A DNA stretch of 64,000 nucleotides from Pseudomonas sp. Tri1 (lineage in GTDB: Bacteria > Pseudomonadota > Gammaproteobacteria > Pseudomonadales > Pseudomonadaceae): the NCBI RefSeq assembly GCF_017968885.1, contig NZ_CP072913.1:6426501-6490500 (forward strand), read 5' to 3'. Positions 1 to 64,000 of this stretch are shown here, piece by piece. The first letter of the stretch is position 1; every line of letters starts with the position of its first letter. The notes under the pieces are model-generated. The model did not search any database. It worked only from the letters and a program-made list of their open reading frames with translations, and had not been told where the DNA came from. Made by a program: the position numbers and the translations under genes.

Positions 1-957
1 CATCAAGTAGCTGCCCAGCGCGATGTAGACGCAGAACTGCAAGGCCACGTACCACTGCTGATGCCCGTCCAGCGGCACGTCGAACTTGCGGAACTGACTC
101 AAGTCCGGCTTGTTCAGCGGGAACCTGGCGGCCACATCCGCTGGCCGCCATCCGGTGGGCATGAACCAGATCCTCAGCTTGTCCCACCTGCGCTCGGCCC
201 GCCGGGCATCCGCCCACAGCTGTGCATAAAACTGCAGGTTCGCCCACAACGGATTCCAGCTGGCCAGCGGCGTGGTCACGCCAAAAATCACCGGCTCGCT
301 ATCGTCTTCTTCCTGGAAGGTGCCAAACAGACGGTCCCAAATAATGAACACCCCGCCGTAGTTGCGATCCATGTAGAGAGGGTTCTGTGCATGGTGAGCA
401 CGATGATTGGACGGCGTAACGAAGCACCACTCCAGCCAGCCGAGCTTGGGAATGTGCTGGGTGTGGACCCAGAACTGGTACAGCAGATTCAGCGCCGCAA
501 CGCTGACGAACACCACCAGCGGTACGCCGAGCACGGCCAATGGAAGGTAGAAAATCCAGCTCAGCACAAACCCCGTACTGGTCTGGCGCAACGCGGTGGA
601 AAGGTTGTAGTCCTCGCTCTGGTGATGCACCGAATGGGCGGCCCAGAGGATGTTGCGTTCATGGCCCATGCGGTGCAGCCAGTAGTAGCAAAAGTCGTAG
701 AACACAAACGCGAACACCCAGGTCCAGGCCCGGTCGGCGGGCAGATCAATCACGGCCAAGTGGTCGAGGGCGAAGGCGTAGGTCACCAACCCCACGCCCT
801 TGGTCAGCAGGCCGGTGGTGGTCGACAGCACACCAGTGCTCAGGCTGTTGATCGCGTCCGCCACACGGTAGTGACTCACGCCACGCCAGCGATCAGCCAG
901 CAGCTCGACGGCAATCAGCACGAAGAAGAACGGCACGGCATACAGAATGAAATTCAT
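1..957 (-). CDS. Sterol desaturase / fatty acid hydroxylase family protein (partial)
   Basis: Membrane-bound di-iron hydroxylase of the fatty acid hydroxylase superfamily; the substrate cannot be told from sequence. The frame starts at an ATG (955-957, reverse) and runs open for 319 codons to the window edge, so the C-terminus is missing. Hydrophobic N-terminal helices precede the three histidine clusters that bind the two irons: HRMGH (His95, His99), HSVHH (His108, His111, His112) and HRAHH (His185, His188, His189); His165 and His168 lie between them. It is divergent from elbB, with 114 bp between the starts. The family and the iron ligands are clear; the physiological role is unknown. Confidence 0.88.
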   Translation of the reverse strand, partial: MNFILYAVPFFFVLIAVELLADRWRGVSHYRVADAINSLSTGVLSTTTGLLTKGVGLVTYAFALDHLAVIDLPADRAWTWVFAFVFYDFCYYWLHRMGHERNILWAAHSVHHQSEDYNLSTALRQTSTGFVLSWIFYLPLAVLGVPLVVFVSVAALNLLYQFWVHTQHIPKLGWLEWCFVTPSNHRAHHAQNPLYMDRNYGGVFIIWDRLFGTFQEEDDSEPVIFGVTTPLASWNPLWANLQFYAQLWADARRAERRWDKLRIWFMPTGWRPADVAARFPLNKPDLSQFRKFDVPLDGHQQWYVALQFCVYIALGSYLM

Positions 958-1071
958 GACGCAATCCGAGCTTGGAGGTAACCGGCAGATTAGGTGTAGC
1001 TGCTGGAGAACCCTATGGCAACGAGTGACAAATTAGTGGACATTTAACGCCATGAATCTGGAGAAAAACCC

Positions 1072-1740
1072 ATGAGCAAAAAAATTGCAGTGATCCTTTC
1101 CGGCTGTGGCGTGTATGACGGCGCCGAGATCCACGAAAGCGTGATCACCTTGCTGCGTCTCGACCAGCGCGGGGCACAGGTGCAGTGTTTCGCCCCCAAC
1201 ATTGCCCAACTGCATGTGATCAATCACCTGACCGGCGAAGAAATGCCCGAGAGCCGCAACGTGTTGGTGGAGTCGGCACGAATCGCCCGGGGCAACGTGA
1301 AAGACTTGCGTGACGCCAAGGCCGAAGACTTCGATGCGTTGATCGTACCGGGTGGTTTCGGCTCGGCGAAAAATCTCTCCAACTTTGCTGTCGAGGGCGC
1401 CGCTTGCAGCGTCCAGCCGCAAGTCCTGGCACTGGCCGAGGCCTTTGCCGAAGCGGGCAAACCGGTGGGGCTGATCTGCATCTCCCCGGCCCTGGCAGCG
1501 AAAATCTATGGCCCCGGCGTGGTCTGCACCATCGGCAACGACGCCGACACCGCTGCCGCCGTGGTCAAGATGGGCGGCACTCACGAGGACTGTGCCGTTA
1601 CCGACATCGTCGAAGACACCGCCCGCAAACTGGTCAGCACCCCGGCCTACATGCTGGCGCGGAACATCAGCGAAGCGGCCTCGGGCATCAACAAGCTGGT
1701 GGACCGGGTGTTGGAACTGACGCACGAGAACGACGCCTGA
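1072..1740 (+). CDS. elbB: Isoprenoid biosynthesis glyoxalase ElbB
   Basis: DJ-1/PfpI-superfamily protein of 222 residues, close to the 217 of E. coli ElbB, which has glyoxalase III-type activity and was linked genetically to isoprenoid synthesis. The N-terminus MSKKIAVILSGCGVYDG is characteristic, and the nucleophile-elbow cysteine is Cys136 in GLICISPAL. The ATG follows a ggag ribosome site about 10 bases upstream. The gene stands alone: a divergent sterol desaturase lies to the left and a REP pair follows the stop. The family call is secure; the cellular substrate is inferred only from relatives. Confidence 0.93.
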   Translation: MSKKIAVILSGCGVYDGAEIHESVITLLRLDQRGAQVQCFAPNIAQLHVINHLTGEEMPESRNVLVESARIARGNVKDLRDAKAEDFDALIVPGGFGSAKNLSNFAVEGAACSVQPQVLALAEAFAEAGKPVGLICISPALAAKIYGPGVVCTIGNDADTAAAVVKMGGTHEDCAVTDIVEDTARKLVSTPAYMLARNISEAASGINKLVDRVLELTHENDA

Positions 1741-1748
1741 CCCACCGC

Positions 1749-1841
1749 TGCGGGAGCGAGCTTGCTCGCGATGACGTCAGTTCAGTGGCATAGGCATTGG
1801 CTGACACACCGCTATCGCGAGCAAGCTCGCTCCCACAGGGG
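1749..1841. repeat. REP pair in inverted orientation (REPIN)
   Basis: Two copies of the palindromic REP face each other at 1749-1776 and 1812-1841, separated by about 35 bases, between the convergent elbB and yaiI genes. The shared core is gggagcgagcttgctcgcg. Each copy can fold into a hairpin and the pair into a longer one. Confidence 0.9.
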
Positions 1842-1853
1842 ATCGGGCAAGAC

Positions 1854-2309
1854 TCAGGAGATTCGGGCCAACCGCGTCAGTATCCGGTCCAAGGCATTGG
1901 CAAACCCCTGTTTGTCCCGCTCGCTGTACGCCGCCGGGCCGCCACCCATGTGGCCCTGCTCACGCAAATCGGTGAACAGGTTGCGCACCGCCAGCCGATC
2001 GCCCATGTTCTGGGCATCGAACTCCTTGCCCCGCGGGTCGAGGGCCGCGACGCCGTTCTTCACCAGCCGGTCAGCCAGGGGCACGTCACTGCAAATGACC
2101 AGCTCGCCAGGTACCGCATGCTCCACCAGGTAATCGTCCGCCGCATCAGGGCCGCTGGGTACCACGATCAGCTTCACGCAGGCCAGGCCAGGCTTGATCT
2201 GCGGCTGACCGGCCACCAGCACCACCTCGAACTGGCGCTTGAGGGCGAACTTGACCACCAGATCCTTCGCGGCCTTCGGGCAGGCGTCGGCGTCGATCCA
2301 TACGCGCAT
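1854..2309 (-). CDS. yaiI: YaiI/YqxD (UPF0178, DUF188) family protein
   Basis: A 151-residue protein of the YaiI/YqxD family, whose members resemble small PIN/NYN-like nuclease folds but have no established function. Visible family motifs are the N-terminal VWIDADACP, VVPSGPDAADD, ICSDVPLADR, LDPRGKEF and the GHMGGGPAAYSERDK stretch near the C-terminus. It is convergent with elbB across a REP pair. A second REP pair separates its start from the FTR1 gene, so it is probably transcribed on its own. Confidence 0.92.
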   Translation of the reverse strand: MRVWIDADACPKAAKDLVVKFALKRQFEVVLVAGQPQIKPGLACVKLIVVPSGPDAADDYLVEHAVPGELVICSDVPLADRLVKNGVAALDPRGKEFDAQNMGDRLAVRNLFTDLREQGHMGGGPAAYSERDKQGFANALDRILTRLARIS

Positions 2310-2332
2310 TGGGATTGTTCCTCTTTAAAAGC

Positions 2333-2398
2333 TTCGCGAGCAAGCTCGCTCCCACAAAGACAGCCTACATCCTGTGGGAGCGAGCCTGCTCGCGATAA
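2333..2398. repeat. REP pair, back to back
   Basis: Copies at 2333-2356 and 2372-2398 carry the same REP core in opposite orientations, only about 15 bases apart. They lie between the yaiI start and the end of the FTR1 gene. Confidence 0.88.
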
Positions 2399-2419
2399 TG
2401 AGCGCAGCGAATGCTTTTC

Positions 2420-4318
2420 TCAGGAAACCTGAACTCTACGCTTCTCGACCACCCAACTGCGCCCATACAGCACCACGATCGCCAGGATCGCCACCACTTG
2501 GGCGCTCAGCGAATAGGCATCGGCATGAATACCCAACCAGTCGAAATCGAAGAACGCCACCGGACGGGTGCCGAAGATCCCGGCTTCCTGCAGTGCCTTC
2601 ACACCATGACCGGCGAATACCACCGACAGTGCGCATAGCAACGCGGCATTGATGCTGAAGAACAATGCCAGCGGTAGTTTTGCCGAGCCGCGCAGAATCA
2701 CCCAGGCCAACCCGACCAGCAGTACCAACGCCGTCGCGCCGCCAGCCAGTACCGCGTTATGCCCGGCAGGGCCCGCCTGCAGCCACAGGGTTTCATAGAA
2801 CAGGATCACTTCGAACAGTTCGCGATAGACCGAGAAGAACGCCAGGATCGCAAAACCGAAACGCCCGCCACCGCCCACCAGGCTGCTCTTGATGTAATCC
2901 TGCCAGGCCGCCGCATGTCGCCGGTCGTGCATCCACACCCCCAGCCACAACACCATCACACTGGCAAACAACGCCGTCGCACCTTCGAGCAATTCGCGCT
3001 GGGCACCGCTGACGTCGATCACATACGCGGCCAGCCCCCAGGTCGCCAGGCCGGCCAACAGCGCCAACCCCCACCCAACGTTGACGCTGCGAACCGCCGA
3101 CTGCTGGCCAGTATTGCGCAGGAACGCCAGGATCGCCGCCAGCACCAGGATCGCTTCCAACCCTTCGCGCAGCAGAATCAACAACCCTGAGATGTAGCTC
3201 AGCGACCAGCTCAAGCCGTCGCCGCCCAGCAGGCCGGCGGACTCTTTCAACTTAGCCTTGGCCGCGTCCAGGCGCTGTTCGGCCTGCTCGACCGGCAAGC
3301 CATCCTGCAAGGATTGTCGGTAGGCCATGAGGGACTTTTCGGTGTCCTTGCGCACGTTGGCATCGACGTTATCCAGCGAGCTTTCCACCAGCTCAAAGCC
3401 TTCCAGGTAAGCCGCTACCGACAGGTCGTAGGCCTGGTCGTGGTCACCGGCACGATACGCCGCGATGCTTTTATCCAGGGTGGCGGCGGTGTAATCAAGC
3501 AACTGTGCCGGGCCGCGTTGCACTTGCGGCGGCTGGGCACGCTGGGCACGGAAAGTGGCCGCGGCAGCTGGACCTTGCGCAGCGAGGACTTCGGCCGGCG
3601 TCTGCCGCGCAAGGTCTGCAAGATTGTAGATCTGCTCACTTTTCGCAGCGGCCGGGTCGGCGCTGAAGCTGGCGATGTAGGTCGCCAGGTCCCAGCGCTG
3701 ACGATCGTCGAGCTGATCGGCGAAGGCCGGCATGTCGGTGCCTTCGACGCCCATGCCGAGGGTGTTGTAGATCGCGTAGAGACTCAAGCGATCCAGGCGC
3801 TGACCGTCGCGCAGGTTGGCCGGCGGCGGCTCCAGGCCGACGCCGGCAGGCCCGTCGCCAGCACCACTGTCCCCGTGGCACACCGAACAATGCTGGGCGT
3901 ACAACGGCGCACCGCGTGTAGGGTCGGGGGTGATGACCGGCGCCTGGCTCACTTCATAAGCCACCGCCAACCTGGCCCCAAGCTGTCGGGCCAGGCGGGC
4001 AACATCACCGCCGTCCTGACGCTGGGTGATCGCGCTGCGCAAGGCACTGATGCCTTGCGTCAGCTCAGCCTTTTCCGGCTTGGCCGGCAGCCCGGCGATC
4101 AAGCCTTCCACTGCCTGGGTGAATTCCAGCTGCTCGCGGTATTCCGACTCATCGACGACCTTGCCCGCTTCGACCGTTACCGGGTAATCGGCACCAATGT
4201 AATCGAGCAAATGCAACGCCTGGGGGGCGCCTTCAACGGTGTCGGCCAGCAACGGAGCGCTGCACAACGCCAGCAATGGCAGTGCAAGCCACGCCAGAAT
4301 ACGAAACGGGGCAGTCAT
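2420..4318 (-). CDS. FTR1 family iron permease with fused cytochrome c domain
   Basis: Inner-membrane ferrous iron importer of the FTR1/EfeU family in which the periplasmic part carries its own cytochrome c. A signal peptide (about 1-25) is followed by a c-type haem site CSVCH (Cys144, Cys147, His148) with probable axial Met196 in TDMPAF. Next comes a helical linker, and then a C-terminal membrane region with seven hydrophobic segments. Two REXXE iron-transfer motifs sit in membrane helices (REGLE at 384-388, RELFE at 499-503), and a RELLE occurs at 441-445. The haem domain suggests that iron is oxidised or that electrons are removed during uptake (inference). Length is 632 residues. I saw no convincing Fur box in the 316 bp upstream. 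Confidence 0.92.
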   Translation of the reverse strand: MTAPFRILAWLALPLLALCSAPLLADTVEGAPQALHLLDYIGADYPVTVEAGKVVDESEYREQLEFTQAVEGLIAGLPAKPEKAELTQGISALRSAITQRQDGGDVARLARQLGARLAVAYEVSQAPVITPDPTRGAPLYAQHCSVCHGDSGAGDGPAGVGLEPPPANLRDGQRLDRLSLYAIYNTLGMGVEGTDMPAFADQLDDRQRWDLATYIASFSADPAAAKSEQIYNLADLARQTPAEVLAAQGPAAAATFRAQRAQPPQVQRGPAQLLDYTAATLDKSIAAYRAGDHDQAYDLSVAAYLEGFELVESSLDNVDANVRKDTEKSLMAYRQSLQDGLPVEQAEQRLDAAKAKLKESAGLLGGDGLSWSLSYISGLLILLREGLEAILVLAAILAFLRNTGQQSAVRSVNVGWGLALLAGLATWGLAAYVIDVSGAQRELLEGATALFASVMVLWLGVWMHDRRHAAAWQDYIKSSLVGGGGRFGFAILAFFSVYRELFEVILFYETLWLQAGPAGHNAVLAGGATALVLLVGLAWVILRGSAKLPLALFFSINAALLCALSVVFAGHGVKALQEAGIFGTRPVAFFDFDWLGIHADAYSLSAQVVAILAIVVLYGRSWVVEKRRVQVS

Positions 4319-4634
4319 GAATGACTCTCAGTTGGTAATAAGAAGTAACACATTGTTCACTTCCAATGACTTTGGCTCAAGAGGCGATGTGTGTTGACGG
4401 TACATTTTCATCGGATTTTCATGCTTTGGAGGTGATGTCACAAAAAAGGCACTTCGACATTGAAAAGCCATTACATAACCCCGGGCCCTGTTTATAATCG
4501 CGCCGCCTTCTTATTGTCAGATGGCATAAAAGCTCCTCTTCTTATGAGGAACTGACAGCGTTCCGATGCCTGTCCGTGGGATCGCCCCAGCCCGACCCGC
4601 ACACCCCGGCTGATACCTCAGGGAAGATGTAGTC
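4319..4634. other. Divergent intergenic region, FTR1 gene / lipoprotein cluster
   Basis: This 316-bp region holds the promoters of the two divergent transcription units. A perfect -10-like tataat lies at 4493-4498 for the rightward lipoprotein genes, with only a weak -35 at the expected distance. No Fur consensus, REP element or open frame with gene-like features was seen. Confidence 0.5.
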
Positions 4635-6029
4635 ATGGCATCCCGTGCCGCTTTTTCGCTCGCCCTCGGTGCGATCACCTTGCTGTCCGGCTGTTCGGCC
4701 TTTCGCAACTACGACAGCGAATTGGCCCAGACCAACCAGCAGCTGGCTTCCGGCAACGTCGACGCAGCGTTGACCCTGCTGGAAAAGAACAACAGCAACC
4801 AGGACAAAGACCTCCTGTACTTCTTCGAGAAAGGTGAGCTGCTGCGTGCCAAGGGCGATCTGTCCGGCAGCCAGAAGGCCTGGACCAGCGCGGACCAACA
4901 GGTCGGCCAGTGGGAAGACGCGGTCAAGCTCGACACCGCCAAGTACCTGGCCCAGTTCGGCAGTTTCCTGGTCAACGATAAAGTCCGCCGCTACGAAGGC
5001 TACGACTACGAAAAGGTCATGCTGACCACGCAGATGGCCCTGAACCTGCTGGCGGTGAACGACTTCGACGGTGCGCGGACCCAGATCAAGAAAACCCACG
5101 AACGCGAAGCGGTGATCGCCGACCTGCGGGACAAGGAATACCTCAAGCGCGAAGAAGACGCCGAGAAGCAAGGGGTCAAGACCGAGTACAAAGACCTCAA
5201 GGGCTACCCGGTGGCCAGCCTCGACGCCCCGGAAGTGGTCAGCCTCAAAAACAGTTACCAGAGCGCGTTCAGCCATTACCTGGCCGGTTTCGTCTACGAA
5301 GCCCTCGGCGAAAAGGACCTGGCCGCGCCGGGCTATCGCAAGGCCGCCGAACTGCGCCCGAACACACCATTGCTGGAACAGGCGCTGCTCAACCTCGACA
5401 AGCCTGCCGCCAAGAACGAAGACAGCGACATCCTGATCGTGGTCCAGAGTGGCCTGGCGCCGTCGCGGGACTCGATCCGCATTCCCCTGCCCTTGCCCAT
5501 CAGCGGCAACCTGGTCATCACGCCCTTGTCGTTCCCGCTGATCAAGCCTGACACCTCCACCGCCACCTTCGCCCAGATCGGCGTCGACGGCCGCCAGATG
5601 GACCTGACCCAGCTCAACAGCACCACCGCCATGTCCCGTCGGGCCCTGCGCGACGATATGCCAGGCATCATCCTGCGCACCACCGTGCGCGCCATCAGCC
5701 GCGGCGTGGCACAAAAGCAGATCAACGACACCAACCCCCTGGCCGGCCTGGCTGTGGGCCTCACCTCGGCCGTGCTCGAAGGCGCCGACACCCGGACCTG
5801 GCGCACCCTGCCGGACTACACCCAGGTGGTACGCCTGCGCCTGAAAAAAGGCGAGCACCAGGTGACCTTGCCAAGCGCCATAGGCGGCTCGGTGGTCAAG
5901 GTCACCGTCGACCAGCGTTACCAGGTCATCAGCCTGCGGGCGGTGGGTAACCAGGTGTTCGCCGGTGGCCTGGCCGCCCAAGTGATGCCCAGCGCCAACC
6001 CGACCGCCATTGCCCTCAAGCAACCTTAA
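4635..6029 (+). CDS. COG3014 family lipoprotein (TPR-like)
   Basis: A 464-residue predicted lipoprotein. The signal peptide ends in the lipobox LLSGC, so the mature protein starts at the following cysteine and is anchored in the envelope. The N-terminal half is rich in alpha-helical repeat-like segments (AQTNQQLASGNVDAALTLLEKNN, FSHYLAGFVYEALGEKDLAA) resembling tetratricopeptide units. The C-terminal half is probably beta-rich. It is the first gene of a cluster followed 18 bp later by a YcfL-like lipoprotein and then by LpoB-like genes. Proteins of this family have no proven biochemical role. From the neighbours I infer a job in envelope or peptidoglycan maintenance. Confidence 0.85.
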   Translation: MASRAAFSLALGAITLLSGCSAFRNYDSELAQTNQQLASGNVDAALTLLEKNNSNQDKDLLYFFEKGELLRAKGDLSGSQKAWTSADQQVGQWEDAVKLDTAKYLAQFGSFLVNDKVRRYEGYDYEKVMLTTQMALNLLAVNDFDGARTQIKKTHEREAVIADLRDKEYLKREEDAEKQGVKTEYKDLKGYPVASLDAPEVVSLKNSYQSAFSHYLAGFVYEALGEKDLAAPGYRKAAELRPNTPLLEQALLNLDKPAAKNEDSDILIVVQSGLAPSRDSIRIPLPLPISGNLVITPLSFPLIKPDTSTATFAQIGVDGRQMDLTQLNSTTAMSRRALRDDMPGIILRTTVRAISRGVAQKQINDTNPLAGLAVGLTSAVLEGADTRTWRTLPDYTQVVRLRLKKGEHQVTLPSAIGGSVVKVTVDQRYQVISLRAVGNQVFAGGLAAQVMPSANPTAIALKQP

Positions 6030-6047
6030 GAACGGAGTCTTGTTCAC

Positions 6048-6419
6048 ATGCGTTTAAAACTGATCGCCGTCGGCGCCCTGGCCTTGCTGGCCGGTTGCGC
6101 CACCCCACCGCCACCGGAGCCGGGCAGTGCCGCCAGTAAGGTCGTGGCGATGGGCAAGACAAAAAACATCGTGGTCGGCGCCATGCGCGTAGCCCGGGAA
6201 AACGGCTACATGACCGTCAATGTCCAGTTGAGTAACACCAGCTACAACAACAAGACGATGTATTACCGCTTTGCCTGGCTGGGGCCGGAAGGTTTTCCGA
6301 TCGCCGAGGAAGAAACCTGGAAAAGCCTGACGATGTACGGCGAACAAACCAGCTTCCTGCCGGCCATTGCGCCGACACCCAAGGCCGTGGACTTCCGGTT
6401 GGAAATCAACACGCCTTGA
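6048..6419 (+). CDS. YcfL family (DUF1425) lipoprotein
   Basis: A 123-residue lipoprotein with signal peptide and lipobox LLAGC, followed by a proline-rich segment (ATPPPPEP) and a small beta domain (YMTVNVQLSNTSYNNKTMYYRFAWLG). It resembles E. coli YcfL, whose gene lies beside lpoB. The same pairing is seen here, since the next gene is LpoB-like. Function is unknown. The start is supported by the purine-rich aacggag upstream and by the position of the signal peptide. Confidence 0.85.
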   Translation: MRLKLIAVGALALLAGCATPPPPEPGSAASKVVAMGKTKNIVVGAMRVARENGYMTVNVQLSNTSYNNKTMYYRFAWLGPEGFPIAEEETWKSLTMYGEQTSFLPAIAPTPKAVDFRLEINTP

Positions 6420-6430
6420 GACGCAAAAAA

Positions 6431-6521
6431 CTGTGGGAGCGAACGTGCTCGCGATAGCGCTGGATCAACCAGCCATGATGTGACTGACACACGGCTATCG
6501 CGAGCAAGCTCGCTGCCACAG
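6431..6521. repeat. REP pair in inverted orientation (REPIN)
   Basis: Imperfect REP copies at 6431-6459 and 6494-6521 point towards each other. They interrupt the lipoprotein cluster between the YcfL-like and LpoB-like genes, so they may act on the mRNA of a single operon. Confidence 0.85.
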
Positions 6522-6572
6522 AAAGTACCTGAGTGACGCGTTATCCCTTTTTCAGCTTTCGAGAGCCCCTAC

Positions 6573-7160
6573 ATGTTTGTACGCATTTCCTCCATCGCCT
6601 TCGCCGTCCTGCTGGTCAGCGGCTGCGCCAACAACTCCCCGGTCCTGGGCAACAAGAACATCAGCTACGGCGACACCAAGGCTGTGGAAACCGTGACCAA
6701 CGAATTCGGCTCCACCGACCTGCAGATGATCGCCGAATCCATGACCCGCTCCCTGGCCCAGTCCGGCGTTTTGCAGGGCCGCCCGGTGGTCCAGGTCTAT
6801 GACGTGAAGAACAAGACCAGCGAGTACATCGACACCCGCGAAATCACCACCAGCATCAAGACCCAACTGATGAAAACCGGTGCGGCGCGTTTTGCCAGCG
6901 ACAACAACGCCATGGACAGCCAGGTCGACCAGCTCAAGCTGCAGAACCAGAGCGGCCTGTACAAGAAAAGCACTGTGGCCAAGACCGGTAACATGATCGC
7001 GGCCAAATACCGCATCGAGGGCTCTATCAGCTCGATCGTCAAGCGCAGCAGCGACTACAAGGACGTCTTCTACAAATTCAGCCTGCAGTTGGTCGACGTC
7101 GAAAGCGGTCTGGCCGAGTGGATGGACGAGAAAGAAATCCGCAAGACCACGGAGCGTTAA
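6573..7160 (+). CDS. lpoB: LpoB-like penicillin-binding protein activator lipoprotein
   Basis: A 195-residue lipoprotein with lipobox VSGC and an LpoB/CsgG-like alpha/beta domain (AESMTRSLAQSGVLQGRPVVQVYDVKN, AKYRIEGSISSIVKR, VDVESGLAEWMDEKEIRK). In E. coli, outer-membrane LpoB activates the peptidoglycan synthase PBP1B. P. aeruginosa uses the unrelated LpoP for that task, so function here cannot be transferred safely. The next gene, 3 bp downstream, encodes a related protein. Family membership is clear; the partner is unknown. Confidence 0.82.
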   Translation: MFVRISSIAFAVLLVSGCANNSPVLGNKNISYGDTKAVETVTNEFGSTDLQMIAESMTRSLAQSGVLQGRPVVQVYDVKNKTSEYIDTREITTSIKTQLMKTGAARFASDNNAMDSQVDQLKLQNQSGLYKKSTVAKTGNMIAAKYRIEGSISSIVKRSSDYKDVFYKFSLQLVDVESGLAEWMDEKEIRKTTER

Positions 7161-7163
7161 ACC

Positions 7164-7907
7164 ATGCGCACATGGATCGGCATCATGGCCCTGGCCTGCG
7201 CGTTCGGCGCCCAGGCGGCCCCAAAAGTCGCGGTGACGGACCTGGCGTACCAGGAACGAGTGGAGGAATACATCCACACCGTTTCCGCCCAGAGCAACTT
7301 CCAGGCGAACACGTACAGCGCCAGCGCCTCGTCGAGCTACGACGAAATGGAAGCCACCAGCAGCTACATCGAGCAAGGCGAGCTGCGCAAGTTCACCGGT
7401 GACATCAAGGGCGAGATCCTGCGCAGCGGAATGTTCCAGCTGGTGCAGGGCACCCCGCACACTGCGTCGTCCAAGGGCGATGTCTATGACGTGATCAAGC
7501 GCATCAAGGCTGGGCAGTTCAAGGGTGCCGATTACGTGCTGTTTGGCACGGTGTCGGACATCGATTTCACCCGCGATATCAACGAACTGGCCAACACCGA
7601 CAGCTACTCGGCAGTGCTGGCGCTGACCCTGGTGGCGGACTTCAGCCTGATCAACACCAAAACCTACGAAATCACCTCGGCCTTCACCGCCATGGGCGAA
7701 GGCCAGGACACCAAGCTGTTGAACCACCGTGACGCGCACATCAGCCTCAACCGGCCACGGGTCGTGCGCGATGTGTCCAAGGCCTTGGGTGAGGACGTAG
7801 CGCAGCAACTGAGCGAGCAACTCGGCGGCCCGAGCTACGAACAACCCCGCGAGCCAGCACAGCGCAACAATCTGCCGCGCGATAGCGCGCCGGTGATCCT
7901 GCGCTGA
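7164..7907 (+). CDS. LpoB/CsgG-like periplasmic protein
   Basis: A 247-residue secreted protein, second of two tandem LpoB/CsgG-like genes. It begins with a cleavable signal peptide (MRTWIGIMALACAFGAQA) but lacks a good lipobox, so it is probably soluble in the periplasm, unlike its upstream neighbour. The core shows the family pattern AYQERVEEYI, GEILRSGMFQLVQGTP, GADYVLFGTVSDIDF and a curved-sheet-like C-terminal half. The last 25 residues are Pro/Arg-rich. It starts 3 bp after the previous stop and is surely co-transcribed. Function unknown. Confidence 0.78.
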   Translation: MRTWIGIMALACAFGAQAAPKVAVTDLAYQERVEEYIHTVSAQSNFQANTYSASASSSYDEMEATSSYIEQGELRKFTGDIKGEILRSGMFQLVQGTPHTASSKGDVYDVIKRIKAGQFKGADYVLFGTVSDIDFTRDINELANTDSYSAVLALTLVADFSLINTKTYEITSAFTAMGEGQDTKLLNHRDAHISLNRPRVVRDVSKALGEDVAQQLSEQLGGPSYEQPREPAQRNNLPRDSAPVILR

Positions 7908-7937
7908 GTCACATCACTGGGTAGATGCCTGGAAGCC

Positions 7938-7969
7938 TTTGGCGAGGGAGCGTGCTCCCTCACCACAGG
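7938..7969. repeat. Single REP-like palindrome
   Basis: An isolated palindrome with core cgagggagcgtgctccctc, a variant of the window's REP family. It lies between the convergent LpoB-like and LysE genes and may serve as a bidirectional terminator. Confidence 0.75.
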
Positions 7970-7989
7970 TGTTGTGTGAAAGTCGGTTT

Positions 7990-8622
7990 TTACACCGCAG
8001 CCCTGCGAATCGTCGCCAGAAAACCTGCCGCACCGATGAACAGGCCCGCAAAAGTACGGTTCATCCGCCGTTGCTGTTGCGGGGTACGCAGCAGGCGCAG
8101 GACTTTGGACGCCAGCCCGGTGTACCCGGCCATGACGATGAGGTCGACGCAGATCATGGTCACGCCCAGGATCAGGTATTGCTTGACCAAGGGTGCATGG
8201 GGATCGATGAACTGCGGCAGCACCGCCAACATGAACACCAGAGCCTTGGGGTTGCTGATGTTGACCAGCAAGCCGCGAAACACCAGTGCCAACGGATTGC
8301 CGATAGGCCGCACGACGGCCTCATCACTGATATCGCCGGGGATGGCTCGCCACTGTTTGATACCCAGGTAAACCAGATAGGCCACACCAAACCATTTGAT
8401 CGCATAGAACGCGGTAGCCGATGCGGTGAGGATCGCGCCAACACCGGCGGCGACAATCACGATTTGCAACGCCAGGCCCAGCTGCAGGCCCAGGGCATTC
8501 CAGTAACCGCGCCAAAAACCGTAGCGCAAGCCACTGGACATCGATGCAATAGCACCGGCGCCTGGGGAAAGACTGATCACCCAACATGCGGCAAAAAACG
8601 CCAGCCATGTTTCCAGCACCAT
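7990..8622 (-). CDS. LysE/RhtB family amino acid exporter
   Basis: A 210-residue inner-membrane transporter of the LysE superfamily, which exports amino acids or related metabolites. It shows the family N-terminus (WVISLSPGAGAIASMSSGLRYG), about six hydrophobic helices and the conserved GLLVNISNPKALVF segment. Length fits the family (about 205-210). It is a single gene, convergent with the LpoB-like cluster. The exported substrate cannot be predicted. Confidence 0.9.
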   Translation of the reverse strand: MVLETWLAFFAACWVISLSPGAGAIASMSSGLRYGFWRGYWNALGLQLGLALQIVIVAAGVGAILTASATAFYAIKWFGVAYLVYLGIKQWRAIPGDISDEAVVRPIGNPLALVFRGLLVNISNPKALVFMLAVLPQFIDPHAPLVKQYLILGVTMICVDLIVMAGYTGLASKVLRLLRTPQQQRRMNRTFAGLFIGAAGFLATIRRAAV

Positions 8623-8723
8623 TGCACACCTCGGCTCAGATTCGTCGAAACGACTAAGCTAATGCGCCGCCGCGCAGTTGACTACCGCTATTTTGCAAAG
8701 ACAGCCCATCGGCCAAGGCCTGC

Positions 8724-9305
8724 TTATTCGACGAAGCCGCCGACCGGAAAGGCCTCGCTACCACGCCAGCGCCGCACCGAGCGCTGGAAGAACAGACTGT
8801 TGGGCACCTGTACCATGGCGCTGCCAGTGCCGAGCTCCTCGGGTTCGATCAACGTGGTGTACAACAGGTTGATCGCCACCACGCGCCCCTTGATGCCGGG
8901 CTTGTCAGTAGTGTCCACCAGCTCGACCACATCCCCCAGGCGAAACGGGCCGACGGTGTAGATCAAGACGGCGCACAACAGGTTCGACAACACGCTCCAA
9001 ATGGCAAAGAACGCCACCGCGGCCACCGCGACGAAACCCGACAGCGCAGTCCACAGCACCGTGGCCGAGACACCGAGGCGTTCGAGCACCACCAGCACCG
9101 CGCTGCCCATGATCAACCAGCGCAGTATGCCCCGCAGGATAATGACCAACTGGGGTGGGAACGGGTAACGCTCACCCAGGCCTGTAAGAGTCCGTGCCAC
9201 GACCCGTTGCGCGACATAACCGGCCAACAGAATCAGCAGGATTTGCACACCGAGCCAGATCGGCTCGATCCACATGACAGGGACAGGCAACGCCAACGCT
9301 TCCAT
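8724..9305 (-). CDS. Small mechanosensitive (MscS family) ion channel
   Basis: Short MscS-type channel of 193 residues. Two or three membrane helices (about 10-30, 45-70 and 80-110) include the pore-lining glycine/alanine-rich stretch (SGFVAVAAVAFFAIWSVLSNLL). The MscS beta domain (FRLGDVVELVDTTDKPGIKGRVVAINLLYTTL) follows, and most of the usual C-terminal domain is absent. I chose the ATG at 9303-9305 because it overlaps the stop of yheS (TGATG), implying translational coupling. A longer frame would begin inside yheS. It probably relieves osmotic or lateral membrane stress. Confidence 0.88.
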   Translation of the reverse strand: MEALALPVPVMWIEPIWLGVQILLILLAGYVAQRVVARTLTGLGERYPFPPQLVIILRGILRWLIMGSAVLVVLERLGVSATVLWTALSGFVAVAAVAFFAIWSVLSNLLCAVLIYTVGPFRLGDVVELVDTTDKPGIKGRVVAINLLYTTLIEPEELGTGSAMVQVPNSLFFQRSVRRWRGSEAFPVGGFVE

Positions 9306-11215
9306 CAGGACAATGCCTCCAGCTCCGCTTGCAGGTTTTCCAGCAACTCCAAGGCTTGCATCCACGCCTCCTCAAGCTCCGCTTCCCGAACCTTCAGCCT
9401 GGCCTGCTCGGCCAACAGATCGCGCAACTCGTCCTTGCGCGCTGCCTCGTACAGACCGCTGTCGCCAAGGCTGGTTTCGATTTTCTGCAATTTTTCATGC
9501 AGCTTGCCCAGTTCGACTTCGAGCTTATCGGCCTCGCGCTTGTGCGGTGCCAACTGCTGACGCAACGCCGCTGCGGCTTGGCGCTGGGCTTTCTTGTCGG
9601 TCTTGTCCGGGTTGACGGGCGTGGTGCTGACAGGGGCGTTGCGCTGGCGATACTCCACCAGCCAGCGTGCGTAGTCTTCCAGGTCGCCGTCGAACTCTTC
9701 GACCTTGCCGTCGGCCACCAGGAAGAAATTGTCCGTGGTGCTCTTGAGCAAATGCCGATCGTGGGACACCACCAGCACTGCCCCGCTGAATTCCTGCAAG
9801 GCCATCGTCAGGGCCAGGCGCATTTCCAGGTCGAGGTGGTTGGTCGGTTCGTCGAGCAGCAACAGGTTCGGCCGGCCCCAGGCAATCAACGCCAGCGCCA
9901 GGCGCGCCTTTTCGCCGCCGGAGAAATTCAGCACCGGTTCGTCGATGCGCGCGCCACGGAAGTCGAAACCACCGAGGAAATCGCGCAGGACCTGCTCGCG
10001 CTCGGTCGGCGCCAGGCGTTGCAGATGCAACAGCGGGCTGGCCTTGGAATCCAGGGAGTCGAGTTGATGCTGGGCGAAGTAGCCGACCACGGTGTTCTCG
10101 CCCCGGGTCAGGCGCCCGGCCAGAGGCTCGAGTTCACCGGAGAGGTTTTTGATCAGGGTCGACTTACCGGCACCGTTGGGGCCGAGCAGGCCGATCCGCG
10201 CACCGGGGGTCAGTTGCAGCTTGACCTTCTCCAGCACGGTCTTGTCGCCATAACCCAGGCGCGCATCGGACAGGTCGATCAGCGGGCTGGAAATCTTGGT
10301 CGATTCGCGGAAGACAAAATCAAACGGCGAATCGACATGGGCCGCAGACAGCTCCTCCATCCGCTCCAGCGCCTTGATCCGGCTCTGGGCCTGGCGGGCC
10401 TTGGTGGCCTGGGCCTTGAAGCGGGCGATGTAGCTTTCCATGTGCGCACGCTGCGCCTGCTGCTTCTCGTAGGCCTGCTGTTGCTGGGCCAGGCGTTCGG
10501 CACGAGCGCGTTCGAAGGCGCTGTAGCCACCACGGTACAAGGTCAGCTTGCGTTGATCGACATGGGCTACGTGATCGACCACGGCGTCGAGGAAGTCACG
10601 GTCGTGGGATATCAGCAACAATGTGCCGGGGTAGCTCTTGAGCCAGTCTTCGAGCCAGATGATGGCGTCGAGGTCCAAGTGGTTGGTCGGTTCATCGAGC
10701 AGCAGTAAATCCGAGGGGCACATCAACGCCTGCGCCAGGTTCAGGCGCATCCGCCAGCCACCGGAGAAATCCCCGACCTGACGGTCCATCTGTTCATTGG
10801 TAAAACCCAGGCCAGCGAGCAATTTGCGCGCGCGGGCATCGGCGGTGTAACCGTCGGCGCTGTCGAGCTCCGAATGCAGACGGGCTTGGGCGGCACCGTC
10901 GTGGGCCGCTTCGGCGGCGGCCAGGTCGCGTTGAACCTGGCGCAGGCGTAGGTCGCCGTCGAGCACGTAGTCCACGGCCAGGCGCTCGAGGGTGTCGACC
11001 TCCTGGCGCATGTGGGCGATACGCCAATCGGCCGGCAGCAAGCAATCGCCCGAGTCCGGGTGCAGTTCGCCCCGTAGCAGGGCGAACAGGCTCGATTTGC
11101 CAGCGCCGTTGGCACCGATGAGGCCAGCTTTGTGGCCGGCGTGCAGGGTCAGCTCGGCGTCTTCTAGCAGACGTTGCGGGCCACGCTGTAAAGTCAGGTT
11201 CTGAAGTCGGATCAT
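9305..11215 (-). CDS. yheS: ABC-F family ATPase YheS
   Basis: Cytosolic ABC-F protein of 636 residues with two nucleotide-binding domains and no membrane part. Walker A motifs are GANGAGKSS and GPNGAGKST. Signatures are FSGGWRMRL and FSGGEKARL, each followed by LLLDEPTNHLDL. Between them lies the charged linker (RAERLAQQQQAYEKQQAQRA) that contacts the ribosome in ABC-F proteins. The C-terminus is a predicted coiled coil (about 540-636). ABC-F members act on the ribosome; YheS is thought to rescue stalled translation. The stop overlaps the downstream MscS gene. Confidence 0.93.
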   Translation of the reverse strand: MIRLQNLTLQRGPQRLLEDAELTLHAGHKAGLIGANGAGKSSLFALLRGELHPDSGDCLLPADWRIAHMRQEVDTLERLAVDYVLDGDLRLRQVQRDLAAAEAAHDGAAQARLHSELDSADGYTADARARKLLAGLGFTNEQMDRQVGDFSGGWRMRLNLAQALMCPSDLLLLDEPTNHLDLDAIIWLEDWLKSYPGTLLLISHDRDFLDAVVDHVAHVDQRKLTLYRGGYSAFERARAERLAQQQQAYEKQQAQRAHMESYIARFKAQATKARQAQSRIKALERMEELSAAHVDSPFDFVFRESTKISSPLIDLSDARLGYGDKTVLEKVKLQLTPGARIGLLGPNGAGKSTLIKNLSGELEPLAGRLTRGENTVVGYFAQHQLDSLDSKASPLLHLQRLAPTEREQVLRDFLGGFDFRGARIDEPVLNFSGGEKARLALALIAWGRPNLLLLDEPTNHLDLEMRLALTMALQEFSGAVLVVSHDRHLLKSTTDNFFLVADGKVEEFDGDLEDYARWLVEYRQRNAPVSTTPVNPDKTDKKAQRQAAAALRQQLAPHKREADKLEVELGKLHEKLQKIETSLGDSGLYEAARKDELRDLLAEQARLKVREAELEEAWMQALELLENLQAELEALS

Positions 11216-11265
11216 AATGGCGGCGGAGTCTACCAGCTTCGCTCACAACTGGCGCGAGTAGCACG

Positions 11266-11730
11266 ATGTCCCCTGACCTGTGGAGCTTTTCCCTCGACCT
11301 CTATGCCAAGCCCGGCGTGGAGCCGGCCTGCCTGGTGCTACAGAAGGCTGGTGCCAATGTCTGCCTGTTGCTTTGCGGCCTGTGGCTGGAACAGCGTGGC
11401 GTGGCCTGCAATGAACAGAGGCTGCAACAGCTTCGACAACTGGCGGAGCCTTGGGATACAGAGGTGGTAAAGCCGTTGCGCACGCTTCGTAGCCAATGGA
11501 AAGCCCGTGCCCTTCAAGACACAGCACTGCATAGCTTGCGCGAGCAGGTCAAGAAACTGGAGTTGGACGCCGAACAGCGCTTGCTGGAGCGCTTGCAGGC
11601 GACGACCGAGAATTGGCCTGGAGAACAACAGACAGGTTCAGCGCAATGGCTGCAAGGGCTGGCGGCGAGTGCCGAACCAGTGAACCGCGACGCGCTGCAT
11701 CAGCTGCGCGTCGCGGTGTCCGGCACTTAG
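11266..11730 (+). CDS. TIGR02444 family protein
   Basis: A 154-residue cytosolic protein of the TIGR02444 (DUF2390) family, found in pseudomonads and relatives, with no known function. The family signature is the N-terminus LWSFSLDLYAKPGVEPACLVLQ...NVCLLLCGLWL. The C-terminal half is helical and Gln/Leu-rich. Its stop (TAG, 11728-11730) overlaps the stop of the convergent algP by four bases. It is divergent from yheS with a 50-bp gap. Confidence 0.85.
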   Translation: MSPDLWSFSLDLYAKPGVEPACLVLQKAGANVCLLLCGLWLEQRGVACNEQRLQQLRQLAEPWDTEVVKPLRTLRSQWKARALQDTALHSLREQVKKLELDAEQRLLERLQATTENWPGEQQTGSAQWLQGLAASAEPVNRDALHQLRVAVSGT

Positions 11731-12905
11731 GAAGCGCTGGTTGGGGTGCTGGTGCTCGACACAGCGGAGGCGGATGGACTGGTCGCCGGAGCCGAAGTGC
11801 TGGCGGTTGGAGCAGGTGTCGCGGTCGGCGCCGGAGTCGAAGGCTTGGCGGCTGGCGCAGTCGAAGGTTTTGCGGCCGCTGGCTTTTTCACGGCAGGTTT
11901 TGCAGCCGGCTTGGCTGCAGGTTTTGCAGCGGCCGGCTTCACGGCAGCTGGCTTGGCGGCAGGTTTTGCCGCAGCTGGTTTGGCCGCGGGTTTAGCTGCA
12001 GCTTTGGCAGCAGCTGGTTTGGCCGCTGCTTTCACAGCAGGCTTGGCAGCAGCTGGTTTGGTCGCCGCTTTCACAGCCGGCTTGGCAGCAGCTGGTTTGG
12101 CAGCAGCAGTTTTGGTTGCCGCAGGCTTGGCAGCTGGCTTCGCCGCAGCGGGTTTGGCGGCAGGTTTTGCAGCCGCTTTAGCCGCAGGTTTGGCCGCGGC
12201 GGTTTTCGCAACTGCGGGTTTGGCAGCGGCGGTTTTAGCGACAGGCTTGGCGACAGCTTTCACAGCAGGCTTGGCAGCAACCGGCTTAGCGGCGGCCGTT
12301 TTTACCGCTGGCTTGGCGGCAGCTTTGACGGCTGGTTTTTTTGCCGCTGGTTTGGCAGCGCTGGCAGCGACCGACTTGGCAGCAGGTTTAGCCGCTGCTT
12401 TGGCCGGCGCTTTCACGGCTGGTTTAGCCGCCGCTTTGGCCGGTGCTTTTGCCGCGACAGGTTTAGCAGCCGGTTTCTTGGCCGATACAGCAGCAGGCTT
12501 GGCAGCACGAAGCGTCAGCGCCTTGCCCGCAGCTTCCTGCACGCGACCAACGCCTTGGGCCAGCTTCAGGCTTTCCTGGGCATCACGCTTGAGTTGCAGA
12601 ATATAGGTGCGGGTTTCGGACTGACGATCCTTCAAGGCATCGAGCAGGTCTTCGAGTTCTTTCACGACATCTTTGGCCTTGGCTTGTGCCTTGGCCTTGC
12701 CAGCGGTGGCTGCGTCTTGCAGTTTAGTGCGCGACTTGTGCAGTTTTTCCTGTGCTTTGCCGCGTTGTTTTTCCAGCTTGGCGAGCAGTTTTTCAGCATC
12801 AGCCAGGGCTTGGGAGCAGGCGTTTTCCAAATGTTCGAGCAAGCTGCCCGAAAGTTGTTGGAGCAAGTGCAACGGAGTGTTTACAGGCTTCTTGGTGGCC
12901 GACAT
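11727..12905 (-). CDS. algP: AlgP, histone-like alginate regulatory protein
   Basis: A 392-residue DNA-binding protein (AlgR3 in older work) whose C-terminal half resembles eukaryotic histone H1. The N-terminal about 130 residues form a helical, coiled-coil-like domain (LHLLQQLSGSLLEHLENACSQ...). The rest is a long run of Ala-Lys-Pro-Ala repeats, ending in a Pro/Thr/Ser-rich tail. P. aeruginosa AlgP (352 residues) affects algD expression and its repeat number varies between strains. The ATG has a strong ggaggt ribosome site. The repeats make this gene prone to slippage and assembly error. Confidence 0.93.
   Translation of the reverse strand: MSATKKPVNTPLHLLQQLSGSLLEHLENACSQALADAEKLLAKLEKQRGKAQEKLHKSRTKLQDAATAGKAKAQAKAKDVVKELEDLLDALKDRQSETRTYILQLKRDAQESLKLAQGVGRVQEAAGKALTLRAAKPAAVSAKKPAAKPVAAKAPAKAAAKPAVKAPAKAAAKPAAKSVAASAAKPAAKKPAVKAAAKPAVKTAAAKPVAAKPAVKAVAKPVAKTAAAKPAVAKTAAAKPAAKAAAKPAAKPAAAKPAAKPAATKTAAAKPAAAKPAVKAATKPAAAKPAVKAAAKPAAAKAAAKPAAKPAAAKPAAKPAAVKPAAAKPAAKPAAKPAVKKPAAAKPSTAPAAKPSTPAPTATPAPTASTSAPATSPSASAVSSTSTPTSAS
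11850..12490. repeat. Repeat tract encoding Lys-Pro-Ala-Ala units in algP
   Basis: About 640 bp of degenerate tandem repeats with 12-15 bp periods (units such as gcagctggtttggcc on the + strand) encode the AlgP tail. Opposite-strand frames stay open through it because of the codon bias, but they are Ala/Gly runs without gene-like features. Confidence 0.85.
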
Positions 12906-13096
12906 GGTTTACCTCCTGACTGACGTAAGTGCGGCTCATACTAGACCTCTGCTACAACCGCCGCTAGGGCATGTTGACACTACATAAGACGTTGCGTTGC
13001 AAGAGACGAAAAATCTTCTGCGCCAGTGCCCCGTCAATCCACCTTTATAGAGATCGGCACTGGCATAATTCCTCGATTCGAGGCCGGAGAGCACAC

Positions 13097-13762
13097 ATGT
13101 CGCGTCACCTTTTTTTATGCCTGTGCATGGTTTGCTCCATGGCCCAGGCTGTTGAAAAAACCAATGCAAACGATGCCCACGATCTGGCTTATAGCCTGGG
13201 CGCGAGCTTGGGTGAACGCCTGCGCCAGGACATGCCCGACCTGCAGATCCAAGCCTTGGTCGAAGGCCTGCAGCAGGCCTATCTGGGCAAGCCGCTGGCC
13301 CTGAAGGACGAGCGCATCGAACAGATCCTGGCCGCGCATCAGGCGCAATTGACGGCGCAGTCGACGACACCGCAGGTCGAAGTCGCATTGAAGACGGAAC
13401 AGAGATTTCTCAACGAGGAAAAAAACCGACCCGGCGTCCAGCAACTGGCAGACGGCATCCTGCTGACCGAGCTCAAGCCGGGCCACGGCGCCAAGGCCGG
13501 TCCGCACGGCAAGGTCCAGGTGCTGTATATCGGTCGGTTGCCAGACGGCACCGTATTCGATTCCAACCGCCAGGCGCAGTGGTTCAGCCTCGACAGTGTG
13601 ATTGACGGTTGGCGCAGCGCGTTGCCGCAAATGCCGGTCGGCGCGAAGTGGCGACTGGTGATTCCTTCGACCCTGGCTTATGGCGCCGAAGGTGCTGGGG
13701 ATGTGATCCCGCCCTTCACGCCACTGGTGTTTGAAATCGAGTTGCTGGGTGCGACGACCTGA
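13097..13762 (+). CDS. FKBP-type peptidyl-prolyl cis-trans isomerase
   Basis: Periplasmic prolyl isomerase of 221 residues with signal peptide (MSRHLFLCLCMVCSMAQA). An N-terminal helical dimerisation segment (HDLAYSLGASLGERLRQDMPDLQIQALVEGLQ) is followed by the FKBP catalytic domain (about 110-220), with VQVLYIGRLPDGTVFDSN and WRLVIPSTLAYGAEGAGDVIPPFTPLVFEIELL. I chose the ATG at 13097, preceded by ggaga, because an upstream in-frame ATG would bury the signal peptide. It lies between algP and algQ, as in P. aeruginosa (PA5254). It probably assists folding of exported proteins. Confidence 0.9.
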   Translation: MSRHLFLCLCMVCSMAQAVEKTNANDAHDLAYSLGASLGERLRQDMPDLQIQALVEGLQQAYLGKPLALKDERIEQILAAHQAQLTAQSTTPQVEVALKTEQRFLNEEKNRPGVQQLADGILLTELKPGHGAKAGPHGKVQVLYIGRLPDGTVFDSNRQAQWFSLDSVIDGWRSALPQMPVGAKWRLVIPSTLAYGAEGAGDVIPPFTPLVFEIELLGATT

Positions 13763-13780
13763 CGCGGCCCCAAACGAAAA

Positions 13781-13808
13781 ACGGTGCGCAAATGCGCACC
13801 GTTTTTTA
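13781..13808. terminator. Bidirectional intrinsic terminator, FKBP gene / algQ
   Basis: A perfect 10-bp stem (acggtgcgca / tgcgcaccgt, 13781-13790 and 13793-13802) is flanked by A- and T-runs. It lies between two convergent stops, so it can end both transcripts. Confidence 0.9.
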
Positions 13809-13822
13809 TTACCGCGAGCCCC

Positions 13823-14281
13823 TCAGGCCTGGACCGCAGCCTCTTCCTTGTGAGCGTTGTGCAGCACTTCGATCAGGCAGTCTTCCAGTTCGAAACGCTC
13901 GTGCAGCAAGCCGCCCAGCTCTTTGAATTTTTCCGCGACGCACTTGCCTTCATCACAAAGGTCGTTGAACGCCAGCAGCTTTTCGGTAATGACGTCGATG
14001 CGCGGGTAGATCTGCTCGGCGAGCTCCAGGCCACGCTTGTCGTTGAAGGCCTTGGCCTCGCCCGTCAGTTGTTCGTAGATCTCGAAATGGCCGGCAGACA
14101 CATAGTCGACCAGCACGCCGCAAAATTCCTGCAACGGCTTGCGGCTTTCGCCCAGCGCTTCAGGCTTGTCGCCGAGGGCATCATAGGCCCGAATCAGCTC
14201 GCGACGCTCCTGCAACCAGCGGTCGATCAGCAGATGCACCCCACCCCAGCGTTCCTGAGCATTCTGACAACTTTCGAGCAT
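13823..14281 (-). CDS. algQ: AlgQ (Rsd family), anti-sigma-70 regulator
   Basis: A 152-residue Rsd/AlgQ protein that binds region 4 of RpoD and so shifts RNA polymerase towards alternative sigma factors. In P. aeruginosa it stimulates alginate and siderophore genes. Visible family features are the N-terminal [30 protein letters not shown] helix, [30 protein letters not shown], and the acidic C-terminus. It is the last gene of the conserved alg/hem/dsbH cluster and ends at the shared terminator with the FKBP gene. Confidence 0.95.
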
Positions 14282-14387
14282 GGTGATTTCTTCCCTTGTG
14301 AGTCATGCCCCTCGCAGCCTGCATACGCCTGAAATGATCAGGAACAAGCCAGACACAACATGATCGAGCGGCACAATTCCAATAACA

Positions 14388-14413
14388 CGTGCGGGCCAGA
14401 TTATGCCCGCACG
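14388..14413. terminator. Hairpin between dsbH and algQ
   Basis: A perfect 9-bp stem (cgtgcgggc at 14388-14396, gcccgcacg at 14405-14413) lies just after dsbH. It is followed on the minus strand by only a short T-rich stretch, so it may attenuate rather than fully stop transcription into algQ. Confidence 0.45.
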
Positions 14414-14457
14414 ACAACCGCTTCAAGGTACGCAGGAGATAAAGTTCATACAAGTGT

Positions 14458-15000
14458 TTAATCCAAGGCCCGGACCAGCTGCGACGTATCGCCGCTGAGC
14501 GGTCGTACCAGAGCATTCCAGACAAGGCGCAGCAGCAGATAGGTCATCGCACTGGACACCGCAAGAAAAAACAACAGGCTCCACTCAGGGATGCTCAGGT
14601 CGAACAACGTCCAAGTGATGTTCGCGCAGTCCACCGCACCGTCGAGGACGCGATGCACGGCACACCACCAGGAATCCGCCCTCTGCTGCTGCGCAATACA
14701 ATCAGGTAGCGACTCGAAAGATGCGCTCTGCACCAGAACCTGGCGCCATGCCAGGGTCATGCCCCCCGACGCGAAAACCAACCCCATCACCCCGTAGCCA
14801 ATGCTGCCTCTTTGGCCCGGGCCGTGTACGCAGGCCACGAGGCTATTCACCAGAAACAGCAGCAGACACAACCGCTGCAAAACACACAGGCTGCAAGGTG
14901 TCAGTCCGACTGCATATTCCAGATAGCTGGCGATGCCCAAAGCCAGGGCTGCGGCGATGGAAGCCATGAGAAACAAGAAGCGTGAGCTGGCCAAAGGCAT
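14458..15000 (-). CDS. dsbH: Disulfide bond formation protein B homologue DsbH
   Basis: Inner-membrane quinone-linked thiol oxidase of the DsbB family, 180 residues, with four hydrophobic helices. The CXXC that contacts quinone is Cys36/Cys39 (CSLC). The second periplasmic loop holds Cys101, Cys113 and Cys125, any two of which may be the pair that oxidises DsbA. In P. aeruginosa the homologue in this position (PA5256) is named DsbH, one of two DsbB paralogues. The following gene is algQ. The start ATG follows an agagg-like site. Confidence 0.9.
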   Translation of the reverse strand: MPLASSRFLFLMASIAAALALGIASYLEYAVGLTPCSLCVLQRLCLLLFLVNSLVACVHGPGQRGSIGYGVMGLVFASGGMTLAWRQVLVQSASFESLPDCIAQQQRADSWWCAVHRVLDGAVDCANITWTLFDLSIPEWSLLFFLAVSSAMTYLLLRLVWNALVRPLSGDTSQLVRALD

Positions 15001-15303
15001 GGCGGTTCCGTAACAAAAGAGACAAGCAGTTACGGTAGAGGAAAGCCCTCGGGCCTTTCAAGGCGGGCCTGGGCAGACACTTCACCAAGGGTGTAGGGAA
15101 TTCCCGACAGGCACGAGGGGATTGCGCGCAGTCAGCTGTAGGACTTTACTGACGGCATTGCCAAAGCCCCTAAACCGGACCGGTATTCGCAACCGCTGGC
15201 TCAAGGGCGGCACCTGTCTGAACTGGGAACAGGGGGTGGACCTTGTGGCGAGTGCCCTCGCCACAATGATTCATTCCATTTTCAAGAACGACTCATACCC
15301 ATC
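15001..15303. other. Intergenic region, hemY to dsbH
   Basis: These 303 bp separate hemY from dsbH on the minus strand. They contain one degenerate REP-like palindrome at 15244-15265 (tgtggcgag...ctcgccaca) and presumably the dsbH promoter, which I cannot place with confidence. No gene-like frame was found. Confidence 0.5.
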
Positions 15304-16551
15304 TCAAGTGGACAAGACCTGAGCCGGGACCGGCAAAGGCGCGGCGAGAAGACGCTCGTCCAATAGCCCCAAGCCTTCCTGGAACAACTGATTGCTGCGC
15401 TCGGCATCGCCCAGTTGTGCCAGCAGCCGCGCCAGTTCGGCACAAGCTTCGGGGTTGCGCTGGACCCGCAAACTGCTCTCCAGATAATCGCGCGCCTTGC
15501 CCCACAAACTGTTCTGCAGGCACAGGCGCCCCAGGGTCAGCAGCAAGCTCGGATCGGCCGGATGATCCTTGAGCCAGCTTTCGGCCGTCTGCAATTGTCG
15601 ACTCGGATCATTGCCGCGGACCAACCCGTACAGGCGCGCCAGGTGACTGTCGTAGTGACGCTTGAGCGCGGCTCGCAGCACCTCTTCAGCCTCGACCTGG
15701 GCCCCTAGCTGCCGCAGTTGCTCGGCATAGGCCAGTACCAGCGCTGGCTCCTGACGCTGCGCCGAGGTCAGTTGTTGCCAGGCACGATTGAGCGACTGCA
15801 AGCCGACGCTACCGTCTTCTTCACGATGGGCCGCCAGTGTGAGATTTTCGCCCCACGCCCGGCGCTCAAGTTCAGTCAGTTCACTGGCTGGCAGGACTTT
15901 GTCCTTGCGCAGTTCCGGCAACAGCCGAATCACCGCCGACCAGTCGCCGCGCTGCTGATGCAGGCGCTGCAACTGACGCAGGGTCTGGGCGTTATGGGGA
16001 TGGCGTTCATGCATGGCCTGCAACGTGCTCAATGCGCCGTCGGTGTCGCCACGGTCCGTCTGCAGTTGTGCGTGAGTCAGCGCAATGGCCAGTTCTGCCT
16101 GGGGCTGACGCTCCAGGGCACGTTCCAGCAAACTGTCGCTCTGCTCGTAAAGACCTTGCTCATTGGCCGCACGGGCCGCGCCGAGGTAATACAGCAATGG
16201 TTGACGCTCGGCTTCAGCGGCGCGATGCAAGTGCCGTTGGGCGCTGGCCCAGCGACCTTCGGCCAGGTCCAGTTGACCATGCTCGATTGCCACTTGCACA
16301 CGACGACTGCGGTTGCGCCGCGACCATGGGTTGACCACGCCGCCAGAGGTGGTCACCAGCCCGATCAAGGCGCTCACACCTCGCCACAGCAGCCAGAGCA
16401 CCGCCACCAGCGCCAGGGTGACCCACAGGCCGGCTTCGTAACGAAAGTTCTTGTACGCCACCAGCACGTAACCCGAATGCTCGGCAATCGCCACGCCCAG
16501 CAACGCGGCGGCAGCGATGACCACGAACAGAATCACGTAGAGACGTTTCAT
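15304..16551 (-). CDS. hemY: Haem biosynthesis protein HemY
   Basis: Inner-membrane protein of 415 residues. Two N-terminal membrane helices (about 4-24 and 40-62) are followed by a cytosolic or periplasmic domain of tetratricopeptide-like helices (AAEAERQPLLYYLGAARAANEQGLYEQSDSLL). HemY belongs to the hemCDXY cluster in gammaproteobacteria but has no demonstrated enzymatic role and is unrelated to the Bacillus protoporphyrinogen oxidase of the same name. Its ATG overlaps the hemX stop (ATGA), so it is translationally coupled to the rest of the operon. Confidence 0.92.
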   Translation of the reverse strand: MKRLYVILFVVIAAAALLGVAIAEHSGYVLVAYKNFRYEAGLWVTLALVAVLWLLWRGVSALIGLVTTSGGVVNPWSRRNRSRRVQVAIEHGQLDLAEGRWASAQRHLHRAAEAERQPLLYYLGAARAANEQGLYEQSDSLLERALERQPQAELAIALTHAQLQTDRGDTDGALSTLQAMHERHPHNAQTLRQLQRLHQQRGDWSAVIRLLPELRKDKVLPASELTELERRAWGENLTLAAHREEDGSVGLQSLNRAWQQLTSAQRQEPALVLAYAEQLRQLGAQVEAEEVLRAALKRHYDSHLARLYGLVRGNDPSRQLQTAESWLKDHPADPSLLLTLGRLCLQNSLWGKARDYLESSLRVQRNPEACAELARLLAQLGDAERSNQLFQEGLGLLDERLLAAPLPVPAQVLST

Positions 16552-17681
16552 GGCGCGCCTCCCTGCTCACCCGATTTGGGCAGTGGCTTGACCGACTCTT
16601 CGACATTCAGGTTGCGGCGTTCGAGGTAAGCCTGGACGCTGCTCAGGGTGCCCGTCAGGTCTGGCGTGACCACCGTGACCGGTTGCTTGCTCAGCTCAGA
16701 CACTCGCTCGAGCATGACTTTGCTTTGCGGATTGTCCTGATTGAAGTTGTTCCTGAGCACATCGCGCGCTTCGGTCAGTGCCTGGGTGTAGACCGCTGCC
16801 TGACCGTTGAGGGCGGCCCATTGTGCTTGCTCCAGCGCCAGACTCAACGCCAGGCGTACTTGCATCAAGCTCTGCCCGGCCAGAAGTGGACGGACGTTCT
16901 CGTCAGCATTGAAATCGATGCGGATATAGCGCGAGATCTGATCCCACCACTGCGCCCATCGGCTGGCACCATCGCCATCGGCGGTCAGGCCCAGCAGGGA
17001 TTCACCACGGTCCTTGTATTCGGGTGCCAACTCGCTGAGTTGCAACACCTGATCACGCAGGGCCCCCAGTTGCAGGAACAGCCCGGTGCGATCCGGCTGT
17101 TCGGTGCTGCGCAACGCCGCGAGGGACTTGGCCAGTTGCTCACGGGCAGCGAACGAGCCTGGATCGTTCTGCTCACGCAGGATTTCGTCAGCGCCCTGGA
17201 CCAGTGCCTGGGCACTGCTGATGTCTTGCAGGGCGGAAAGACGCAGGCTGGCCAGGCGCAACAGATGCTCGGCTTCAGCCAGGCGCCAGTCCTTGCGGCT
17301 GGCACCGAGCACAGTTTCCAGGCGCTGGTTCAGGCGTTGCTGGTCGCCCTGCAACTGGGCGACCTGACGCCGCCGCTCCTCCAGCTCTTCGGCCGGCGGC
17401 AACTGCGCCAGCCGTTCACTCAAGCGTTGTTCATTGAGCTTGAGGGTCTGGGCCTGATCATTGAGCGCCTGGACCTGGGAGGACTGCTGCTGGTTATTGG
17501 CTTGCAGATGACGCACCTGCCACACACCCCAGCCACCCACGGCCACGCCGGCAGCCCCCAACAACAACGCGACAATGGCCAGCCCGTTGCTGCGACGCGG
17601 CGCCATCGGAACCGGGTTTTCAACCGGCGCAACGATCGCTGGCTGGTCTTGATCTTCTTTTGGCAAGGCTGTTTCGCTCAC
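16548..17681 (-). CDS. hemX: HemX translated from its own internal start
   Basis: Candidate separate product of 377 residues starting at the GTG at 17679-17681 ([12 protein letters not shown]...), the usual start region of pseudomonad HemX. The site AAAGGA lies 8 bases upstream. It has one membrane helix near residues 30-50 and then a coiled coil and helical domain. Members are often annotated as uroporphyrinogen-III C-methyltransferase, but nothing here shows a methyltransferase motif. Whether it is made separately or only as part of the HemD fusion depends on the reading-frame question at about 17700-17710. Confidence 0.6.
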   Translation of the reverse strand: MSETALPKEDQDQPAIVAPVENPVPMAPRRSNGLAIVALLLGAAGVAVGGWGVWQVRHLQANNQQQSSQVQALNDQAQTLKLNEQRLSERLAQLPPAEELEERRRQVAQLQGDQQRLNQRLETVLGASRKDWRLAEAEHLLRLASLRLSALQDISSAQALVQGADEILREQNDPGSFAAREQLAKSLAALRSTEQPDRTGLFLQLGALRDQVLQLSELAPEYKDRGESLLGLTADGDGASRWAQWWDQISRYIRIDFNADENVRPLLAGQSLMQVRLALSLALEQAQWAALNGQAAVYTQALTEARDVLRNNFNQDNPQSKVMLERVSELSKQPVTVVTPDLTGTLSSVQAYLERRNLNVEESVKPLPKSGEQGGAP

Positions 17682-18464
17682 GTATCCATCCTTTGCATTA
17701 GAAAACGGCACGGATTGTTCCCGTAACGCCGCCAGCAAAGCCGCGGCACTGGCGCCACGGCAATCCACAACTGTTCGGGCTCCGGCGGCACGCGCCATCT
17801 CGGCAACCCTCGGGCTTGGAACAAACAACGGTAACCGCGCCAGAGCGGGCCACGCGTCGCCAGCCAGCCGCTGCAAATGCTCGAAGCTCTGCCCACTGCT
17901 GACCACCAGGGCGTTCAAGCGTTCCGCCGCAACCCTCGCTGGCAACTCACCTTCGCGATAGTGCGGCAGGCCGCGTCGGTACAATTCCAGATAATCGACA
18001 CTAGCACCTTGCTCGCGCAAACGCTCTGCCAGCAAGCCACGTCCGCCCTCGCCCCGCACGATCAAAACCTTGGGATCGGGCCGCGCGACCGCCTGGCGCA
18101 GCACCAAGTGTTCCAGCAAGGCTTCGCTGTCATCGCCGTTGTCGGGATAAAACACAGTGAGGCCGGCATCAGCGAGGATCTGTCCGGTCGCCGCGCCCAC
18201 GCTGAACCAAGGTTGGTCTGGAGGCTGGGGCCAGTATTGACGCAGCAGCTCGACACACAGGCGTGCGGCGGGTTTGCTGACCACGATCACCGCACAGTAC
18301 TGGTCCAGCCTTCGCAGGATCGCCTGCTCGGCATCGGACACCGGGATCGGCTCGATGTCCAGCAACGGCAAGCTACTGCTGAAGATCCCCGCTTCAGCCA
18401 GGACAGCCGCCAGCGCCGCCGACTCGTCCGCCGGCCGGGTGAGCAGCAGTCGCCAGCCCGTCAC
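16548..18464 (-). CDS. hemD: Uroporphyrinogen-III synthase HemD fused in frame to membrane protein HemX
   Basis: One open frame of 638 codons covers two normally separate genes. Residues 1 to about 255 are HemD, which closes hydroxymethylbilane to uroporphyrinogen III. From residue 262 the sequence is HemX: a membrane helix (about 290-310) and a long coiled-coil-rich region ([19 protein letters not shown]...). The start is GTG (18462-18464), overlapping the hemC stop by four bases. A separate hemX start is still visible: GTG at 17679-17681 with an AAAGGA site 8 bases ahead. A TAA lies one frame away just upstream, so a single missing T in the TTTT run would explain the apparent fusion. Confidence 0.85.
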
Positions 18465-19402
18465 GCGTGGCCGGCCTCGCCGTAGACCGCCTTGAGAATC
18501 TCATCGGCGCCCTGGCCGAGCAGCTCTTCGGCCACGCGTACACCCAACGCCTCGGCATCGCGACGCGGCGCCCGGGCCTCGGCGCTGAGCAGCCGGCCAC
18601 CGTTCGGATCGCCCACCAGGCCACGCAACCAGACCTGCTCGCCTTCCAGCACGGCGTAACAGGCGATGGGCACCTGGCAACCGCCATTGAGATGTTTGTT
18701 GAGGGCTCGCTCGGCGAACACCCGCGTGGCGGTGTCTTCATGGTGCAGAGGTGCCAGCAGGGCCTGAATATCGCTGTCGGCGCTGCGACACTCGATGCCC
18801 ACCGCGCCCTGACCACCAGCCGGCAGGCTGTCGTCGACGCTGATGGCCGAGGTGATGCGCGCTTCGAAGCCCAGGCGTATCAGGCCAGCGGCGGCGAGGA
18901 TGATCGCGTCGTACTCACCGGCGTCAAGCTTGGCCAGGCGAGTGTTGACGTTGCCGCGCAGGAAACGGATTTGCAGATCCGGACGGCGGGTCAGCAACTG
19001 GGCCTGACGGCGCAGGCTGGAGGTGCCGACCACACTCCCGGCTGGCAGAGCTTCAAGGCTGGAAAACGTATTGGAGACGAAGGCATCGCGCGGATCTTCG
19101 CGTTCGCAGATGCAAAACAGGCCCAGGCCTTCGGGGAAGTCCATGGGCACGTCTTTCATCGAATGCACGGCAATGTCGGCTTGCTGGTCCAGCAGCGCGG
19201 TTTCCAGTTCCTTGACGAACAGGCCCTTGCCGCCGATTTTCGACAGCGGCGAGTCCAGCAGCTTGTCGCCACGACTGACCATGGGCACCAGCGTCACGAT
19301 CAGGCCGGGGTGGGCAGCTTCCAGACGGGCTTTGACGTACTCGGCCTGCCAGAGGGCCAGGGCACTTTTACGGGTGGCGATGCGAATCTCGCGAGGGGAC
19401 AT
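18461..19402 (-). CDS. hemC: Porphobilinogen deaminase (hydroxymethylbilane synthase)
   Basis: Condenses four porphobilinogens into hydroxymethylbilane in haem synthesis; 313 residues, the family's usual length. Visible motifs are the N-terminal [60 protein letters not shown], and the dipyrromethane-cofactor cysteine in [13 protein letters not shown]. It begins the haem gene run and overlaps hemD by four bases (GTGA). algR lies 135 bp upstream on the same strand, as in P. aeruginosa. Confidence 0.96.
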
Positions 19403-19537
19403 GGATCAATCCGTACTTAAAAGATACGGCGGATAATAACAGCTCAGTCAAAACCGCTTTGATTTGAATCACGACCCCAAGGCCTCCCTGGCCGTCAATG
19501 TCCTGGAATGAAGTGTGCAAGTGCGATCAGCGCTGAG

Positions 19538-20284
19538 CTAAAGCTGCTGCATCATCTTGCGCACACCTGCCACATGGCGCCGACTGACAATCAAGGCATC
19601 GCCATTGAGGCCTTTGAGAAACAGCTGGAAGTGTCCCAGGGGCGTGCGTTGCAAACGCTCGATTCGCTCTCGGGCCACGAGGGCGTTGCGGTGGATGCGC
19701 ACAAACCGCTCGCCGAACTCGTCTTCAAGGGCCTTGAGCGGCTCGTCCAGCAGAACCTCGCCACTCTCATGGCGCAAGGTCACGTATTTATGGTCGGCAA
19801 TGAAGTAGACCACCTGGTTCAACGGGATCAGTTCAATGCCTTTGCGGGTACGCGCACTGATGTGGCTGCGCGGGCCGCTGCCACTTTCGGCTGCCGGACG
19901 GGTCAGCGCCGCCAGTTGCACCCGGTTGGGCCGCTCAGCCTTGCGCAAGGCTTCAACCAGCGCCTCGGCAGAGATCGGCTTGACCAGATAGCCCACCGCG
20001 CCGGCCTGCAGGAGTTCGGGCGCAAAGTCGTCCCGAGAGGTACAGAACACCACGGCGGGCGGCGACTCTCGCTCACACAGCTTCGCCGCGACCTGCAAGC
20101 CATCCAGGCCCGGCATGCGAATATCGAGCAGCACGATATCCGGCTTGTGGCTGTCAATAAGGGCCAATGCCTCTTCGCCATTGGTGGCGCTCGGCTCCAG
20201 GACACTGTAACCCTCGAGTTCGCCGACCATTCGGCTCAGGCGCTCACGGGCCAGTGGTTCGTCATCAACGATCAGGACATTCAT
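19538..20284 (-). CDS. algR: LytTR response regulator AlgR
   Basis: A 248-residue response regulator, the exact length of P. aeruginosa AlgR, which controls alginate, motility and virulence genes. The receiver domain shows the acidic pair Asp7/Asp8, phospho-acceptor Asp54 in IVLLDIRMPG, and the LVKPI lysine. The C-terminal LytTR DNA-binding domain (about 140-245) begins at RKGIELIPLNQVVYFIADHKYV. I chose the ATG at 20282-20284 (MNVLIVDDEP), since the longer frame adds 20 unrelated residues. The cognate kinase gene algZ/fimS is not upstream; argH follows directly. Confidence 0.95.
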   Translation of the reverse strand: MNVLIVDDEPLARERLSRMVGELEGYSVLEPSATNGEEALALIDSHKPDIVLLDIRMPGLDGLQVAAKLCERESPPAVVFCTSRDDFAPELLQAGAVGYLVKPISAEALVEALRKAERPNRVQLAALTRPAAESGSGPRSHISARTRKGIELIPLNQVVYFIADHKYVTLRHESGEVLLDEPLKALEDEFGERFVRIHRNALVARERIERLQRTPLGHFQLFLKGLNGDALIVSRRHVAGVRKMMQQL

Positions 20285-20748
20285 ATTGCGCTGGATTCCT
20301 GCGTGAGTCTCGCACAAGGATAGCGTAGACAGGGGAAGTGACATCCGTCACCGCGATCCACGCTAAGACTCGCTCGAGGGCCAAAAAGTGCCGCGAGGCG
20401 GTTGCCTATCTTTACCAGCGCCTGCCGATAGATGCTCGAGGCCTGTTGTCGCACGGCGTCGCCGTAGGGATTGTTAACACTCGACCTGACCACTATGAGC
20501 TCCCCCCTTTTTCTGTTCGTCCGATGCGCCATGGATGGAAAAAGCAAAAGTCCTACCGTCCACTGTAGACGGTTGCCGCGACGATATTGCTCAATCGGAA
20601 AATATCGTTGCGCAAAAAGCCTCATTAAATGCTCGGGTTGTGGACAAAAAACCTGCCGACCAGTGCCAGCGCCAGCCCCGACAACCCTGCTATCATCCGC
20701 CGCAGCCTTTAACCGCTATTTTTTCTTCAGCCGATCACGAGCGAATTC
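20285..20748. other. Divergent intergenic region algR / argH
   Basis: These 464 bp hold the two divergent promoters. In P. aeruginosa algZ/fimS occupies this position; no histidine-kinase remnant is detectable in any frame here. The only conspicuous structure is the inverted repeat at 20577-20612. The 114-codon minus frame at 20281-20625 shows no family features and overlaps the algR start, so I do not call it a gene. Confidence 0.6.
20577..20612. promoter_or_regulatory. Inverted repeat upstream of argH
   Basis: Arms cgcgacgatatt (20577-20588) and aatatcgttgcg (20601-20612) match at 11 of 12 positions around a 12-base spacer, about 140 bp upstream of argH. It could be an operator or an mRNA hairpin; no regulator can be named. 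Confidence 0.35.
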
Positions 20749-22143
20749 ATGAGCACTGACAAGACCAATCAGTCCTGGGGCGGCCGCTTCAGTGAACCCG
20801 TCGACGCCTTCGTCGCCCGCTTCACCGCCTCCGTCAACTTCGACCAGCGCCTGTATCGCCACGACATCATGGGTTCGATCGCCCACGCCACCATGCTGGC
20901 CAAGGTCGGCGTACTGACCGATGCCGAGCGCGACAGCATCATCGATGGCCTGAAGACCATCCAGGGTGAAATCGAGGCCGGCCAGTTCGACTGGCGCGTC
21001 GACCTTGAAGACGTGCACATGAACATCGAAGCACGCCTGACCGATCGCATCGGCGTAACCGGCAAGAAGCTGCACACCGGTCGCAGCCGCAACGACCAGG
21101 TAGCCACCGACATCCGCTTGTGGCTGCGCGATGAAATCGACCTGATCCTGGCCGAGATCACCCGCCTGCAAAAAGGCCTGCTGGAGCAAGCCGAGCGTGA
21201 GGCCGAGAGCATCATGCCGGGCTTTACCCACCTGCAAACCGCTCAACCTGTAACGTTTGGGCATCACATGCTGGCTTGGTTCGAAATGCTCAGCCGCGAT
21301 TACGAACGCCTGGTCGACTGCCGCAAGCGCACCAACCGCATGCCCCTGGGCAGCGCCGCGTTGGCAGGCACCACGTACCCGATCGATCGCGAATACACCG
21401 CGCAACTGCTGGGCTTCGACGCCGTGGGCGGCAACTCGCTGGATAACGTGTCTGACCGTGATTTCGCCATTGAATTCTGCGCCGCCGCGAGCATCGCGAT
21501 GATGCACCTGTCACGCTTCTCCGAAGAACTGGTGCTGTGGACCAGCGCGCAATTCCAATTCATTGACCTGCCGGACCGCTTCTGCACCGGCAGCTCGATC
21601 ATGCCGCAAAAGAAAAACCCCGACGTGCCGGAGCTGGTTCGGGGCAAGAGCGGTCGGGTGTTCGGCGCCCTGATGGGCCTGTTGACCCTGATGAAAGGCC
21701 AGCCGCTGGCCTACAACAAGGACAACCAGGAAGACAAGGAACCGCTGTTCGACGCCGCCGACACCTTGCGCGACTCGCTGCGTGCCTTCGCCGACATGAT
21801 CCCGGCCATCAAGCCCAAGCACGCTGTGATGCGCGAAGCGGCCCTGCGCGGCTTCTCCACCGCCACCGACCTGGCCGATTACCTGGTACGCCGTGGCCTA
21901 CCGTTCCGCGACTGCCACGAGATCGTCGGCCATGCCGTTAAGTACGGCGTGGACAGTGGCAAGGACCTGGCGGAAATGAGCCTGGACGAGCTGCGCAAGT
22001 TCAGCGACCAGATCGAACAGGACGTGTTCGCGGTGCTGACCCTGGAAGGTTCGGTCAATGCCCGCGACCACATTGGCGGCACGGCACCGGCGCAGGTCAA
22101 AGCTGCCGTGGTGCGCGGCCAGGCGTTGCTCGCCAGTCGCTAA
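20749..22143 (+). CDS. argH: Argininosuccinate lyase
   Basis: Last enzyme of arginine synthesis, splitting argininosuccinate to arginine and fumarate; 464 residues, the usual length. The family signature [12 protein letters not shown] is present, as are the conserved stretches [39 protein letters not shown] and [19 protein letters not shown]. It is divergent from algR and followed by a REP pair, so probably monocistronic. Confidence 0.97.
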
Positions 22144-22153
22144 AAGCTAAAGG

Positions 22154-22247
22154 CTTCGCGAGCAAGCTCTCTCCCACAGGATCTTCAGTGGTCACACATT
22201 TGTGAACAGATAAAGATCCAATGTGGGAGCGGGCTTGCTCGCGAAAG
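22154..22247. repeat. REP pair in inverted orientation
   Basis: REP copies at 22154-22180 and 22222-22247, opposite orientations, lie between the convergent argH and glutathione-transferase genes. Confidence 0.87.
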
Positions 22248-22270
22248 CGTCCTTCAGAACACTACAAAAC

Positions 22271-22930
22271 TCACTTCTTGGCCGCGATCATCGCCAAAAA
22301 TGCCGGCATCGCCGCTTCCCTGTCCGCCGCAATCCGCTGCACGTGCGGGTTTTGCTCCAACCTTTCCATCAGCGCTTGGGCCGCCGGCATGTCTGCCAGC
22401 AGGTCGATATCGAACAGCTTCCTGCCTACTTGGCGGGCCAGCGATACGCTGTAGAAGAAATACAGATCAGCAATACTCAAGTTATCGCCCGCCACGTAGG
22501 GCGAGAATTTGCCGTGCCTGCCAAGCGAGGCGACCCCCAGCAGCAATTCGGCCCTGGTCTTTTCCTTGATGGCCTCAGCCACTGACATGCCGAAAAATGC
22601 CTCGCCGTAGCAGGCCCGCCCTGGCAGCTCAATGTATAGCTCGATTTCCCTGCACAAGGCCAAGACCCGGGCGCGCTCGAACGGGTCACTGGGCAGCAGG
22701 GCCTTGTCTGGCTGGGTTTGCTCGATGTATTCGAGGATCACGCTGGTTTCGTTGACAAACCCTTGTTCGGTTTTCAACACCGGCACCTTCCCGCGAGGGC
22801 TGATGGCCAGCGCTTCGGGGGTCTGGTTGGGGTAGAACGGCACTTCTTCGAAGGGCAGGCCCTTCTCCAGCAGTGCCAGCTTGACCATGTTGTAATAATT
22901 ACTGACAGAGAAACCATAAAGCTTGAGCAT
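22271..22930 (-). CDS. Glutathione S-transferase family protein
   Basis: Cytosolic transferase of 219 residues. The N-terminal thioredoxin-like domain starts MLKLYGFSVSNYYNMVKLALLEKGLPFEEV and includes the glutathione-contact segment GKVPVLKTEQGFVNETSVILEYIEQ. The helical C-terminal domain has the conserved SIADLYFFYS. I chose the ATG at 22928-22930, because the longer frame adds 46 residues unlike any transferase. The substrate is unknown; a detoxification or maleylacetoacetate-isomerase-like role cannot be separated by sequence. Confidence 0.88.
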   Translation of the reverse strand: MLKLYGFSVSNYYNMVKLALLEKGLPFEEVPFYPNQTPEALAISPRGKVPVLKTEQGFVNETSVILEYIEQTQPDKALLPSDPFERARVLALCREIELYIELPGRACYGEAFFGMSVAEAIKEKTRAELLLGVASLGRHGKFSPYVAGDNLSIADLYFFYSVSLARQVGRKLFDIDLLADMPAAQALMERLEQNPHVQRIAADREAAMPAFLAMIAAKK

Positions 22931-23055
22931 TACCCATGCCTCCAGGCCGTGTGGGGTTGGCAGCCTTGGGTTATAGACCGTCGAGGCATTTCTTGCCAGG
23001 CGCATCAGGTCGCTGAATGCAGGTAAACTGGCGGCCTTTCTCACAGGAGCCTGCC

Positions 23056-23340
23056 ATGAGCGAGCCAACCGACATCGACAGCGACGAAGAAGAATTCGTC
23101 GAGAACACGCTGATCCAGGCCATCGAAAACCAGATCGAAAACGATAACCCGCCAGCGGCCAAGGCCACGTTCAACAAGCTGACCCTGGTGGGTTATGAGC
23201 GCGAAGACATTCTCAACCTGATGGCCCATGTGCTGGCGGTGGAGATCGATGCGATCCTGGAAGAAGATCGCCCGTTCAATACCCAGTGGTACGAAGCCGC
23301 CTTGCGCGCCTTGCCTGAGTTGCCGCCGGAAAAGAACTGA
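23056..23340 (+). CDS. Conserved hypothetical protein, acidic N-terminus
   Basis: A 94-residue protein that I recognise only as a conserved pseudomonad protein. The first 20 residues are strongly acidic (SEPTDIDSDEEEFVENTL), and the rest is predicted helical (LVGYEREDILNLMAHVLAVEIDAILEEDRPF). The ATG at 23056 is preceded by aggag; an upstream in-frame ATG has no such site. It is divergent from the glutathione transferase and followed by a REP pair. No function can be assigned. Confidence 0.8.
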   Translation: MSEPTDIDSDEEEFVENTLIQAIENQIENDNPPAAKATFNKLTLVGYEREDILNLMAHVLAVEIDAILEEDRPFNTQWYEAALRALPELPPEKN

Positions 23341-23347
23341 ACCGCTC

Positions 23348-23445
23348 TTGTGGCGAGGGAGCTTGCTCCCGCTGGGGCGCGAAGCGGCCCCAATAGCTTG
23401 ACGACTGCTGCGCAGCCGCGCAGGAGCAAGCTCGCTCGCCACAAA
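23348..23445. repeat. REP pair, variant core
   Basis: Elements at 23348-23377 (tggcgagggagcttgctccc) and 23421-23445 (aggagcaagctcgctcgcc) are opposed. Between them lies a second imperfect GC-rich inverted repeat (gctggggcgcgaagcggcccc). Confidence 0.8.
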
Positions 23446-23553
23446 AGAATCGCTTTAAACAAAAAAAGCATGCCACTGACACTGGACAGCCCGGCCGAGT
23501 GCGCTCACCTTAGTGACGCTGTCGTCCAAATTCCTAGAAAGTCTGGAGTCCTT

Positions 23554-23799
23554 ATGTCGCTTACCCCTGAGCTGGTTGCCGAACTGGAAATCCTTGCACT
23601 CTTCAACCTGGACAGTTCCCAGGAAGGCCTGAAAATTCATCAGACCGCTGCCCCGAAAGCCATTGCCGCCGCCCAACGCCTGTACGAGAAAGAACTGATC
23701 GACCAACCCGACGGTGGTTATCTGACCAGCCTGGGGCGCGATGCCGCACAAAACATACAAACCGTTCTGACGATACTCAGCGTTCAAGAAACCGCCTGA
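23554..23799 (+). CDS. TIGR02647 family protein
   Basis: Small protein of 81 residues matching the TIGR02647 family of pseudomonads and relatives. It begins MSLTPELVAELEILALFNLDSSQEGLKIH and ends with a helix (GRDAAQNIQTVLTILSVQ). The predicted fold looks like a winged-helix DNA-binding unit, with DGGYLTSLGRDAA in the wing position, but no target is known. The ATG at 23554 follows ctggag; the longer frame upstream runs through REP sequence and is not credible. Confidence 0.85.
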   Translation: MSLTPELVAELEILALFNLDSSQEGLKIHQTAAPKAIAAAQRLYEKELIDQPDGGYLTSLGRDAAQNIQTVLTILSVQETA

Positions 23800-23816
23800 C
23801 TCTCCCCTGCCGCCCA

Positions 23817-23843
23817 CGGAAATCTCCTTCATCGAGATTTCCG
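23817..23843. terminator. Hairpin after the TIGR02647 gene
   Basis: Perfect 10-bp stem cggaaatctc / gagatttccg with a 7-base loop, 17 bp after the stop. There is no T-run behind it, so termination is plausible but not assured. Confidence 0.5.
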
Positions 23844-23971
23844 CAGGCGCCCTGCGAAAAGATTCTGACGTCAAAAGCCGACTTTCAGCTTAAGAATTCT
23901 GTAGCTCGGACGCTAAACTGCCATTACCTGTGATCTCCCACGTTCGACGCCGCGAGCCGGTTTGAGCTGAC

Positions 23972-26818
23972 ATGACCCGCAATCACGAAATACGCCCCGA
24001 TCTGGACGAGGGAATCGACCGCAAGGTCCTGAGCCAGTTGCGTGCACGTTTTCTCAAGCTCAACAGTGTGCGGATGGAACGTGCCCTGGAAGGCCTGTCG
24101 ACCCGCCAGCAAAGCGTGTTGACGCTGCTACCGCTGTTTTTCCACGTCAACCATCCACTGTTGCCCGGCTACGTCTCGGGCAGCACGCCTGCCGGGTTGT
24201 CGAATTATGAGCCTGACGCCAGCGTCCTGGCCGAAGCCCAGCGACTGACCCGTTCGTTTTCTTACAAACCACGCCACGGCAGCAACCCGCCGCGCCCGAT
24301 TCTCGGCCTGTTCTTGATGGGCAGCCTCGGCACGCTGGCCCAGGCCGATCAGAGCGACATGGATGTGTGGGTCTGCCACGGTCCGGACCTGAGCGACGAG
24401 GAACTGGACGAGCTGCGTAAGAAATGCCAACTGCTGGAGGCCTGGGCCGCGACCCAGGGCGCCGAGGCACACTTTTTCCTGATCGACCCGGCACGTTTCG
24501 TACGGGGCGAACGGGACAACCAGCTCAGTTCCGACGATTGCGGCACGACCCAGCATTACCTGTTGCTGGACGAGTTCTACCGAACCGCGATCTGGCTGGC
24601 CGGGCGCACGCCCATCTGGTGGCTGGTACCAGTCTACGAAGAAGACAACTATGAACAATACATTCATACCCTGATCTCCAAGCGTTTCATCCGCGCGGAT
24701 GAAACCCTGGACCTGGGGCACCTGGCCTACATCCCGGCCGGGGAATTCATCGGCGCTGGGCTCTGGCAGCTGTTCAAAGGCATCGAATCGCCCTACAAGT
24801 CGGTGCTCAAGCTGCTGCTGACCGAGGTATATGCCAGCGAACACCCTAACGTGCGCTGCCTGAGCCTGCGCTTCAAACAGGCCGTGTTTGCCAATCGCCT
24901 GGACTTGGAAGAGCTGGACCCGTACATGGTGGTTTATCGCCGCCTCGAGGAATACCTCAACACCCGGGGTGAACCCGAACGCCTGGAGTTGATCCGCCGG
25001 GCGCTGTACTTGAAGGTCAATCGCAAACTCACCGGCCAGACGGCGCGCAGCGGCGGCTGGCAACGGGTATTGCTCGAACGCCTGGCCCGGGAATGGGGCT
25101 GGGACCAGCGTCAACTGGCGCTGCTGGACAGTCGCAGCCAATGGAAGGTGCGCCAGGTCAGCCACGAACGCCGGGCGCTGGTCAATGAACTGACCTACAG
25201 CTACCGCTTCCTGACCCAGTTTGCCCGCACCGAGAAAACCGTCAGCCTGATCAACAGGCGCGACCTCAACGTGCTTGGCAGGCGGCTGTATGCCGCCTTC
25301 GAACGCAAGGCCGACAAGGTCGAGTTCATCAACCCCGGCATTGCCCCGGACTTGGCCGAAGACACCCTGACCCTGGTCCAGTCACCCAACAAGAAAGAGC
25401 CGGGGCAGAACCAGTGGGGCTTGTATAACGGCAGCCTCAACGCCCTGGAGTGGGAGAACTTCGCGCCAATCAAGCGCAGCCGCGAGCTGTTGGAGCTGCT
25501 GACCTGGAGCCATCGCAACGGCGTGATCGACAGCAGCACGCGCCTGGCGCTGCATCCCGGGGAAAGCGACCTGAGCGAGTTCGAGCTGTTCAATCTGCTG
25601 GGCAGCCTGCAACAGTCCGTCGCCCTGCCCCTGGTCACGGTGGATGAAGAGCAGTTGCTGCGCGCCAGCGTCCCCAGCGAAGTGCTGATCCTGGTAAACG
25701 TCGGCGTCGACCCGCTCAAGCATCACCGCGACCTGAATATCCTGATGACCACCGAGCGTACCGACTCCCTGAGCTACGCCGGGGTGCGGGAGAATCTGGT
25801 ACTGACCCTCGACCAGGTCACGCTCAACAGCTGGAACGAAGTATTGGTCAACCGTTTCGACGGTGAGCACGCCCTGCTCGATTGCCTGCGCGACTACCTC
25901 AACGATTTGCCCGCCACACAGCGCCAGCCGCGCTTGCGGGTACGCTGCTTCTGCCACAACCGCGCCCAGTTCATTGCGCGACGGGTCGAAGAAGTCTTCG
26001 AAACGGCCCAGACCCTGCTGTTGAGCCGGCTCAATTACCGCTATCTGCTACAGGTCCAGCAGCACTATCACGTGCTGGAACTGATGCCCGGCCAGGTCAA
26101 TCACGTGGCGCTTGGCAGCCTGTCGGCGCTGATCGATTACCTCGGCGAGGAACTGACGGCCTATAGCCCGCTGCAGCTGGACCCGATGGCCCTGGAAGAC
26201 CACGACCTGGCGCTGGTCCTGCCCATGGGCCAGCCCGAGTGCATCCAGGTGTTCTACCGGGTCAGCGAGCACGAGGCCGAGCTATACGTGCTCGATGAGC
26301 TTAACGCCTTGTGGCAACAGCGCCTGCCTTATCACGACGAACACAGCCTGCTGGTTCCCCTGCAGCGCTTTTTGCAATCGGTGCTATACCGCCGCGACGC
26401 GCTGTTGCCGATGGATGCCACCCAGCCGCTGCCCCTGGAAACCCTGTATTACCAGCTTCTGCCCTCAGGCAGTGGACGAGCACGGCGGATCGAAGCGCGG
26501 CAGGCACCGCAGACGCCGGTGAACAAACCGTTCTACGACGTACAGGCAATCATTGGCAAAGCCGCGCACGGCCAGGTGCACGTCACCCTGTATTGCGATC
26601 AGCAGGAGTTTTCGGAATTGGAGCATGGCGACCAGTTGTTCAGCGTGGTCGCCAGGGAGATTGTCGGGCAACGCCGTGAGACCCAACGCTATCGCTGCTA
26701 CATCACCGACCTGGACCTCTCCGGCCTGGTAGGTGACAGCGCCTGTTCAAGTAATTTGTACCTGCGCTACAAGGCCGACCTGGAAAGCGCGCTGAACGAG
26801 GCGCTGGCCTTGGTCTGA
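23972..26818 (+). CDS. cyaA: Class I adenylate cyclase
   Basis: Makes cyclic AMP from ATP; 948 residues. The N-terminal catalytic half has the class I nucleotidyltransferase-like site (FLMGSLGTLAQADQSDMDVWVCHGPDLSDEE), with the Gly-Ser and Asp-x-Asp residues around 110-125. The C-terminal half is the regulatory domain. P. aeruginosa has this enzyme (PA5272) plus the membrane class III CyaB, and cAMP acts there through Vfr. It is convergent with rnk, with stops 5 bp apart. Confidence 0.96.
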   Translation: MTRNHEIRPDLDEGIDRKVLSQLRARFLKLNSVRMERALEGLSTRQQSVLTLLPLFFHVNHPLLPGYVSGSTPAGLSNYEPDASVLAEAQRLTRSFSYKPRHGSNPPRPILGLFLMGSLGTLAQADQSDMDVWVCHGPDLSDEELDELRKKCQLLEAWAATQGAEAHFFLIDPARFVRGERDNQLSSDDCGTTQHYLLLDEFYRTAIWLAGRTPIWWLVPVYEEDNYEQYIHTLISKRFIRADETLDLGHLAYIPAGEFIGAGLWQLFKGIESPYKSVLKLLLTEVYASEHPNVRCLSLRFKQAVFANRLDLEELDPYMVVYRRLEEYLNTRGEPERLELIRRALYLKVNRKLTGQTARSGGWQRVLLERLAREWGWDQRQLALLDSRSQWKVRQVSHERRALVNELTYSYRFLTQFARTEKTVSLINRRDLNVLGRRLYAAFERKADKVEFINPGIAPDLAEDTLTLVQSPNKKEPGQNQWGLYNGSLNALEWENFAPIKRSRELLELLTWSHRNGVIDSSTRLALHPGESDLSEFELFNLLGSLQQSVALPLVTVDEEQLLRASVPSEVLILVNVGVDPLKHHRDLNILMTTERTDSLSYAGVRENLVLTLDQVTLNSWNEVLVNRFDGEHALLDCLRDYLNDLPATQRQPRLRVRCFCHNRAQFIARRVEEVFETAQTLLLSRLNYRYLLQVQQHYHVLELMPGQVNHVALGSLSALIDYLGEELTAYSPLQLDPMALEDHDLALVLPMGQPECIQVFYRVSEHEAELYVLDELNALWQQRLPYHDEHSLLVPLQRFLQSVLYRRDALLPMDATQPLPLETLYYQLLPSGSGRARRIEARQAPQTPVNKPFYDVQAIIGKAAHGQVHVTLYCDQQEFSELEHGDQLFSVVAREIVGQRRETQRYRCYITDLDLSGLVGDSACSSNLYLRYKADLESALNEALALV

Positions 26819-26823
26819 CGGGT

Positions 26824-27234
26824 TCAGAGGTGGAAGTCGCCGCCCGCTTCAGGCTGGTACTCCACGCCCAGCAACGTCAGCTTCAACGTCTTGCCGCCCG
26901 GGGCTGGCCAGTCGATATGCTGGCCGACCTTCAAACCCAGCAAAGCGCTGCCCACCGGGGCGAGGATCGAGATCCGGCCTTCATCGGCATTCGCGTCCTG
27001 TGGGTAGACCAGGGTCAAGTGATAGTCCTTGCCACTGCTTTCTTCGCGGCAGTGCACACGCGAGTTCATGGTCACGACATCGGCGGGCACTTCATCGTGG
27101 CCCACCACGTTCTCGGCGCGATCCAGCTCGGTTTGCAACGCAATCACGCCCGGCAGCGTTTCATCAAGGCTGTCGATCAGGCGCTCCAGACGCTGTACGT
27201 CCAGACGGGTAAGGGTGATGGTAGGTGCGGTCAT
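26824..27234 (-). CDS. rnk: Nucleoside diphosphate kinase regulator Rnk
   Basis: GreA/GreB-like RNA-polymerase-binding protein of 136 residues. It has a short N-terminal coiled coil (LTRLDVQRLERLIDSLDETLPGVIALQTELDRAE) and the C-terminal FKBP-like GreA/B domain (ISILAPVGSALLGLKVGQHIDWPAPGG). Rnk was first described as a regulator of nucleoside diphosphate kinase levels and alginate in P. aeruginosa. Its coiled coil is too short for transcript cleavage, as in E. coli Rnk. I chose the ATG at 27232-27234; the longer frame would run through a terminator. Confidence 0.94.
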   Translation of the reverse strand: MTAPTITLTRLDVQRLERLIDSLDETLPGVIALQTELDRAENVVGHDEVPADVVTMNSRVHCREESSGKDYHLTLVYPQDANADEGRISILAPVGSALLGLKVGQHIDWPAPGGKTLKLTLLGVEYQPEAGGDFHL

Positions 27235-27271
27235 GATCCTGGCAGACTCCTTTCTTCTGCACAAAAAAAGC

Positions 27272-27300
27272 AAAACCCCGCCACAAAAAGGCGGGGTTTT
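27272..27300 (-). terminator. Intrinsic terminator upstream of rnk
   Basis: An 11-bp stem (aaaaccccgcc / ggcggggtttt) is followed on the minus strand by GCTTTTTTT. It ends the cyaY-DUF1289 transcript before rnk. Confidence 0.88.
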
Positions 27301-27340
27301 CACGGGCCTCGATGAGTTGAGGCGTAGCCGGACACTAACA

Positions 27341-27451
27341 GTAGGAGCTGACGAGTGCAACGAGGCTGCGATCTTGCCCCAGACAATTGAGTACTAAGCG
27401 AAAGCCCCCAAAGATCAAAATCAAAAGATCGCAGCCTTCGGCAGCTCCTAC
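27341..27451. repeat. Inverted pair of a second repeat family (gtaggagctgcc-type)
   Basis: Arms at 27341-27375 (gtaggagctgacgagtgcaacgaggctgcgatctt-type) and 27421-27451 (reverse complement, closest form taggagctgccgaaggctgcgatc) face each other. This family differs from the gggagcgagcttgctcgcg REPs and recurs in fluorescent pseudomonads. The right arm contains the stop codon of the DUF1289 gene. Confidence 0.8.
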
Positions 27452-27663
27452 CGGAATTGGCGCTTGAGCGCCTCGGCACAGATGACCCGCCGACGCTCAT
27501 CATCGGCCGAGCGCCATTCGCGGATGTCCTCCACATGACGGAAACAGCCGAGGCAGACTCTCTGCTCGTCCAGCTTGCACACGCTGGTACACGGCGACGG
27601 CACCGCCGGGCTGACATTACTGTAGAGCGGCTTGGGCGGCCGCGCCGGCACGGTCTGGCTCAC
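27448..27663 (-). CDS. DUF1289 domain-containing protein
   Basis: Small protein of 71 residues with the DUF1289 cysteine motif: SPCTSVCKLDEQRVCLGCFRHVEDIREW, four cysteines in a likely metal-binding arrangement. I chose the GTG at 27661-27663, four bases after the cyaY stop with GAAGG upstream. An ATG at 27696 would overlap cyaY by 29 bases and add non-family residues. The stop codon (TAG) lies inside a repeat arm. Function is unknown; co-transcription with cyaY fits a metal-related role (inference). Confidence 0.8.
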   Translation of the reverse strand: MSQTVPARPPKPLYSNVSPAVPSPCTSVCKLDEQRVCLGCFRHVEDIREWRSADDERRRVICAEALKRQFR

Positions 27664-27667
27664 GCGA

Positions 27668-28000
27668 TCAAAGGCCTTCGAAATCGAGTTCGACATCAGC
27701 CTGCTGCATGACGATGCGCTCGAGCATCTCGCCCAGCTGCTCTTCGCTCTTGTCGCACATCCAGCGCTCGCTTTCCTCGTCGTAGTCGAAGTGGAATCCA
27801 CCGGACACCGCCGCCAGCCACAACTGCCGCAACGGCTCCTGGCGACTGAAGATCAACTGGGAGCCGTTCTCGAACTTGACGGTCAGCACTCCGGCGGAGC
27901 TTTCCAGGTCGATATCCAGGCCACTTTCGTCAAACACATCCTCCAACGTCTGCTGGGTGCTATCGACCAGATCGTGGAAACGGGCTTCAGTCAAACTCAT
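27668..28000 (-). CDS. cyaY: Iron donor protein CyaY (frataxin)
   Basis: Bacterial frataxin of 110 residues that binds iron and tunes Fe-S cluster assembly at IscS. Visible features are the acidic first helix (MSLTEARFHDLVDSTQQTLEDVFDESGLDID), GVLTVKFENGSQLIFSRQEPLRQLWLAAVSGGFHFDY and WMCDKSEEQLGEML. It is divergent from lptM and heads a two-gene unit with the DUF1289 gene. Confidence 0.95.
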   Translation of the reverse strand: MSLTEARFHDLVDSTQQTLEDVFDESGLDIDLESSAGVLTVKFENGSQLIFSRQEPLRQLWLAAVSGGFHFDYDEESERWMCDKSEEQLGEMLERIVMQQADVELDFEGL

Positions 28001-28106
28001 TGCGGCAACCTCGAAAATGTCTGCTCATGCTCAAGCGCCGCAAGATACGGGCGCGTCTCGATGATTGCAAAGGATATACCGACCGACGACTACCGGCGCC
28101 GCCAAA

Positions 28107-28165
28107 TGCCGGGTGGCCGGTCGGACGGGAGCCCCGTTGCATAGGCAATCTGCCGGGTGGCCGGT
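28107..28165 (+). repeat. 15-bp direct repeat upstream of lptM
   Basis: tgccgggtggccggt occurs exactly at 28107-28121 and again at 28151-28165, 44 bp apart. The second copy runs into the -10-like tatact (28165-28170) of the lptM promoter. Confidence 0.6.
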
Positions 28166-28170
28166 ATACT
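28165..28170 (+). promoter_or_regulatory. Probable -10 element for lptM-lysA-dapF operon
   Basis: tatact lies 35 bp before the lptM ATG. No good -35 is seen at 16-18 bp, so the call rests on the -10 and position only. Confidence 0.4.
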
Positions 28171-28204
28171 CCGGCGCAATTAACGCATTTTCAAGGATTT
28201 CGCC

Positions 28205-28375
28205 ATGAAGCGCCTGATCTCTTCCCTTGCTGCGCTCGTCGCGGTTGCCTGCCTTGTGACAGCCTGTGGTCAAAAAGGTCCGCTGTACCTGCCTGATGAC
28301 AGCAAGTCCCCTGAAGAGCAGGCCAAGTCGTCGCAAGCCAAATCCCACGCGCACGACACCCACACCACTTACTAA
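28205..28375 (+). CDS. lptM: LPS translocon maturation chaperone LptM (LppL/YifL-type lipoprotein)
   Basis: Tiny lipoprotein of 56 codons. Signal peptide MKRLISSLAALVAVACLVTA is followed by the lipidated Cys21 in the family motif CGQKGPLYLP. The mature part is about 36 residues, ending His/Thr-rich. LptM (formerly YifL; LppL in Pseudomonas) helps the outer-membrane LPS translocon LptD/LptE mature, by oxidative folding in E. coli. It lies 9 bp ahead of lysA, the conserved arrangement. The start has aaggatttcgcc upstream. Confidence 0.92.
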   Translation: MKRLISSLAALVAVACLVTACGQKGPLYLPDDSKSPEEQAKSSQAKSHAHDTHTTY

Positions 28376-28384
28376 GGGAACGCC

Positions 28385-29632
28385 ATGGACGCTTTTAACT
28401 ACCGTGGCGGGGAGCTGTTCGCGGAAGGGGTTGCCCTGTCCGCGATCGCCGAACGTTTCGGCACGCCGACCTATGTCTATTCCCGCGCCCATATCGAAGC
28501 CCAGTACCGGACTTTCGCCGATGCCCTCGCCGGCATGCCGCACCTGGTGTGCTTCGCCGTAAAAGCCAACTCCAACCTGGGTGTGCTCAATGTCCTGGCG
28601 CGCCTGGGCGCCGGCTTCGACATCGTCTCCGGCGGTGAGCTCGAACGCGTATTGGCTGCTGGCGGCAGCGCCGACAAGATCGTGTTCTCCGGTGTCGGCA
28701 AGACCCGCGAAGACATGCGCCGTGCCCTGGAAGTCGGTGTGCACTGCTTCAACATCGAATCCACCGATGAGCTGGAGCGCCTGCAAGTCGTCGCCGCCGA
28801 GCTGGGTGTCCGCGCGCCGATCTCCCTGCGCGTGAACCCGGACGTCGACGCCGGCACCCATCCGTACATCTCCACCGGTCTCAAGGAAAACAAGTTCGGC
28901 ATCGCCATTGCCGACGCCGAAGACGTGTACGTGCGCGCCGCCCAACTGCCGAACCTGGAAGTATTGGGCGTCGATTGCCACATTGGCTCGCAACTGACCA
29001 CCCTGGAACCCTTCATCGATGCCCTCGACCGCCTGCTGGCACTGGTCGACCGCCTCGGCGACTGTGGCATCTACCTGCGTCATATCGATTTGGGTGGCGG
29101 TGTCGGCGTGCGCTACCGCGACGAAGAGCCGCCCCTGGTGGCCGACTACATCAAGGCAGTGCGCGAGCGCCTCGAAGGGCGTGACCTGGCGCTGATGTTC
29201 GAACCGGGCCGCTACATCGTCGCCAATGCCGGCGTGCTGCTGACCCAGGTCGAATACCTCAAGCACACCGAGCACAAGGATTTCGCCATCGTCGACGCGG
29301 CCATGAACGACCTGATCCGCCCGGCGCTGTACCAGGCCTGGATGGACGTGACCGCGGTACGCCCTCGCAACACCGCCGCCCGCAGCTATGACATCGTCGG
29401 GCCGATCTGCGAAACCGGCGACTTCCTGGCCAAGGGCCGGGAGCTGGCGCTGGAAGAAGGCGATCTGCTGGCTGTGCATTCAGCCGGTGCCTATGGGTTT
29501 GTCATGAGTTCCAACTACAACACCCGCGGCCGTTGCGCCGAGGTGCTGGTGGACGGTGATCAGGCATTCGAAGTGCGTCGCCGCGAGACGGTAGCCGAGT
29601 TGTTTGCCGGCGAAAGCCTGCTGCCGGAGTAA
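28385..29632 (+). CDS. lysA: Diaminopimelate decarboxylase
   Basis: PLP enzyme converting meso-diaminopimelate to lysine; 415 residues, fold type III. The PLP lysine is in [16 protein letters not shown], and the [23 protein letters not shown] and [11 protein letters not shown] motifs are all present. It forms an operon with lptM upstream and dapF 4 bp downstream, combining supply and use of meso-DAP. Confidence 0.97.
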
Positions 29633-29636
29633 AACC

Positions 29637-30467
29637 ATGCTGCTGCGTTTTACCAAGATGCACGGCCTGGGCAATGATTTCATGGTCCTTGACCTGGTCA
29701 GCCAGCACGCGCACATCCTGCCCAAGCACGCCAAGCAATGGGGGGATCGGCACACCGGTATCGGTTTCGACCAACTGCTGATCGTCGAGGCACCCAACAA
29801 CCCGGACGTGGATTTCCGCTACCGGATCTTCAACGCCGACGGTTCGGAAGTAGAGCAATGCGGTAATGGCGCGCGCTGCTTTGCCCGCTTCGTACTGGAC
29901 AAGCGCCTGACCGCCAAGCGGCAGATTCGCGTCGAGACCAAAAGCGGCATCATCGAACTGGATGTGCGTAGCGACGGCCAGATCGGCGTCAACATGGGCG
30001 CTCCACGCTTGGTACCGGCGGACATTCCATTCCAAGCGCCGGCCCAGGCCTTGAGCTATCCATTGGAAGTCGATGGCGATACGGTGGAAGTGGCAGCAGT
30101 GTCCATGGGCAACCCCCACGCCGTGCTGCGGGTCACCGACATCAACAGCGCGCCGGTGCATGAACTGGGGCCGAAAATAGAACATCATCCGCGCTTCCCC
30201 GCGCGGGTGAATGTCGGTTTCCTGCAGGTCATCGATCGTCACCGTGCGCAATTGCGCGTCTGGGAGCGCGGTGCCGGGGAAACCCAGGCCTGCGGTACCG
30301 GCGCCTGCGCCGCCGCCGTCGCGGCGATCAGTCAGGGGTGGATGGATTCGCCATTGTTGATCGACCTTCCGGGCGGGCGCCTGTCCATCGAATGGGCAGG
30401 CCCTGGCCAACCGGTGATGATGACCGGCCCGGCAGTACGCGTATACGAAGGACAAGTTCGTCTTTGA
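29637..30467 (+). CDS. dapF: Diaminopimelate epimerase
   Basis: Interconverts LL- and meso-diaminopimelate by a two-cysteine mechanism; 276 residues. The catalytic cysteines are in [13 protein letters not shown] and [16 protein letters not shown]. The N-terminus [15 protein letters not shown] is diagnostic. I chose the ATG at 29637, since the longer frame begins inside lysA. It lies 4 bp after lysA and 13 bp before the DUF484 gene. Confidence 0.97.
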
Positions 30468-30480
30468 GTGAGCCAAACCC

Positions 30481-31206
30481 ATGACCGACCAGCCACAGGT
30501 TCCAGCCCCACAGCCCGACGAATCCCCGAGCCCGCTTCCGGACGCCGCAGCCGTAGCCGCGTACCTGGAGGCCCATCCGGACTTCTTCGTCGCGCACGAA
30601 GAACTGCTTGCGGCGATGCGCATCCCCCACCGGCGCGGCGACACCGTGTCGCTGGTGGAACACCAGATGAAAATCCTGCGCGAGCGCAACATCGAGATGC
30701 GCCATCGTCTTTCCCACCTGATGGACGTGGCCCGCGACAATGATCGGCTCTTCGACAAGACCCGACGGTTGATCCTGGCCCTGATGGACGCCAGTACCCT
30801 CGAAGACCTGGTGATGAGCGTCGAAGACAGCCTGCGCCAGGATTTCCAGGTGCCTTTCGTCAGCCTGATCCTGTTCGGTGACAACGCCATGCCGGTGGGC
30901 CGCTGGGTGACTCACGCCGATGCACAGACCGCCATCGGCGGCCTGCTCACGGAAAACAAAAGCGTCAGTGGCAGCCTGCGCGAGCATGAACTGGACTTCC
31001 TGTTCGGCGAAGAACAGCGCAAGCAGATCGGCTCCACCGCCGTCGTCGCCATAGTCCACCAGGGCGTGCATGGCGTGCTGGCTATCGCCAGCCGCGATCC
31101 GCAGCACTACAAGAGTTCGGTGGGCACGCTGTTCCTGAGCTACATCGCCGAGGTCACCGGCCGGGTACTGCCACGGGTTGCCGGCTCTCTGCGCTCGGTA
31201 CGCTGA
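30481..31206 (+). CDS. DUF484 family (GAF-like) protein
   Basis: Cytosolic protein of 241 residues of the DUF484 (YigA-like) family. It has an N-terminal helix-rich part ([27 protein letters not shown]), a coiled coil ([39 protein letters not shown]) and a C-terminal GAF-like domain. No ligand or activity is known. It sits in the conserved order dapF-DUF484-xerC-HAD and starts 13 bp after dapF. Confidence 0.9.
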
Positions 31207-31208
31207 GG

Positions 31209-32108
31209 ATGGAACGGCAACTGGACGCCTACTGCGAACACTTGCGCAGTGAGCGCCAGGTGTCGCCCCACACGCTGTCGGCCTATCGCCGCGATCTGGA
31301 AAAAGTCCTGGGCTGGTGCCAGAAGCAGAGCATCGACAGTTGGTCGGCGCTGGACATCCAGCGTCTGCGCAGCCTGATTGCACGCCTGCATCAACAGGGG
31401 CAATCCTCCCGCAGCCTGGCGCGATTGTTGTCGGCGGTGCGCGGCTTGTACCACTACCTCAACCGCGAAGGCCTCTGCGATCACGATCCAGCCACTGGCC
31501 TGGCACCGCCCAAGGGCGAACGCCGCTTGCCGAAAACCCTCGACACCGATCGCGCCCTGCAACTGCTTGAAGGCGCCGTCGAGGATGATTTCCTGGCGCG
31601 CCGAGACCAGGCGATTCTCGAACTGTTCTATTCTTCCGGCCTACGGCTTTCGGAGCTGACAGGGCTGAACCTGGATCAACTGGACCTGGCCGACGGCATG
31701 GTCCAAGTGCTCGGCAAAGGCAGCAAGACCCGCCTGCTACCCATCGGCCGCAAGGCCCGCGAAGCCCTGGAGCTGTGGCTGCCGCTGCGGGCGCTCACCA
31801 ACCCTGCCGACGACGCGGTGTTCGTCAGCCAACAGGGGCGGCGCCTCGGTCCACGGGCGATCCAGGTACGAGTCAAGGCGGCTGGCGAACGCGAACTGGG
31901 GCAGAACCTGCACCCACACATGCTCAGGCATTCCTTCGCCAGCCATCTGCTGGAGTCGTCCCAGGACCTGCGCGCCGTCCAGGAGCTGCTCGGCCACTCG
32001 GACATCAAGACCACACAGATCTATACCCACCTGGACTTCCAGCACCTGGCGACGGTCTATGACAGTGCCCACCCCAGGGCCAAACGTATCAAGGGCGACG
32101 AATCATGA
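31209..32108 (+). CDS. xerC: Tyrosine recombinase XerC
   Basis: Site-specific recombinase that, with XerD, resolves chromosome dimers at dif; named Sss in some Pseudomonas, where it affects root colonisation. Length is 299 residues. The SAM-like N-terminal domain (1-100) is followed by the catalytic domain with all active residues: Arg146, Lys170, His237, Arg240, His263 and nucleophile Tyr272. It starts 2 bp after the DUF484 gene and overlaps the HAD gene by four bases (ATGA). Confidence 0.96.
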
Positions 32109-32809
32109 CCATCGAGCTCATCACCTTCGACCTCGACGACACCCTGTGGGACACCGCCCCGGTGATCGCCAGCGCCGAAGCCGTATTACGCCAGTGGTTG
32201 ACCGACAACGCACCGAACCTGGGCGGCGTGCCGGTGGAGCACCTGTTCTCTATTCGCGAGCAAGTGCTGCGCGAAGAGCCTGGCCTGAAGCACCGCATCA
32301 GTGCGTTGCGCCGGCGGGTGCTGTTCCGGGCATTGCAGGAAGCCGGCTATGACCAGTGGCAAGCCTCGGAGCTGGCGGACCAGGCATTCGAAACGTTCCT
32401 GCACGCCCGCCATCAACTGGAGATCTTTCCCGAGGTACAGCCCACCCTGGAAATCCTGGCCAACCATTTCGCCCTCGGCGTGGTCACCAATGGCAACGCC
32501 GATGTGCGCCGCCTGGGGTTGGCGGATTATTTCAAGTTCGCCCTGTGCGCCGAAGACATCGGCATCGCCAAACCTGACGCCCGGCTGTTTCACGAAGCCT
32601 TGCAGCGCGGCGGCGCCACGGCGCAAACCGCCGTGCACATTGGCGATCATCCGGGCGATGACATCGCCGGCGCCCAACAGGCCGGCCTGCGCGCGGTGTG
32701 GTTCAACCCGGCAGGCAAGGCCTGGGACGCCGACCATGCGCCGGACGCAGAGATTCGCAGCCTGACGGAGCTCCCAGGATTGCTGGCGGGATGGCACAGC
32801 CAGCCCTGA
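32105..32809 (+). CDS. HAD family hydrolase
   Basis: A 234-residue haloacid-dehalogenase-superfamily phosphatase. Motif I is [11 protein letters not shown] (nucleophile Asp in DLDDTL), motif II is in GVVTNGN, motif III is the Lys in [10 protein letters not shown] and motif IV is [12 protein letters not shown]. An inserted helical cap spans residues 20-100. It resembles YigB, a flavin mononucleotide and sugar phosphatase encoded at the same position after xerC in E. coli. The substrate is inferred, not shown. Last gene of the operon. Confidence 0.9.
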
Positions 32810-32838
32810 ACCCCTGCTCTGTAGCCGCCAAAAACCCT

Positions 32839-32870
32839 TTGTGGGAGCGAGCAAGTTCGCTCCCACAGGG
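32839..32870. repeat. Single REP palindrome
   Basis: A nearly perfect palindrome (gtgggagcgagcaagttcgctcccac) stands alone, downstream of the HAD gene. Confidence 0.8.
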
Positions 32871-32906
32871 ACGGCGCTTAGCCTGAAAACTTTATCCAGC
32901 CCATGA

Positions 32907-32933
32907 AAAAGCCCGCAGCGACGGCGGGCTTTT
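32907..32933. terminator. Terminator shared by the HAD operon and sutA
   Basis: Stem aaaagcccgc / gcgggctttt with flanking A and T runs, between convergent genes; 22 bp beyond the sutA stop. Confidence 0.88.
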
Positions 32934-32955
32934 CCAGCAAGCAAGAAGCAGAAGC

Positions 32956-33276
32956 TCAGATAGGGCGACTGCCGTACTTGTTGTCAGGCTTCTTGGGCGG
33001 ATCAGCGACCACGTTGGCCTCCACTTCCTGCACCTTTCCACCCCTGGCCAGGAATTCCTCCATGGCCTTGGCGAGCGCATCACGCTCCTTGTTCTTGGCC
33101 TCTACGCTCGGCAACTCGTCGACCGATACCGCCGCCTTGGCCTTGCCTTTGGCGGTGGGGACCGGTACATCGGCCTCATCATCGGCAACGTCTTCAGCCG
33201 CCGCTTCCAGGCCTTCTTCAGCCTCGTCTTCGTCACCTACTTCGAGGTCGTCGTTTTCCAGATCATCGTCGCTCAT
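32956..33276 (-). CDS. sutA: SutA, RNA-polymerase-binding transcription regulator
   Basis: Acidic 106-residue protein matching SutA of P. aeruginosa, which binds RNA polymerase during slow growth and raises transcription of ribosomal and maintenance genes. The acidic N-terminal tail (SDDDLENDDLEVGDEDEAEEG, about 1-35) is disordered. A central helix follows (ELPSVEAKNKERDALAKAMEEFLARGG). The flexible C-terminus ends in DNKYGSRPI. It sits on its own between the HAD gene and yjbQ; its terminator is described separately. Confidence 0.92.
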   Translation of the reverse strand: MSDDDLENDDLEVGDEDEAEEGLEAAAEDVADDEADVPVPTAKGKAKAAVSVDELPSVEAKNKERDALAKAMEEFLARGGKVQEVEANVVADPPKKPDNKYGSRPI

Positions 33277-33377
33277 GTTCTACCTCATGACTTGCGAAAA
33301 GCAGATTAGTTATAGCCCAGCTTCGCCATCTGTCGAAGGCTGCCAGAAAAAATTCAACATCCGCCGGCAATCAGCGG

Positions 33378-33803
33378 TTATGCCCCTTCACCGTACAAGG
33401 TGGCGAGGACTTTACGAGCACCGCCATGATCACGGTGCTCGCCCAGATAGACACCTTGCCAGGTCCCCAGGGCCAGCCGTCCTGCCGTGACCGGCAGGCT
33501 GAGCTGGCAACCAAGCACGCTGGCCTTGAAGTGCGCCGGGAGGTCGTCCAGGCCTTCGTCGTTGTGCTCATAATCGACGGTTCCTTGTGGGATCAGCCGA
33601 TTGAAAAATCGTTCGAAGTCTCGACGTACCGCCGGATCGGCGTTCTCGTTGATGGTCAACGAGGCCGAGGTATGCTGCAGCCACAGATGCAACAGACCGA
33701 CACGACATACCTGGAGTTCAGGCAGGCCGGCGAGTAACTCGTCCGTCACCAGATGAAAGCCCCGGGGCCTTGCCCGCAGGGTTATCAGCGTCTGTTGCCA
33801 CAT
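33378..33803 (-). CDS. yjbQ: YjbQ family protein (secondary thiamine-phosphate synthase-like)
   Basis: Small cytosolic enzyme-like protein of 141 residues in the YjbQ/UPF0047 family, one member of which has weak thiamine-phosphate synthase activity; the physiological role is unsettled. Conserved blocks are [52 protein letters not shown] and [16 protein letters not shown] chose the ATG at 33801-33803, since the longer frame adds nine unconserved residues. Confidence 0.9.
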
Positions 33804-33973
33804 ACAGATCTCCGCACGTTCGGCGCGCATTCTAGCGCGCTCTGGGAAAAAACAAAGGGCCTAATGCGCCTGCCTCCATGTAAGCCTTTGGCCGTAGAAA
33901 AACCCATGTCGCATACATAACAAAAGACGTCGGAAAAACCAGCACTCCCTGTGAGCACTGACAAATCCCAGAC

Positions 33974-34007
33974 AAAAAAATGCCCGGCGAACCGGGCATT
34001 TTTTTAT
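33974..34007 (-). terminator. Intrinsic terminator after amtB
   Basis: Stem tgcccgg / ccgggca with a cgaa loop and seven flanking A and T residues, just after the amtB stop. Confidence 0.9.
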
Positions 34008-34016
34008 CGCGCGTGC

Positions 34017-35351
34017 TTACAGGTTGTAGCCACGCTCGTTGTGCTGGGCCAGGTCCAGGCCCACGGCTTCTTCTTCCTCGGAAACACGCAGACCCATGAC
34101 GGCGTCCAGCACCTTGAGGATGATGAAGGTGACGATCGCGGTGTAGACCACCGTGAACCCCACGCCCTTGAATTGAATCCACACTTGCGCACCGATATCG
34201 GTCACGGTGCCGAAGCCACCCAGGGCCGGCGCAGCGAATACACCGGTCAGGATCGCGCCGAGGATACCGCCAATGCCATGCACGCCGAAGGCATCCAGGG
34301 AATCGTCATAGCCAAGTTTGCGCTTGAGGGTGGTGGCGCAGAAGAAGCACACCACGCCCGCCGCCAGGCCGATGACCAGGGCGCCCATCGGGCCCACGGT
34401 GCCGGCTGCCGGAGTGATCGCAACCAGACCCGCTACCACGCCCGAGGCGATGCCCAGTGCGCTTGGCTTGCCGTGAGTGATCCACTCGGCAAACATCCAG
34501 CCCAGCGCCGCCGCAGCGGTGGCAATCTGGGTAACCAGCATCGCCATGCCGGCGGTGCCGTTGGCGGCGACGGCAGAACCGGCGTTGAAGCCGAACCAGC
34601 CGACCCACAGCATGGCGGCGCCCATCAGGGTGTAGCCCAGGTTATGCGGGGCCATCGGCGTGGTCGGGAAGCCTTTGCGCTTGCCCAGCACCAGGCACGC
34701 CACCAGGCCAGCGATACCGGCGTTGATGTGCACCACGGTGCCGCCGGCAAAGTCCAGCACGCCCCAGTCCCACAGCAGGCCGCCGTTACCGGACCAGACC
34801 ATGTGCGCAATCGGTGCATACACCAGGGTGAACCACACGCCCATGAAGACCAGCATGGCGGAGAACTTCATCCGCTCGGCAAACGCACCGACGATCAGCG
34901 CCGGAGTGATGATGGCGAAGGTCATCTGGAACGTGATGAACACGGCTTCAGGGAACAGCGCTGCCGGGCCGGTCAGGCTGGACGGGGTGACGCCCGCCAG
35001 GAACGCTTTGCCCAGGCCGCCGACAAAGGAGTTGAAGTTGACGACGCCCTGCTCCATACCCGTGGTGTCGAACGCGATGCTGTAGCCATAAATGACCCAC
35101 AGGATGCTGATCAGACCGGTAATGGCGAAGCACTGCATCATCACGGAAAGAAGGTTTTTCGAGCGAACCATGCCGCCATAGAACAGCGCCAGGCCGGGAA
35201 TGGTCATGAACAGCACAAGAATCGTAGCAGTCAGCATCCAGGCGGTGTCGCCGGAGTTCAGGACTGGGGCTGCCGCTTCTTCTGCCATGGCCAGGCCAGG
35301 CATTGCGAAGGACAACAGGGCTCCTAGCCCTGCGAATTTACGCAGAGTCAT
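34017..35351 (-). CDS. amtB: Ammonium transporter AmtB
   Basis: Trimeric inner-membrane ammonia channel of 444 residues. The signal peptide (MTLRKFAGLGALLSFAMPGLAMA) is followed by eleven membrane helices. The pore twin histidines lie in VVHINAGIAGL and FGVHGIGGILGA, and the family stretch DFAGGTVVHINAG is intact. It is encoded 33 bp after glnK in one operon behind a sigma-54 promoter. GlnK would block the channel when nitrogen is plentiful. Confidence 0.97.
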   Translation of the reverse strand: MTLRKFAGLGALLSFAMPGLAMAEEAAAPVLNSGDTAWMLTATILVLFMTIPGLALFYGGMVRSKNLLSVMMQCFAITGLISILWVIYGYSIAFDTTGMEQGVVNFNSFVGGLGKAFLAGVTPSSLTGPAALFPEAVFITFQMTFAIITPALIVGAFAERMKFSAMLVFMGVWFTLVYAPIAHMVWSGNGGLLWDWGVLDFAGGTVVHINAGIAGLVACLVLGKRKGFPTTPMAPHNLGYTLMGAAMLWVGWFGFNAGSAVAANGTAGMAMLVTQIATAAAALGWMFAEWITHGKPSALGIASGVVAGLVAITPAAGTVGPMGALVIGLAAGVVCFFCATTLKRKLGYDDSLDAFGVHGIGGILGAILTGVFAAPALGGFGTVTDIGAQVWIQFKGVGFTVVYTAIVTFIILKVLDAVMGLRVSEEEEAVGLDLAQHNERGYNL

Positions 35352-35384
35352 ATTGTTTTCTCCTGGGGCGTTGGGTTTGGCGGC

Positions 35385-35972
<588 letters not shown>

Positions 35973-36081
35973 TTACCCACCGTACCCGCTTGCTTCGCAC
36001 CACGAACCGCAGCGATACGCACAACAACAGTGCGCCATCGTCCGACCCAGTGCGCGAAAAGCGTGCATCCTTGCTTGCCAA

Positions 36082-36108
36082 TTGACTATAGACACTGCGT
36101 GGTACACT
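36082..36108 (+). promoter_or_regulatory. Probable sigma-70 promoter of ubiK
   Basis: ttgact (36082-36087) and tacact (36103-36108) are separated by 15 bp, shorter than ideal, and lie 28 bp before the ubiK ATG. Confidence 0.45.
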
Positions 36109-36136
36109 GCCCGCCATCGTTTTCAGGACACTGCAC

Positions 36137-36397
36137 ATGCTTGCGCCCAAAGACCTCCTCGACGCCCTGAGCGGCCACGCCTCCCGCCTATTGAGCGGCG
36201 ACACCCCGCTACCCAAAAGCGAAATCGAAAGCCAGTTCAAGGCCCTGCTGCAAAGTGGGTTCAGCAAACTGGACTTGGTGAGCCGGGAAGAATTCGACAG
36301 CCAGATGGTCGTGCTGGCCCGAACCCGGGCACGGCTTGAAAGCCTGGAGGCCAAGGTCGCGGAGCTGGAAGCGCGATTGGTTCCAGCACAGGAGTAA
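36137..36397 (+). CDS. ubiK: Ubiquinone biosynthesis accessory factor UbiK
   Basis: Small membrane-associated protein of 86 residues (BMFP/YqiC family) that assists aerobic ubiquinone synthesis by binding UbiJ and lipids. An N-terminal amphipathic helix (MLAPKDLLDALSGHASRLLSG) is followed by KSEIESQFKALLQSGFSKLDLVSREEFDSQ and a C-terminal coiled coil (VLARTRARLESLEAKVAELEARL). In P. aeruginosa it lies between glnK and comM; here comM is 7.3 kb away. Confidence 0.93.
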   Translation: MLAPKDLLDALSGHASRLLSGDTPLPKSEIESQFKALLQSGFSKLDLVSREEFDSQMVVLARTRARLESLEAKVAELEARLVPAQE

Positions 36398-36410
36398 GCA
36401 CCTTCGGGCC

Positions 36411-36437
36411 ATACGCCTGGCATCAGCCCAGGCGTAT
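36411..36437. terminator. Hairpin between ubiK and chemoreceptor
   Basis: A 10-bp stem (atacgcctgg / ccaggcgtat) lies between convergent stops. A T-run is missing, so strength is uncertain. Confidence 0.5.
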
Positions 36438-36450
36438 TCAACCCAAGGGG

Positions 36451-38091
36451 TCAGAGACGGAAACGGCCGACCAGGGTATTGAATGACAGGGCCAGGTTAG
36501 ACAGCTCCTGGCTCGACGCATTGGTCTGGTTCGCCCCAGCTGCGGTCTGGGTCGAGAGATCCTGGATATTCACCAGGTTGCGATCGACCTCCCGTGCCAC
36601 ATGGGCCTGCTCCTCCGAAGCCGTGGCAATCACCAGGTTACGGTCATTGATCTGCGAAATGCCGTCGGCGATCTGCTCCAGAGCCTCGCCAGTGGCCCGG
36701 GCCAGGCTCTGGGTCTCGGTCACCAGCGCCTGACTCTTGCCCATGGCATCGACCGCGCTGTCAGCCCGATCCTGGACTGCGTGGATCATGCTCTCGATTT
36801 CACCAGTGGACGCCTGGGTGCGCGCCGCCAAGGCTCGAACCTCGTCGGCCACCACGGCGAAGCCGCGACCCTGCTCCCCGGCGCGGGCGGCCTCGATGGC
36901 CGCGTTGAGCGCCAACAGGTTGGTTTGCTCAGCGATCCCACGGATCACATCCAGCACCTTGCCGATATCACGGACTTGCACCGCCAGATCCCTGACCAGC
37001 CCGGTGGACGAGGTGATTTCCAGGGTTGCAGTGTTGATCGCCTGCACCGCACTACGGGCCTGATCACGCCCATTGCTGGCTTGTGAACTGGTCGATTGCG
37101 AAGCCTGAGAAGTGGAGACCGCATTGCGGGCTACTTCCTCAACTGCCGAAGTCATCTCGGTCACGGCCGTGGCGGCCTGCTGGATTTCGTCATTCTGCCG
37201 GGTCAATGCACGACTGCCATCATCGGTGACGGCCGTCAGCTCCTCGGCGGCGGAAGCCAACTGGTCCGAAGCGCTGGCGATCTGCTGGATGGTGGTCTTC
37301 AAGCTCGCCTGCATATCGCCCAGGGCCTTGAGCAACTGGCCAGCCTCGTCGCGACTGCGGCTGCTGATGTGCTGGGTCAGGTCGCCTTGGGCGATGCGTT
37401 GGGCACAATCGACCGCCGCGGCGATCGGTCGACTGATCAGACGGCTGATAAACACGCCCAACAGCAGCGCGGCAATAAAGGCCACGACGATGCCGCTGTA
37501 CAACACAGTCTTGGCCGTCGTCTCCTGCAGCGTCGCGGCCTTGGCGTCTTCGCCGATCTGGCGGTCATTGGAGTCGATCATGATGGTCAACTGGTCCATC
37601 ACCTTGCGATAGGTCTTCTGCAGATCGCCCAGCAACAGAGTGCGACCGTTCTCCAGGTCGCCAGCCGCCATCATCGCCACATACTGCTGCACCATGGCCT
37701 GGTAGACCGGCCAATCGCGGGCCATCTGGTCACCGGCCAGGCGCTCGTCTTCAGCCAGGTTCCCTTTACGGTAAGCGGCAAAAGCCTGTTCGCTGGCCAA
37801 CTGGTTGGCTTTCATCGAGGCGAGAAACTCATCCTTCAGGCTCTGCGGCGCGTTGCCGGCGGTAGCGACATACAGCCGGTACATGTCGCGCGTCTGGCCG
37901 ACCGCCTTGGTCTTGGTCTGCGACGTGTTGGCGACCGAGACCAGGTTGTTGTTGAACACCCCCTGCAGGCGTGTCGACAGCGCGGAAACACCGCTGACGC
38001 CAAGCATGCCCACGGCGAGCGTGATCAACGCACAGAGGAAAAACGAGGTGATCAGTTTGGTTGATAATTTTGCGTCATTGAGCCAGTTCAT
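36451..38091 (-). CDS. Methyl-accepting chemotaxis protein (four-helix-bundle sensor)
   Basis: Chemoreceptor of 546 residues. A short cytosolic start and membrane helix 1 (about 12-32) precede a periplasmic helical domain of the four-helix-bundle type (33-190). Then come membrane helix 2 (about 192-212), HAMP, and the signalling domain with its hairpin tip [35 protein letters not shown]. No C-terminal CheR-binding pentapeptide is present. I chose the ATG at 38089-38091 because the longer frame adds 47 unrelated residues. The ligand is unknown. It is divergent from the dehydrogenase operon, so a sugar or polyol attractant is an untested idea. Confidence 0.92.
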
Positions 38092-38313
38092 CGGTGGATC
38101 CTCACGGGATGCTGGTCCAGCAGCCCTGCTATGTGTGCATTTCCCTGCCCCGCGTAACGCCAGGTAAAGGGCCTGTGTCCAGCCTCCATCGCCGCTGATG
38201 TGAACCTCGAGCAAGACGTCGTACAACATCACAAACGTACAAGCTATGTGCCCTGCTCGCCTTCAAACTTGATGGGGCGAACTCCTCGCTTTTTTGCCCA
38301 TTGCGCTCACAAC

Positions 38314-38387
38314 GCTATAGGCCTCTCACCTTCTGAAATACCTTGGCTAGACGCATCCAATGAAAAATATAAGTAATGGCCTATAGC
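38314..38387. promoter_or_regulatory. Separated inverted repeat gctataggcc / ggcctatagc
   Basis: Perfect 10-base arms at 38314-38323 and 38378-38387, 54 bp apart, upstream of the dehydrogenase operon; possible binding sites for a looping regulator. Confidence 0.4.
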
Positions 38388-38403
38388 CATATTTCTTGAG
38401 AAA

Positions 38404-38420
38404 TGTTACATCATGTAACA
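38404..38420. promoter_or_regulatory. Perfect 17-bp palindrome, candidate operator
   Basis: tgttacat-c-atgtaaca is fully symmetrical (8+1+8) and lies 95-111 bp ahead of the cytochrome gene. The pattern fits a dimeric repressor or activator; no matching regulator gene is adjacent. Confidence 0.55.
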
Positions 38421-38514
38421 CATTGATCACAACATAAGACATCGTATGACTTTGGCCATTTCAACGAAATGAACCTGAGAACGTGCGTCGAAGCCCAACC
38501 GTGAGGAGTGACAC

Positions 38515-39939
38515 ATGCATCCGCAGAGGATGAGTCAGGCATTGCCCGACGTGCGCAAGGCCAGGCCCGTGAGGAATATGCTCGCAGGGTGTCTGACCCT
38601 GATAACGGTTAGCCTGGCAGCCCATGGCGAGACGCTCGACAGCAGCGCCTCGCCAGGCAAACGGCTGGCGGTGGCCGCCGATTGCGTGGCCTGCCATAGC
38701 ACCAGTGACGGCAAGCCGTTTGCCGGCGGTTACCCGCTCAACTCGCCAATGGGCGTCATCTACTCAACGAACATCACCCCTTCCAGGACCGCCGGCATCG
38801 GGCACTACAGCCAGGCAGACTTCGCCCGCGCCGTGCGCGATGGCGTGACCCCGGACGGCACTCGCCTGTACCCGGCGATGCCCTACACCTCCTACGCAAA
38901 AATGACCGACAGCGATGTCGCCGCCCTGTACCAGTACTTCATGCATGAAGTCGTACCGGTGGATACACCCAGCCCCAAGACCGAGCTCGACTTCCCGTTC
39001 AACATCCGTGCCTCGATGCTCGGCTGGAATGCCCTGTTCCATAGCCAGAAACGCTTCGAGCCGGATCCGGACAAGTCCGCGCAGGTCAATCGCGGCGACT
39101 ACCTGGTCAACGCACTGGCCCATTGCGACACCTGCCACACCCCGCGCAATGTCCTGATGGCAGCGGATAACGCCAAGGCGCTTTCCGGTGGTTCACTGGG
39201 CCCCTGGTATGCACCGAACATCACCTCGGACAAGACCAGCGGGATCGGTGCCTGGTCGAGAGATGAGCTCGTTGCCTACCTGCGCAGCGGCCATGTAGAG
39301 GGCAAGGCACAGGCGGCCGGCCCCATGGCCGAAGCGGTCGAGAACAGCCTGCAGTACCTTGGCGAAGATGACCTCAAGGCCATCGCGGCCTATCTGCTGC
39401 AGACCCCACCGATCGCTACCGGCGAGCAACAGGCCCGCCATACCTTCGGCCAGGCCTCGAACGACGAACTCAGCCTGCGTGGCGGCAAGCCGCAGGACAA
39501 TCCGGGCTGGCACATATTCAGCGGCACCTGCGCCAACTGTCACCAAGCCAACGGCGAGGGCACCCGTGAATATCCGTCGCTGTTCCACAACACCGCCACC
39601 AGTCGCCGCGACAACTTGATCGCGACCATCGTCTACGGCGTGCATCGCGAAGTCGACGGCGTGGCAATCGACATGCCGGCCTTCGGCCCCGATGCGCTGT
39701 TCACCGATCGTCTCGACGACCAGCAGATCGCCGACGTCAGCAACTACGTCCTGTCCCGCTACGGCAATGCCGGATTGAACGTGACTGCCGCCGATGTGGC
39801 ACAGGTGCGCGAAGGCGGACCCAAGGCCCCCATCGCTGTGTTGGCACGCTACAGCGCACCGGCACTGATCGCGCTCGGCCTGCTGATCCTCCTGGCGCTT
39901 TACAGGCTCAAGGCTCGTCGCCGGCAACAGGAGGCCTGA
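38515..39939 (+). CDS. Tri-haem cytochrome c subunit of membrane sugar/polyol dehydrogenase
   Basis: Periplasmic membrane-anchored cytochrome of 474 residues with three CXXCH haem sites: CVACH (Cys57, Cys60, His61), CDTCH (about 205) and CANCH (about 341). The signal peptide spans about 18-38, and one C-terminal helix (APALIALGLLILLALYRL) anchors it in the inner membrane. It resembles the cytochrome subunit of fructose, sorbitol and gluconate dehydrogenases, which passes electrons from the flavoprotein to ubiquinone. The ATG at 38515 has gaggag 9 bases upstream. It is the first gene of a three-gene operon, whereas in many such operons the cytochrome comes last. Confidence 0.92.
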   Translation: MHPQRMSQALPDVRKARPVRNMLAGCLTLITVSLAAHGETLDSSASPGKRLAVAADCVACHSTSDGKPFAGGYPLNSPMGVIYSTNITPSRTAGIGHYSQADFARAVRDGVTPDGTRLYPAMPYTSYAKMTDSDVAALYQYFMHEVVPVDTPSPKTELDFPFNIRASMLGWNALFHSQKRFEPDPDKSAQVNRGDYLVNALAHCDTCHTPRNVLMAADNAKALSGGSLGPWYAPNITSDKTSGIGAWSRDELVAYLRSGHVEGKAQAAGPMAEAVENSLQYLGEDDLKAIAAYLLQTPPIATGEQQARHTFGQASNDELSLRGGKPQDNPGWHIFSGTCANCHQANGEGTREYPSLFHNTATSRRDNLIATIVYGVHREVDGVAIDMPAFGPDALFTDRLDDQQIADVSNYVLSRYGNAGLNVTAADVAQVREGGPKAPIAVLARYSAPALIALGLLILLALYRLKARRRQQEA

Positions 39940-39942
39940 GCA

Positions 39943-40497
39943 ATGGAAACCTCAATGACTGACCAACACACGCCCGTTTCATCCTCATCCGCCCCTGGGG
40001 TGTCCCGGCGCAGCCTGCTGCGCGGCTCGATCACCCTCGGCCTGACAGCTCTGGTCGGGGGCCTCGGCCCTTGGCAATCGGTGATGGCCATGGCCGAGGG
40101 CGACCAGGACTTCATCACCCTGTCGCAATTCCTCGTCAGTCGCCCGGTCAACCCGGTCCTGGCGGCGCGCTACTACCGCGCCCTGAGCCGACGCGCACCG
40201 AACTTCAGTGGCAATGTCGGAGCCCTCAGGCAACTGGTCGACGGGCAGGGTTTCAAGCATGTGGATGAATACCTGGCCCAGCCCAACCCGGACCCATCGC
40301 TGAAAGCGACGGCCACCAGCATCATCTCGGCCTGGTACCTGGGCATCGTCGGCGAGCTCGCCGACGCCGAACTGATCAGCTACCGCGAAGCGCTGATGTA
40401 TCGCCCGACCCACGGCATCCTCATCATCCCAACCTACGGTGGCGGCCCCGACTCCTGGGGCACCAAGCCAGCCGACACTCAGGATTTCAAACTATGA
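39943..40497 (+). CDS. Sugar dehydrogenase small subunit (FAD-SLDH type), Tat-exported
   Basis: A 184-residue protein with a twin-arginine signal (SRRSLLRGSITLGLTALVGG, about 21-40), so the folded flavoprotein complex is probably exported as a unit with it. The mature part matches the small subunit of membrane sorbitol and fructose dehydrogenases (FLVSRPVNPVLAARYYRALSRRAPNFSGN...TSIISAWYLGIVG). It ends with the Trp/Gly-rich PTYGGGPDSWGTKP. It starts 3 bp after the cytochrome gene and overlaps the GMC gene by four bases. Confidence 0.9.
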   Translation: METSMTDQHTPVSSSSAPGVSRRSLLRGSITLGLTALVGGLGPWQSVMAMAEGDQDFITLSQFLVSRPVNPVLAARYYRALSRRAPNFSGNVGALRQLVDGQGFKHVDEYLAQPNPDPSLKATATSIISAWYLGIVGELADAELISYREALMYRPTHGILIIPTYGGGPDSWGTKPADTQDFKL

Positions 40498-42128
40498 GCA
40501 GCGTTGCTTACGACGCCGACGTGGTCGTCATCGGCTCCGGCGTGATGGGTGGCCTGATTGCCAGCGGCCTGGCCAAGGCGAACAAATCAGTGATCGTCCT
40601 CGAAGCGGGCCCACGGGTGAACCGCCGCGACATCGTCGAGACCTTCCGCAATGCGCCGGTCAAGCTCTCGCTGGCCAACGCCAAGCTGCAGGGTGCCGGT
40701 TCGCCCTATCCGAGCCTGCCCCATGCACCTTCCACCTATGGCGACTACCTGCAACAGGTCGGCCCGGTAAAGTACAACACCTCCTACCTGCGCGTAGTCG
40801 GCGGCACCACCTGGCATTTCGGCTCCTCGCTGTGGCGCATGCTGCCCAATGACTTTCGCCTCAACTCCCTCTACGGGCGCGGGCGCGACTGGCCGATCAG
40901 CTACGACGAACTGGAGCCTTTCTACGCCCGCGCCGAGACCGAGCTGGGCGTGTCCGGGGTCGACGGCCAGGATGAAAGCGGCCAGGGCGGTGCGGCCTAT
41001 CCACCGCGCTCGATCCCCTACCCAATGGAAGGCCTCAAGCCCAGCTACATGTTCAAGCGCCTCTCAAGCCTGTTGAGCAAGGGCGGCTACAACCCGATCC
41101 TCGAACCCAATGGTCGCGCCACCCGCCCCTATGGCAAGCGCCCGCCGTGCGCGGGCAACAACAACTGCAACCCGGTCTGCCCAATTGCCGCCAAATACGA
41201 CGGCTCGATGCATATCGACGAGGCCGAGCGCCACGGCGCCAAGGTCCTGGACAACTCGGTGGTGTATCGGATCGAGGCCGGCGAAGACGGCAAGATCACC
41301 GCGATCTGGTACATGCGCCCGGACAAGACCCAGCATCGCCTGACCGCCCGCTACTTCGTGCTGGCGGCCTACGGCATTGAATCACCGAAGCTGTTGCTGA
41401 TGTCCACATCCGAGCAATACCCCAACGGCATCGCCAATACTTCCGACCAGGTCGGCCGCAACCTCATGGACCACACTGGTGTGAGCATGAACGTGATGAC
41501 CAAGGAAGACATGTGGCCTGGCGAGGGGCCGACACAGTTGCTGGTGTACCTGAACAGCCGCGACGGCGCATTCCGCAAGGACTACCCAAGCTACAAGATC
41601 AAGGTGCGCAACACGGTGCCCACCTCGCAGATCACCACCAACCTGATCGCCAAGGGCGTGCTGGGTTCCAGGCTCGACGAACAGATCCGGCTGCAGTCAG
41701 CGCGCTCCTTGAACTGGGCGGTGGACTTCGAAACCCTGCCGCTGCCGGAAAACCGCGTCACGCCGAGCAAAACCCGCTTCGACGCGATTGGCCTGCCGGT
41801 ACCGGAAATCTACTACAGCGTTCCCGACTATTGGCATGCCGGCAAGGAGAAAGCCCTGGAGGACCTCAAGCAGTTCGCCCATCTGCTCGACGCCGACATC
41901 CTCAGTACCGACGTCAACTTCCAGAACCGCCAGCACATCATGGGCACCACCATCATGGGCGACGATCCGAAAAACTCGGTGGTCGACCGCGACTGCCGTA
42001 GCCATGACCACGCCAACCTGTTCATCGCTGGCACTAGCGTGATGCCGTCGTCATCCTGTGTGAACCCCACGCTGACAGGTGCCGCACTGAGCATTCGTAT
42101 CGCCGATCAATTGCTGAGGGAGGTGTAA
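40494..42128 (+). CDS. GMC flavoprotein, catalytic subunit of membrane sugar/polyol dehydrogenase
   Basis: FAD-dependent oxidoreductase of 544 residues. The FAD-binding GSGVMGG is at 14-20. The cysteine motif C-x5-C-x3-C at Cys219, Cys225 and Cys229 is the [3Fe-4S] site of FAD-glucose and fructose dehydrogenases. The C-terminal active region is SSCVNPTLTGAAL. It has no signal of its own, so export with the Tat small subunit is inferred. The substrate is not determined by sequence: sorbitol, fructose, glucose or gluconate are all possible. It is coupled to the preceding gene by an ATGA overlap and is convergent with the ethylene-receptor-like kinase. Confidence 0.92.
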   Translation: MSSVAYDADVVVIGSGVMGGLIASGLAKANKSVIVLEAGPRVNRRDIVETFRNAPVKLSLANAKLQGAGSPYPSLPHAPSTYGDYLQQVGPVKYNTSYLRVVGGTTWHFGSSLWRMLPNDFRLNSLYGRGRDWPISYDELEPFYARAETELGVSGVDGQDESGQGGAAYPPRSIPYPMEGLKPSYMFKRLSSLLSKGGYNPILEPNGRATRPYGKRPPCAGNNNCNPVCPIAAKYDGSMHIDEAERHGAKVLDNSVVYRIEAGEDGKITAIWYMRPDKTQHRLTARYFVLAAYGIESPKLLLMSTSEQYPNGIANTSDQVGRNLMDHTGVSMNVMTKEDMWPGEGPTQLLVYLNSRDGAFRKDYPSYKIKVRNTVPTSQITTNLIAKGVLGSRLDEQIRLQSARSLNWAVDFETLPLPENRVTPSKTRFDAIGLPVPEIYYSVPDYWHAGKEKALEDLKQFAHLLDADILSTDVNFQNRQHIMGTTIMGDDPKNSVVDRDCRSHDHANLFIAGTSVMPSSSCVNPTLTGAALSIRIADQLLREV

Positions 42129-42132
42129 GCGC

Positions 42133-43410
42133 TCAACCACTCGCCGCTCGCAGGGATTGGCCTTGGGCAAGCGCGAGCGGAAGCTCCAGGGTAAAGAGCG
42201 CGCCCTTGCCCGGCCCCGCGCTCCATGCCGTCAGCTCACCGCCCATCTCGTGGGCGGCCAGGATGCAGCTGTGCAGGCCGAAACCATGACCATCGGCACG
42301 CGTCGTGAAACCGTGCTCGAACACCCGCGCGAGATTGTCCGGCGAAATCCCCTCGCCGTTGTCCTCGACCTCGATCCGCACATGCGTGTCGCCCACTGCT
42401 TTCAGGCGCAGGGTAATCCGGGACGGTCGCTCCACGCCCGAGCCAAGCGCCTGCTTGGCGTTGTTGATCAGATTGACCAGGATCTGCAGCACTTTGTGCT
42501 TGTCCAGGGGCATCGTCGGAATATCGCTGAACTCCTTGACCAGCGTGACCTGATGGCGGGCCAGGGACACATCGCAGATGCGCACCACATCCTCGAGCAG
42601 CTCTCGTAGCGAACCCGGCTCCAGCACGCTGGAGTTGCCGGCATAGGACTGCTGGGTGGCGACAATCTCCTTGATATGGTCGATGCTCCTGGTCAGCTTC
42701 GTCAGCTCGCCGATCATGCTCTGCTCCTCGGCTGCCAGCGCCTCGGCCAGCTTGCCGAGATAATCCGGTAGCGCGCGGCCTTTCGGATCGCTGCTGATGA
42801 AGTCACCCAGATCATCAGGATGCTCCCTCATCAATTGAACGACCTTGGCGACTCCCGGCCTTTTGGATGTATGCACTTTCTCGTACAGGACCTGGGCTGA
42901 CACATTGACGCTATTGAGCACATTGCCCACGTTATGCAGCACATTGGTGGCGATTTCTGCCATGCCGGCCCGGCGCGCCGTGGTGACCAGCTCGGCCTGC
43001 GCCTCGCGCAACTCGTCGTTGACCTTGGCCAGTTGCTGCGGGCTGGGGATCTTCAGGGCCGCGGGCACCAGCCGGACCAGCAGGATGGCGGTGATCACCG
43101 AGGCAATCGCGGTGATCACCTTGACCAGCGCCGACAGCCAATAATAGGGCTGCCAGATGGTCAGGATCTCCATCACGTGACTGGTCCCACAGGCCAGGAT
43201 AAACACGCCAAAGGCCGTCAGCATCCAGTCAAAAGGTACGTCCTTGCGCCGGTGGATGAAGTAGATCAGCGTGAAGGGAATGCTGATATAGGAAAGGGTG
43301 ATCAGGCCATCGGCGATCACATTGGTCCACAGCAGGTCCGGGCGCCACATATAGCAATGCCCGTGGGGCATGAAGCGGTTATCGGTCAACAGAGCCAGCA
43401 GATCGTTCAT
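42133..43410 (-). CDS. Ethylene-receptor-like sensor histidine kinase (ETR1-type N-terminal domain)
   Basis: A 425-residue membrane kinase. The N-terminal three-helix domain (about 26-120) aligns without gaps to the ethylene-binding domain of plant ETR1. Asp34 corresponds to ETR1 Asp25, Tyr41 to Tyr32, Ile44/Pro45 to Ile35/Pro36, Phe67 to Phe58, Ile71 to Ile62, and the copper ligands Cys74 and His78 to Cys65 and His69. A short coiled coil (125-150) leads straight to the kinase: H-box with His159 (NVLHNVGNVLNS), N-box (309-319, LVNLINNAKQAL), DNGEGI (350-355) and GHGFGLH (374-380). There is no GAF, PAS or receiver domain, and no response regulator gene is adjacent. Ethylene and Cu(I) binding are inferred from conservation only. 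Confidence 0.9.
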   Translation of the reverse strand: MNDLLALLTDNRFMPHGHCYMWRPDLLWTNVIADGLITLSYISIPFTLIYFIHRRKDVPFDWMLTAFGVFILACGTSHVMEILTIWQPYYWLSALVKVITAIASVITAILLVRLVPAALKIPSPQQLAKVNDELREAQAELVTTARRAGMAEIATNVLHNVGNVLNSVNVSAQVLYEKVHTSKRPGVAKVVQLMREHPDDLGDFISSDPKGRALPDYLGKLAEALAAEEQSMIGELTKLTRSIDHIKEIVATQQSYAGNSSVLEPGSLRELLEDVVRICDVSLARHQVTLVKEFSDIPTMPLDKHKVLQILVNLINNAKQALGSGVERPSRITLRLKAVGDTHVRIEVEDNGEGISPDNLARVFEHGFTTRADGHGFGLHSCILAAHEMGGELTAWSAGPGKGALFTLELPLALAQGQSLRAASG

Positions 43411-43696
43411 GGGCCACCTCCTCGTAGCGCCTCTGATACCGCCAAGTGCCGATGGAGCAAATCGCAGTCTAGCAGAGGCCCGGCCCGGTCATTTTCGAAC
43501 CGGCAGAGTGGAGACAGATAGCAAGCGCGCGCAGTGAGCCATGCTGGAAACGAGTGTCGCACTCGCCTTCCATCGACCGGTTATCCCGCAACATCCTGCC
43601 AAAATTTCCCCGTCAATTACCCCACCGATGCCTGCCCCCACGACTAACCTTCAAGAGCCGCAGGACGCGGCGCCCTATTCACTCAAGGAACGATTC

Positions 43697-45190
43697 ATGT
43701 CGCTTGCCATTGTCCATAGCCGCGCCCAGGTGGGGGTGGAGGCTCCTGCCGTTACCGTTGAAGTTCACCTGGCCAATGGCTTGCCGTCGTTGACGATGGT
43801 CGGCTTGCCGGAGGCGGCGGTGAAGGAAAGCAAGGACCGGGTGCGCAGCGCGATCATCAACTCGGGCCTGAGTTTTCCGGCGCGGCGCATCACCTTGAAC
43901 CTGGCGCCGGCGGATCTACCAAAGGACGGCGGTCGGTTCGACCTGGCCATTGCCTTGGGGATCCTCGCAGCCAGCGTGCAAGTACCGACCCTGATGCTCG
44001 ACGACGTTGAATGCCTTGGCGAGTTGGCGTTATCCGGCGCCGTGCGACCGGTACGCGGGGTATTGCCGGCAGCGCTGGCGGCGCGCAAGGCCGGGCGTAC
44101 GCTGGTGGTGCCATGGGCGAATGCCGAGGAAGCCTGCTTGGCGTCGGGGCTGAAGGTGATTGCGGTGAATCATCTGCTCGAAGCCGTGGCTCACTTTAAC
44201 GGCCACACCCCGGTCAAGACGTTTGTTTCCAACGGGCTGCTTTCAGCCAGCAAGCCCTACCCCGACCTGAATGAAGTACAAGGCCAGGCCGGGGCCAAGC
44301 GGGCGTTGCTGATCGCCGCCGCAGGGGCTCACAACCTGTTGCTCAGCGGACCACCGGGCACCGGCAAGACCCTGCTGGCGAGCCGTTTGCCGGGGCTGCT
44401 ACCGCCGTTGGCGGAAAGTGAGGCCCTGGAGGTCGCAGCCATTCAGTCGGTCGCCAGTTGCGTGCCGTTGAGCCATTGGCCGCAGCGCCCGTTTCGCCAG
44501 CCCCACCACTCGGCTTCCGGTCCGGCGCTGGTGGGCGGTGGATCGAAACCGCAACCAGGGGAAATCACCCTCGCCCACCATGGCGTACTGTTCCTGGATG
44601 AACTGCCGGAGTTCGACCGTAAGGTGCTGGAAGTCCTGAGGGAACCACTGGAGTCGGGCCACATCGTGGTTTCTCGCGCCCGAGACCGTGTGCGCTTTCC
44701 GGCACGCTTTCAATTGGTAGCGGCGATGAATCCCTGTCCCTGTGGATATCTTGGCGAGCCCAGCGGTCGTTGCTCATGTACACCGGACATGGTGCAGCGC
44801 TACCGCAATAAACTCTCTGGCCCTCTGCTGGACCGCATCGACCTGCACCTGACCGTCGCCCGGGAGGCCACGGCGTTGAACCCAAGGCACGAACCCGGTG
44901 CCGATACCGCCACCGTCGCCGAGCAAGTGGCCCAGGCCCGGGAGCGCCAGCAAAAGCGTCAGGACTGCGCCAACGCTTTCCTGGATCTGCCGGGCTTGCG
45001 TCAGCATTGCAAATTATCCGCAATCGATGAAACGTGGCTGGAAACCGCTTGCGAGCGCCTGACCTTATCGCTACGAGCCGCCCACCGCCTGCTCAAGGTC
45101 GCCCGTACGTTGGCGGACCTTGAGCGGGTGGATCAAATCAGTCGCGAGCACCTGGCCGAAGCATTGCAGTATCGGCCCGCAACGCCCTGA
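43697..45190 (+). CDS. comM: YifB/ComM family Mg-chelatase-like AAA+ helicase
   Basis: A 497-residue AAA+ protein. ComM of Vibrio is a hexameric helicase that extends branch migration during natural transformation. The N-terminal ChlI-like domain (VEVHLANGLPSLTMVGLPEAAVKESKDRVRSAI) is followed by Walker A GPPGTGKTLLAS, Walker B LFLDELPEF and the zinc-finger-like CPCGYLG...CSCTPDMVQRY, and the C-terminal lid helices complete it. I chose the ATG at 43697; the longer frame adds 52 residues unlike the family. In P. aeruginosa it directly follows ubiK. Confidence 0.94.
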   Translation: MSLAIVHSRAQVGVEAPAVTVEVHLANGLPSLTMVGLPEAAVKESKDRVRSAIINSGLSFPARRITLNLAPADLPKDGGRFDLAIALGILAASVQVPTLMLDDVECLGELALSGAVRPVRGVLPAALAARKAGRTLVVPWANAEEACLASGLKVIAVNHLLEAVAHFNGHTPVKTFVSNGLLSASKPYPDLNEVQGQAGAKRALLIAAAGAHNLLLSGPPGTGKTLLASRLPGLLPPLAESEALEVAAIQSVASCVPLSHWPQRPFRQPHHSASGPALVGGGSKPQPGEITLAHHGVLFLDELPEFDRKVLEVLREPLESGHIVVSRARDRVRFPARFQLVAAMNPCPCGYLGEPSGRCSCTPDMVQRYRNKLSGPLLDRIDLHLTVAREATALNPRHEPGADTATVAEQVAQARERQQKRQDCANAFLDLPGLRQHCKLSAIDETWLETACERLTLSLRAAHRLLKVARTLADLERVDQISREHLAEALQYRPATP

Positions 45191-45196
45191 AGTGCG

Positions 45197-46411
45197 TCAT
45201 GGCTTGCTAAGGTCTACCAGCGGCGTATCCCGCACCTCGGTTTTCCGGCCACCCTGGATTTCATCGATGCGCTTGAGAGCCTTGTCCACGGCGCCCTTAT
45301 CCGCCAACAGACTGTAGTGGATCTTGAATTGCTTCTGCTCTTTCGGCGCGATGGTAGGCACCAGGTTCAGCGGCCGCTGATACCGGCGGTTATAGGAAAA
45401 GCTGGTGCCAGGCTCCAGCCCGGTCACGTAGCCCTGGCCTTGGGTATCGGTGTTTTTCCACAGGGAGAATACCGGAAGCGTAGCGGTGTTGAAGCCCACC
45501 GACACACCGAGGCTGCCGGCCTTGTTATGCAAGACGGTGAGCGTATCGCCCTTGGAATCGGCGTACGGCACGACGTTATAGACGGTTTCGTCGTAATCCT
45601 TGGTGGGCGCGCGGTACGTCTGCCAATCAGGCAAATCGCCCTTGGCCTTATCGTTAAACGGCGAGACCTGCTGCACCGGTGCAGCGAAACGAGCGCCCTG
45701 CTCCAGGAAAGGTGTGCTGAAGTTGCTGTGATAGAGCGCCTGGTATTCCTTCGGGTAGTCGCCGTTGTTGGTCAACGTATCGTTGAGTGCGAAAGTCACA
45801 CTGCCAGGCTCGGTGACCAGTTCGGTCTGCACCGAGAAGTCGACCTTCTTGAAGGCCTGCTCCTTCAACTCGCCCCGAAGGGTGATGGCGTATGGAGGCT
45901 TTTCATCGATGTGCAAAGTGACTTTGTTGGCCGGGATGTTGGCTGCGCGACCATGCAGCGTCAGCAATTCACCGTTATCCATACCGGGATGGCCGACCCA
46001 TTCGTAGCCACAGCGGGTCACCAGCTCATTGAAACCTTCGAGCCAGCCCAATCCGCCACGGCCATTGAGTTCGATGAACGCTGGATTGACCACTTCCTTG
46101 ACCGGCGAATCCCAGCCCATGCGCACATTGCCGACCGACGCCTGCAGCACATTCATGCCTCGGGTCGGAACCACTGATAACTTCATGGTGCCGTTGTCGA
46201 TATCGACGATGCTGACGCCCTCTTGCCGGCCACCATGCAGGGTGCGCATCGTCACGGAAAAGGGTTTGTCGGTTTTCACGCCGAGTTGTTGGCTGGTGAT
46301 TTGCCAGGGTTGAGCCGCTTTATCGGTATCGAGCAGAACATAATCCCAAGCCATGGCATGGGAAGCAGCGCCCAAGGCGCTAAGGGCAACGAGGAGCTTG
46401 AGCGAATTCAT
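45197..46411 (-). CDS. DUF4432 family periplasmic protein (aldose 1-epimerase-like)
   Basis: Secreted 404-residue protein with signal peptide MNSLKLLVALSALGAASHAMA and a galactose-mutarotase-like beta-sandwich typical of DUF4432 (MKLSVVPTRGMNVLQAS, NPAFIELNGRGGLGWLEGFNELVTRCG, YALYHSN-type strands). It probably binds or epimerises sugars in the periplasm; no activity is proven for the family. Stops of this gene and comM are 6 bp apart. Three or four REP elements lie upstream of it. Confidence 0.87.
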   Translation of the reverse strand: MNSLKLLVALSALGAASHAMAWDYVLLDTDKAAQPWQITSQQLGVKTDKPFSVTMRTLHGGRQEGVSIVDIDNGTMKLSVVPTRGMNVLQASVGNVRMGWDSPVKEVVNPAFIELNGRGGLGWLEGFNELVTRCGYEWVGHPGMDNGELLTLHGRAANIPANKVTLHIDEKPPYAITLRGELKEQAFKKVDFSVQTELVTEPGSVTFALNDTLTNNGDYPKEYQALYHSNFSTPFLEQGARFAAPVQQVSPFNDKAKGDLPDWQTYRAPTKDYDETVYNVVPYADSKGDTLTVLHNKAGSLGVSVGFNTATLPVFSLWKNTDTQGQGYVTGLEPGTSFSYNRRYQRPLNLVPTIAPKEQKQFKIHYSLLADKGAVDKALKRIDEIQGGRKTEVRDTPLVDLSKP

Positions 46412-46784
46412 GGACAGGGCCTTTTATTGGAGTTGTGCGGTTTTTATAGACTTGAAGAAACGTTTCAGCAAGCACAAAAACGGCAACATCTCTGAAAAAA
46501 ACACAATTGGAGGGAAAGCTTTGTGGGAGAGGGTTGATCGCGAAGGCGGTGGGTCAGTCAGCGGTTGATGTTGGCTGTGCCGCCGTCATCGCGAGCAAGC
46601 TCGCTCCCACACCGATTCCCGGCGGGCACCAGAAGTGTGTCACCGCAATTCCCTTGTGGGAGCGAGCCTGCTCGCGATAGCAATAGCTCAGTTGGTGGAG
46701 ATGCTGACTGTACCGCTGCCATCGCGAGCAAGCTCGCTCCCACGCTGATCCCGGGGGAGCTTGCTCGCGTTGGTTCCATAGGCC
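46412..46784. other. Intergenic region with a REP cluster
   Basis: These 373 bp lie between the Cache chemoreceptor and the DUF4432 gene, both on the minus strand. About 190 bp consist of REP copies; the rest (46412-46560) is AT-richer and presumably carries the DUF4432 promoter. No gene-like frame was found. Confidence 0.6.
46587..46775. repeat. Cluster of four REP elements
   Basis: Copies at 46587-46612, 46654-46680, 46719-46745 and 46752-46775 (the last degenerate) alternate in orientation. This is the densest REP array in the window. Confidence 0.85.
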
Positions 46785-48761
46785 TCAGCGGAACCGATCA
46801 ACCTCTTGGCGCAGGTCTTGGGCCAGTTTTTCCAGTTCCTTGGCGGTGACCGCCAGGTTCGAGACCACCTGGCGCTGTTCGCTGTTGGCCATGGCGATGC
46901 TTTGCAGGTTGCTGCTGAGCAGGGTCGCAGTGCTGCTTTGTTCCTGGGTGGCGGTGGTGATGGCGGCGAACTGTTGGCCGGCAGAACGGCTCTGCTCATC
47001 GATGCGCGCCAGGGCCGAGGCCACGTTGGCGTTGCGCGAGAGGCCTTCCTGCATCAACAGGTTGCCCTGTTCCATGGTGCTGATGGCGTTGCCGGTTTCC
47101 TGCTGGATGCTGTGGATCATGCCGGAAATTTCGTCAGTGGCCTGGCGGGTACGGGATGCCAGGCTGCGCACTTCGTCAGCCACCACGGCGAAACCACGCC
47201 CCTGCTCACCGGCACGGGCGGCTTCGATGGCGGCGTTCAAGGCCAGCAGGTTGGTCTGCTCGGCAATCGAAGTGATGACACCGACGATACCGCCGATTTC
47301 CTGGGAACGCTGGCCCAAGGTGTTGATCACCGTAGCAGTGCTGTTCAACGCGCTGGCGATTTGCTCCAGGGACGACGAAGCCTCATCCATCGATGTACGA
47401 CCGATCTGAGTCTGCTGGGCGTTTTCCTGGGCCAAGCGCTGGGTGTTGCCCATGTTATCGGCGATATCCAGCGAGGTAGCGCTGAACTCTTCCACCGCGC
47501 CAGCCATGCTGGTGATTTCCCCGGACTGCTGCTCCATCCCTTCGTAAGCCCCGTTGGACAACCCGGACAGGGCCTGGGCCCGGCTGTTGACCTCTTGCGA
47601 GGCTTTGCGAATGTGCTCGACCATGGTCGACAGGGCCTGGCTCATCTGGTTGAAAGCGCGAGCCAGTTGGCCGATTTCGTCATGGCTCGACACATTCAGA
47701 CGCACGCTCAGGTCGCCAGCGCCCAACGCTTCGGCCTGGCGCACCAGGTCTCCCAATGGCGCCAGCTTGCTGCGCAGCAGCCACATGGCCGCACCGACCG
47801 CCAGCAACATCGCCAACAGGCTGCCAATGGCCAGTTGCGTACCGACGCTCCAGGTCACGGCACGGATTTCAGCTTTCGGCATGCTTGCCACGACCGCCCA
47901 CGGCCCGCCTGTAAATGGCACGGCCACGCTGTAGAAGTCTTCGGCGGTATCGCTCCAGAACGCCCCTTTACCCGGTTTCTTGACCAAGCCAACGATGGTA
48001 GTAGCAGCTTGGTCCAAGGCTTGGACGCCGGCCGGTGGCACCAACCATTTGTTTTGCTCGTCCAGCAAGGCCAGCGAACCGGTCTGGCCGATGCGGAAGC
48101 GCTTGAGGTTCTCGAACTGCGCGTTCTGCGCGTCGGTGTAATCGAATCCAACGTACAACACGGCGATTACCTTACCGCTGCTATCACGTACGGGTGTGTA
48201 CTGCGACATGTAGAAGCGCCCAAAGAGCAAGGCTCGACCAATGTAGCTCTGCCCACTCATCACCGGGCCATATGCCGGACCGGCCCGGTCGAGCATGGTA
48301 CCGATGGCCCGCGTACCGTCCTGCTTGCTCAGCGACGTGCTGATACGAATGAAATCGTCACCGCTGCGCACGAATACCGTGGCCACCCCGGCGGTTGTTT
48401 GCTTGAATTCGTCAACTTCCTGGAAGTTGTTGTTCAGCACCTGGCTGCCCAGGTTCAGGCTCGGCGTCTGGACGCCCGCCACCGCAACCATCTGATCCGG
48501 GTTCACGCTCAGGCCCGCACTGAAACGCTTCTCGAACAGCCCGCTCAACCGCTGGGTGCTTTCACGCAAAGTCTCGTGGAAGGTGTTGAGCTGGTCGGCC
48601 ATCAGTCGCGCTTCGCTGGCCAGATGTTCTTCACGGGTGGCAAGGTTGGCAGTATCCAGCGAACGCAGGGCAAAGACAGTGCTGCCGGAGATCACGACCG
48701 CCAGTATCACGGCAAGGGCAAGGCCTAGCTGTGAGGCGATTCGGGCACGAGGTTGAGACAT
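46785..48761 (-). CDS. Methyl-accepting chemotaxis protein with Cache sensor
   Basis: Chemoreceptor of 658 residues. Membrane helix 1 (about 8-32) is followed by a large periplasmic Cache_3-Cache_2-type domain (35-305; [48 protein letters not shown]). Membrane helix 2 (about 310-335), HAMP and the signalling tip [35 protein letters not shown] complete it. I chose the ATG at 48759-48761; the longer frame adds 18 charged residues. The ligand is unknown; related Cache sensors often detect small organic acids or amino acids. Confidence 0.93.
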
Positions 48762-48948
48762 GACGGCTCCTGGCCGAGAGACCGGATCATCCTGATCACG
48801 TCGCGCACTCGGCATTTTATTCGGGTGTATGTAGGTAGGCTCTTTCTAATACGAAAGTACTATCTCCAACACATTCGGCGGCGAAACCGAATACTTGAGC
48901 GGTTTAGGCGGAATAACGCCAAGTGGCTAGCACGGCTCCTGCATCGTT

Positions 48949-49869
48949 TCAGCCAAGACGCTCTACGACGGGCAATTGCATGGCCTTCACCTCGCTTAGG
49001 AGAAAATCGCTGAGTCGACGCAAACGTTCACCTCCGGGCCGGGTTTTCGGCCAGACCAGGTAATAGTGCTCACCGCTGGCCACAGCGGTCGGCCAAGGCA
49101 GGCTCAAGCGGCCTTGGGCGACGTCCTCGGCCACCATCAGCAAGTCGCCCATGGATACGCCATAACCACGGGCCGCGGCGATCATGCCCAGCTCCAGCGT
49201 ATCGAACACCTGTCCCCCCTTGAGCGAGACCTTGTCCGACAGCCCCATACGTTGCAGCCAGTTGCGCCAGTCACGGCGATCCGGCGTGGGGTGCAGCAGT
49301 TCGGCGCTGGCCAACCGCGCCACATCCCAGGGCTGGTCGTTCAACAGGTTCGGCGCGCCCACCGGGATCAGCTCCTCGGGGAACAGCAGGCTGGCTTCCC
49401 AGTCCGCAGGAAAATGCCCATTGCCCAGAAGCACAGCGCAATCGAAGGGCTCGGTGTTGAAGTCCACCGCATCGATATCCATCCAGGCGCTGGTCAGTTG
49501 CACCTCGTTGCCAGGTTGCAGATGCCGGAACCGACTCAGGCGCGCCAGCAGCCAGCGCATAGTGAGGGTCGACGGCGCTTTCATGCGCAGGATGCCGTCT
49601 TCACCATGCAATGTATGGCAGGCTCGCTCCAGCGCCATGAAACCGTCCCGTACACCCGGCAGCAACAACCGCGCCGCCTCGGTCAACTGAAGATTGCGAC
49701 CACTGCGCTGAAATAACCGGCAGGCAAAGTGCTCCTCAAGCGTACGAATATGCCGACTGACTGCACTTTGAGTAATCGACAACTCTTCCGCTGCCCGGGT
49801 AAACGAGCTGTATCGCGCCGCTGCTTCGAATGCCCGCAGCGCATAAAGAGGAGGAAGACGACGAGACAT
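48949..49869 (-). CDS. LysR family transcriptional regulator (GcvA-like)
   Basis: A 306-residue LysR regulator. The winged helix-turn-helix is at residues 5-65 (PPLYALRAFEAAARYSSFTRAAEELSITQSAVSRHIRTLEEHFACRLFQRSG), followed by the substrate-binding domain. Its sequence is closest in style to GcvA/AmpR-type regulators. It is divergent from the MATE pump with 159 bp between starts, so that gene is its most likely target. It matches the P. aeruginosa order PA5293-PA5294. Confidence 0.92.
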   Translation of the reverse strand: MSRRLPPLYALRAFEAAARYSSFTRAAEELSITQSAVSRHIRTLEEHFACRLFQRSGRNLQLTEAARLLLPGVRDGFMALERACHTLHGEDGILRMKAPSTLTMRWLLARLSRFRHLQPGNEVQLTSAWMDIDAVDFNTEPFDCAVLLGNGHFPADWEASLLFPEELIPVGAPNLLNDQPWDVARLASAELLHPTPDRRDWRNWLQRMGLSDKVSLKGGQVFDTLELGMIAAARGYGVSMGDLLMVAEDVAQGRLSLPWPTAVASGEHYYLVWPKTRPGGERLRRLSDFLLSEVKAMQLPVVERLG

Positions 49870-49905
49870 CAGGAAAACTCCTATAGCGTTGGATCAAACC
49901 CTACC

Positions 49906-49919
49906 AGAAAATCTTTTCT
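49906..49919. promoter_or_regulatory. Candidate LysR operator between regulator and MATE gene
   Basis: agaaaa-tc-ttttct is a perfect 6+2+6 inverted repeat, 37 bp from the LysR start and about 110 bp from the MATE start. It suits a shared operator, but the LysR T-N11-A pattern is not evident. Confidence 0.4.
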
Positions 49920-50028
49920 GCATGAGTTTTAATCATGCCAGCGATCTTTTTTATCCTTTTGTGCAAACCGCCAGAAGCACCGAGAATCATCGCTTTACTG
50001 CCTTGTTTAAACATGGAGTGTGATGATC

Positions 50029-51423
50029 ATGCGGCATCCGGCGCGTACCGAACTCTGGGCCATCCTGCGGCTGGCGGGGCCGTTGATTGCCTCGCAGTTG
50101 GCGCACATGCTGATGGTCCTGACTGACACGTTGATGATGGCGCGCCTGAGCCCCGAAGCGCTGGCCGGTGGCGGGCTCGGCGCAGCCAGCTATTCATTCG
50201 TGTCGATTTTCTGCATTGGCGTCATCGCGGCGGTGGGTACGTTGGTGGCGATCCGTCAGGGCGCCGGCGATGTCGAAGGCGCCACTCGCCTGACCCAGGC
50301 CGGGCTGTGGCTGGCGTGGCTGATGGCGTTGGTGGCCGGGTTATTGTTGTGGAACCTCAAACCGGTGTTGCTGCTGTTTGGCCAAACTGAAACCAACGTG
50401 CTTTCCGCCGGCCAGTTCCTGCTGGCGCTGCCGTTCGCCCTGCCCGGCTACCTGAGCTTCATGGCCCTGCGCGGCTTCACCAGCGCCATCGGCCGGGCCA
50501 CGCCAGTGATGGTGATCAGCCTCGGCGGCACCGTGGCTAATTTCCTGCTCAACTACGCCTTCATCACCGGCCTGTTTGGCCTGCCGAAACTCGGCTTGAT
50601 GGGGATCGGCCTGGTCACGGCCATCGTCGCCAACTGCATGGCCCTGGCGTTGGCCTGGCATATCCATCGGCACCCGGCCTACCGTGCCTATCCACTGTTG
50701 GAAGGGCTATCACGGCTCAATCGCCAATACCTCAAGGAGCTCTGGCGCCTGGGCCTGCCGATTGGCGGCACTTACGCGGTGGAAGTCGGGCTGTTCGCGT
50801 TCGCCGCGCTGTGCATCGGCACCATGGGCAGCACACCGCTGGCGGCACACCAGGTCGCCCTGCAAATCGTCTCGGTGGCGTTCATGGTTCCGGCGGGGAT
50901 GTCCTACGCAATCACCATGCGCATCGGCCAACACTACGGCGCCGGGGAACTGCTGATGGCGCGCCTGGCCGGGCGGGTCGGGATTGGCTTTGGCGCGGCC
51001 GTGATGCTGGCGTTCGCCATGGTGTTCTGGCTACTGCCCAACCAACTGATCGGCTTGTTCCTGGACCACAACGACCCGGCATTCGGTCCGGTGATCGACT
51101 TGGCCGTGAGCCTGCTGGCCGTGGCGGCGTGGTTCGAACTGTTCGACGGCGCACAAACCATCGCGATGGGCTGCATCCGCGGGCTCAAGGATGCCAAGAC
51201 CACCTTCCTGGTGGGCCTGGGTTGCTATTGGCTGATCGGCGCGCCGGCAGCATGGTGGATGGCCTTCCACTTGCACTGGGGCCCGACCGGCGTCTGGTGG
51301 GGACTGGCCCTGGGGCTGGCCTGCGCGGCGGTGAGCCTGACGCTGGCGTTTGAATGGAAGATGCGGCGGATGATCAGGGGGGAGGCTGGGCCGCGGCGTT
51401 TCGAAGCCATCCAGGCCGATTGA
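50029..51423 (+). CDS. MATE family multidrug efflux transporter (NorM-like)
   Basis: Inner-membrane antiporter of 464 residues with twelve hydrophobic helices. It has the N-terminal half pattern LWAILRLAGPLIASQLAHMLMVLTDTLMMARLSPEALAGGGLG and the conserved GGTVANFLLNYAFI. The family exports cationic drugs and dyes using sodium or proton gradients. Three in-frame starts exist: GTG 50020, ATG 50023 and ATG 50029. The last has the best spacing to tggag. The likely regulator is the divergent LysR gene. Confidence 0.9.
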   Translation: MRHPARTELWAILRLAGPLIASQLAHMLMVLTDTLMMARLSPEALAGGGLGAASYSFVSIFCIGVIAAVGTLVAIRQGAGDVEGATRLTQAGLWLAWLMALVAGLLLWNLKPVLLLFGQTETNVLSAGQFLLALPFALPGYLSFMALRGFTSAIGRATPVMVISLGGTVANFLLNYAFITGLFGLPKLGLMGIGLVTAIVANCMALALAWHIHRHPAYRAYPLLEGLSRLNRQYLKELWRLGLPIGGTYAVEVGLFAFAALCIGTMGSTPLAAHQVALQIVSVAFMVPAGMSYAITMRIGQHYGAGELLMARLAGRVGIGFGAAVMLAFAMVFWLLPNQLIGLFLDHNDPAFGPVIDLAVSLLAVAAWFELFDGAQTIAMGCIRGLKDAKTTFLVGLGCYWLIGAPAAWWMAFHLHWGPTGVWWGLALGLACAAVSLTLAFEWKMRRMIRGEAGPRRFEAIQAD

Positions 51424-51440
51424 GGCCCCCTGTGTGACCA

Positions 51441-51525
51441 GCGAGCTTGCTCGCGATCGCGGTGTATCAGTTCCAGATGGGGTGGCTGACACGCCGTCAT
51501 CGCGAGCAAGCTCGCTCCCGCAGGG
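51441..51525. repeat. REP pair in inverted orientation (REPIN)
   Basis: Copies at 51441-51463 and 51497-51525 face each other between the convergent MATE and proE genes. Confidence 0.87.
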
Positions 51526-51531
51526 GCGGCG

Positions 51532-53202
51532 TTAAACCACGAAGTGCTGCGTCGACTGATTGCCATCGAACGTCAGGTATTGCACCAGCTCAGGCAACGG
51601 TAACGGCTTGCTGATCAGGAAACCCTGCACCTGGTCGCACCCGAAGCCACGTAGCAAATCCAGCTGCTCTTGGGTTTCCACGCCTTCGGCCACCACTTCC
51701 AGATTGAGGTTGTGCGCGAGGTTGATCATCGCATGCACCAGTTTGCGATTCTCCTCGCGTTGCTCCATGCCGCCGACGAAGCTCTTGTCGATCTTGAGCA
51801 GGGCGATGGGCAGGCTGTTGAGGTGCACGAACGAGGAAAACCCTGTGCCAAAGTCATCCAGGGAGAAACGCACCCCCAGGCGACCCAAGGCATCCATGGT
51901 CTGCTTGACCAGTTCGCTGCGGCGCATGACAGCGGTTTCGGTGAGTTCGAACTCCAGCCACTGGGCCTCGACACCTCGCTCGGCAATCAGCCGGCTCAGG
52001 GTTGGCAGCAGTTGGCTGTCCTGGAACTGCCGGAACGACAGGTTGACCGCCATGTGCAACGGCGCCAAACCACGCTCGCGCAGAGCCTGCATGTCCCGCA
52101 GCGCTCGGGAAATCACCCAGTAGCCCAGCGGCACGATCAGGCCACTCTGTTCGGCCAGCGGCACGAACTCGCTCGGCGGCAGCAGCCCGCGTTCGCCATG
52201 ACGCCAGCGCACCAGGGCCTCGAGACCGACGATGTTGCCGCCATCAAGGTTCAACCGAGGCTGGTAATGCAACTCCAACTCGTCGCGGCGCAACGCCCGG
52301 CGCAGTTCGCTTTCCAGGTCGGCGAGGCTGCGGGCATTGCGATTGATGCGTTCATTGAAGATATGAAAGGTGCAGCCTTGCGTGCTCTTGGCCTGCTGCA
52401 TGGCGATATGCGCGTGCCACATCAGCGGGTCCGCACCAGCCTGGGCGCGGGCGTGAGCGATACCCAGGCTACAGCCGATCAACAGGCTTTCGCCGTCGAC
52501 CCAATAAGGTTCGGCCATGGCTTCGGTGATGCGCTCGGCCATCCACTCGGCCCGCTGCGGTGCACGACGGGTATCAATCAGCAAGGCGAATTCATCGCTG
52601 CCCAGGCGTGCCAGTTGATCGCCAGCCTCAAGCGCCCCCTTGAGTCGCGATACAACCTGCAGAATCAAGCGGTCACCGGCCTGGTGGCCGAGGGCATCGT
52701 TGGCGTGACGAAAGTTGTCCAGGTCCAGGTGACCGAGTGCCAGGCCGCGACCTTCGTTTTCAGCCAGGCGCGCCGCCAGCAAGGTCTGGAACCCCTGGCG
52801 ATTGGCAATGCCGGTCAGCGGGTCTTGTTCGGCGAGGCGCTGCAAGGTGTTTTCCAGCACGCCGCGCTCACGCACATGGCGCAGGCAACGGCGCAGGGTC
52901 GCCCCATCGAGGACATCGCGCACCAGCCAGTCGCTGACGCCATCGGGTGGAGTCACGGGTTCATGCTCAAGCAGCAGGACAGTCGGCAAGCGGCAGCGGC
53001 CGGGCGCCGGCTGCAAGGCCGCAATCGTCAACAATACCGAGTTTCGATTGTCTTCGAACAGGCTGCTGACCGAGTCCCAGCTCGGGGCACTGATGAGCAC
53101 GACCGACGGCCCCATGGGCGCCAGGCACTCGCGCAAAATCGCTGACCACTCAGGCGCTTCGGCCAGTAACAGCAAACGCAAGGGTTCGACAGGCGTAGAC
53201 AA
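51532..53202 (-). CDS. proE: ProE-like cyclic-di-GMP phosphodiesterase (GGDEF-EAL)
   Basis: A 556-residue cytosolic protein, almost the same length and position as P. aeruginosa ProE (PA5295), a strong c-di-GMP phosphodiesterase that limits exopolysaccharide. It has three domains: a receiver-like N-terminus without a convincing phospho-acceptor (1-110), GGDEF (about 120-285) and EAL (300-545). The GGDEF signature reads GSDEF (201-205), and there is no RxxD inhibitory site, so cyclase activity is doubtful. The EAL site looks intact: Glu328 in EAL, the NLS Asn, ELTE, the DDFGTG pair, KIDKSF Lys, and VAEGVETQEQ. Confidence 0.92.
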   Translation of the reverse strand: MSTPVEPLRLLLLAEAPEWSAILRECLAPMGPSVVLISAPSWDSVSSLFEDNRNSVLLTIAALQPAPGRCRLPTVLLLEHEPVTPPDGVSDWLVRDVLDGATLRRCLRHVRERGVLENTLQRLAEQDPLTGIANRQGFQTLLAARLAENEGRGLALGHLDLDNFRHANDALGHQAGDRLILQVVSRLKGALEAGDQLARLGSDEFALLIDTRRAPQRAEWMAERITEAMAEPYWVDGESLLIGCSLGIAHARAQAGADPLMWHAHIAMQQAKSTQGCTFHIFNERINRNARSLADLESELRRALRRDELELHYQPRLNLDGGNIVGLEALVRWRHGERGLLPPSEFVPLAEQSGLIVPLGYWVISRALRDMQALRERGLAPLHMAVNLSFRQFQDSQLLPTLSRLIAERGVEAQWLEFELTETAVMRRSELVKQTMDALGRLGVRFSLDDFGTGFSSFVHLNSLPIALLKIDKSFVGGMEQREENRKLVHAMINLAHNLNLEVVAEGVETQEQLDLLRGFGCDQVQGFLISKPLPLPELVQYLTFDGNQSTQHFVV

Positions 53203-53479
53203 GCTGACTCCCTAGACTCTGCAAGGTGGTTGGCGCCGGGCATTATGACCCTGCCGATTGGCAATGACCAATGCCAACGGTTCTCAAACACTTGCTTTCG
53301 GCGGTTTATTCCCACGCGAAGTCACACGGTTAGGCGCAAGTTCGCCCGACATCCTGCGTGAAAGTGACAAAAGCGGCAAATGACAATGAAGTGTTACGTC
53401 ACAAGTCGGACAGAGCAGCACAATTCTCTGAGCCTGTTAAAATGCCGGCCCATTTTGCAAACGACTCCCTGACCCTGTC

Positions 53480-55488
53480 ATGTCCCGACTCAATCCCCGG
53501 CAGCAAGAAGCCGTGAACTATGTCGGCGGCCCTCTTTTGGTGCTCGCCGGCGCAGGCTCCGGCAAGACCAGCGTGATCACTCGCAAGATCGCGCACCTGA
53601 TCCAGAATTGCGGCATCCGTGCCCAGTACATCGTCGCCATGACCTTTACCAACAAGGCCGCCCGGGAAATGAAAGAGCGGGTCGGCGGCCTGCTGCGCGC
53701 CGGTGAAGGTCGCGGCCTGACGGTCTGCACCTTCCACAACCTGGGCCTGAATATCATCCGCAAGGAACATGCGCGGCTGGGTTACAAGCCGGGCTTCTCG
53801 ATTTTCGACGAGACCGACGTCAAGGCCTTGATGACCGACATCATGCAGAAGGAGTACTCGGGCGACGACGGCGTGGACGAGATCAAGAACATGATCGGCG
53901 CCTGGAAAAACGATTTGATCCTGCCGCCCGAAGCCCTGGAAAACGCCCGCAACCCCAAGGAACAGACTGCCGCCATCGTCTATACCCACTACCAGCGCAC
54001 CCTCAAGGCGTTCAACGCGGTGGACTTCGACGACCTGATCCTGCTGCCGGTCAAGCTGTTCCAGGACCACGCCGACATTCTCGAAAAATGGCAGAACAAG
54101 GTCCGCTACCTGCTGGTGGACGAATACCAGGACACCAACGCCAGCCAGTACCTGCTGGTGAAACTGCTGATCGGCAAACGCAACCAGTTCACCGTAGTGG
54201 GCGACGACGACCAATCGATCTACGCCTGGCGCGGTGCGCGGCCGGAAAACCTGATGCTGCTCAAGGAAGACTATCCGTCGCTCAAAGTGGTGATGCTGGA
54301 GCAGAACTATCGCTCCACCAGCCGCATCCTGCGCTGCGCCAACGTGCTGATTTCCAACAACCCCCACGAGTTCGAAAAACAACTGTGGAGCGAGATGGGC
54401 CATGGCGACGAGATCCGGGTGATCCGTTGCCGCAACGAAGACGCCGAAGCCGAGCGCGTGGCCATGGAAATCCTCAGCCTGCACCTGCGCACCGATCGAC
54501 CGTACAGTGACTTTGCGATCCTGTACCGAGGCAACTACCAGGCCAAGCTGATCGAGCTGAAATTGCAGCATCACCAGATCCCCTATCGCCTGTCGGGGGC
54601 AACAGCTTTTTCGGGCGTCAGGAAGTCAAGGACCTGATGGCCTATTTCCGCCTGATCGTGAATCCGGACGATGACAACGCCTTCCTGCGAGTGATCAACG
54701 TCCCGCGGCGGGAAATCGGTTCGACCACCCTGGAAAAACTCGGTAACTACGCCACCGAGCGCAAGATCTCGATGTACGCCGCTACCGACGAAATCGGCCT
54801 GGGCGAACACCTGGACAGCCGTTTCACCGACCGCCTGGCACGCTTCAAGCGCTTCATGGACAAGGTCCGTGAACAGTGCGCCGGCGAAGATCCGATCTCG
54901 GCGCTACGCAGCATGGTCATGGACATCGACTACGAGAACTGGCTGCGCACCAACAGCTCCAGCGACAAGGCCGCCGATTACCGCATGGGCAACGTCTGGT
55001 TCCTGATCGAGGCGCTGAAAAACACCCTGGAAAAGGATGAAGACGGCGACATGACCGTCGAGGACGCCATCGGCAAACTGGTGTTACGAGACATGCTTGA
55101 ACGCCAGCAGGAGGAGGAAGACGGCGCCGAAGGCGTGCAAATGATGACGCTTCACGCCTCCAAGGGCCTGGAATTCCCTTACGTGTTCATCATGGGCATG
55201 GAAGAGGAAATCCTGCCGCACCGTTCCAGCATCGAGGCCGACACCATCGAGGAAGAGCGGCGCCTGGCCTACGTCGGCATTACCCGGGCTCGTCAGACTC
55301 TGGCTTTCACCTTCGCCGCCAAGCGCAAGCAATACGGCGAAGTGATCGACTGCGCCCCGAGCCGTTTTCTCGATGAGCTGCCGCCGGACGACCTGGCCTG
55401 GGAAGGTAATGACGACACTCCGACGGAAGTCAAAGTCGTTCGCGGCAACAGCGCCCTGGCCGATATACGAGCGATGTTGAAGCGTTAG
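53480..55488 (+). pseudogene. rep: ATP-dependent DNA helicase Rep, interrupted by a one-base frameshift
   Basis: Superfamily 1 helicase that helps replication forks pass bound proteins. The reading frame opens at ATG 53480 (MSRLNPRQQEAVNYVGGPLLVLAGAGSGKTSVITRKIAHL). Walker A is AGAGSGKT and motif II is LLVDEYQDTN. It ends early at about 54637, then continues in another frame (54637-55488: MAYFRLIVNPDDDNAFLRVINVPRREIG, TLHASKGLEFPYVFIMGMEE, YVGITRARQTLAFTFAAKR). At 54595-54599 the sequence has five G where six would keep the frame (TCG GGG GGC AAC). Repairing it gives 669 residues, the normal length. A sequencing error is likely; otherwise the strain lacks full Rep. Confidence 0.9.
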
Positions 55489-56130
<642 letters not shown>

Positions 56131-56147
56131 TCACCACCTCCAATCCT

Positions 56148-56240
56148 GTGGGAGCGAGCTTGCTCGCGATGAGGCCGGTACATCCAGCATCAACATTGGC
56201 TGATAGTCCGATATCGCGAGCAAGCTCGCTTCCACAGGGG
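56148..56240. repeat. REP pair in inverted orientation (REPIN)
   Basis: Copies at 56148-56171 and 56211-56240, facing, between convergent xpt and the CoA-transferase gene. Confidence 0.88.
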
Positions 56241-56241
56241 T

Positions 56242-58176
56242 TTAGGTTGGTTGTTGTTGCGCAGTGGTCTTGAGCCCAGCAAGCAACAACCGCTGAAACA
56301 ACTCCTCCTTCAGTCCTTCAGGGTTGGTCAGTTGCATCCGCTCCAGATGACCGGCAAATTCCCATGGCTCCGGGGCGTCGAGGGCGGCTTTGCCCAACTC
56401 CAGGATCTCGGTGAGCTTGAACTTGCTCTTGAGCCAGTTCAGCGCTCGCAACAGGTCCCGCTCTATTGCGTCGAAATCACAACCCAGCGGGTACTCCGGG
56501 AACAGATTCGGATGCCGCGCCTGGATAGCCTGCAAACGTTCCGAGGTGTTGTCCGCGAACCGTGGGTCGAGCAAGAAGTCCTTGGGCAACTTGCCGGCTT
56601 TCTGCGCCTGCTCGATCAGCCCGGGCTGGAAACGTGAATCGCTGATGTTCAGTAGCGCCTCGATCACTGCGGCATCGGTCTTGCCCCGCAGGTCGGCGAT
56701 ACCGTACTCGGTCACCACGATGTCCCGCAGATGCCGGGGAATCGTGCAATGGCCGTACTCCCAGACGATGTTCGAACTGATCTCGCCTCCCGCCTCACGC
56801 CAGCTACGCAGGAGCAGGATCGAACGCCCGCCCTCCAGCGCATGGCCCTGGGCAACGAAGTTGTATTGCCCACCCACACCACTGAGGACCCGGCCGTCTT
56901 CCAACTGGTCAGCCACCCCGGCACCCAGCAGGGTCATGGTGAAGACCGTGTTGATAAAGCGTGCGTCGCGTCGCTGCAGGCGCTTGAGTGGTTCCTGGCC
57001 GTACAGCTCGTTGATGTAACTGATGCGGGTCATGTTGAATTCGAGGCGGCGGGCCGGTGGCAACTCCCGCAGACGTTCGTAAAAACTGCGCGGCCCGAGA
57101 AAGAACCCGCCATGTACGCAGACGCCGTCGGGTTGTGCCGCCTCGTCGAGGGTGCCGGCGTTGGCCTGCTCCTGGGTCGGGACGTCGGGATAGACCTTGC
57201 GTCGGATGATCCCGGCGTCTGCCAGCACCAGCAAGCCGTTGACGAACATCTCGCTACAGCCATACAACCCCTTGGCAAACGGCTCGAGCCCACCCTCGCG
57301 CTCGATCAATTGCGCCCATTGGCTCAGGTTCAGGTCCGTCAACAAGGCCTGGTACCCGGCGTTGTCGGCCTGGCGCGCCAGCAGCGCCGCCGTCAACGCA
57401 TCGCCCATGGAGCCGATGCCGATCTGTAGCGTCCCACCGTCACGCACCAGGGTACTGGCGTGCAGGCCGATCAGATGATCCTGGAAGCCCACCGGCATGT
57501 TCGGCGTGGAGAACAATGTGTGATTGTCCTTCTCGTCGATCAACAGGTCGAAAGCGTCGATGCCGACTTCCGCGTCGCCCGGCATGTAGGGCAGATCGCT
57601 GTGCACCTGGCCGACCAGGAGGATGGTCTCCCCGGCCGCGCGCCGCTTGGCGATCATCGGCAACAGGTCAAGGGTGACGTCCGGGTTGCAGCTCAGGCTC
57701 AAGCGATCCGGGTGCTGTGGATCGCTCGCCACCAACTGCCCTATCAGGTTCAAGCCGGCCGCATTGATATCCCGGGCTGCGTGGCTGTAGTTGCTGCTAA
57801 CGTAGTTCTGCTGGGCCGACGCGCTGTGCAACAGGCTGCCGGGCTGCATGAAGAACTGCTCGACCCGTATGTTGGCCGGCAGGCTGTCGTGGTGCAGGTC
57901 GGCCAGGTAATCCAGTTCGGGGTAATCACCGAAGACCCGTTCGATAAAGGGTTCAAGGAAGCGTTTCTGCAAACCGTCACCCAGGTTCGGTCGCCCCAGG
58001 CTCAGGGCCGTGTAGATGGTCAGTTGTCGCTCGGGCGATTGGGCGATACGTCGGTACAGCGCGTTGGCAAACAGGTTGGGTTTGCCCAGCCCCAGGGGCA
58101 TGCCAAGGTGAATATGCTCAGGTAGACGCTCGAGTACGTCATCCACCGCCTGTTCGATTGAACACAACTGCACCAT
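56242..58176 (-). CDS. Acetyl-CoA hydrolase/transferase family protein
   Basis: A 644-residue CoA transferase of the acetyl-CoA hydrolase family (succinyl-CoA:acetate transferase type). It shows HLGMPLGLGKPNLFANALYRRI, GIGSMGDALTAALL and SGVGGQYNFVAQGHALEGGRSILLLRS, the last covering the usual oxyanion and catalytic-glutamate region. I chose the ATG at 58174-58176, preceded by ggaggg. The longer frame runs back through the cytochrome gene's terminator. The substrate pair is unknown; the C-terminus carries about 100 residues beyond the core. Confidence 0.9.
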   Translation of the reverse strand: MVQLCSIEQAVDDVLERLPEHIHLGMPLGLGKPNLFANALYRRIAQSPERQLTIYTALSLGRPNLGDGLQKRFLEPFIERVFGDYPELDYLADLHHDSLPANIRVEQFFMQPGSLLHSASAQQNYVSSNYSHAARDINAAGLNLIGQLVASDPQHPDRLSLSCNPDVTLDLLPMIAKRRAAGETILLVGQVHSDLPYMPGDAEVGIDAFDLLIDEKDNHTLFSTPNMPVGFQDHLIGLHASTLVRDGGTLQIGIGSMGDALTAALLARQADNAGYQALLTDLNLSQWAQLIEREGGLEPFAKGLYGCSEMFVNGLLVLADAGIIRRKVYPDVPTQEQANAGTLDEAAQPDGVCVHGGFFLGPRSFYERLRELPPARRLEFNMTRISYINELYGQEPLKRLQRRDARFINTVFTMTLLGAGVADQLEDGRVLSGVGGQYNFVAQGHALEGGRSILLLRSWREAGGEISSNIVWEYGHCTIPRHLRDIVVTEYGIADLRGKTDAAVIEALLNISDSRFQPGLIEQAQKAGKLPKDFLLDPRFADNTSERLQAIQARHPNLFPEYPLGCDFDAIERDLLRALNWLKSKFKLTEILELGKAALDAPEPWEFAGHLERMQLTNPEGLKEELFQRLLLAGLKTTAQQQPT

Positions 58177-58266
58177 CCGACCCTCCTGGACATTCCATGA
58201 ATGTGGGTTGGACCGAGCTTGCCGCGTCTTGGTTGCGATGACCAGCCCTGGAAAAAACCCACGCAC

Positions 58267-58294
58267 AAAAAAGCCGCTCGTAAGCGGCTTTTTT
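58267..58294 (-). terminator. Intrinsic terminator after cycB
   Basis: Stem aaaaaagccgct / agcggctttttt with a cgta loop, 19 bp beyond the cytochrome stop. Confidence 0.92.
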
Positions 58295-58312
58295 GTGAAG
58301 GATGTCGGCGTA

Positions 58313-58738
58313 TTACAGGCCAGACATCTCTTTGATGGCACCCTTGAGGTCGTCATCCGAGCAATCGGCGCAGGTGCCTTTTGGCGGCATGGAGTTAATG
58401 CCGGTAATGGCCTTGGCCAGGATGCCGTCGAGACCGCCCTGGTGATCGGCGCGTTCTTTCCAGGCAGCCTTGTCACCAATTTTCGGCGCACCCAACAGGC
58501 CCGTGCCGTGGCAAGCGTTGCAATGTTTTGCAATCACATCAGCGGGCTTCTTGGCACCGCCAGCGCCGCCAGCGGCAGTGGCAACTTCCATGCCTTTGCA
58601 CTCTTTCCCCTGGACGCAGACCTGACCAACGGGTTCGAGGCGCTTGGCGATTTCGTCGTTGGTCGCCGCTTGGGCACTGACTGCCCATAGGGCCAATACG
58701 GTTGCTGGTGCAGCCAGCATTTTCATAATTAGGTTCAC
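58313..58738 (-). CDS. cycB: Cytochrome c5 family protein
   Basis: Small periplasmic mono-haem cytochrome c of 141 residues. The signal peptide ends at AQA (about 24), the haem site is CNACH in AKHCNACHGTGLLGAPKIG, and the axial Met is in INSMPPKGTCADC. The two extra cysteines in TCADCSD and the pair in VCVQGKEC are typical of cytochrome c5 relatives. The GTG at 58736-58738 has gaggg upstream; the ATG at 58726 would give a product four residues shorter. It matches the P. aeruginosa gene PA5300 in position. Confidence 0.92.
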   Translation of the reverse strand: MNLIMKMLAAPATVLALWAVSAQAATNDEIAKRLEPVGQVCVQGKECKGMEVATAAGGAGGAKKPADVIAKHCNACHGTGLLGAPKIGDKAAWKERADHQGGLDGILAKAITGINSMPPKGTCADCSDDDLKGAIKEMSGL

Positions 58739-58909
58739 GCGTACACCCTCAATGGTGGCTAGTCACGCCTGCGGCCACGGTTTGCAGGCGGGCGCAAGTA
58801 TAGCGGTAAGCCTGCCACTACGGAACAACCCCAAAGTCGCAAGGGTCTTGTTTGAAGTGACAGCTCCTCCTTCGGGCGCCTTTGCCATCCAGGCCCGGCG
58901 CCTCTTTCC

Positions 58910-59458
58910 CTAGAAATTGGCCGGTGTAGCTGCGCTGATCAGTCGCGCCGGCACATCGAACGGATTGCGGAAACGGTGTGGCTTGGTGCTTTCAAAATAG
59001 TAGCTGTCGCCGGCTTCAAGCACGAAAGTTTCGACACCGACCACCAGTTCCAGTCGCCCTTCCACCAGAATCCCGGTTTCCTCACCCTCATGGGTGAGCA
59101 TCTCTTCACCGGTATCGGCCCCAGGCGGATAGATTTCGTTCAGGAAGGCAATCGCTCGGCTCGGGTGCGCCCTGCCCACCAGCTTCATGGTCACGGCGCC
59201 GTCGGAGATGTCGATCAGTTCGTTGGCTTTGTAGACGATCTGGGTCGGTTTCTCCTGGAGGATTTCTTCGGAGAAAAACTCGACCATGGACATGGGAATC
59301 CCGCCAAGAACCTTACGCAGCGAGCTGATCGAGGGGCTCACGCTATTCTTCTCGATCATCGAAATAGTGCTGTTGGTGACGCCCGCGCGCTTGGCGAGTT
59401 CACGCTGGGAAAGGCCTTTGAGTTTACGAATGGATTGCAGTCGTTCACCGACGTCCAA
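58910..59458 (-). CDS. pauR: Cupin-domain regulator PauR (polyamine-responsive repressor)
   Basis: A 182-residue regulator with an N-terminal helix-turn-helix (6-60, LQSIRKLKGLSQRELAKRAGVTNSTISMIEKNSVSPSISSLRKVL) and a C-terminal cupin (about 105-178, HEGEETGILVEGRLELVVG, GDSYYFESTKPHRFRNP). It corresponds to PauR (PA5301), which represses polyamine catabolic genes until putrescine or related compounds are sensed. Nearby genes fit: a gamma-glutamylputrescine oxidase-like gene lies at the right edge. Confidence 0.9.
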   Translation of the reverse strand: MDVGERLQSIRKLKGLSQRELAKRAGVTNSTISMIEKNSVSPSISSLRKVLGGIPMSMVEFFSEEILQEKPTQIVYKANELIDISDGAVTMKLVGRAHPSRAIAFLNEIYPPGADTGEEMLTHEGEETGILVEGRLELVVGVETFVLEAGDSYYFESTKPHRFRNPFDVPARLISAATPANF

Positions 59459-59585
59459 TGCTGGAGCCTCCAGGGATCAGGTTGTGTGGAAAGTGAGCGT
59501 TATCATGGCGACAGCGTTCAGTATTTACAACACTTTGACCCGAATCCTGTGCGGTGAAGCGACTTTCGGTAGGTTACGCGTTGCG

Positions 59586-60659
59586 TCAGCGCCCGGAATA
59601 GAGCCGTGGCACCCGTCGCAGGTTGCAGAAAATCTGGTAAGGAATCGTGTCGGCGGCTTTCGCGACGTCGCTGGCGAGGATGTTCTTGCCCCACAACTCC
59701 ACAGTCGAACCGAGCCCGGCCTGGGGAATATCGGTCAAATCGACGCACAACATGTCCATCGACACCCGCCCGACCAGTTGGCTGCGCTGCCCGGCCACCA
59801 GCACCGGTGTGCCATTGGGTGCCTGGCGCGGGTAACCGTCGGCATAACCCATCGCGACTACCCCAACCCGCGTCGGTTGTGCGGTCACAAAACGGGCGCC
59901 GTAGCCCACCGGCTCGCCCGCGGGCAATTCACGCACGCAGATGATCTTCGATTCCAGGGTCATGACCGGCTGCAGGCGCGAGGCGACGGCATTGGGTTCA
60001 TCGAAAGGCGTCGCACCATAAAGCATGATGCCCGGCCGCACCCAGTCACTCGGCATCTGCGGCCAACCCAACACCGCCGGCGAGTTGCGCAGGCTGATCT
60101 CGGCCGCCAAACCCTGACGGGCCGCCTCGAATACAGCCAGTTGTTGGCTGCTGCTGGGATCGTGCAGTTCATCAGCGCGGGCGAAGTGGCTCATCAATAC
60201 AATTTTCGCCACTTTGCCGCTGGCGAGCAGGCGACGATAGGCGGCTTGGTAGTCCGCCGGATGCAGTCCGACCCGGTGCATCCCCGAATCAAGCTTGAGC
60301 CAGACGGTGATCGGCATGCTCAACGTCGCATTTTCAATCGCTTCAAGCTGCCACAACGAATGCACCACACACCACAGGTCGTGCTCGACGATCAACGGCA
60401 GTTCATCAGCCTCGAAGAACCCTTCCAGCAACAGGACTGGGCCACGAATCCCCGCGGCCCGCAGCTCCAGGGCCTCTTCAATGCACGCCACGGCGAACCC
60501 ATCGGCCGTGTCCTGCAGCGCCTCGGCGCAACGCACCGCGCCGTGCCCGTAGGCGTCGGCCTTGATCACCGCAAGGGCCTTGGCCCCCGTGACTTCGCGA
60601 GCCAATTGGTAGTTGTGACGCAGGGCTTGAAGGTCGATCAGGGCACGGGCAGGACGCAT
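59586..60659 (-). CDS. dadX: Alanine racemase (catabolic, DadX type)
   Basis: PLP enzyme of 357 residues interconverting L- and D-alanine. The PLP lysine is in [12 protein letters not shown] and the catalytic tyrosine in [12 protein letters not shown], with [12 protein letters not shown] following. Its place after ridA and dadA marks it as the catabolic DadX, supplying D-alanine to DadA, rather than the biosynthetic Alr. A terminator separates it from ridA, so it may have its own promoter or rely on read-through. Confidence 0.94.
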
Positions 60660-60684
60660 GGCGGCGGGCTTCTAGGCGGTCATG

Positions 60685-60732
60685 AATAAAAAACCGGCGC
60701 TGGCTGACGGCATGAACCACCAACAGCGCCGG
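60685..60732 (-). terminator. Terminator between ridA and dadX
   Basis: On the minus strand a 9-bp stem (ccggcgctg / cagcgccgg, loop 21 bases) is followed by TTTTTTATTC, 24 bp after ridA. Confidence 0.7.
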
Positions 60733-60755
60733 AAGAGGGATCGTTTTGACAGGGA

Positions 60756-61109
60756 TTAAGGCAGCGCGGCCACAACCGACAGCTCTACCAGAATCTCCGG
60801 TTCGCACAGCTTGGCTTCCACAGTGGCACGGGCCGGGGCGACGCCTTTAGGCAGCCATTTGTCCCAGATCGCATTCATGCCTTCGAAGTGCGCCTCAATG
60901 TCTTTCAGATAGATCGTCACCGACAGCAGACGGTTCTTGTCGGTCCCGGCCAAGTCCAGCAAGCGCTCGATGTTGGCCAGGGTTTCACGGGTCTGCTGCT
61001 CGATACCGGCGCTCATGTCGTCGCCGACCTGCCCCGCCAGGTAAACGGTGCCGTTGTGCACGACAACCTGGCTCATGCGGTCATTGGTGAGCTGGCGCTG
61101 GATTGACAT
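60756..61109 (-). CDS. RidA family protein
   Basis: A 117-residue RidA/YjgF/UK114-family protein, which hydrolyses reactive enamine and imine intermediates released by PLP enzymes and amino acid oxidases. It shows [44 protein letters not shown] and the signature [23 protein letters not shown] with the conserved Arg. I chose the ATG at 61107-61109. It overlaps the end of dadA by 29 bases, implying coupling. It probably clears 2-iminopropionate made by DadA (inference from position). Confidence 0.93.
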
Positions 61110-62385
61110 GTTTCGTGGACTCCTGGTGTTTGCTGCCATAACGGGAAATATCGAGGCCTTCGGCGCTGATCTGCGGCTTTTTCTTCGCCATCAGGTCTGC
61201 CAACAGGCGACCGGAACCACAAGCCATGGTCCAGCCGAGCGTACCGTGACCGGTGTTCAGGAACAGGTTCTTGAACGGAGTGGCACCCACGATCGGCGTA
61301 CCGTCCGGGGTGGTCGGGCGCAAGCCGGTCCAGAAACTGGCTTGGGCCAGGTCGCCGCCATGAGGATAAAGGTCGTTGACGATCATCTCCAGGGTTTCAC
61401 GCCGACGTGGGTTCAGGGACAGGTCAAAACCGGCGATTTCCGCCATACCGCCTACGCGAATGCGGTTGTCGAACCGGGTGATCGCCACCTTGTAGGTTTC
61501 GTCGAGAATAGTCGAAGTAGGCGCCATCGCCGGGTCGGTGATCGGCACGGTCAGGGAATAACCCTTGAGCGGATACACCGGCGCGCGGATACCCAGCGGC
61601 TTGAGCAATTGCGGCGAGTAGCTGCCCAAGGCCAGGACATAGCGGTCGGCAGTTTCCAGCTTGCCGTCGATCCAGACACCGTTGATCCGGTCGCCGGCGT
61701 AGTCCAGGCGCTGGATATCCTGGCCAAAGCGGAATTGCACGCCGAGCTTCTCGGCCATTTCCGCCAGGCGCGTGGTAAACATCTGGCAGTCGCCGGTCTG
61801 GTCGTTGGGCAGACGCAAGGCGCCGGTCAGAATGTCGGTGACATTGGCCAGGGCCGGTTCGACCCGGGCGATGCCCTCGCGATCGAGCAATTCGAACGGC
61901 ACGCCGGACTCTTTCAATACCGCGATGTCTTTCGCCGCGCCATCGAGCTGCGCCTGGGTGCGGAACAACTGGGTAGTCCCCAGGCTGCGACCTTCGTAGG
62001 CGATGCCGGTCTCGGCGCGCAGCTCATCGAGGCAGTCACGGCTGTATTCGGACAGGCGCACCATGCGCTCTTTGTTGATGGCATAGCGGCTAGCGGTGCA
62101 ATTGCGCAGCATCTGCGCCATCCACAGGTACTGGTCGATGTCAGCGGTGGCCTTGATGGCCAGCGGTGCATGGCGTTGCAACAACCACTTGATGGCCTTG
62201 AGCGGCACACCTGGGGCGGCCCACGGCGAGGCATACCCTGGCGAAACCTGGCCGGCGTTGGCGAAACTGGTTTCCATGGCTGGCGCCGGCTGACGGTCGA
62301 CCACTACCACCTCAAACCCGGCCCGGGCTAGATAGTAAGCACTGACGGTACCGATGACGCCGCTACCCAAGACCAGAACGCGCAT
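61081..62385 (-). CDS. dadA: D-amino acid dehydrogenase small subunit
   Basis: Membrane-associated FAD enzyme of 434 residues that oxidises D-alanine and other D-amino acids to keto acids and passes electrons to the respiratory chain. The N-terminal FAD fold [60 protein letters not shown], and C-terminal [46 protein letters not shown] are diagnostic. It leads the dad genes and is divergent from lrp/dadR. Confidence 0.96.
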
Positions 62386-62540
62386 GTTGATGCCCTCATC
62401 GCGGATAACCGCTGACGTTTGTTATACAAAGCTTCGATGCGCGCAGTGTAAAAAAGATTAGCCAGTGCTTTTCACTATATAAATGCCTATATTTGGCGAG
62501 AATTCTCGGCAAAAACCCTTTTCATGGAGGAGCATCACCT
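62386..62540. promoter_or_regulatory. Divergent dadA / lrp control region
   Basis: A 155-bp AT-rich gap between the divergent starts. It contains the perfect palindrome cgagaattctcg at 62497-62508, a candidate Lrp or auxiliary site, and A/T tracts of the kind Lrp prefers (ttcactatataaatgcctatattt). Confidence 0.5.
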
Positions 62541-63029
62541 GTGCGCACCAACACCCAGACCAAACGCGAGCTGGACAAGATCGACCGCAATATCCTGCGC
62601 ATCCTCCAGGCGGATGGACGGATTTCCTTCACGGAGCTGGGGGAAAAGGTCGGCCTCTCCACGACGCCCTGCACCGAGCGGGTTCGGCGCCTGGAGCGCG
62701 AGGGGATCATCATGGGCTACAACGCCCGACTCAACCCGCAACACTTGAAGGGCAGCCTGCTGGTGTTTGTCGAAATCAGCCTCGATTACAAGTCCGGCGA
62801 CACCTTTGAAGAGTTCCGGCGCGCGGTGCTGAAGTTGCCACACGTGCTGGAATGCCATCTGGTGTCAGGGGATTTTGACTATCTGGTGAAAGCGCGAATT
62901 TCCGAGATGGCTTCGTACCGCAAGCTCTTGGGGGACATTCTGCTCAAACTGCCCCACGTGCGCGAGTCCAAGAGCTACATCGTGATGGAAGAGGTAAAGG
63001 AGAGTTTGAACCTGCCGATTCCAGACTGA
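62541..63029 (+). CDS. lrp: Lrp family regulator (DadR)
   Basis: A 162-residue Lrp/AsnC regulator with an N-terminal helix-turn-helix (ELDKIDRNILRILQADGRISFTELGEKVGLSTTPCTERVRRLEREGII) and a C-terminal ligand-binding RAM domain. In P. aeruginosa the homologue beside dadA (PA5308, DadR) activates dadAX in response to L-alanine. I chose the GTG at 62541 with ggagg 10 bases upstream: it gives the same N-terminus and length as the P. aeruginosa protein, and the longer frame adds 16 unrelated residues. Confidence 0.95.
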   Translation: MRTNTQTKRELDKIDRNILRILQADGRISFTELGEKVGLSTTPCTERVRRLEREGIIMGYNARLNPQHLKGSLLVFVEISLDYKSGDTFEEFRRAVLKLPHVLECHLVSGDFDYLVKARISEMASYRKLLGDILLKLPHVRESKSYIVMEEVKESLNLPIPD

Positions 63030-63079
63030 ACCTGGCTCCAGGACATGCTCGCAAAGGCCGCGACTGGTCTCTCTGCTTG

Positions 63080-63433
63080 CTAGACCAGTACCTGCCGGGT
63101 GCTGGCCATGTACTCATGAATCTGCTTTTCGACCCGTGGATGGATCAACTCCACCGGCCGCCGCCCATTGGGGCATGGCAGGGTCGCCGTGGTGCCGAAC
63201 AGCCGGCAGATCAGCGGCCGTTCGTCGTAGACCGTGCAACCGTTCGGCCCCAAGTGCACGCAATCGAGTGCGTCCATGGCCGCGTCCTGTTCAGCGCGGC
63301 TCTTACGCGGCAAGCGGGCCATTTCTTCGGGCGAAGTGGTCACCGGACCACAGCAGTCATGGCAACCCGGTACGCACTCGAACGAGGGAATCTGTTGGCG
63401 CAGCGTACGGATTTTTTGACTGTTGCAGCTCAT
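63080..63433 (-). CDS. YkgJ family cysteine cluster protein
   Basis: A 117-residue protein with the YkgJ/DUF-type zinc or iron-binding cysteine pattern: FECVPGCHDCCGPV near the start, and DCVHLGPNGCTVYDERPLICRLFG with PCPNG downstream. The family has no firm function. It is convergent with lrp (stops 50 bp apart). Confidence 0.9.
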   Translation of the reverse strand: MSCNSQKIRTLRQQIPSFECVPGCHDCCGPVTTSPEEMARLPRKSRAEQDAAMDALDCVHLGPNGCTVYDERPLICRLFGTTATLPCPNGRRPVELIHPRVEKQIHEYMASTRQVLV

Positions 63434-63579
63434 CGAGGTGGTTACCGAGGTGGGACAGTGCTCGATTCTGCCTTAAAAGCCTTACTCCAGACAGCGCCAG
63501 CCGACCGGTGTTGCCCACGAATGAATCCACGGCTTATGCTCCGTAAAATTTCTCAAACACAAAAATCAGGATTACGCAC

Positions 63580-64000
63580 ATGAACGCCCGTGTTCAGCAA
63601 CCTGTCCCGAGCCACGCGCACGCCGCCTCCTATTACGCCGCCAGCAGCTTGCCGCAACCGGACCATCCGGTGCTGCAAGGCGAAGCGGTGGCGGATGTCT
63701 GCGTGATCGGCGGCGGGTTTTCCGGGCTGAACACGGCGATCGAGCTGGCCGAGCGTGGCATGAGCGTCGTGTTGCTGGAAGCCCACAAGATCGGCTGGGG
63801 CGCCAGCGGGCGCAACGGCGGCCAGTTGATTCGCGGCGTTGGCCATGGCCTCGAGCAGTTCGCCCCGGTCATCGGTGCCGACGGCGTACGCCAGATGAAA
63901 CTCATGGGCCTCGAAGCGGTGGAAATCGTCCGACAACGCGTCGAGCGCTTTCAGATCTCCTGCGACCTCACCTGGGGTTACTGCGACCTGGCCAACAAGC
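63580..64000 (+). CDS. FAD-dependent gamma-glutamylputrescine oxidase-like protein (partial)
   Basis: The first 140 codons of a flavin oxidoreductase cut by the window edge. The FAD site is VCVIGGGFSGLNTAIELAERGMSVVLLEA, followed by the DAO-family stretch GWGASGRNGGQLIRGVGHGLEQF. This matches PuuB/PauB proteins, which oxidise gamma-glutamylputrescine and lie after the dad genes in P. aeruginosa (PA5309). PauR in this window is the expected repressor. The exact substrate awaits the missing C-terminus. Confidence 0.85.
   Translation, partial: MNARVQQPVPSHAHAASYYAASSLPQPDHPVLQGEAVADVCVIGGGFSGLNTAIELAERGMSVVLLEAHKIGWGASGRNGGQLIRGVGHGLEQFAPVIGADGVRQMKLMGLEAVEIVRQRVERFQISCDLTWGYCDLANK

Follow-up and report, generated by a model that had tools for sequence, protein, structure and literature searches.

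The plant ethylene receptor ETR1 carries a GAF domain. Proteins with an ethylene-binding domain are also known in proteobacteria and cyanobacteria, as described in PMC11819568 and PMC7700396. AzoEtr1 of Azospirillum brasilense binds ethylene and alters biofilm formation (PMC11819568). SynEtr1 of Synechocystis (slr1212), in which an ethylene-binding domain is likewise joined to a kinase, acts on biofilm and phototaxis and doubles as a light receptor (PMC11819568, PMC7700396). The residues named for ethylene binding are Asp25, Cys65 and His69 of AtETR1 (PMC11819568), and changing the conserved aspartate to asparagine is reported to lower affinity about 100-fold (PMC13012798). PcrK-PcrR of Xanthomonas campestris works in a similar way, leading from a plant hormone through a histidine kinase to a cyclic di-GMP regulator, but its ligand is cytokinin, perceived via a CHASE domain, and it does not belong to the ETR1 family (PMC7700396). 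Pseudomonas itself is reported to show chemotaxis to ethylene (Kim et al. 2007, cited in PMC4686702), a response attributed to chemoreceptors and not to an ETR1-type kinase. We found no ETR1-type receptor kinase of Pseudomonas in the open-licence literature, which does not prove its absence.

The gene described here lies in the window, i.e. the whole stretch of 64,000 nucleotides of Pseudomonas sp. Tri1 that was analysed (Table 1). Its product echoes plant ETR1-type receptors in its ETR1_N profile family and ligand residues. With AzoEtr1 it shares an equal Asp-Cys-His-Lys spacing, a C-terminal histidine kinase and a plant-associated proteobacterial host, but AzoEtr1 also contains PAS, and a regulator made of a receiver alone is probably co-transcribed with it (PMC11819568), whereas in the Pseudomonas protein neither PAS nor GAF was found, the kinase belongs to the HNxGN class and its gene has no adjacent regulator. 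The membrane domain is also the sole sensor found in it, unlike in SynEtr1. Judged by its sequence, the protein adds a member to a family of bacterial ethylene receptors that is already known; what is new is its output half and the partner proposed for it.

Table 1. Location of the kinase gene, its predicted domains and key residues, and neighbouring genes in the window
Feature	Position	Strand	Basis or remark
ETR1_N-HNxGN sensor histidine kinase gene, 425 aa	42133..43410	-	ORF; Pfam ETR1_N and HATPase_c; homologs
PHGxCxxW motif (PHGHCYMW, aa 15-22)	43345..43368	-	in 23/29 loci found with the Pfam model
ETR1_N domain, aa 26-121	43048..43335	-	Pfam, 127.7 bits; three predicted helices
Asp34, equivalent to AtETR1 Asp25	43309..43311	-	alignment; numbering as given in PMC11819568
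Cys74, equivalent to AtETR1 Cys65, predicted Cu(I) ligand	43189..43191	-	Cys in 47/47 family members aligned
His78, equivalent to AtETR1 His69, predicted Cu(I) ligand	43177..43179	-	His in 46/47 aligned
H-box LHNVGNVLNS, aa 158-167, presumed phospho-acceptor His159	42910..42939	-	common to four paralogs
HATPase_c catalytic domain, aa 303-413	42172..42504	-	Pfam, 72.6 bits; ATP-binding motifs conserved among paralogs
Cytochrome c, small FAD-SLDH-type subunit and GMC oxidoreductase genes	38515-42128	+	convergent with the kinase gene
Two chemoreceptor genes, 4HB and Cache_3-Cache_2 sensors	36451-38232, 46785-48815	both -	Pfam

The sensor domain and its predicted copper site

ORF analysis identifies a real gene on the minus strand starting with the ATG at 43410, and AGGAGG stands six bases 5′ of this codon. 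An earlier note had proposed an ethylene-receptor-like kinase and a search with the ETR1-family profile. The protein scores 127.7 bits with Pfam ETR1_N, whose cut-off is 27 (E = 2.1e-37), and the match spans positions 2-97 of the 97 in the profile, which is far above chance. Together with the conservation of the ligand residues, this match gives good support to the assignment as an ethylene-receptor-type sensor kinase. Profile search found just one ETR1_N copy, the window gene, in the 6.71 Mb genome, and no match in any of 14 control genomes. An AlphaFold2 model of low confidence (mean pLDDT 62) places helices at 24-54, 60-86 and 90-119, and hydrophobic peaks, the first two of them weak, coincide with these three segments. 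Residues 1-130 found no match among solved structures at E up to 10, and no NCBIfam family exceeded its own cut-off among the best 25 of the 69 families matched. Among the best 120 homologs listed in public databases, identity is 75-93%. PF25487 has already been assigned to homologs there, usually under the name ‘sensor histidine kinase’, and one record of the P. brassicacearum NFM421 homolog reads ‘putative incomplete histidine kinase’.

All eight residues previously claimed (Asp34, Tyr41, Ile44, Pro45, Phe67, Ile71, Cys74 and His78) were found in sequence and alignment, and are invariant across the 20 Pseudomonas sequences aligned; those other than the Asp, Cys and His (Tyr, Ile, Pro, Phe, Ile) are taken as the earlier note named them. 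The claimed spacing is also correct, the Asp-Cys distance of 40 and the Cys-His distance of 4 being equal to those of AtETR1 (D25/C65/H69) and AzoEtr1 (D35/C75/H79). The alignment with ETR1 had been described as gapless, which is true for helices 1 and 2 alone. The helix-3 lysine stands at His+19 here (Lys97) and in AzoEtr1 (K98), but at His+22 in AtETR1 (K91), so that the plant receptor has three more residues in the loop joining helices 2 and 3. We infer that the strain may sense plant ethylene. Elsewhere in the family, proteins of two species of one genus (L079/L126 and L080) carry an ETR1_N domain with Arg replacing the His copper ligand, and are candidates for a changed ligand.

The PHGxCxxW motif precedes helix 1 directly and lies outside the Pfam ETR1_N match. 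By eye, it is present in 23 of the 25 loci where neither the Cys nor the His ligand is lost, and in none of the four lacking one of them, although one of these four keeps AHGACLLW; many of the loci are close kin, so these co-occurrences are not independent events. The count is based on loci found with Pfam, whose profile match begins after the motif, because the 47-member alignment includes seven non-Pseudomonas loci from a scan using the pattern MPHGHCYM and is therefore biased for this N-terminal motif. AtETR1 is not known to carry a PHGxCxxW motif. The motif may form a second metal site; alternatively, it could make a disulphide or hold a dimer together. It offers a new handle on copper delivery to ethylene receptors.

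The HNxGN kinase half and its candidate receivers

The predicted output domains of a histidine kinase, HATPase_c and the H-box His, are both present, the latter despite the lack of any Pfam HisKA match in the kinase. Between ETR1_N and HATPase_c, Pfam detects nothing at E up to 0.01, neither GAF nor PAS, so that the reported absence of a GAF domain between sensor and kinase holds. For residues 107-419, the genome contains four further kinases with 52-56% identity (E = 3e-96 or better), and the next-best match is at 1.5e-17. Two of these paralogs carry DAHL sensors, another a cache-type sensor (by eye, without Pfam match), and one is a 1248-aa hybrid. The hybrid (L055:3810-7556) displays an unusual module order, with HAMP, a HisKA kinase, a receiver and a C-terminal HNxGN kinase, and its gene adjoins a substrate-binding-protein-like gene (by eye).

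The H-box had been regarded as atypical. Its letters are as described, but they are not an oddity of this gene: they mark a whole Pseudomonas kinase class, HNxGN, with the signature LHN(V/I)GNVLNS in ten aligned sequences. Among 47 ETR1_N proteins, HNxGN occurs in 20/20 from Pseudomonas and 0/27 from others; these others comprise seven named loci and 20 of the 28 phylum matches outside the window, and include one short ORF without kinase (L047). The combination of ETR1_N and HNxGN thus appears to be a Pseudomonas architecture so far. In a tree of 35 rows, the sensor domains of the eight Pseudomonas members form one clade (99/93), while the kinase tree did not separate one from several fusion origins of the Pseudomonas ETR kinases. 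In HisKA kinases the residue after the phospho-acceptor His is Glu or Asp; here Asn follows the presumed phospho-acceptor His159, and kinase activity could for this reason be weak. A dead kinase, as the HN box might suggest, is unsupported, since four paralogs have the same box with intact ATP-binding motifs.

None of the seven neighbour genes scanned encodes a response regulator, as the earlier note had stated. The genome search for an orphan regulator that it suggested did yield candidates through comparative genomics, REC-GGDEF-EAL proteins with a receiver of the type DDTPxIHxDF, although one adjoins the ETR gene in just 1/20 species. With species treated as independent and uncorrected for phylogeny, and with matches accepted by E-value rather than by checking motifs singly, this receiver type occurred in 10/10 genomes with a kinase-module match versus 1/16 without (26 genomes, Fisher 2e-6), and in 20/20 ETR genomes versus 9/24 sampled genomes without ETR1_N (Fisher 1e-5). 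Moreover, 27 of 29 receivers lie at most 10 kb from an HNxGN-type kinase and two near none; conversely, 10 of 22 HNxGN-type kinases lie at most 10 kb from such a receiver. Kinase class and receiver type travel together.

The single case of adjacency is genome G149, where the ETR gene stands tail to tail, with a 14-base overlap, with a gene for a 747-aa REC-PAS-GGDEF-EAL protein of the DDTPxIHxDF type. At E up to 1e-50 this genome has a single HNxGN-type kinase, and at E up to 1e-20 a single receiver of this type; the two are this adjacent pair. Kinase and GGDEF/EAL regulator, a possible pairing of the PcrK-PcrR kind, are adjacent in 1/20 ETR genomes and distant in the window genome. There, three receivers lie in a cluster at C1:5416044-5424405, beside a DAHL HNxGN kinase at C1:5422136, with genes for REC-PAS-GGDEF-EAL, REC-GGDEF-EAL, cytochrome-peroxidase-like (by eye) and REC-kinase proteins. 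The closest match to the G149 regulator in the window genome is a 763-aa protein of this cluster (66% identical over 742 residues), encoded far from the window kinase gene. Its GGDEF is intact and its EAL site degenerate, whereas in the second window-genome regulator, of 624 aa, EAL is intact and GSDEF replaces GGDEF; the G149 regulator keeps both intact. The four receivers inspected all retain the phospho-Asp and Lys motifs.

Because of the class-receiver association, the G149 pair and its 66% identical homolog in the window genome, cyclic di-GMP appears the most likely output. We slightly favour a pairing of the ETR kinase with DDTPxIHxDF receivers in the window strain, but the main partner of its three receivers may be the DAHL-sensor kinase beside them.

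Distribution, neighbourhood and ACC deaminase

Of 298 Pseudomonas species sampled, 20 have ETR1_N. The sample taken across the phylum comprised 398 genomes, of which 29 match, counting the window, 28 of them over the family cut-off; the weakest phylum matches (L081-L083) seem to be degenerate or spurious. Holders with a species name include P. brassicacearum, P. kilonensis, P. thivervalensis, P. corrugata, P. mediterranea, P. frederiksbergensis, P. tehranensis and P. citri. A comM match adjoins the ETR gene in all 16 named Pseudomonas loci, and glnK-amtB stands beyond this pair in 14; in the other two (L030, L034) a dehydrogenase operon fills that side and glnK is absent from the fetched stretch. 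Where the ETR gene is absent from a species, 17 comM loci were compared: all contained comM, 15 had glnK in the stretch and none an ETR gene. In three more species, copies of 61-72% identity lie at other sites, two by gyrB-recF-dnaN and one near chemotaxis genes (by eye).

The seven window neighbours scanned encode a cytochrome c, two dehydrogenase subunits, ComM, DUF4432 and two MCPs. The cytochrome c and dehydrogenase genes occupy this place in just 2/16 named relatives (L030, L034), so that this neighbourhood is variable, and chemoreceptor genes stand on either side of the kinase region. The kinase frame is interrupted in P. corrugata (L032) and G124, possibly by decay or sequencing error. 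In P. mediterranea (L035, 3542-5299), an extra ORF lies within the comM match by the ETR gene, possibly an inserted element.

ACC deaminase, scored as TIGR01274 over cut-off in the same 298 Pseudomonas genomes (38 positive), was found in 11/20 genomes with ETR1_N versus 27/278 without (Fisher 2.6e-6, uncorrected for phylogeny); the window genome has it at C1:880748-881755. Among the 44 genomes with a comM match at least 85% identical to that of the window (139 searched, 130 matched, six of the 44 partial), the counts were 4/7 versus 1/37 (Fisher 0.0012). As nine of the 20 ETR species do not have the enzyme and species are not independent, we consider this association a lead only.

Proposed signalling route and its alternatives

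In our model, the three helices would hold Cu(I) via Cys74 and His78, and ethylene would bind that copper. Asp34 and Lys97 would couple the copper site to the helix continuing into the kinase. On binding, the HNxGN kinase, which follows the sensor directly, would change its activity. It would exchange phosphate with the DDTPxIHxDF receivers encoded elsewhere, at the cluster described above. Since two of these carry GGDEF-EAL, ethylene could thereby tune cyclic di-GMP and, through it, the formation of biofilm or attachment to roots. The domain, its residues, the kinase class and the link across genomes between this class and the receiver type are established here. For the first step of the model, ethylene on Cu(I), the basis is what is known of the family (AzoEtr1, SynEtr1); for the last, it is the association seen in genomes, which is direct in one species but indirect in the window strain. 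We consider ethylene and copper binding by the sensor quite probable, and the complete route from receptor kinase through receivers to cyclic di-GMP evenly balanced.

The same receptor could instead respond to copper or to another Cu(I)-binding molecule (CO, acetylene, another alkene), ethylene being incidental. The conserved residues are indeed those of a Cu(I) site, a second His/Cys motif precedes helix 1 in 23 of the 29 profile-found loci, and sequence alone does not single out ethylene. Yet the residues named for ethylene binding in PMC11819568 are kept, AzoEtr1 with its equal spacing binds ethylene according to the same source, and none of the seven neighbour genes scanned resembles copper handling, so we hold this explanation to be distinctly unlikely. 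That the domain has lost ethylene binding and the gene is a drifting relic seems very improbable: the frame is broken in one species (G124; P. corrugata locus L032), but open in 19 of the 20 Pseudomonas genomes with the gene, and the eight ligand-site residues do not vary in their sequences.

An ethylene receptor could also have an output other than cyclic di-GMP, with a different orphan regulator as its partner, or with phosphatase action predominating owing to the HN H-box. Such a reading would accommodate the 19/20 ETR genomes where no such regulator adjoins the gene, the Asn after the phospho-His and the DAHL paralog already beside the receivers. It fits poorly with the strong association of kinase class and receiver type, the adjacent single kinase and single receiver of G149 and the intact ATP-binding motifs, and we regard it as somewhat unlikely. 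Our preferred reading remains the ethylene receptor acting on cyclic di-GMP. An extension of it, in which Pseudomonas with ACC deaminase also measure ethylene through the HNxGN receptor, and in which PHGxCxxW is a second, so far unrecognised metal site of bacterial ethylene receptors, tuning or loading the copper centre and absent from plant receptors, is tentative and rather doubtful.

Few root bacteria have been studied as well as Pseudomonas, some of which use ACC deaminase to lower the ethylene of plants. A sensor closely matching ethylene receptors, attached to an unusual kinase whose likely partners are linked to biofilm, suggests that these bacteria may also measure this plant hormone. 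With candidate regulators named, the part of the pathway still missing becomes open to test. If true, an ethylene receptor wired to cyclic di-GMP would explain directly, in a genus that is easy to work with, how a hormone can guide the colonisation of roots.
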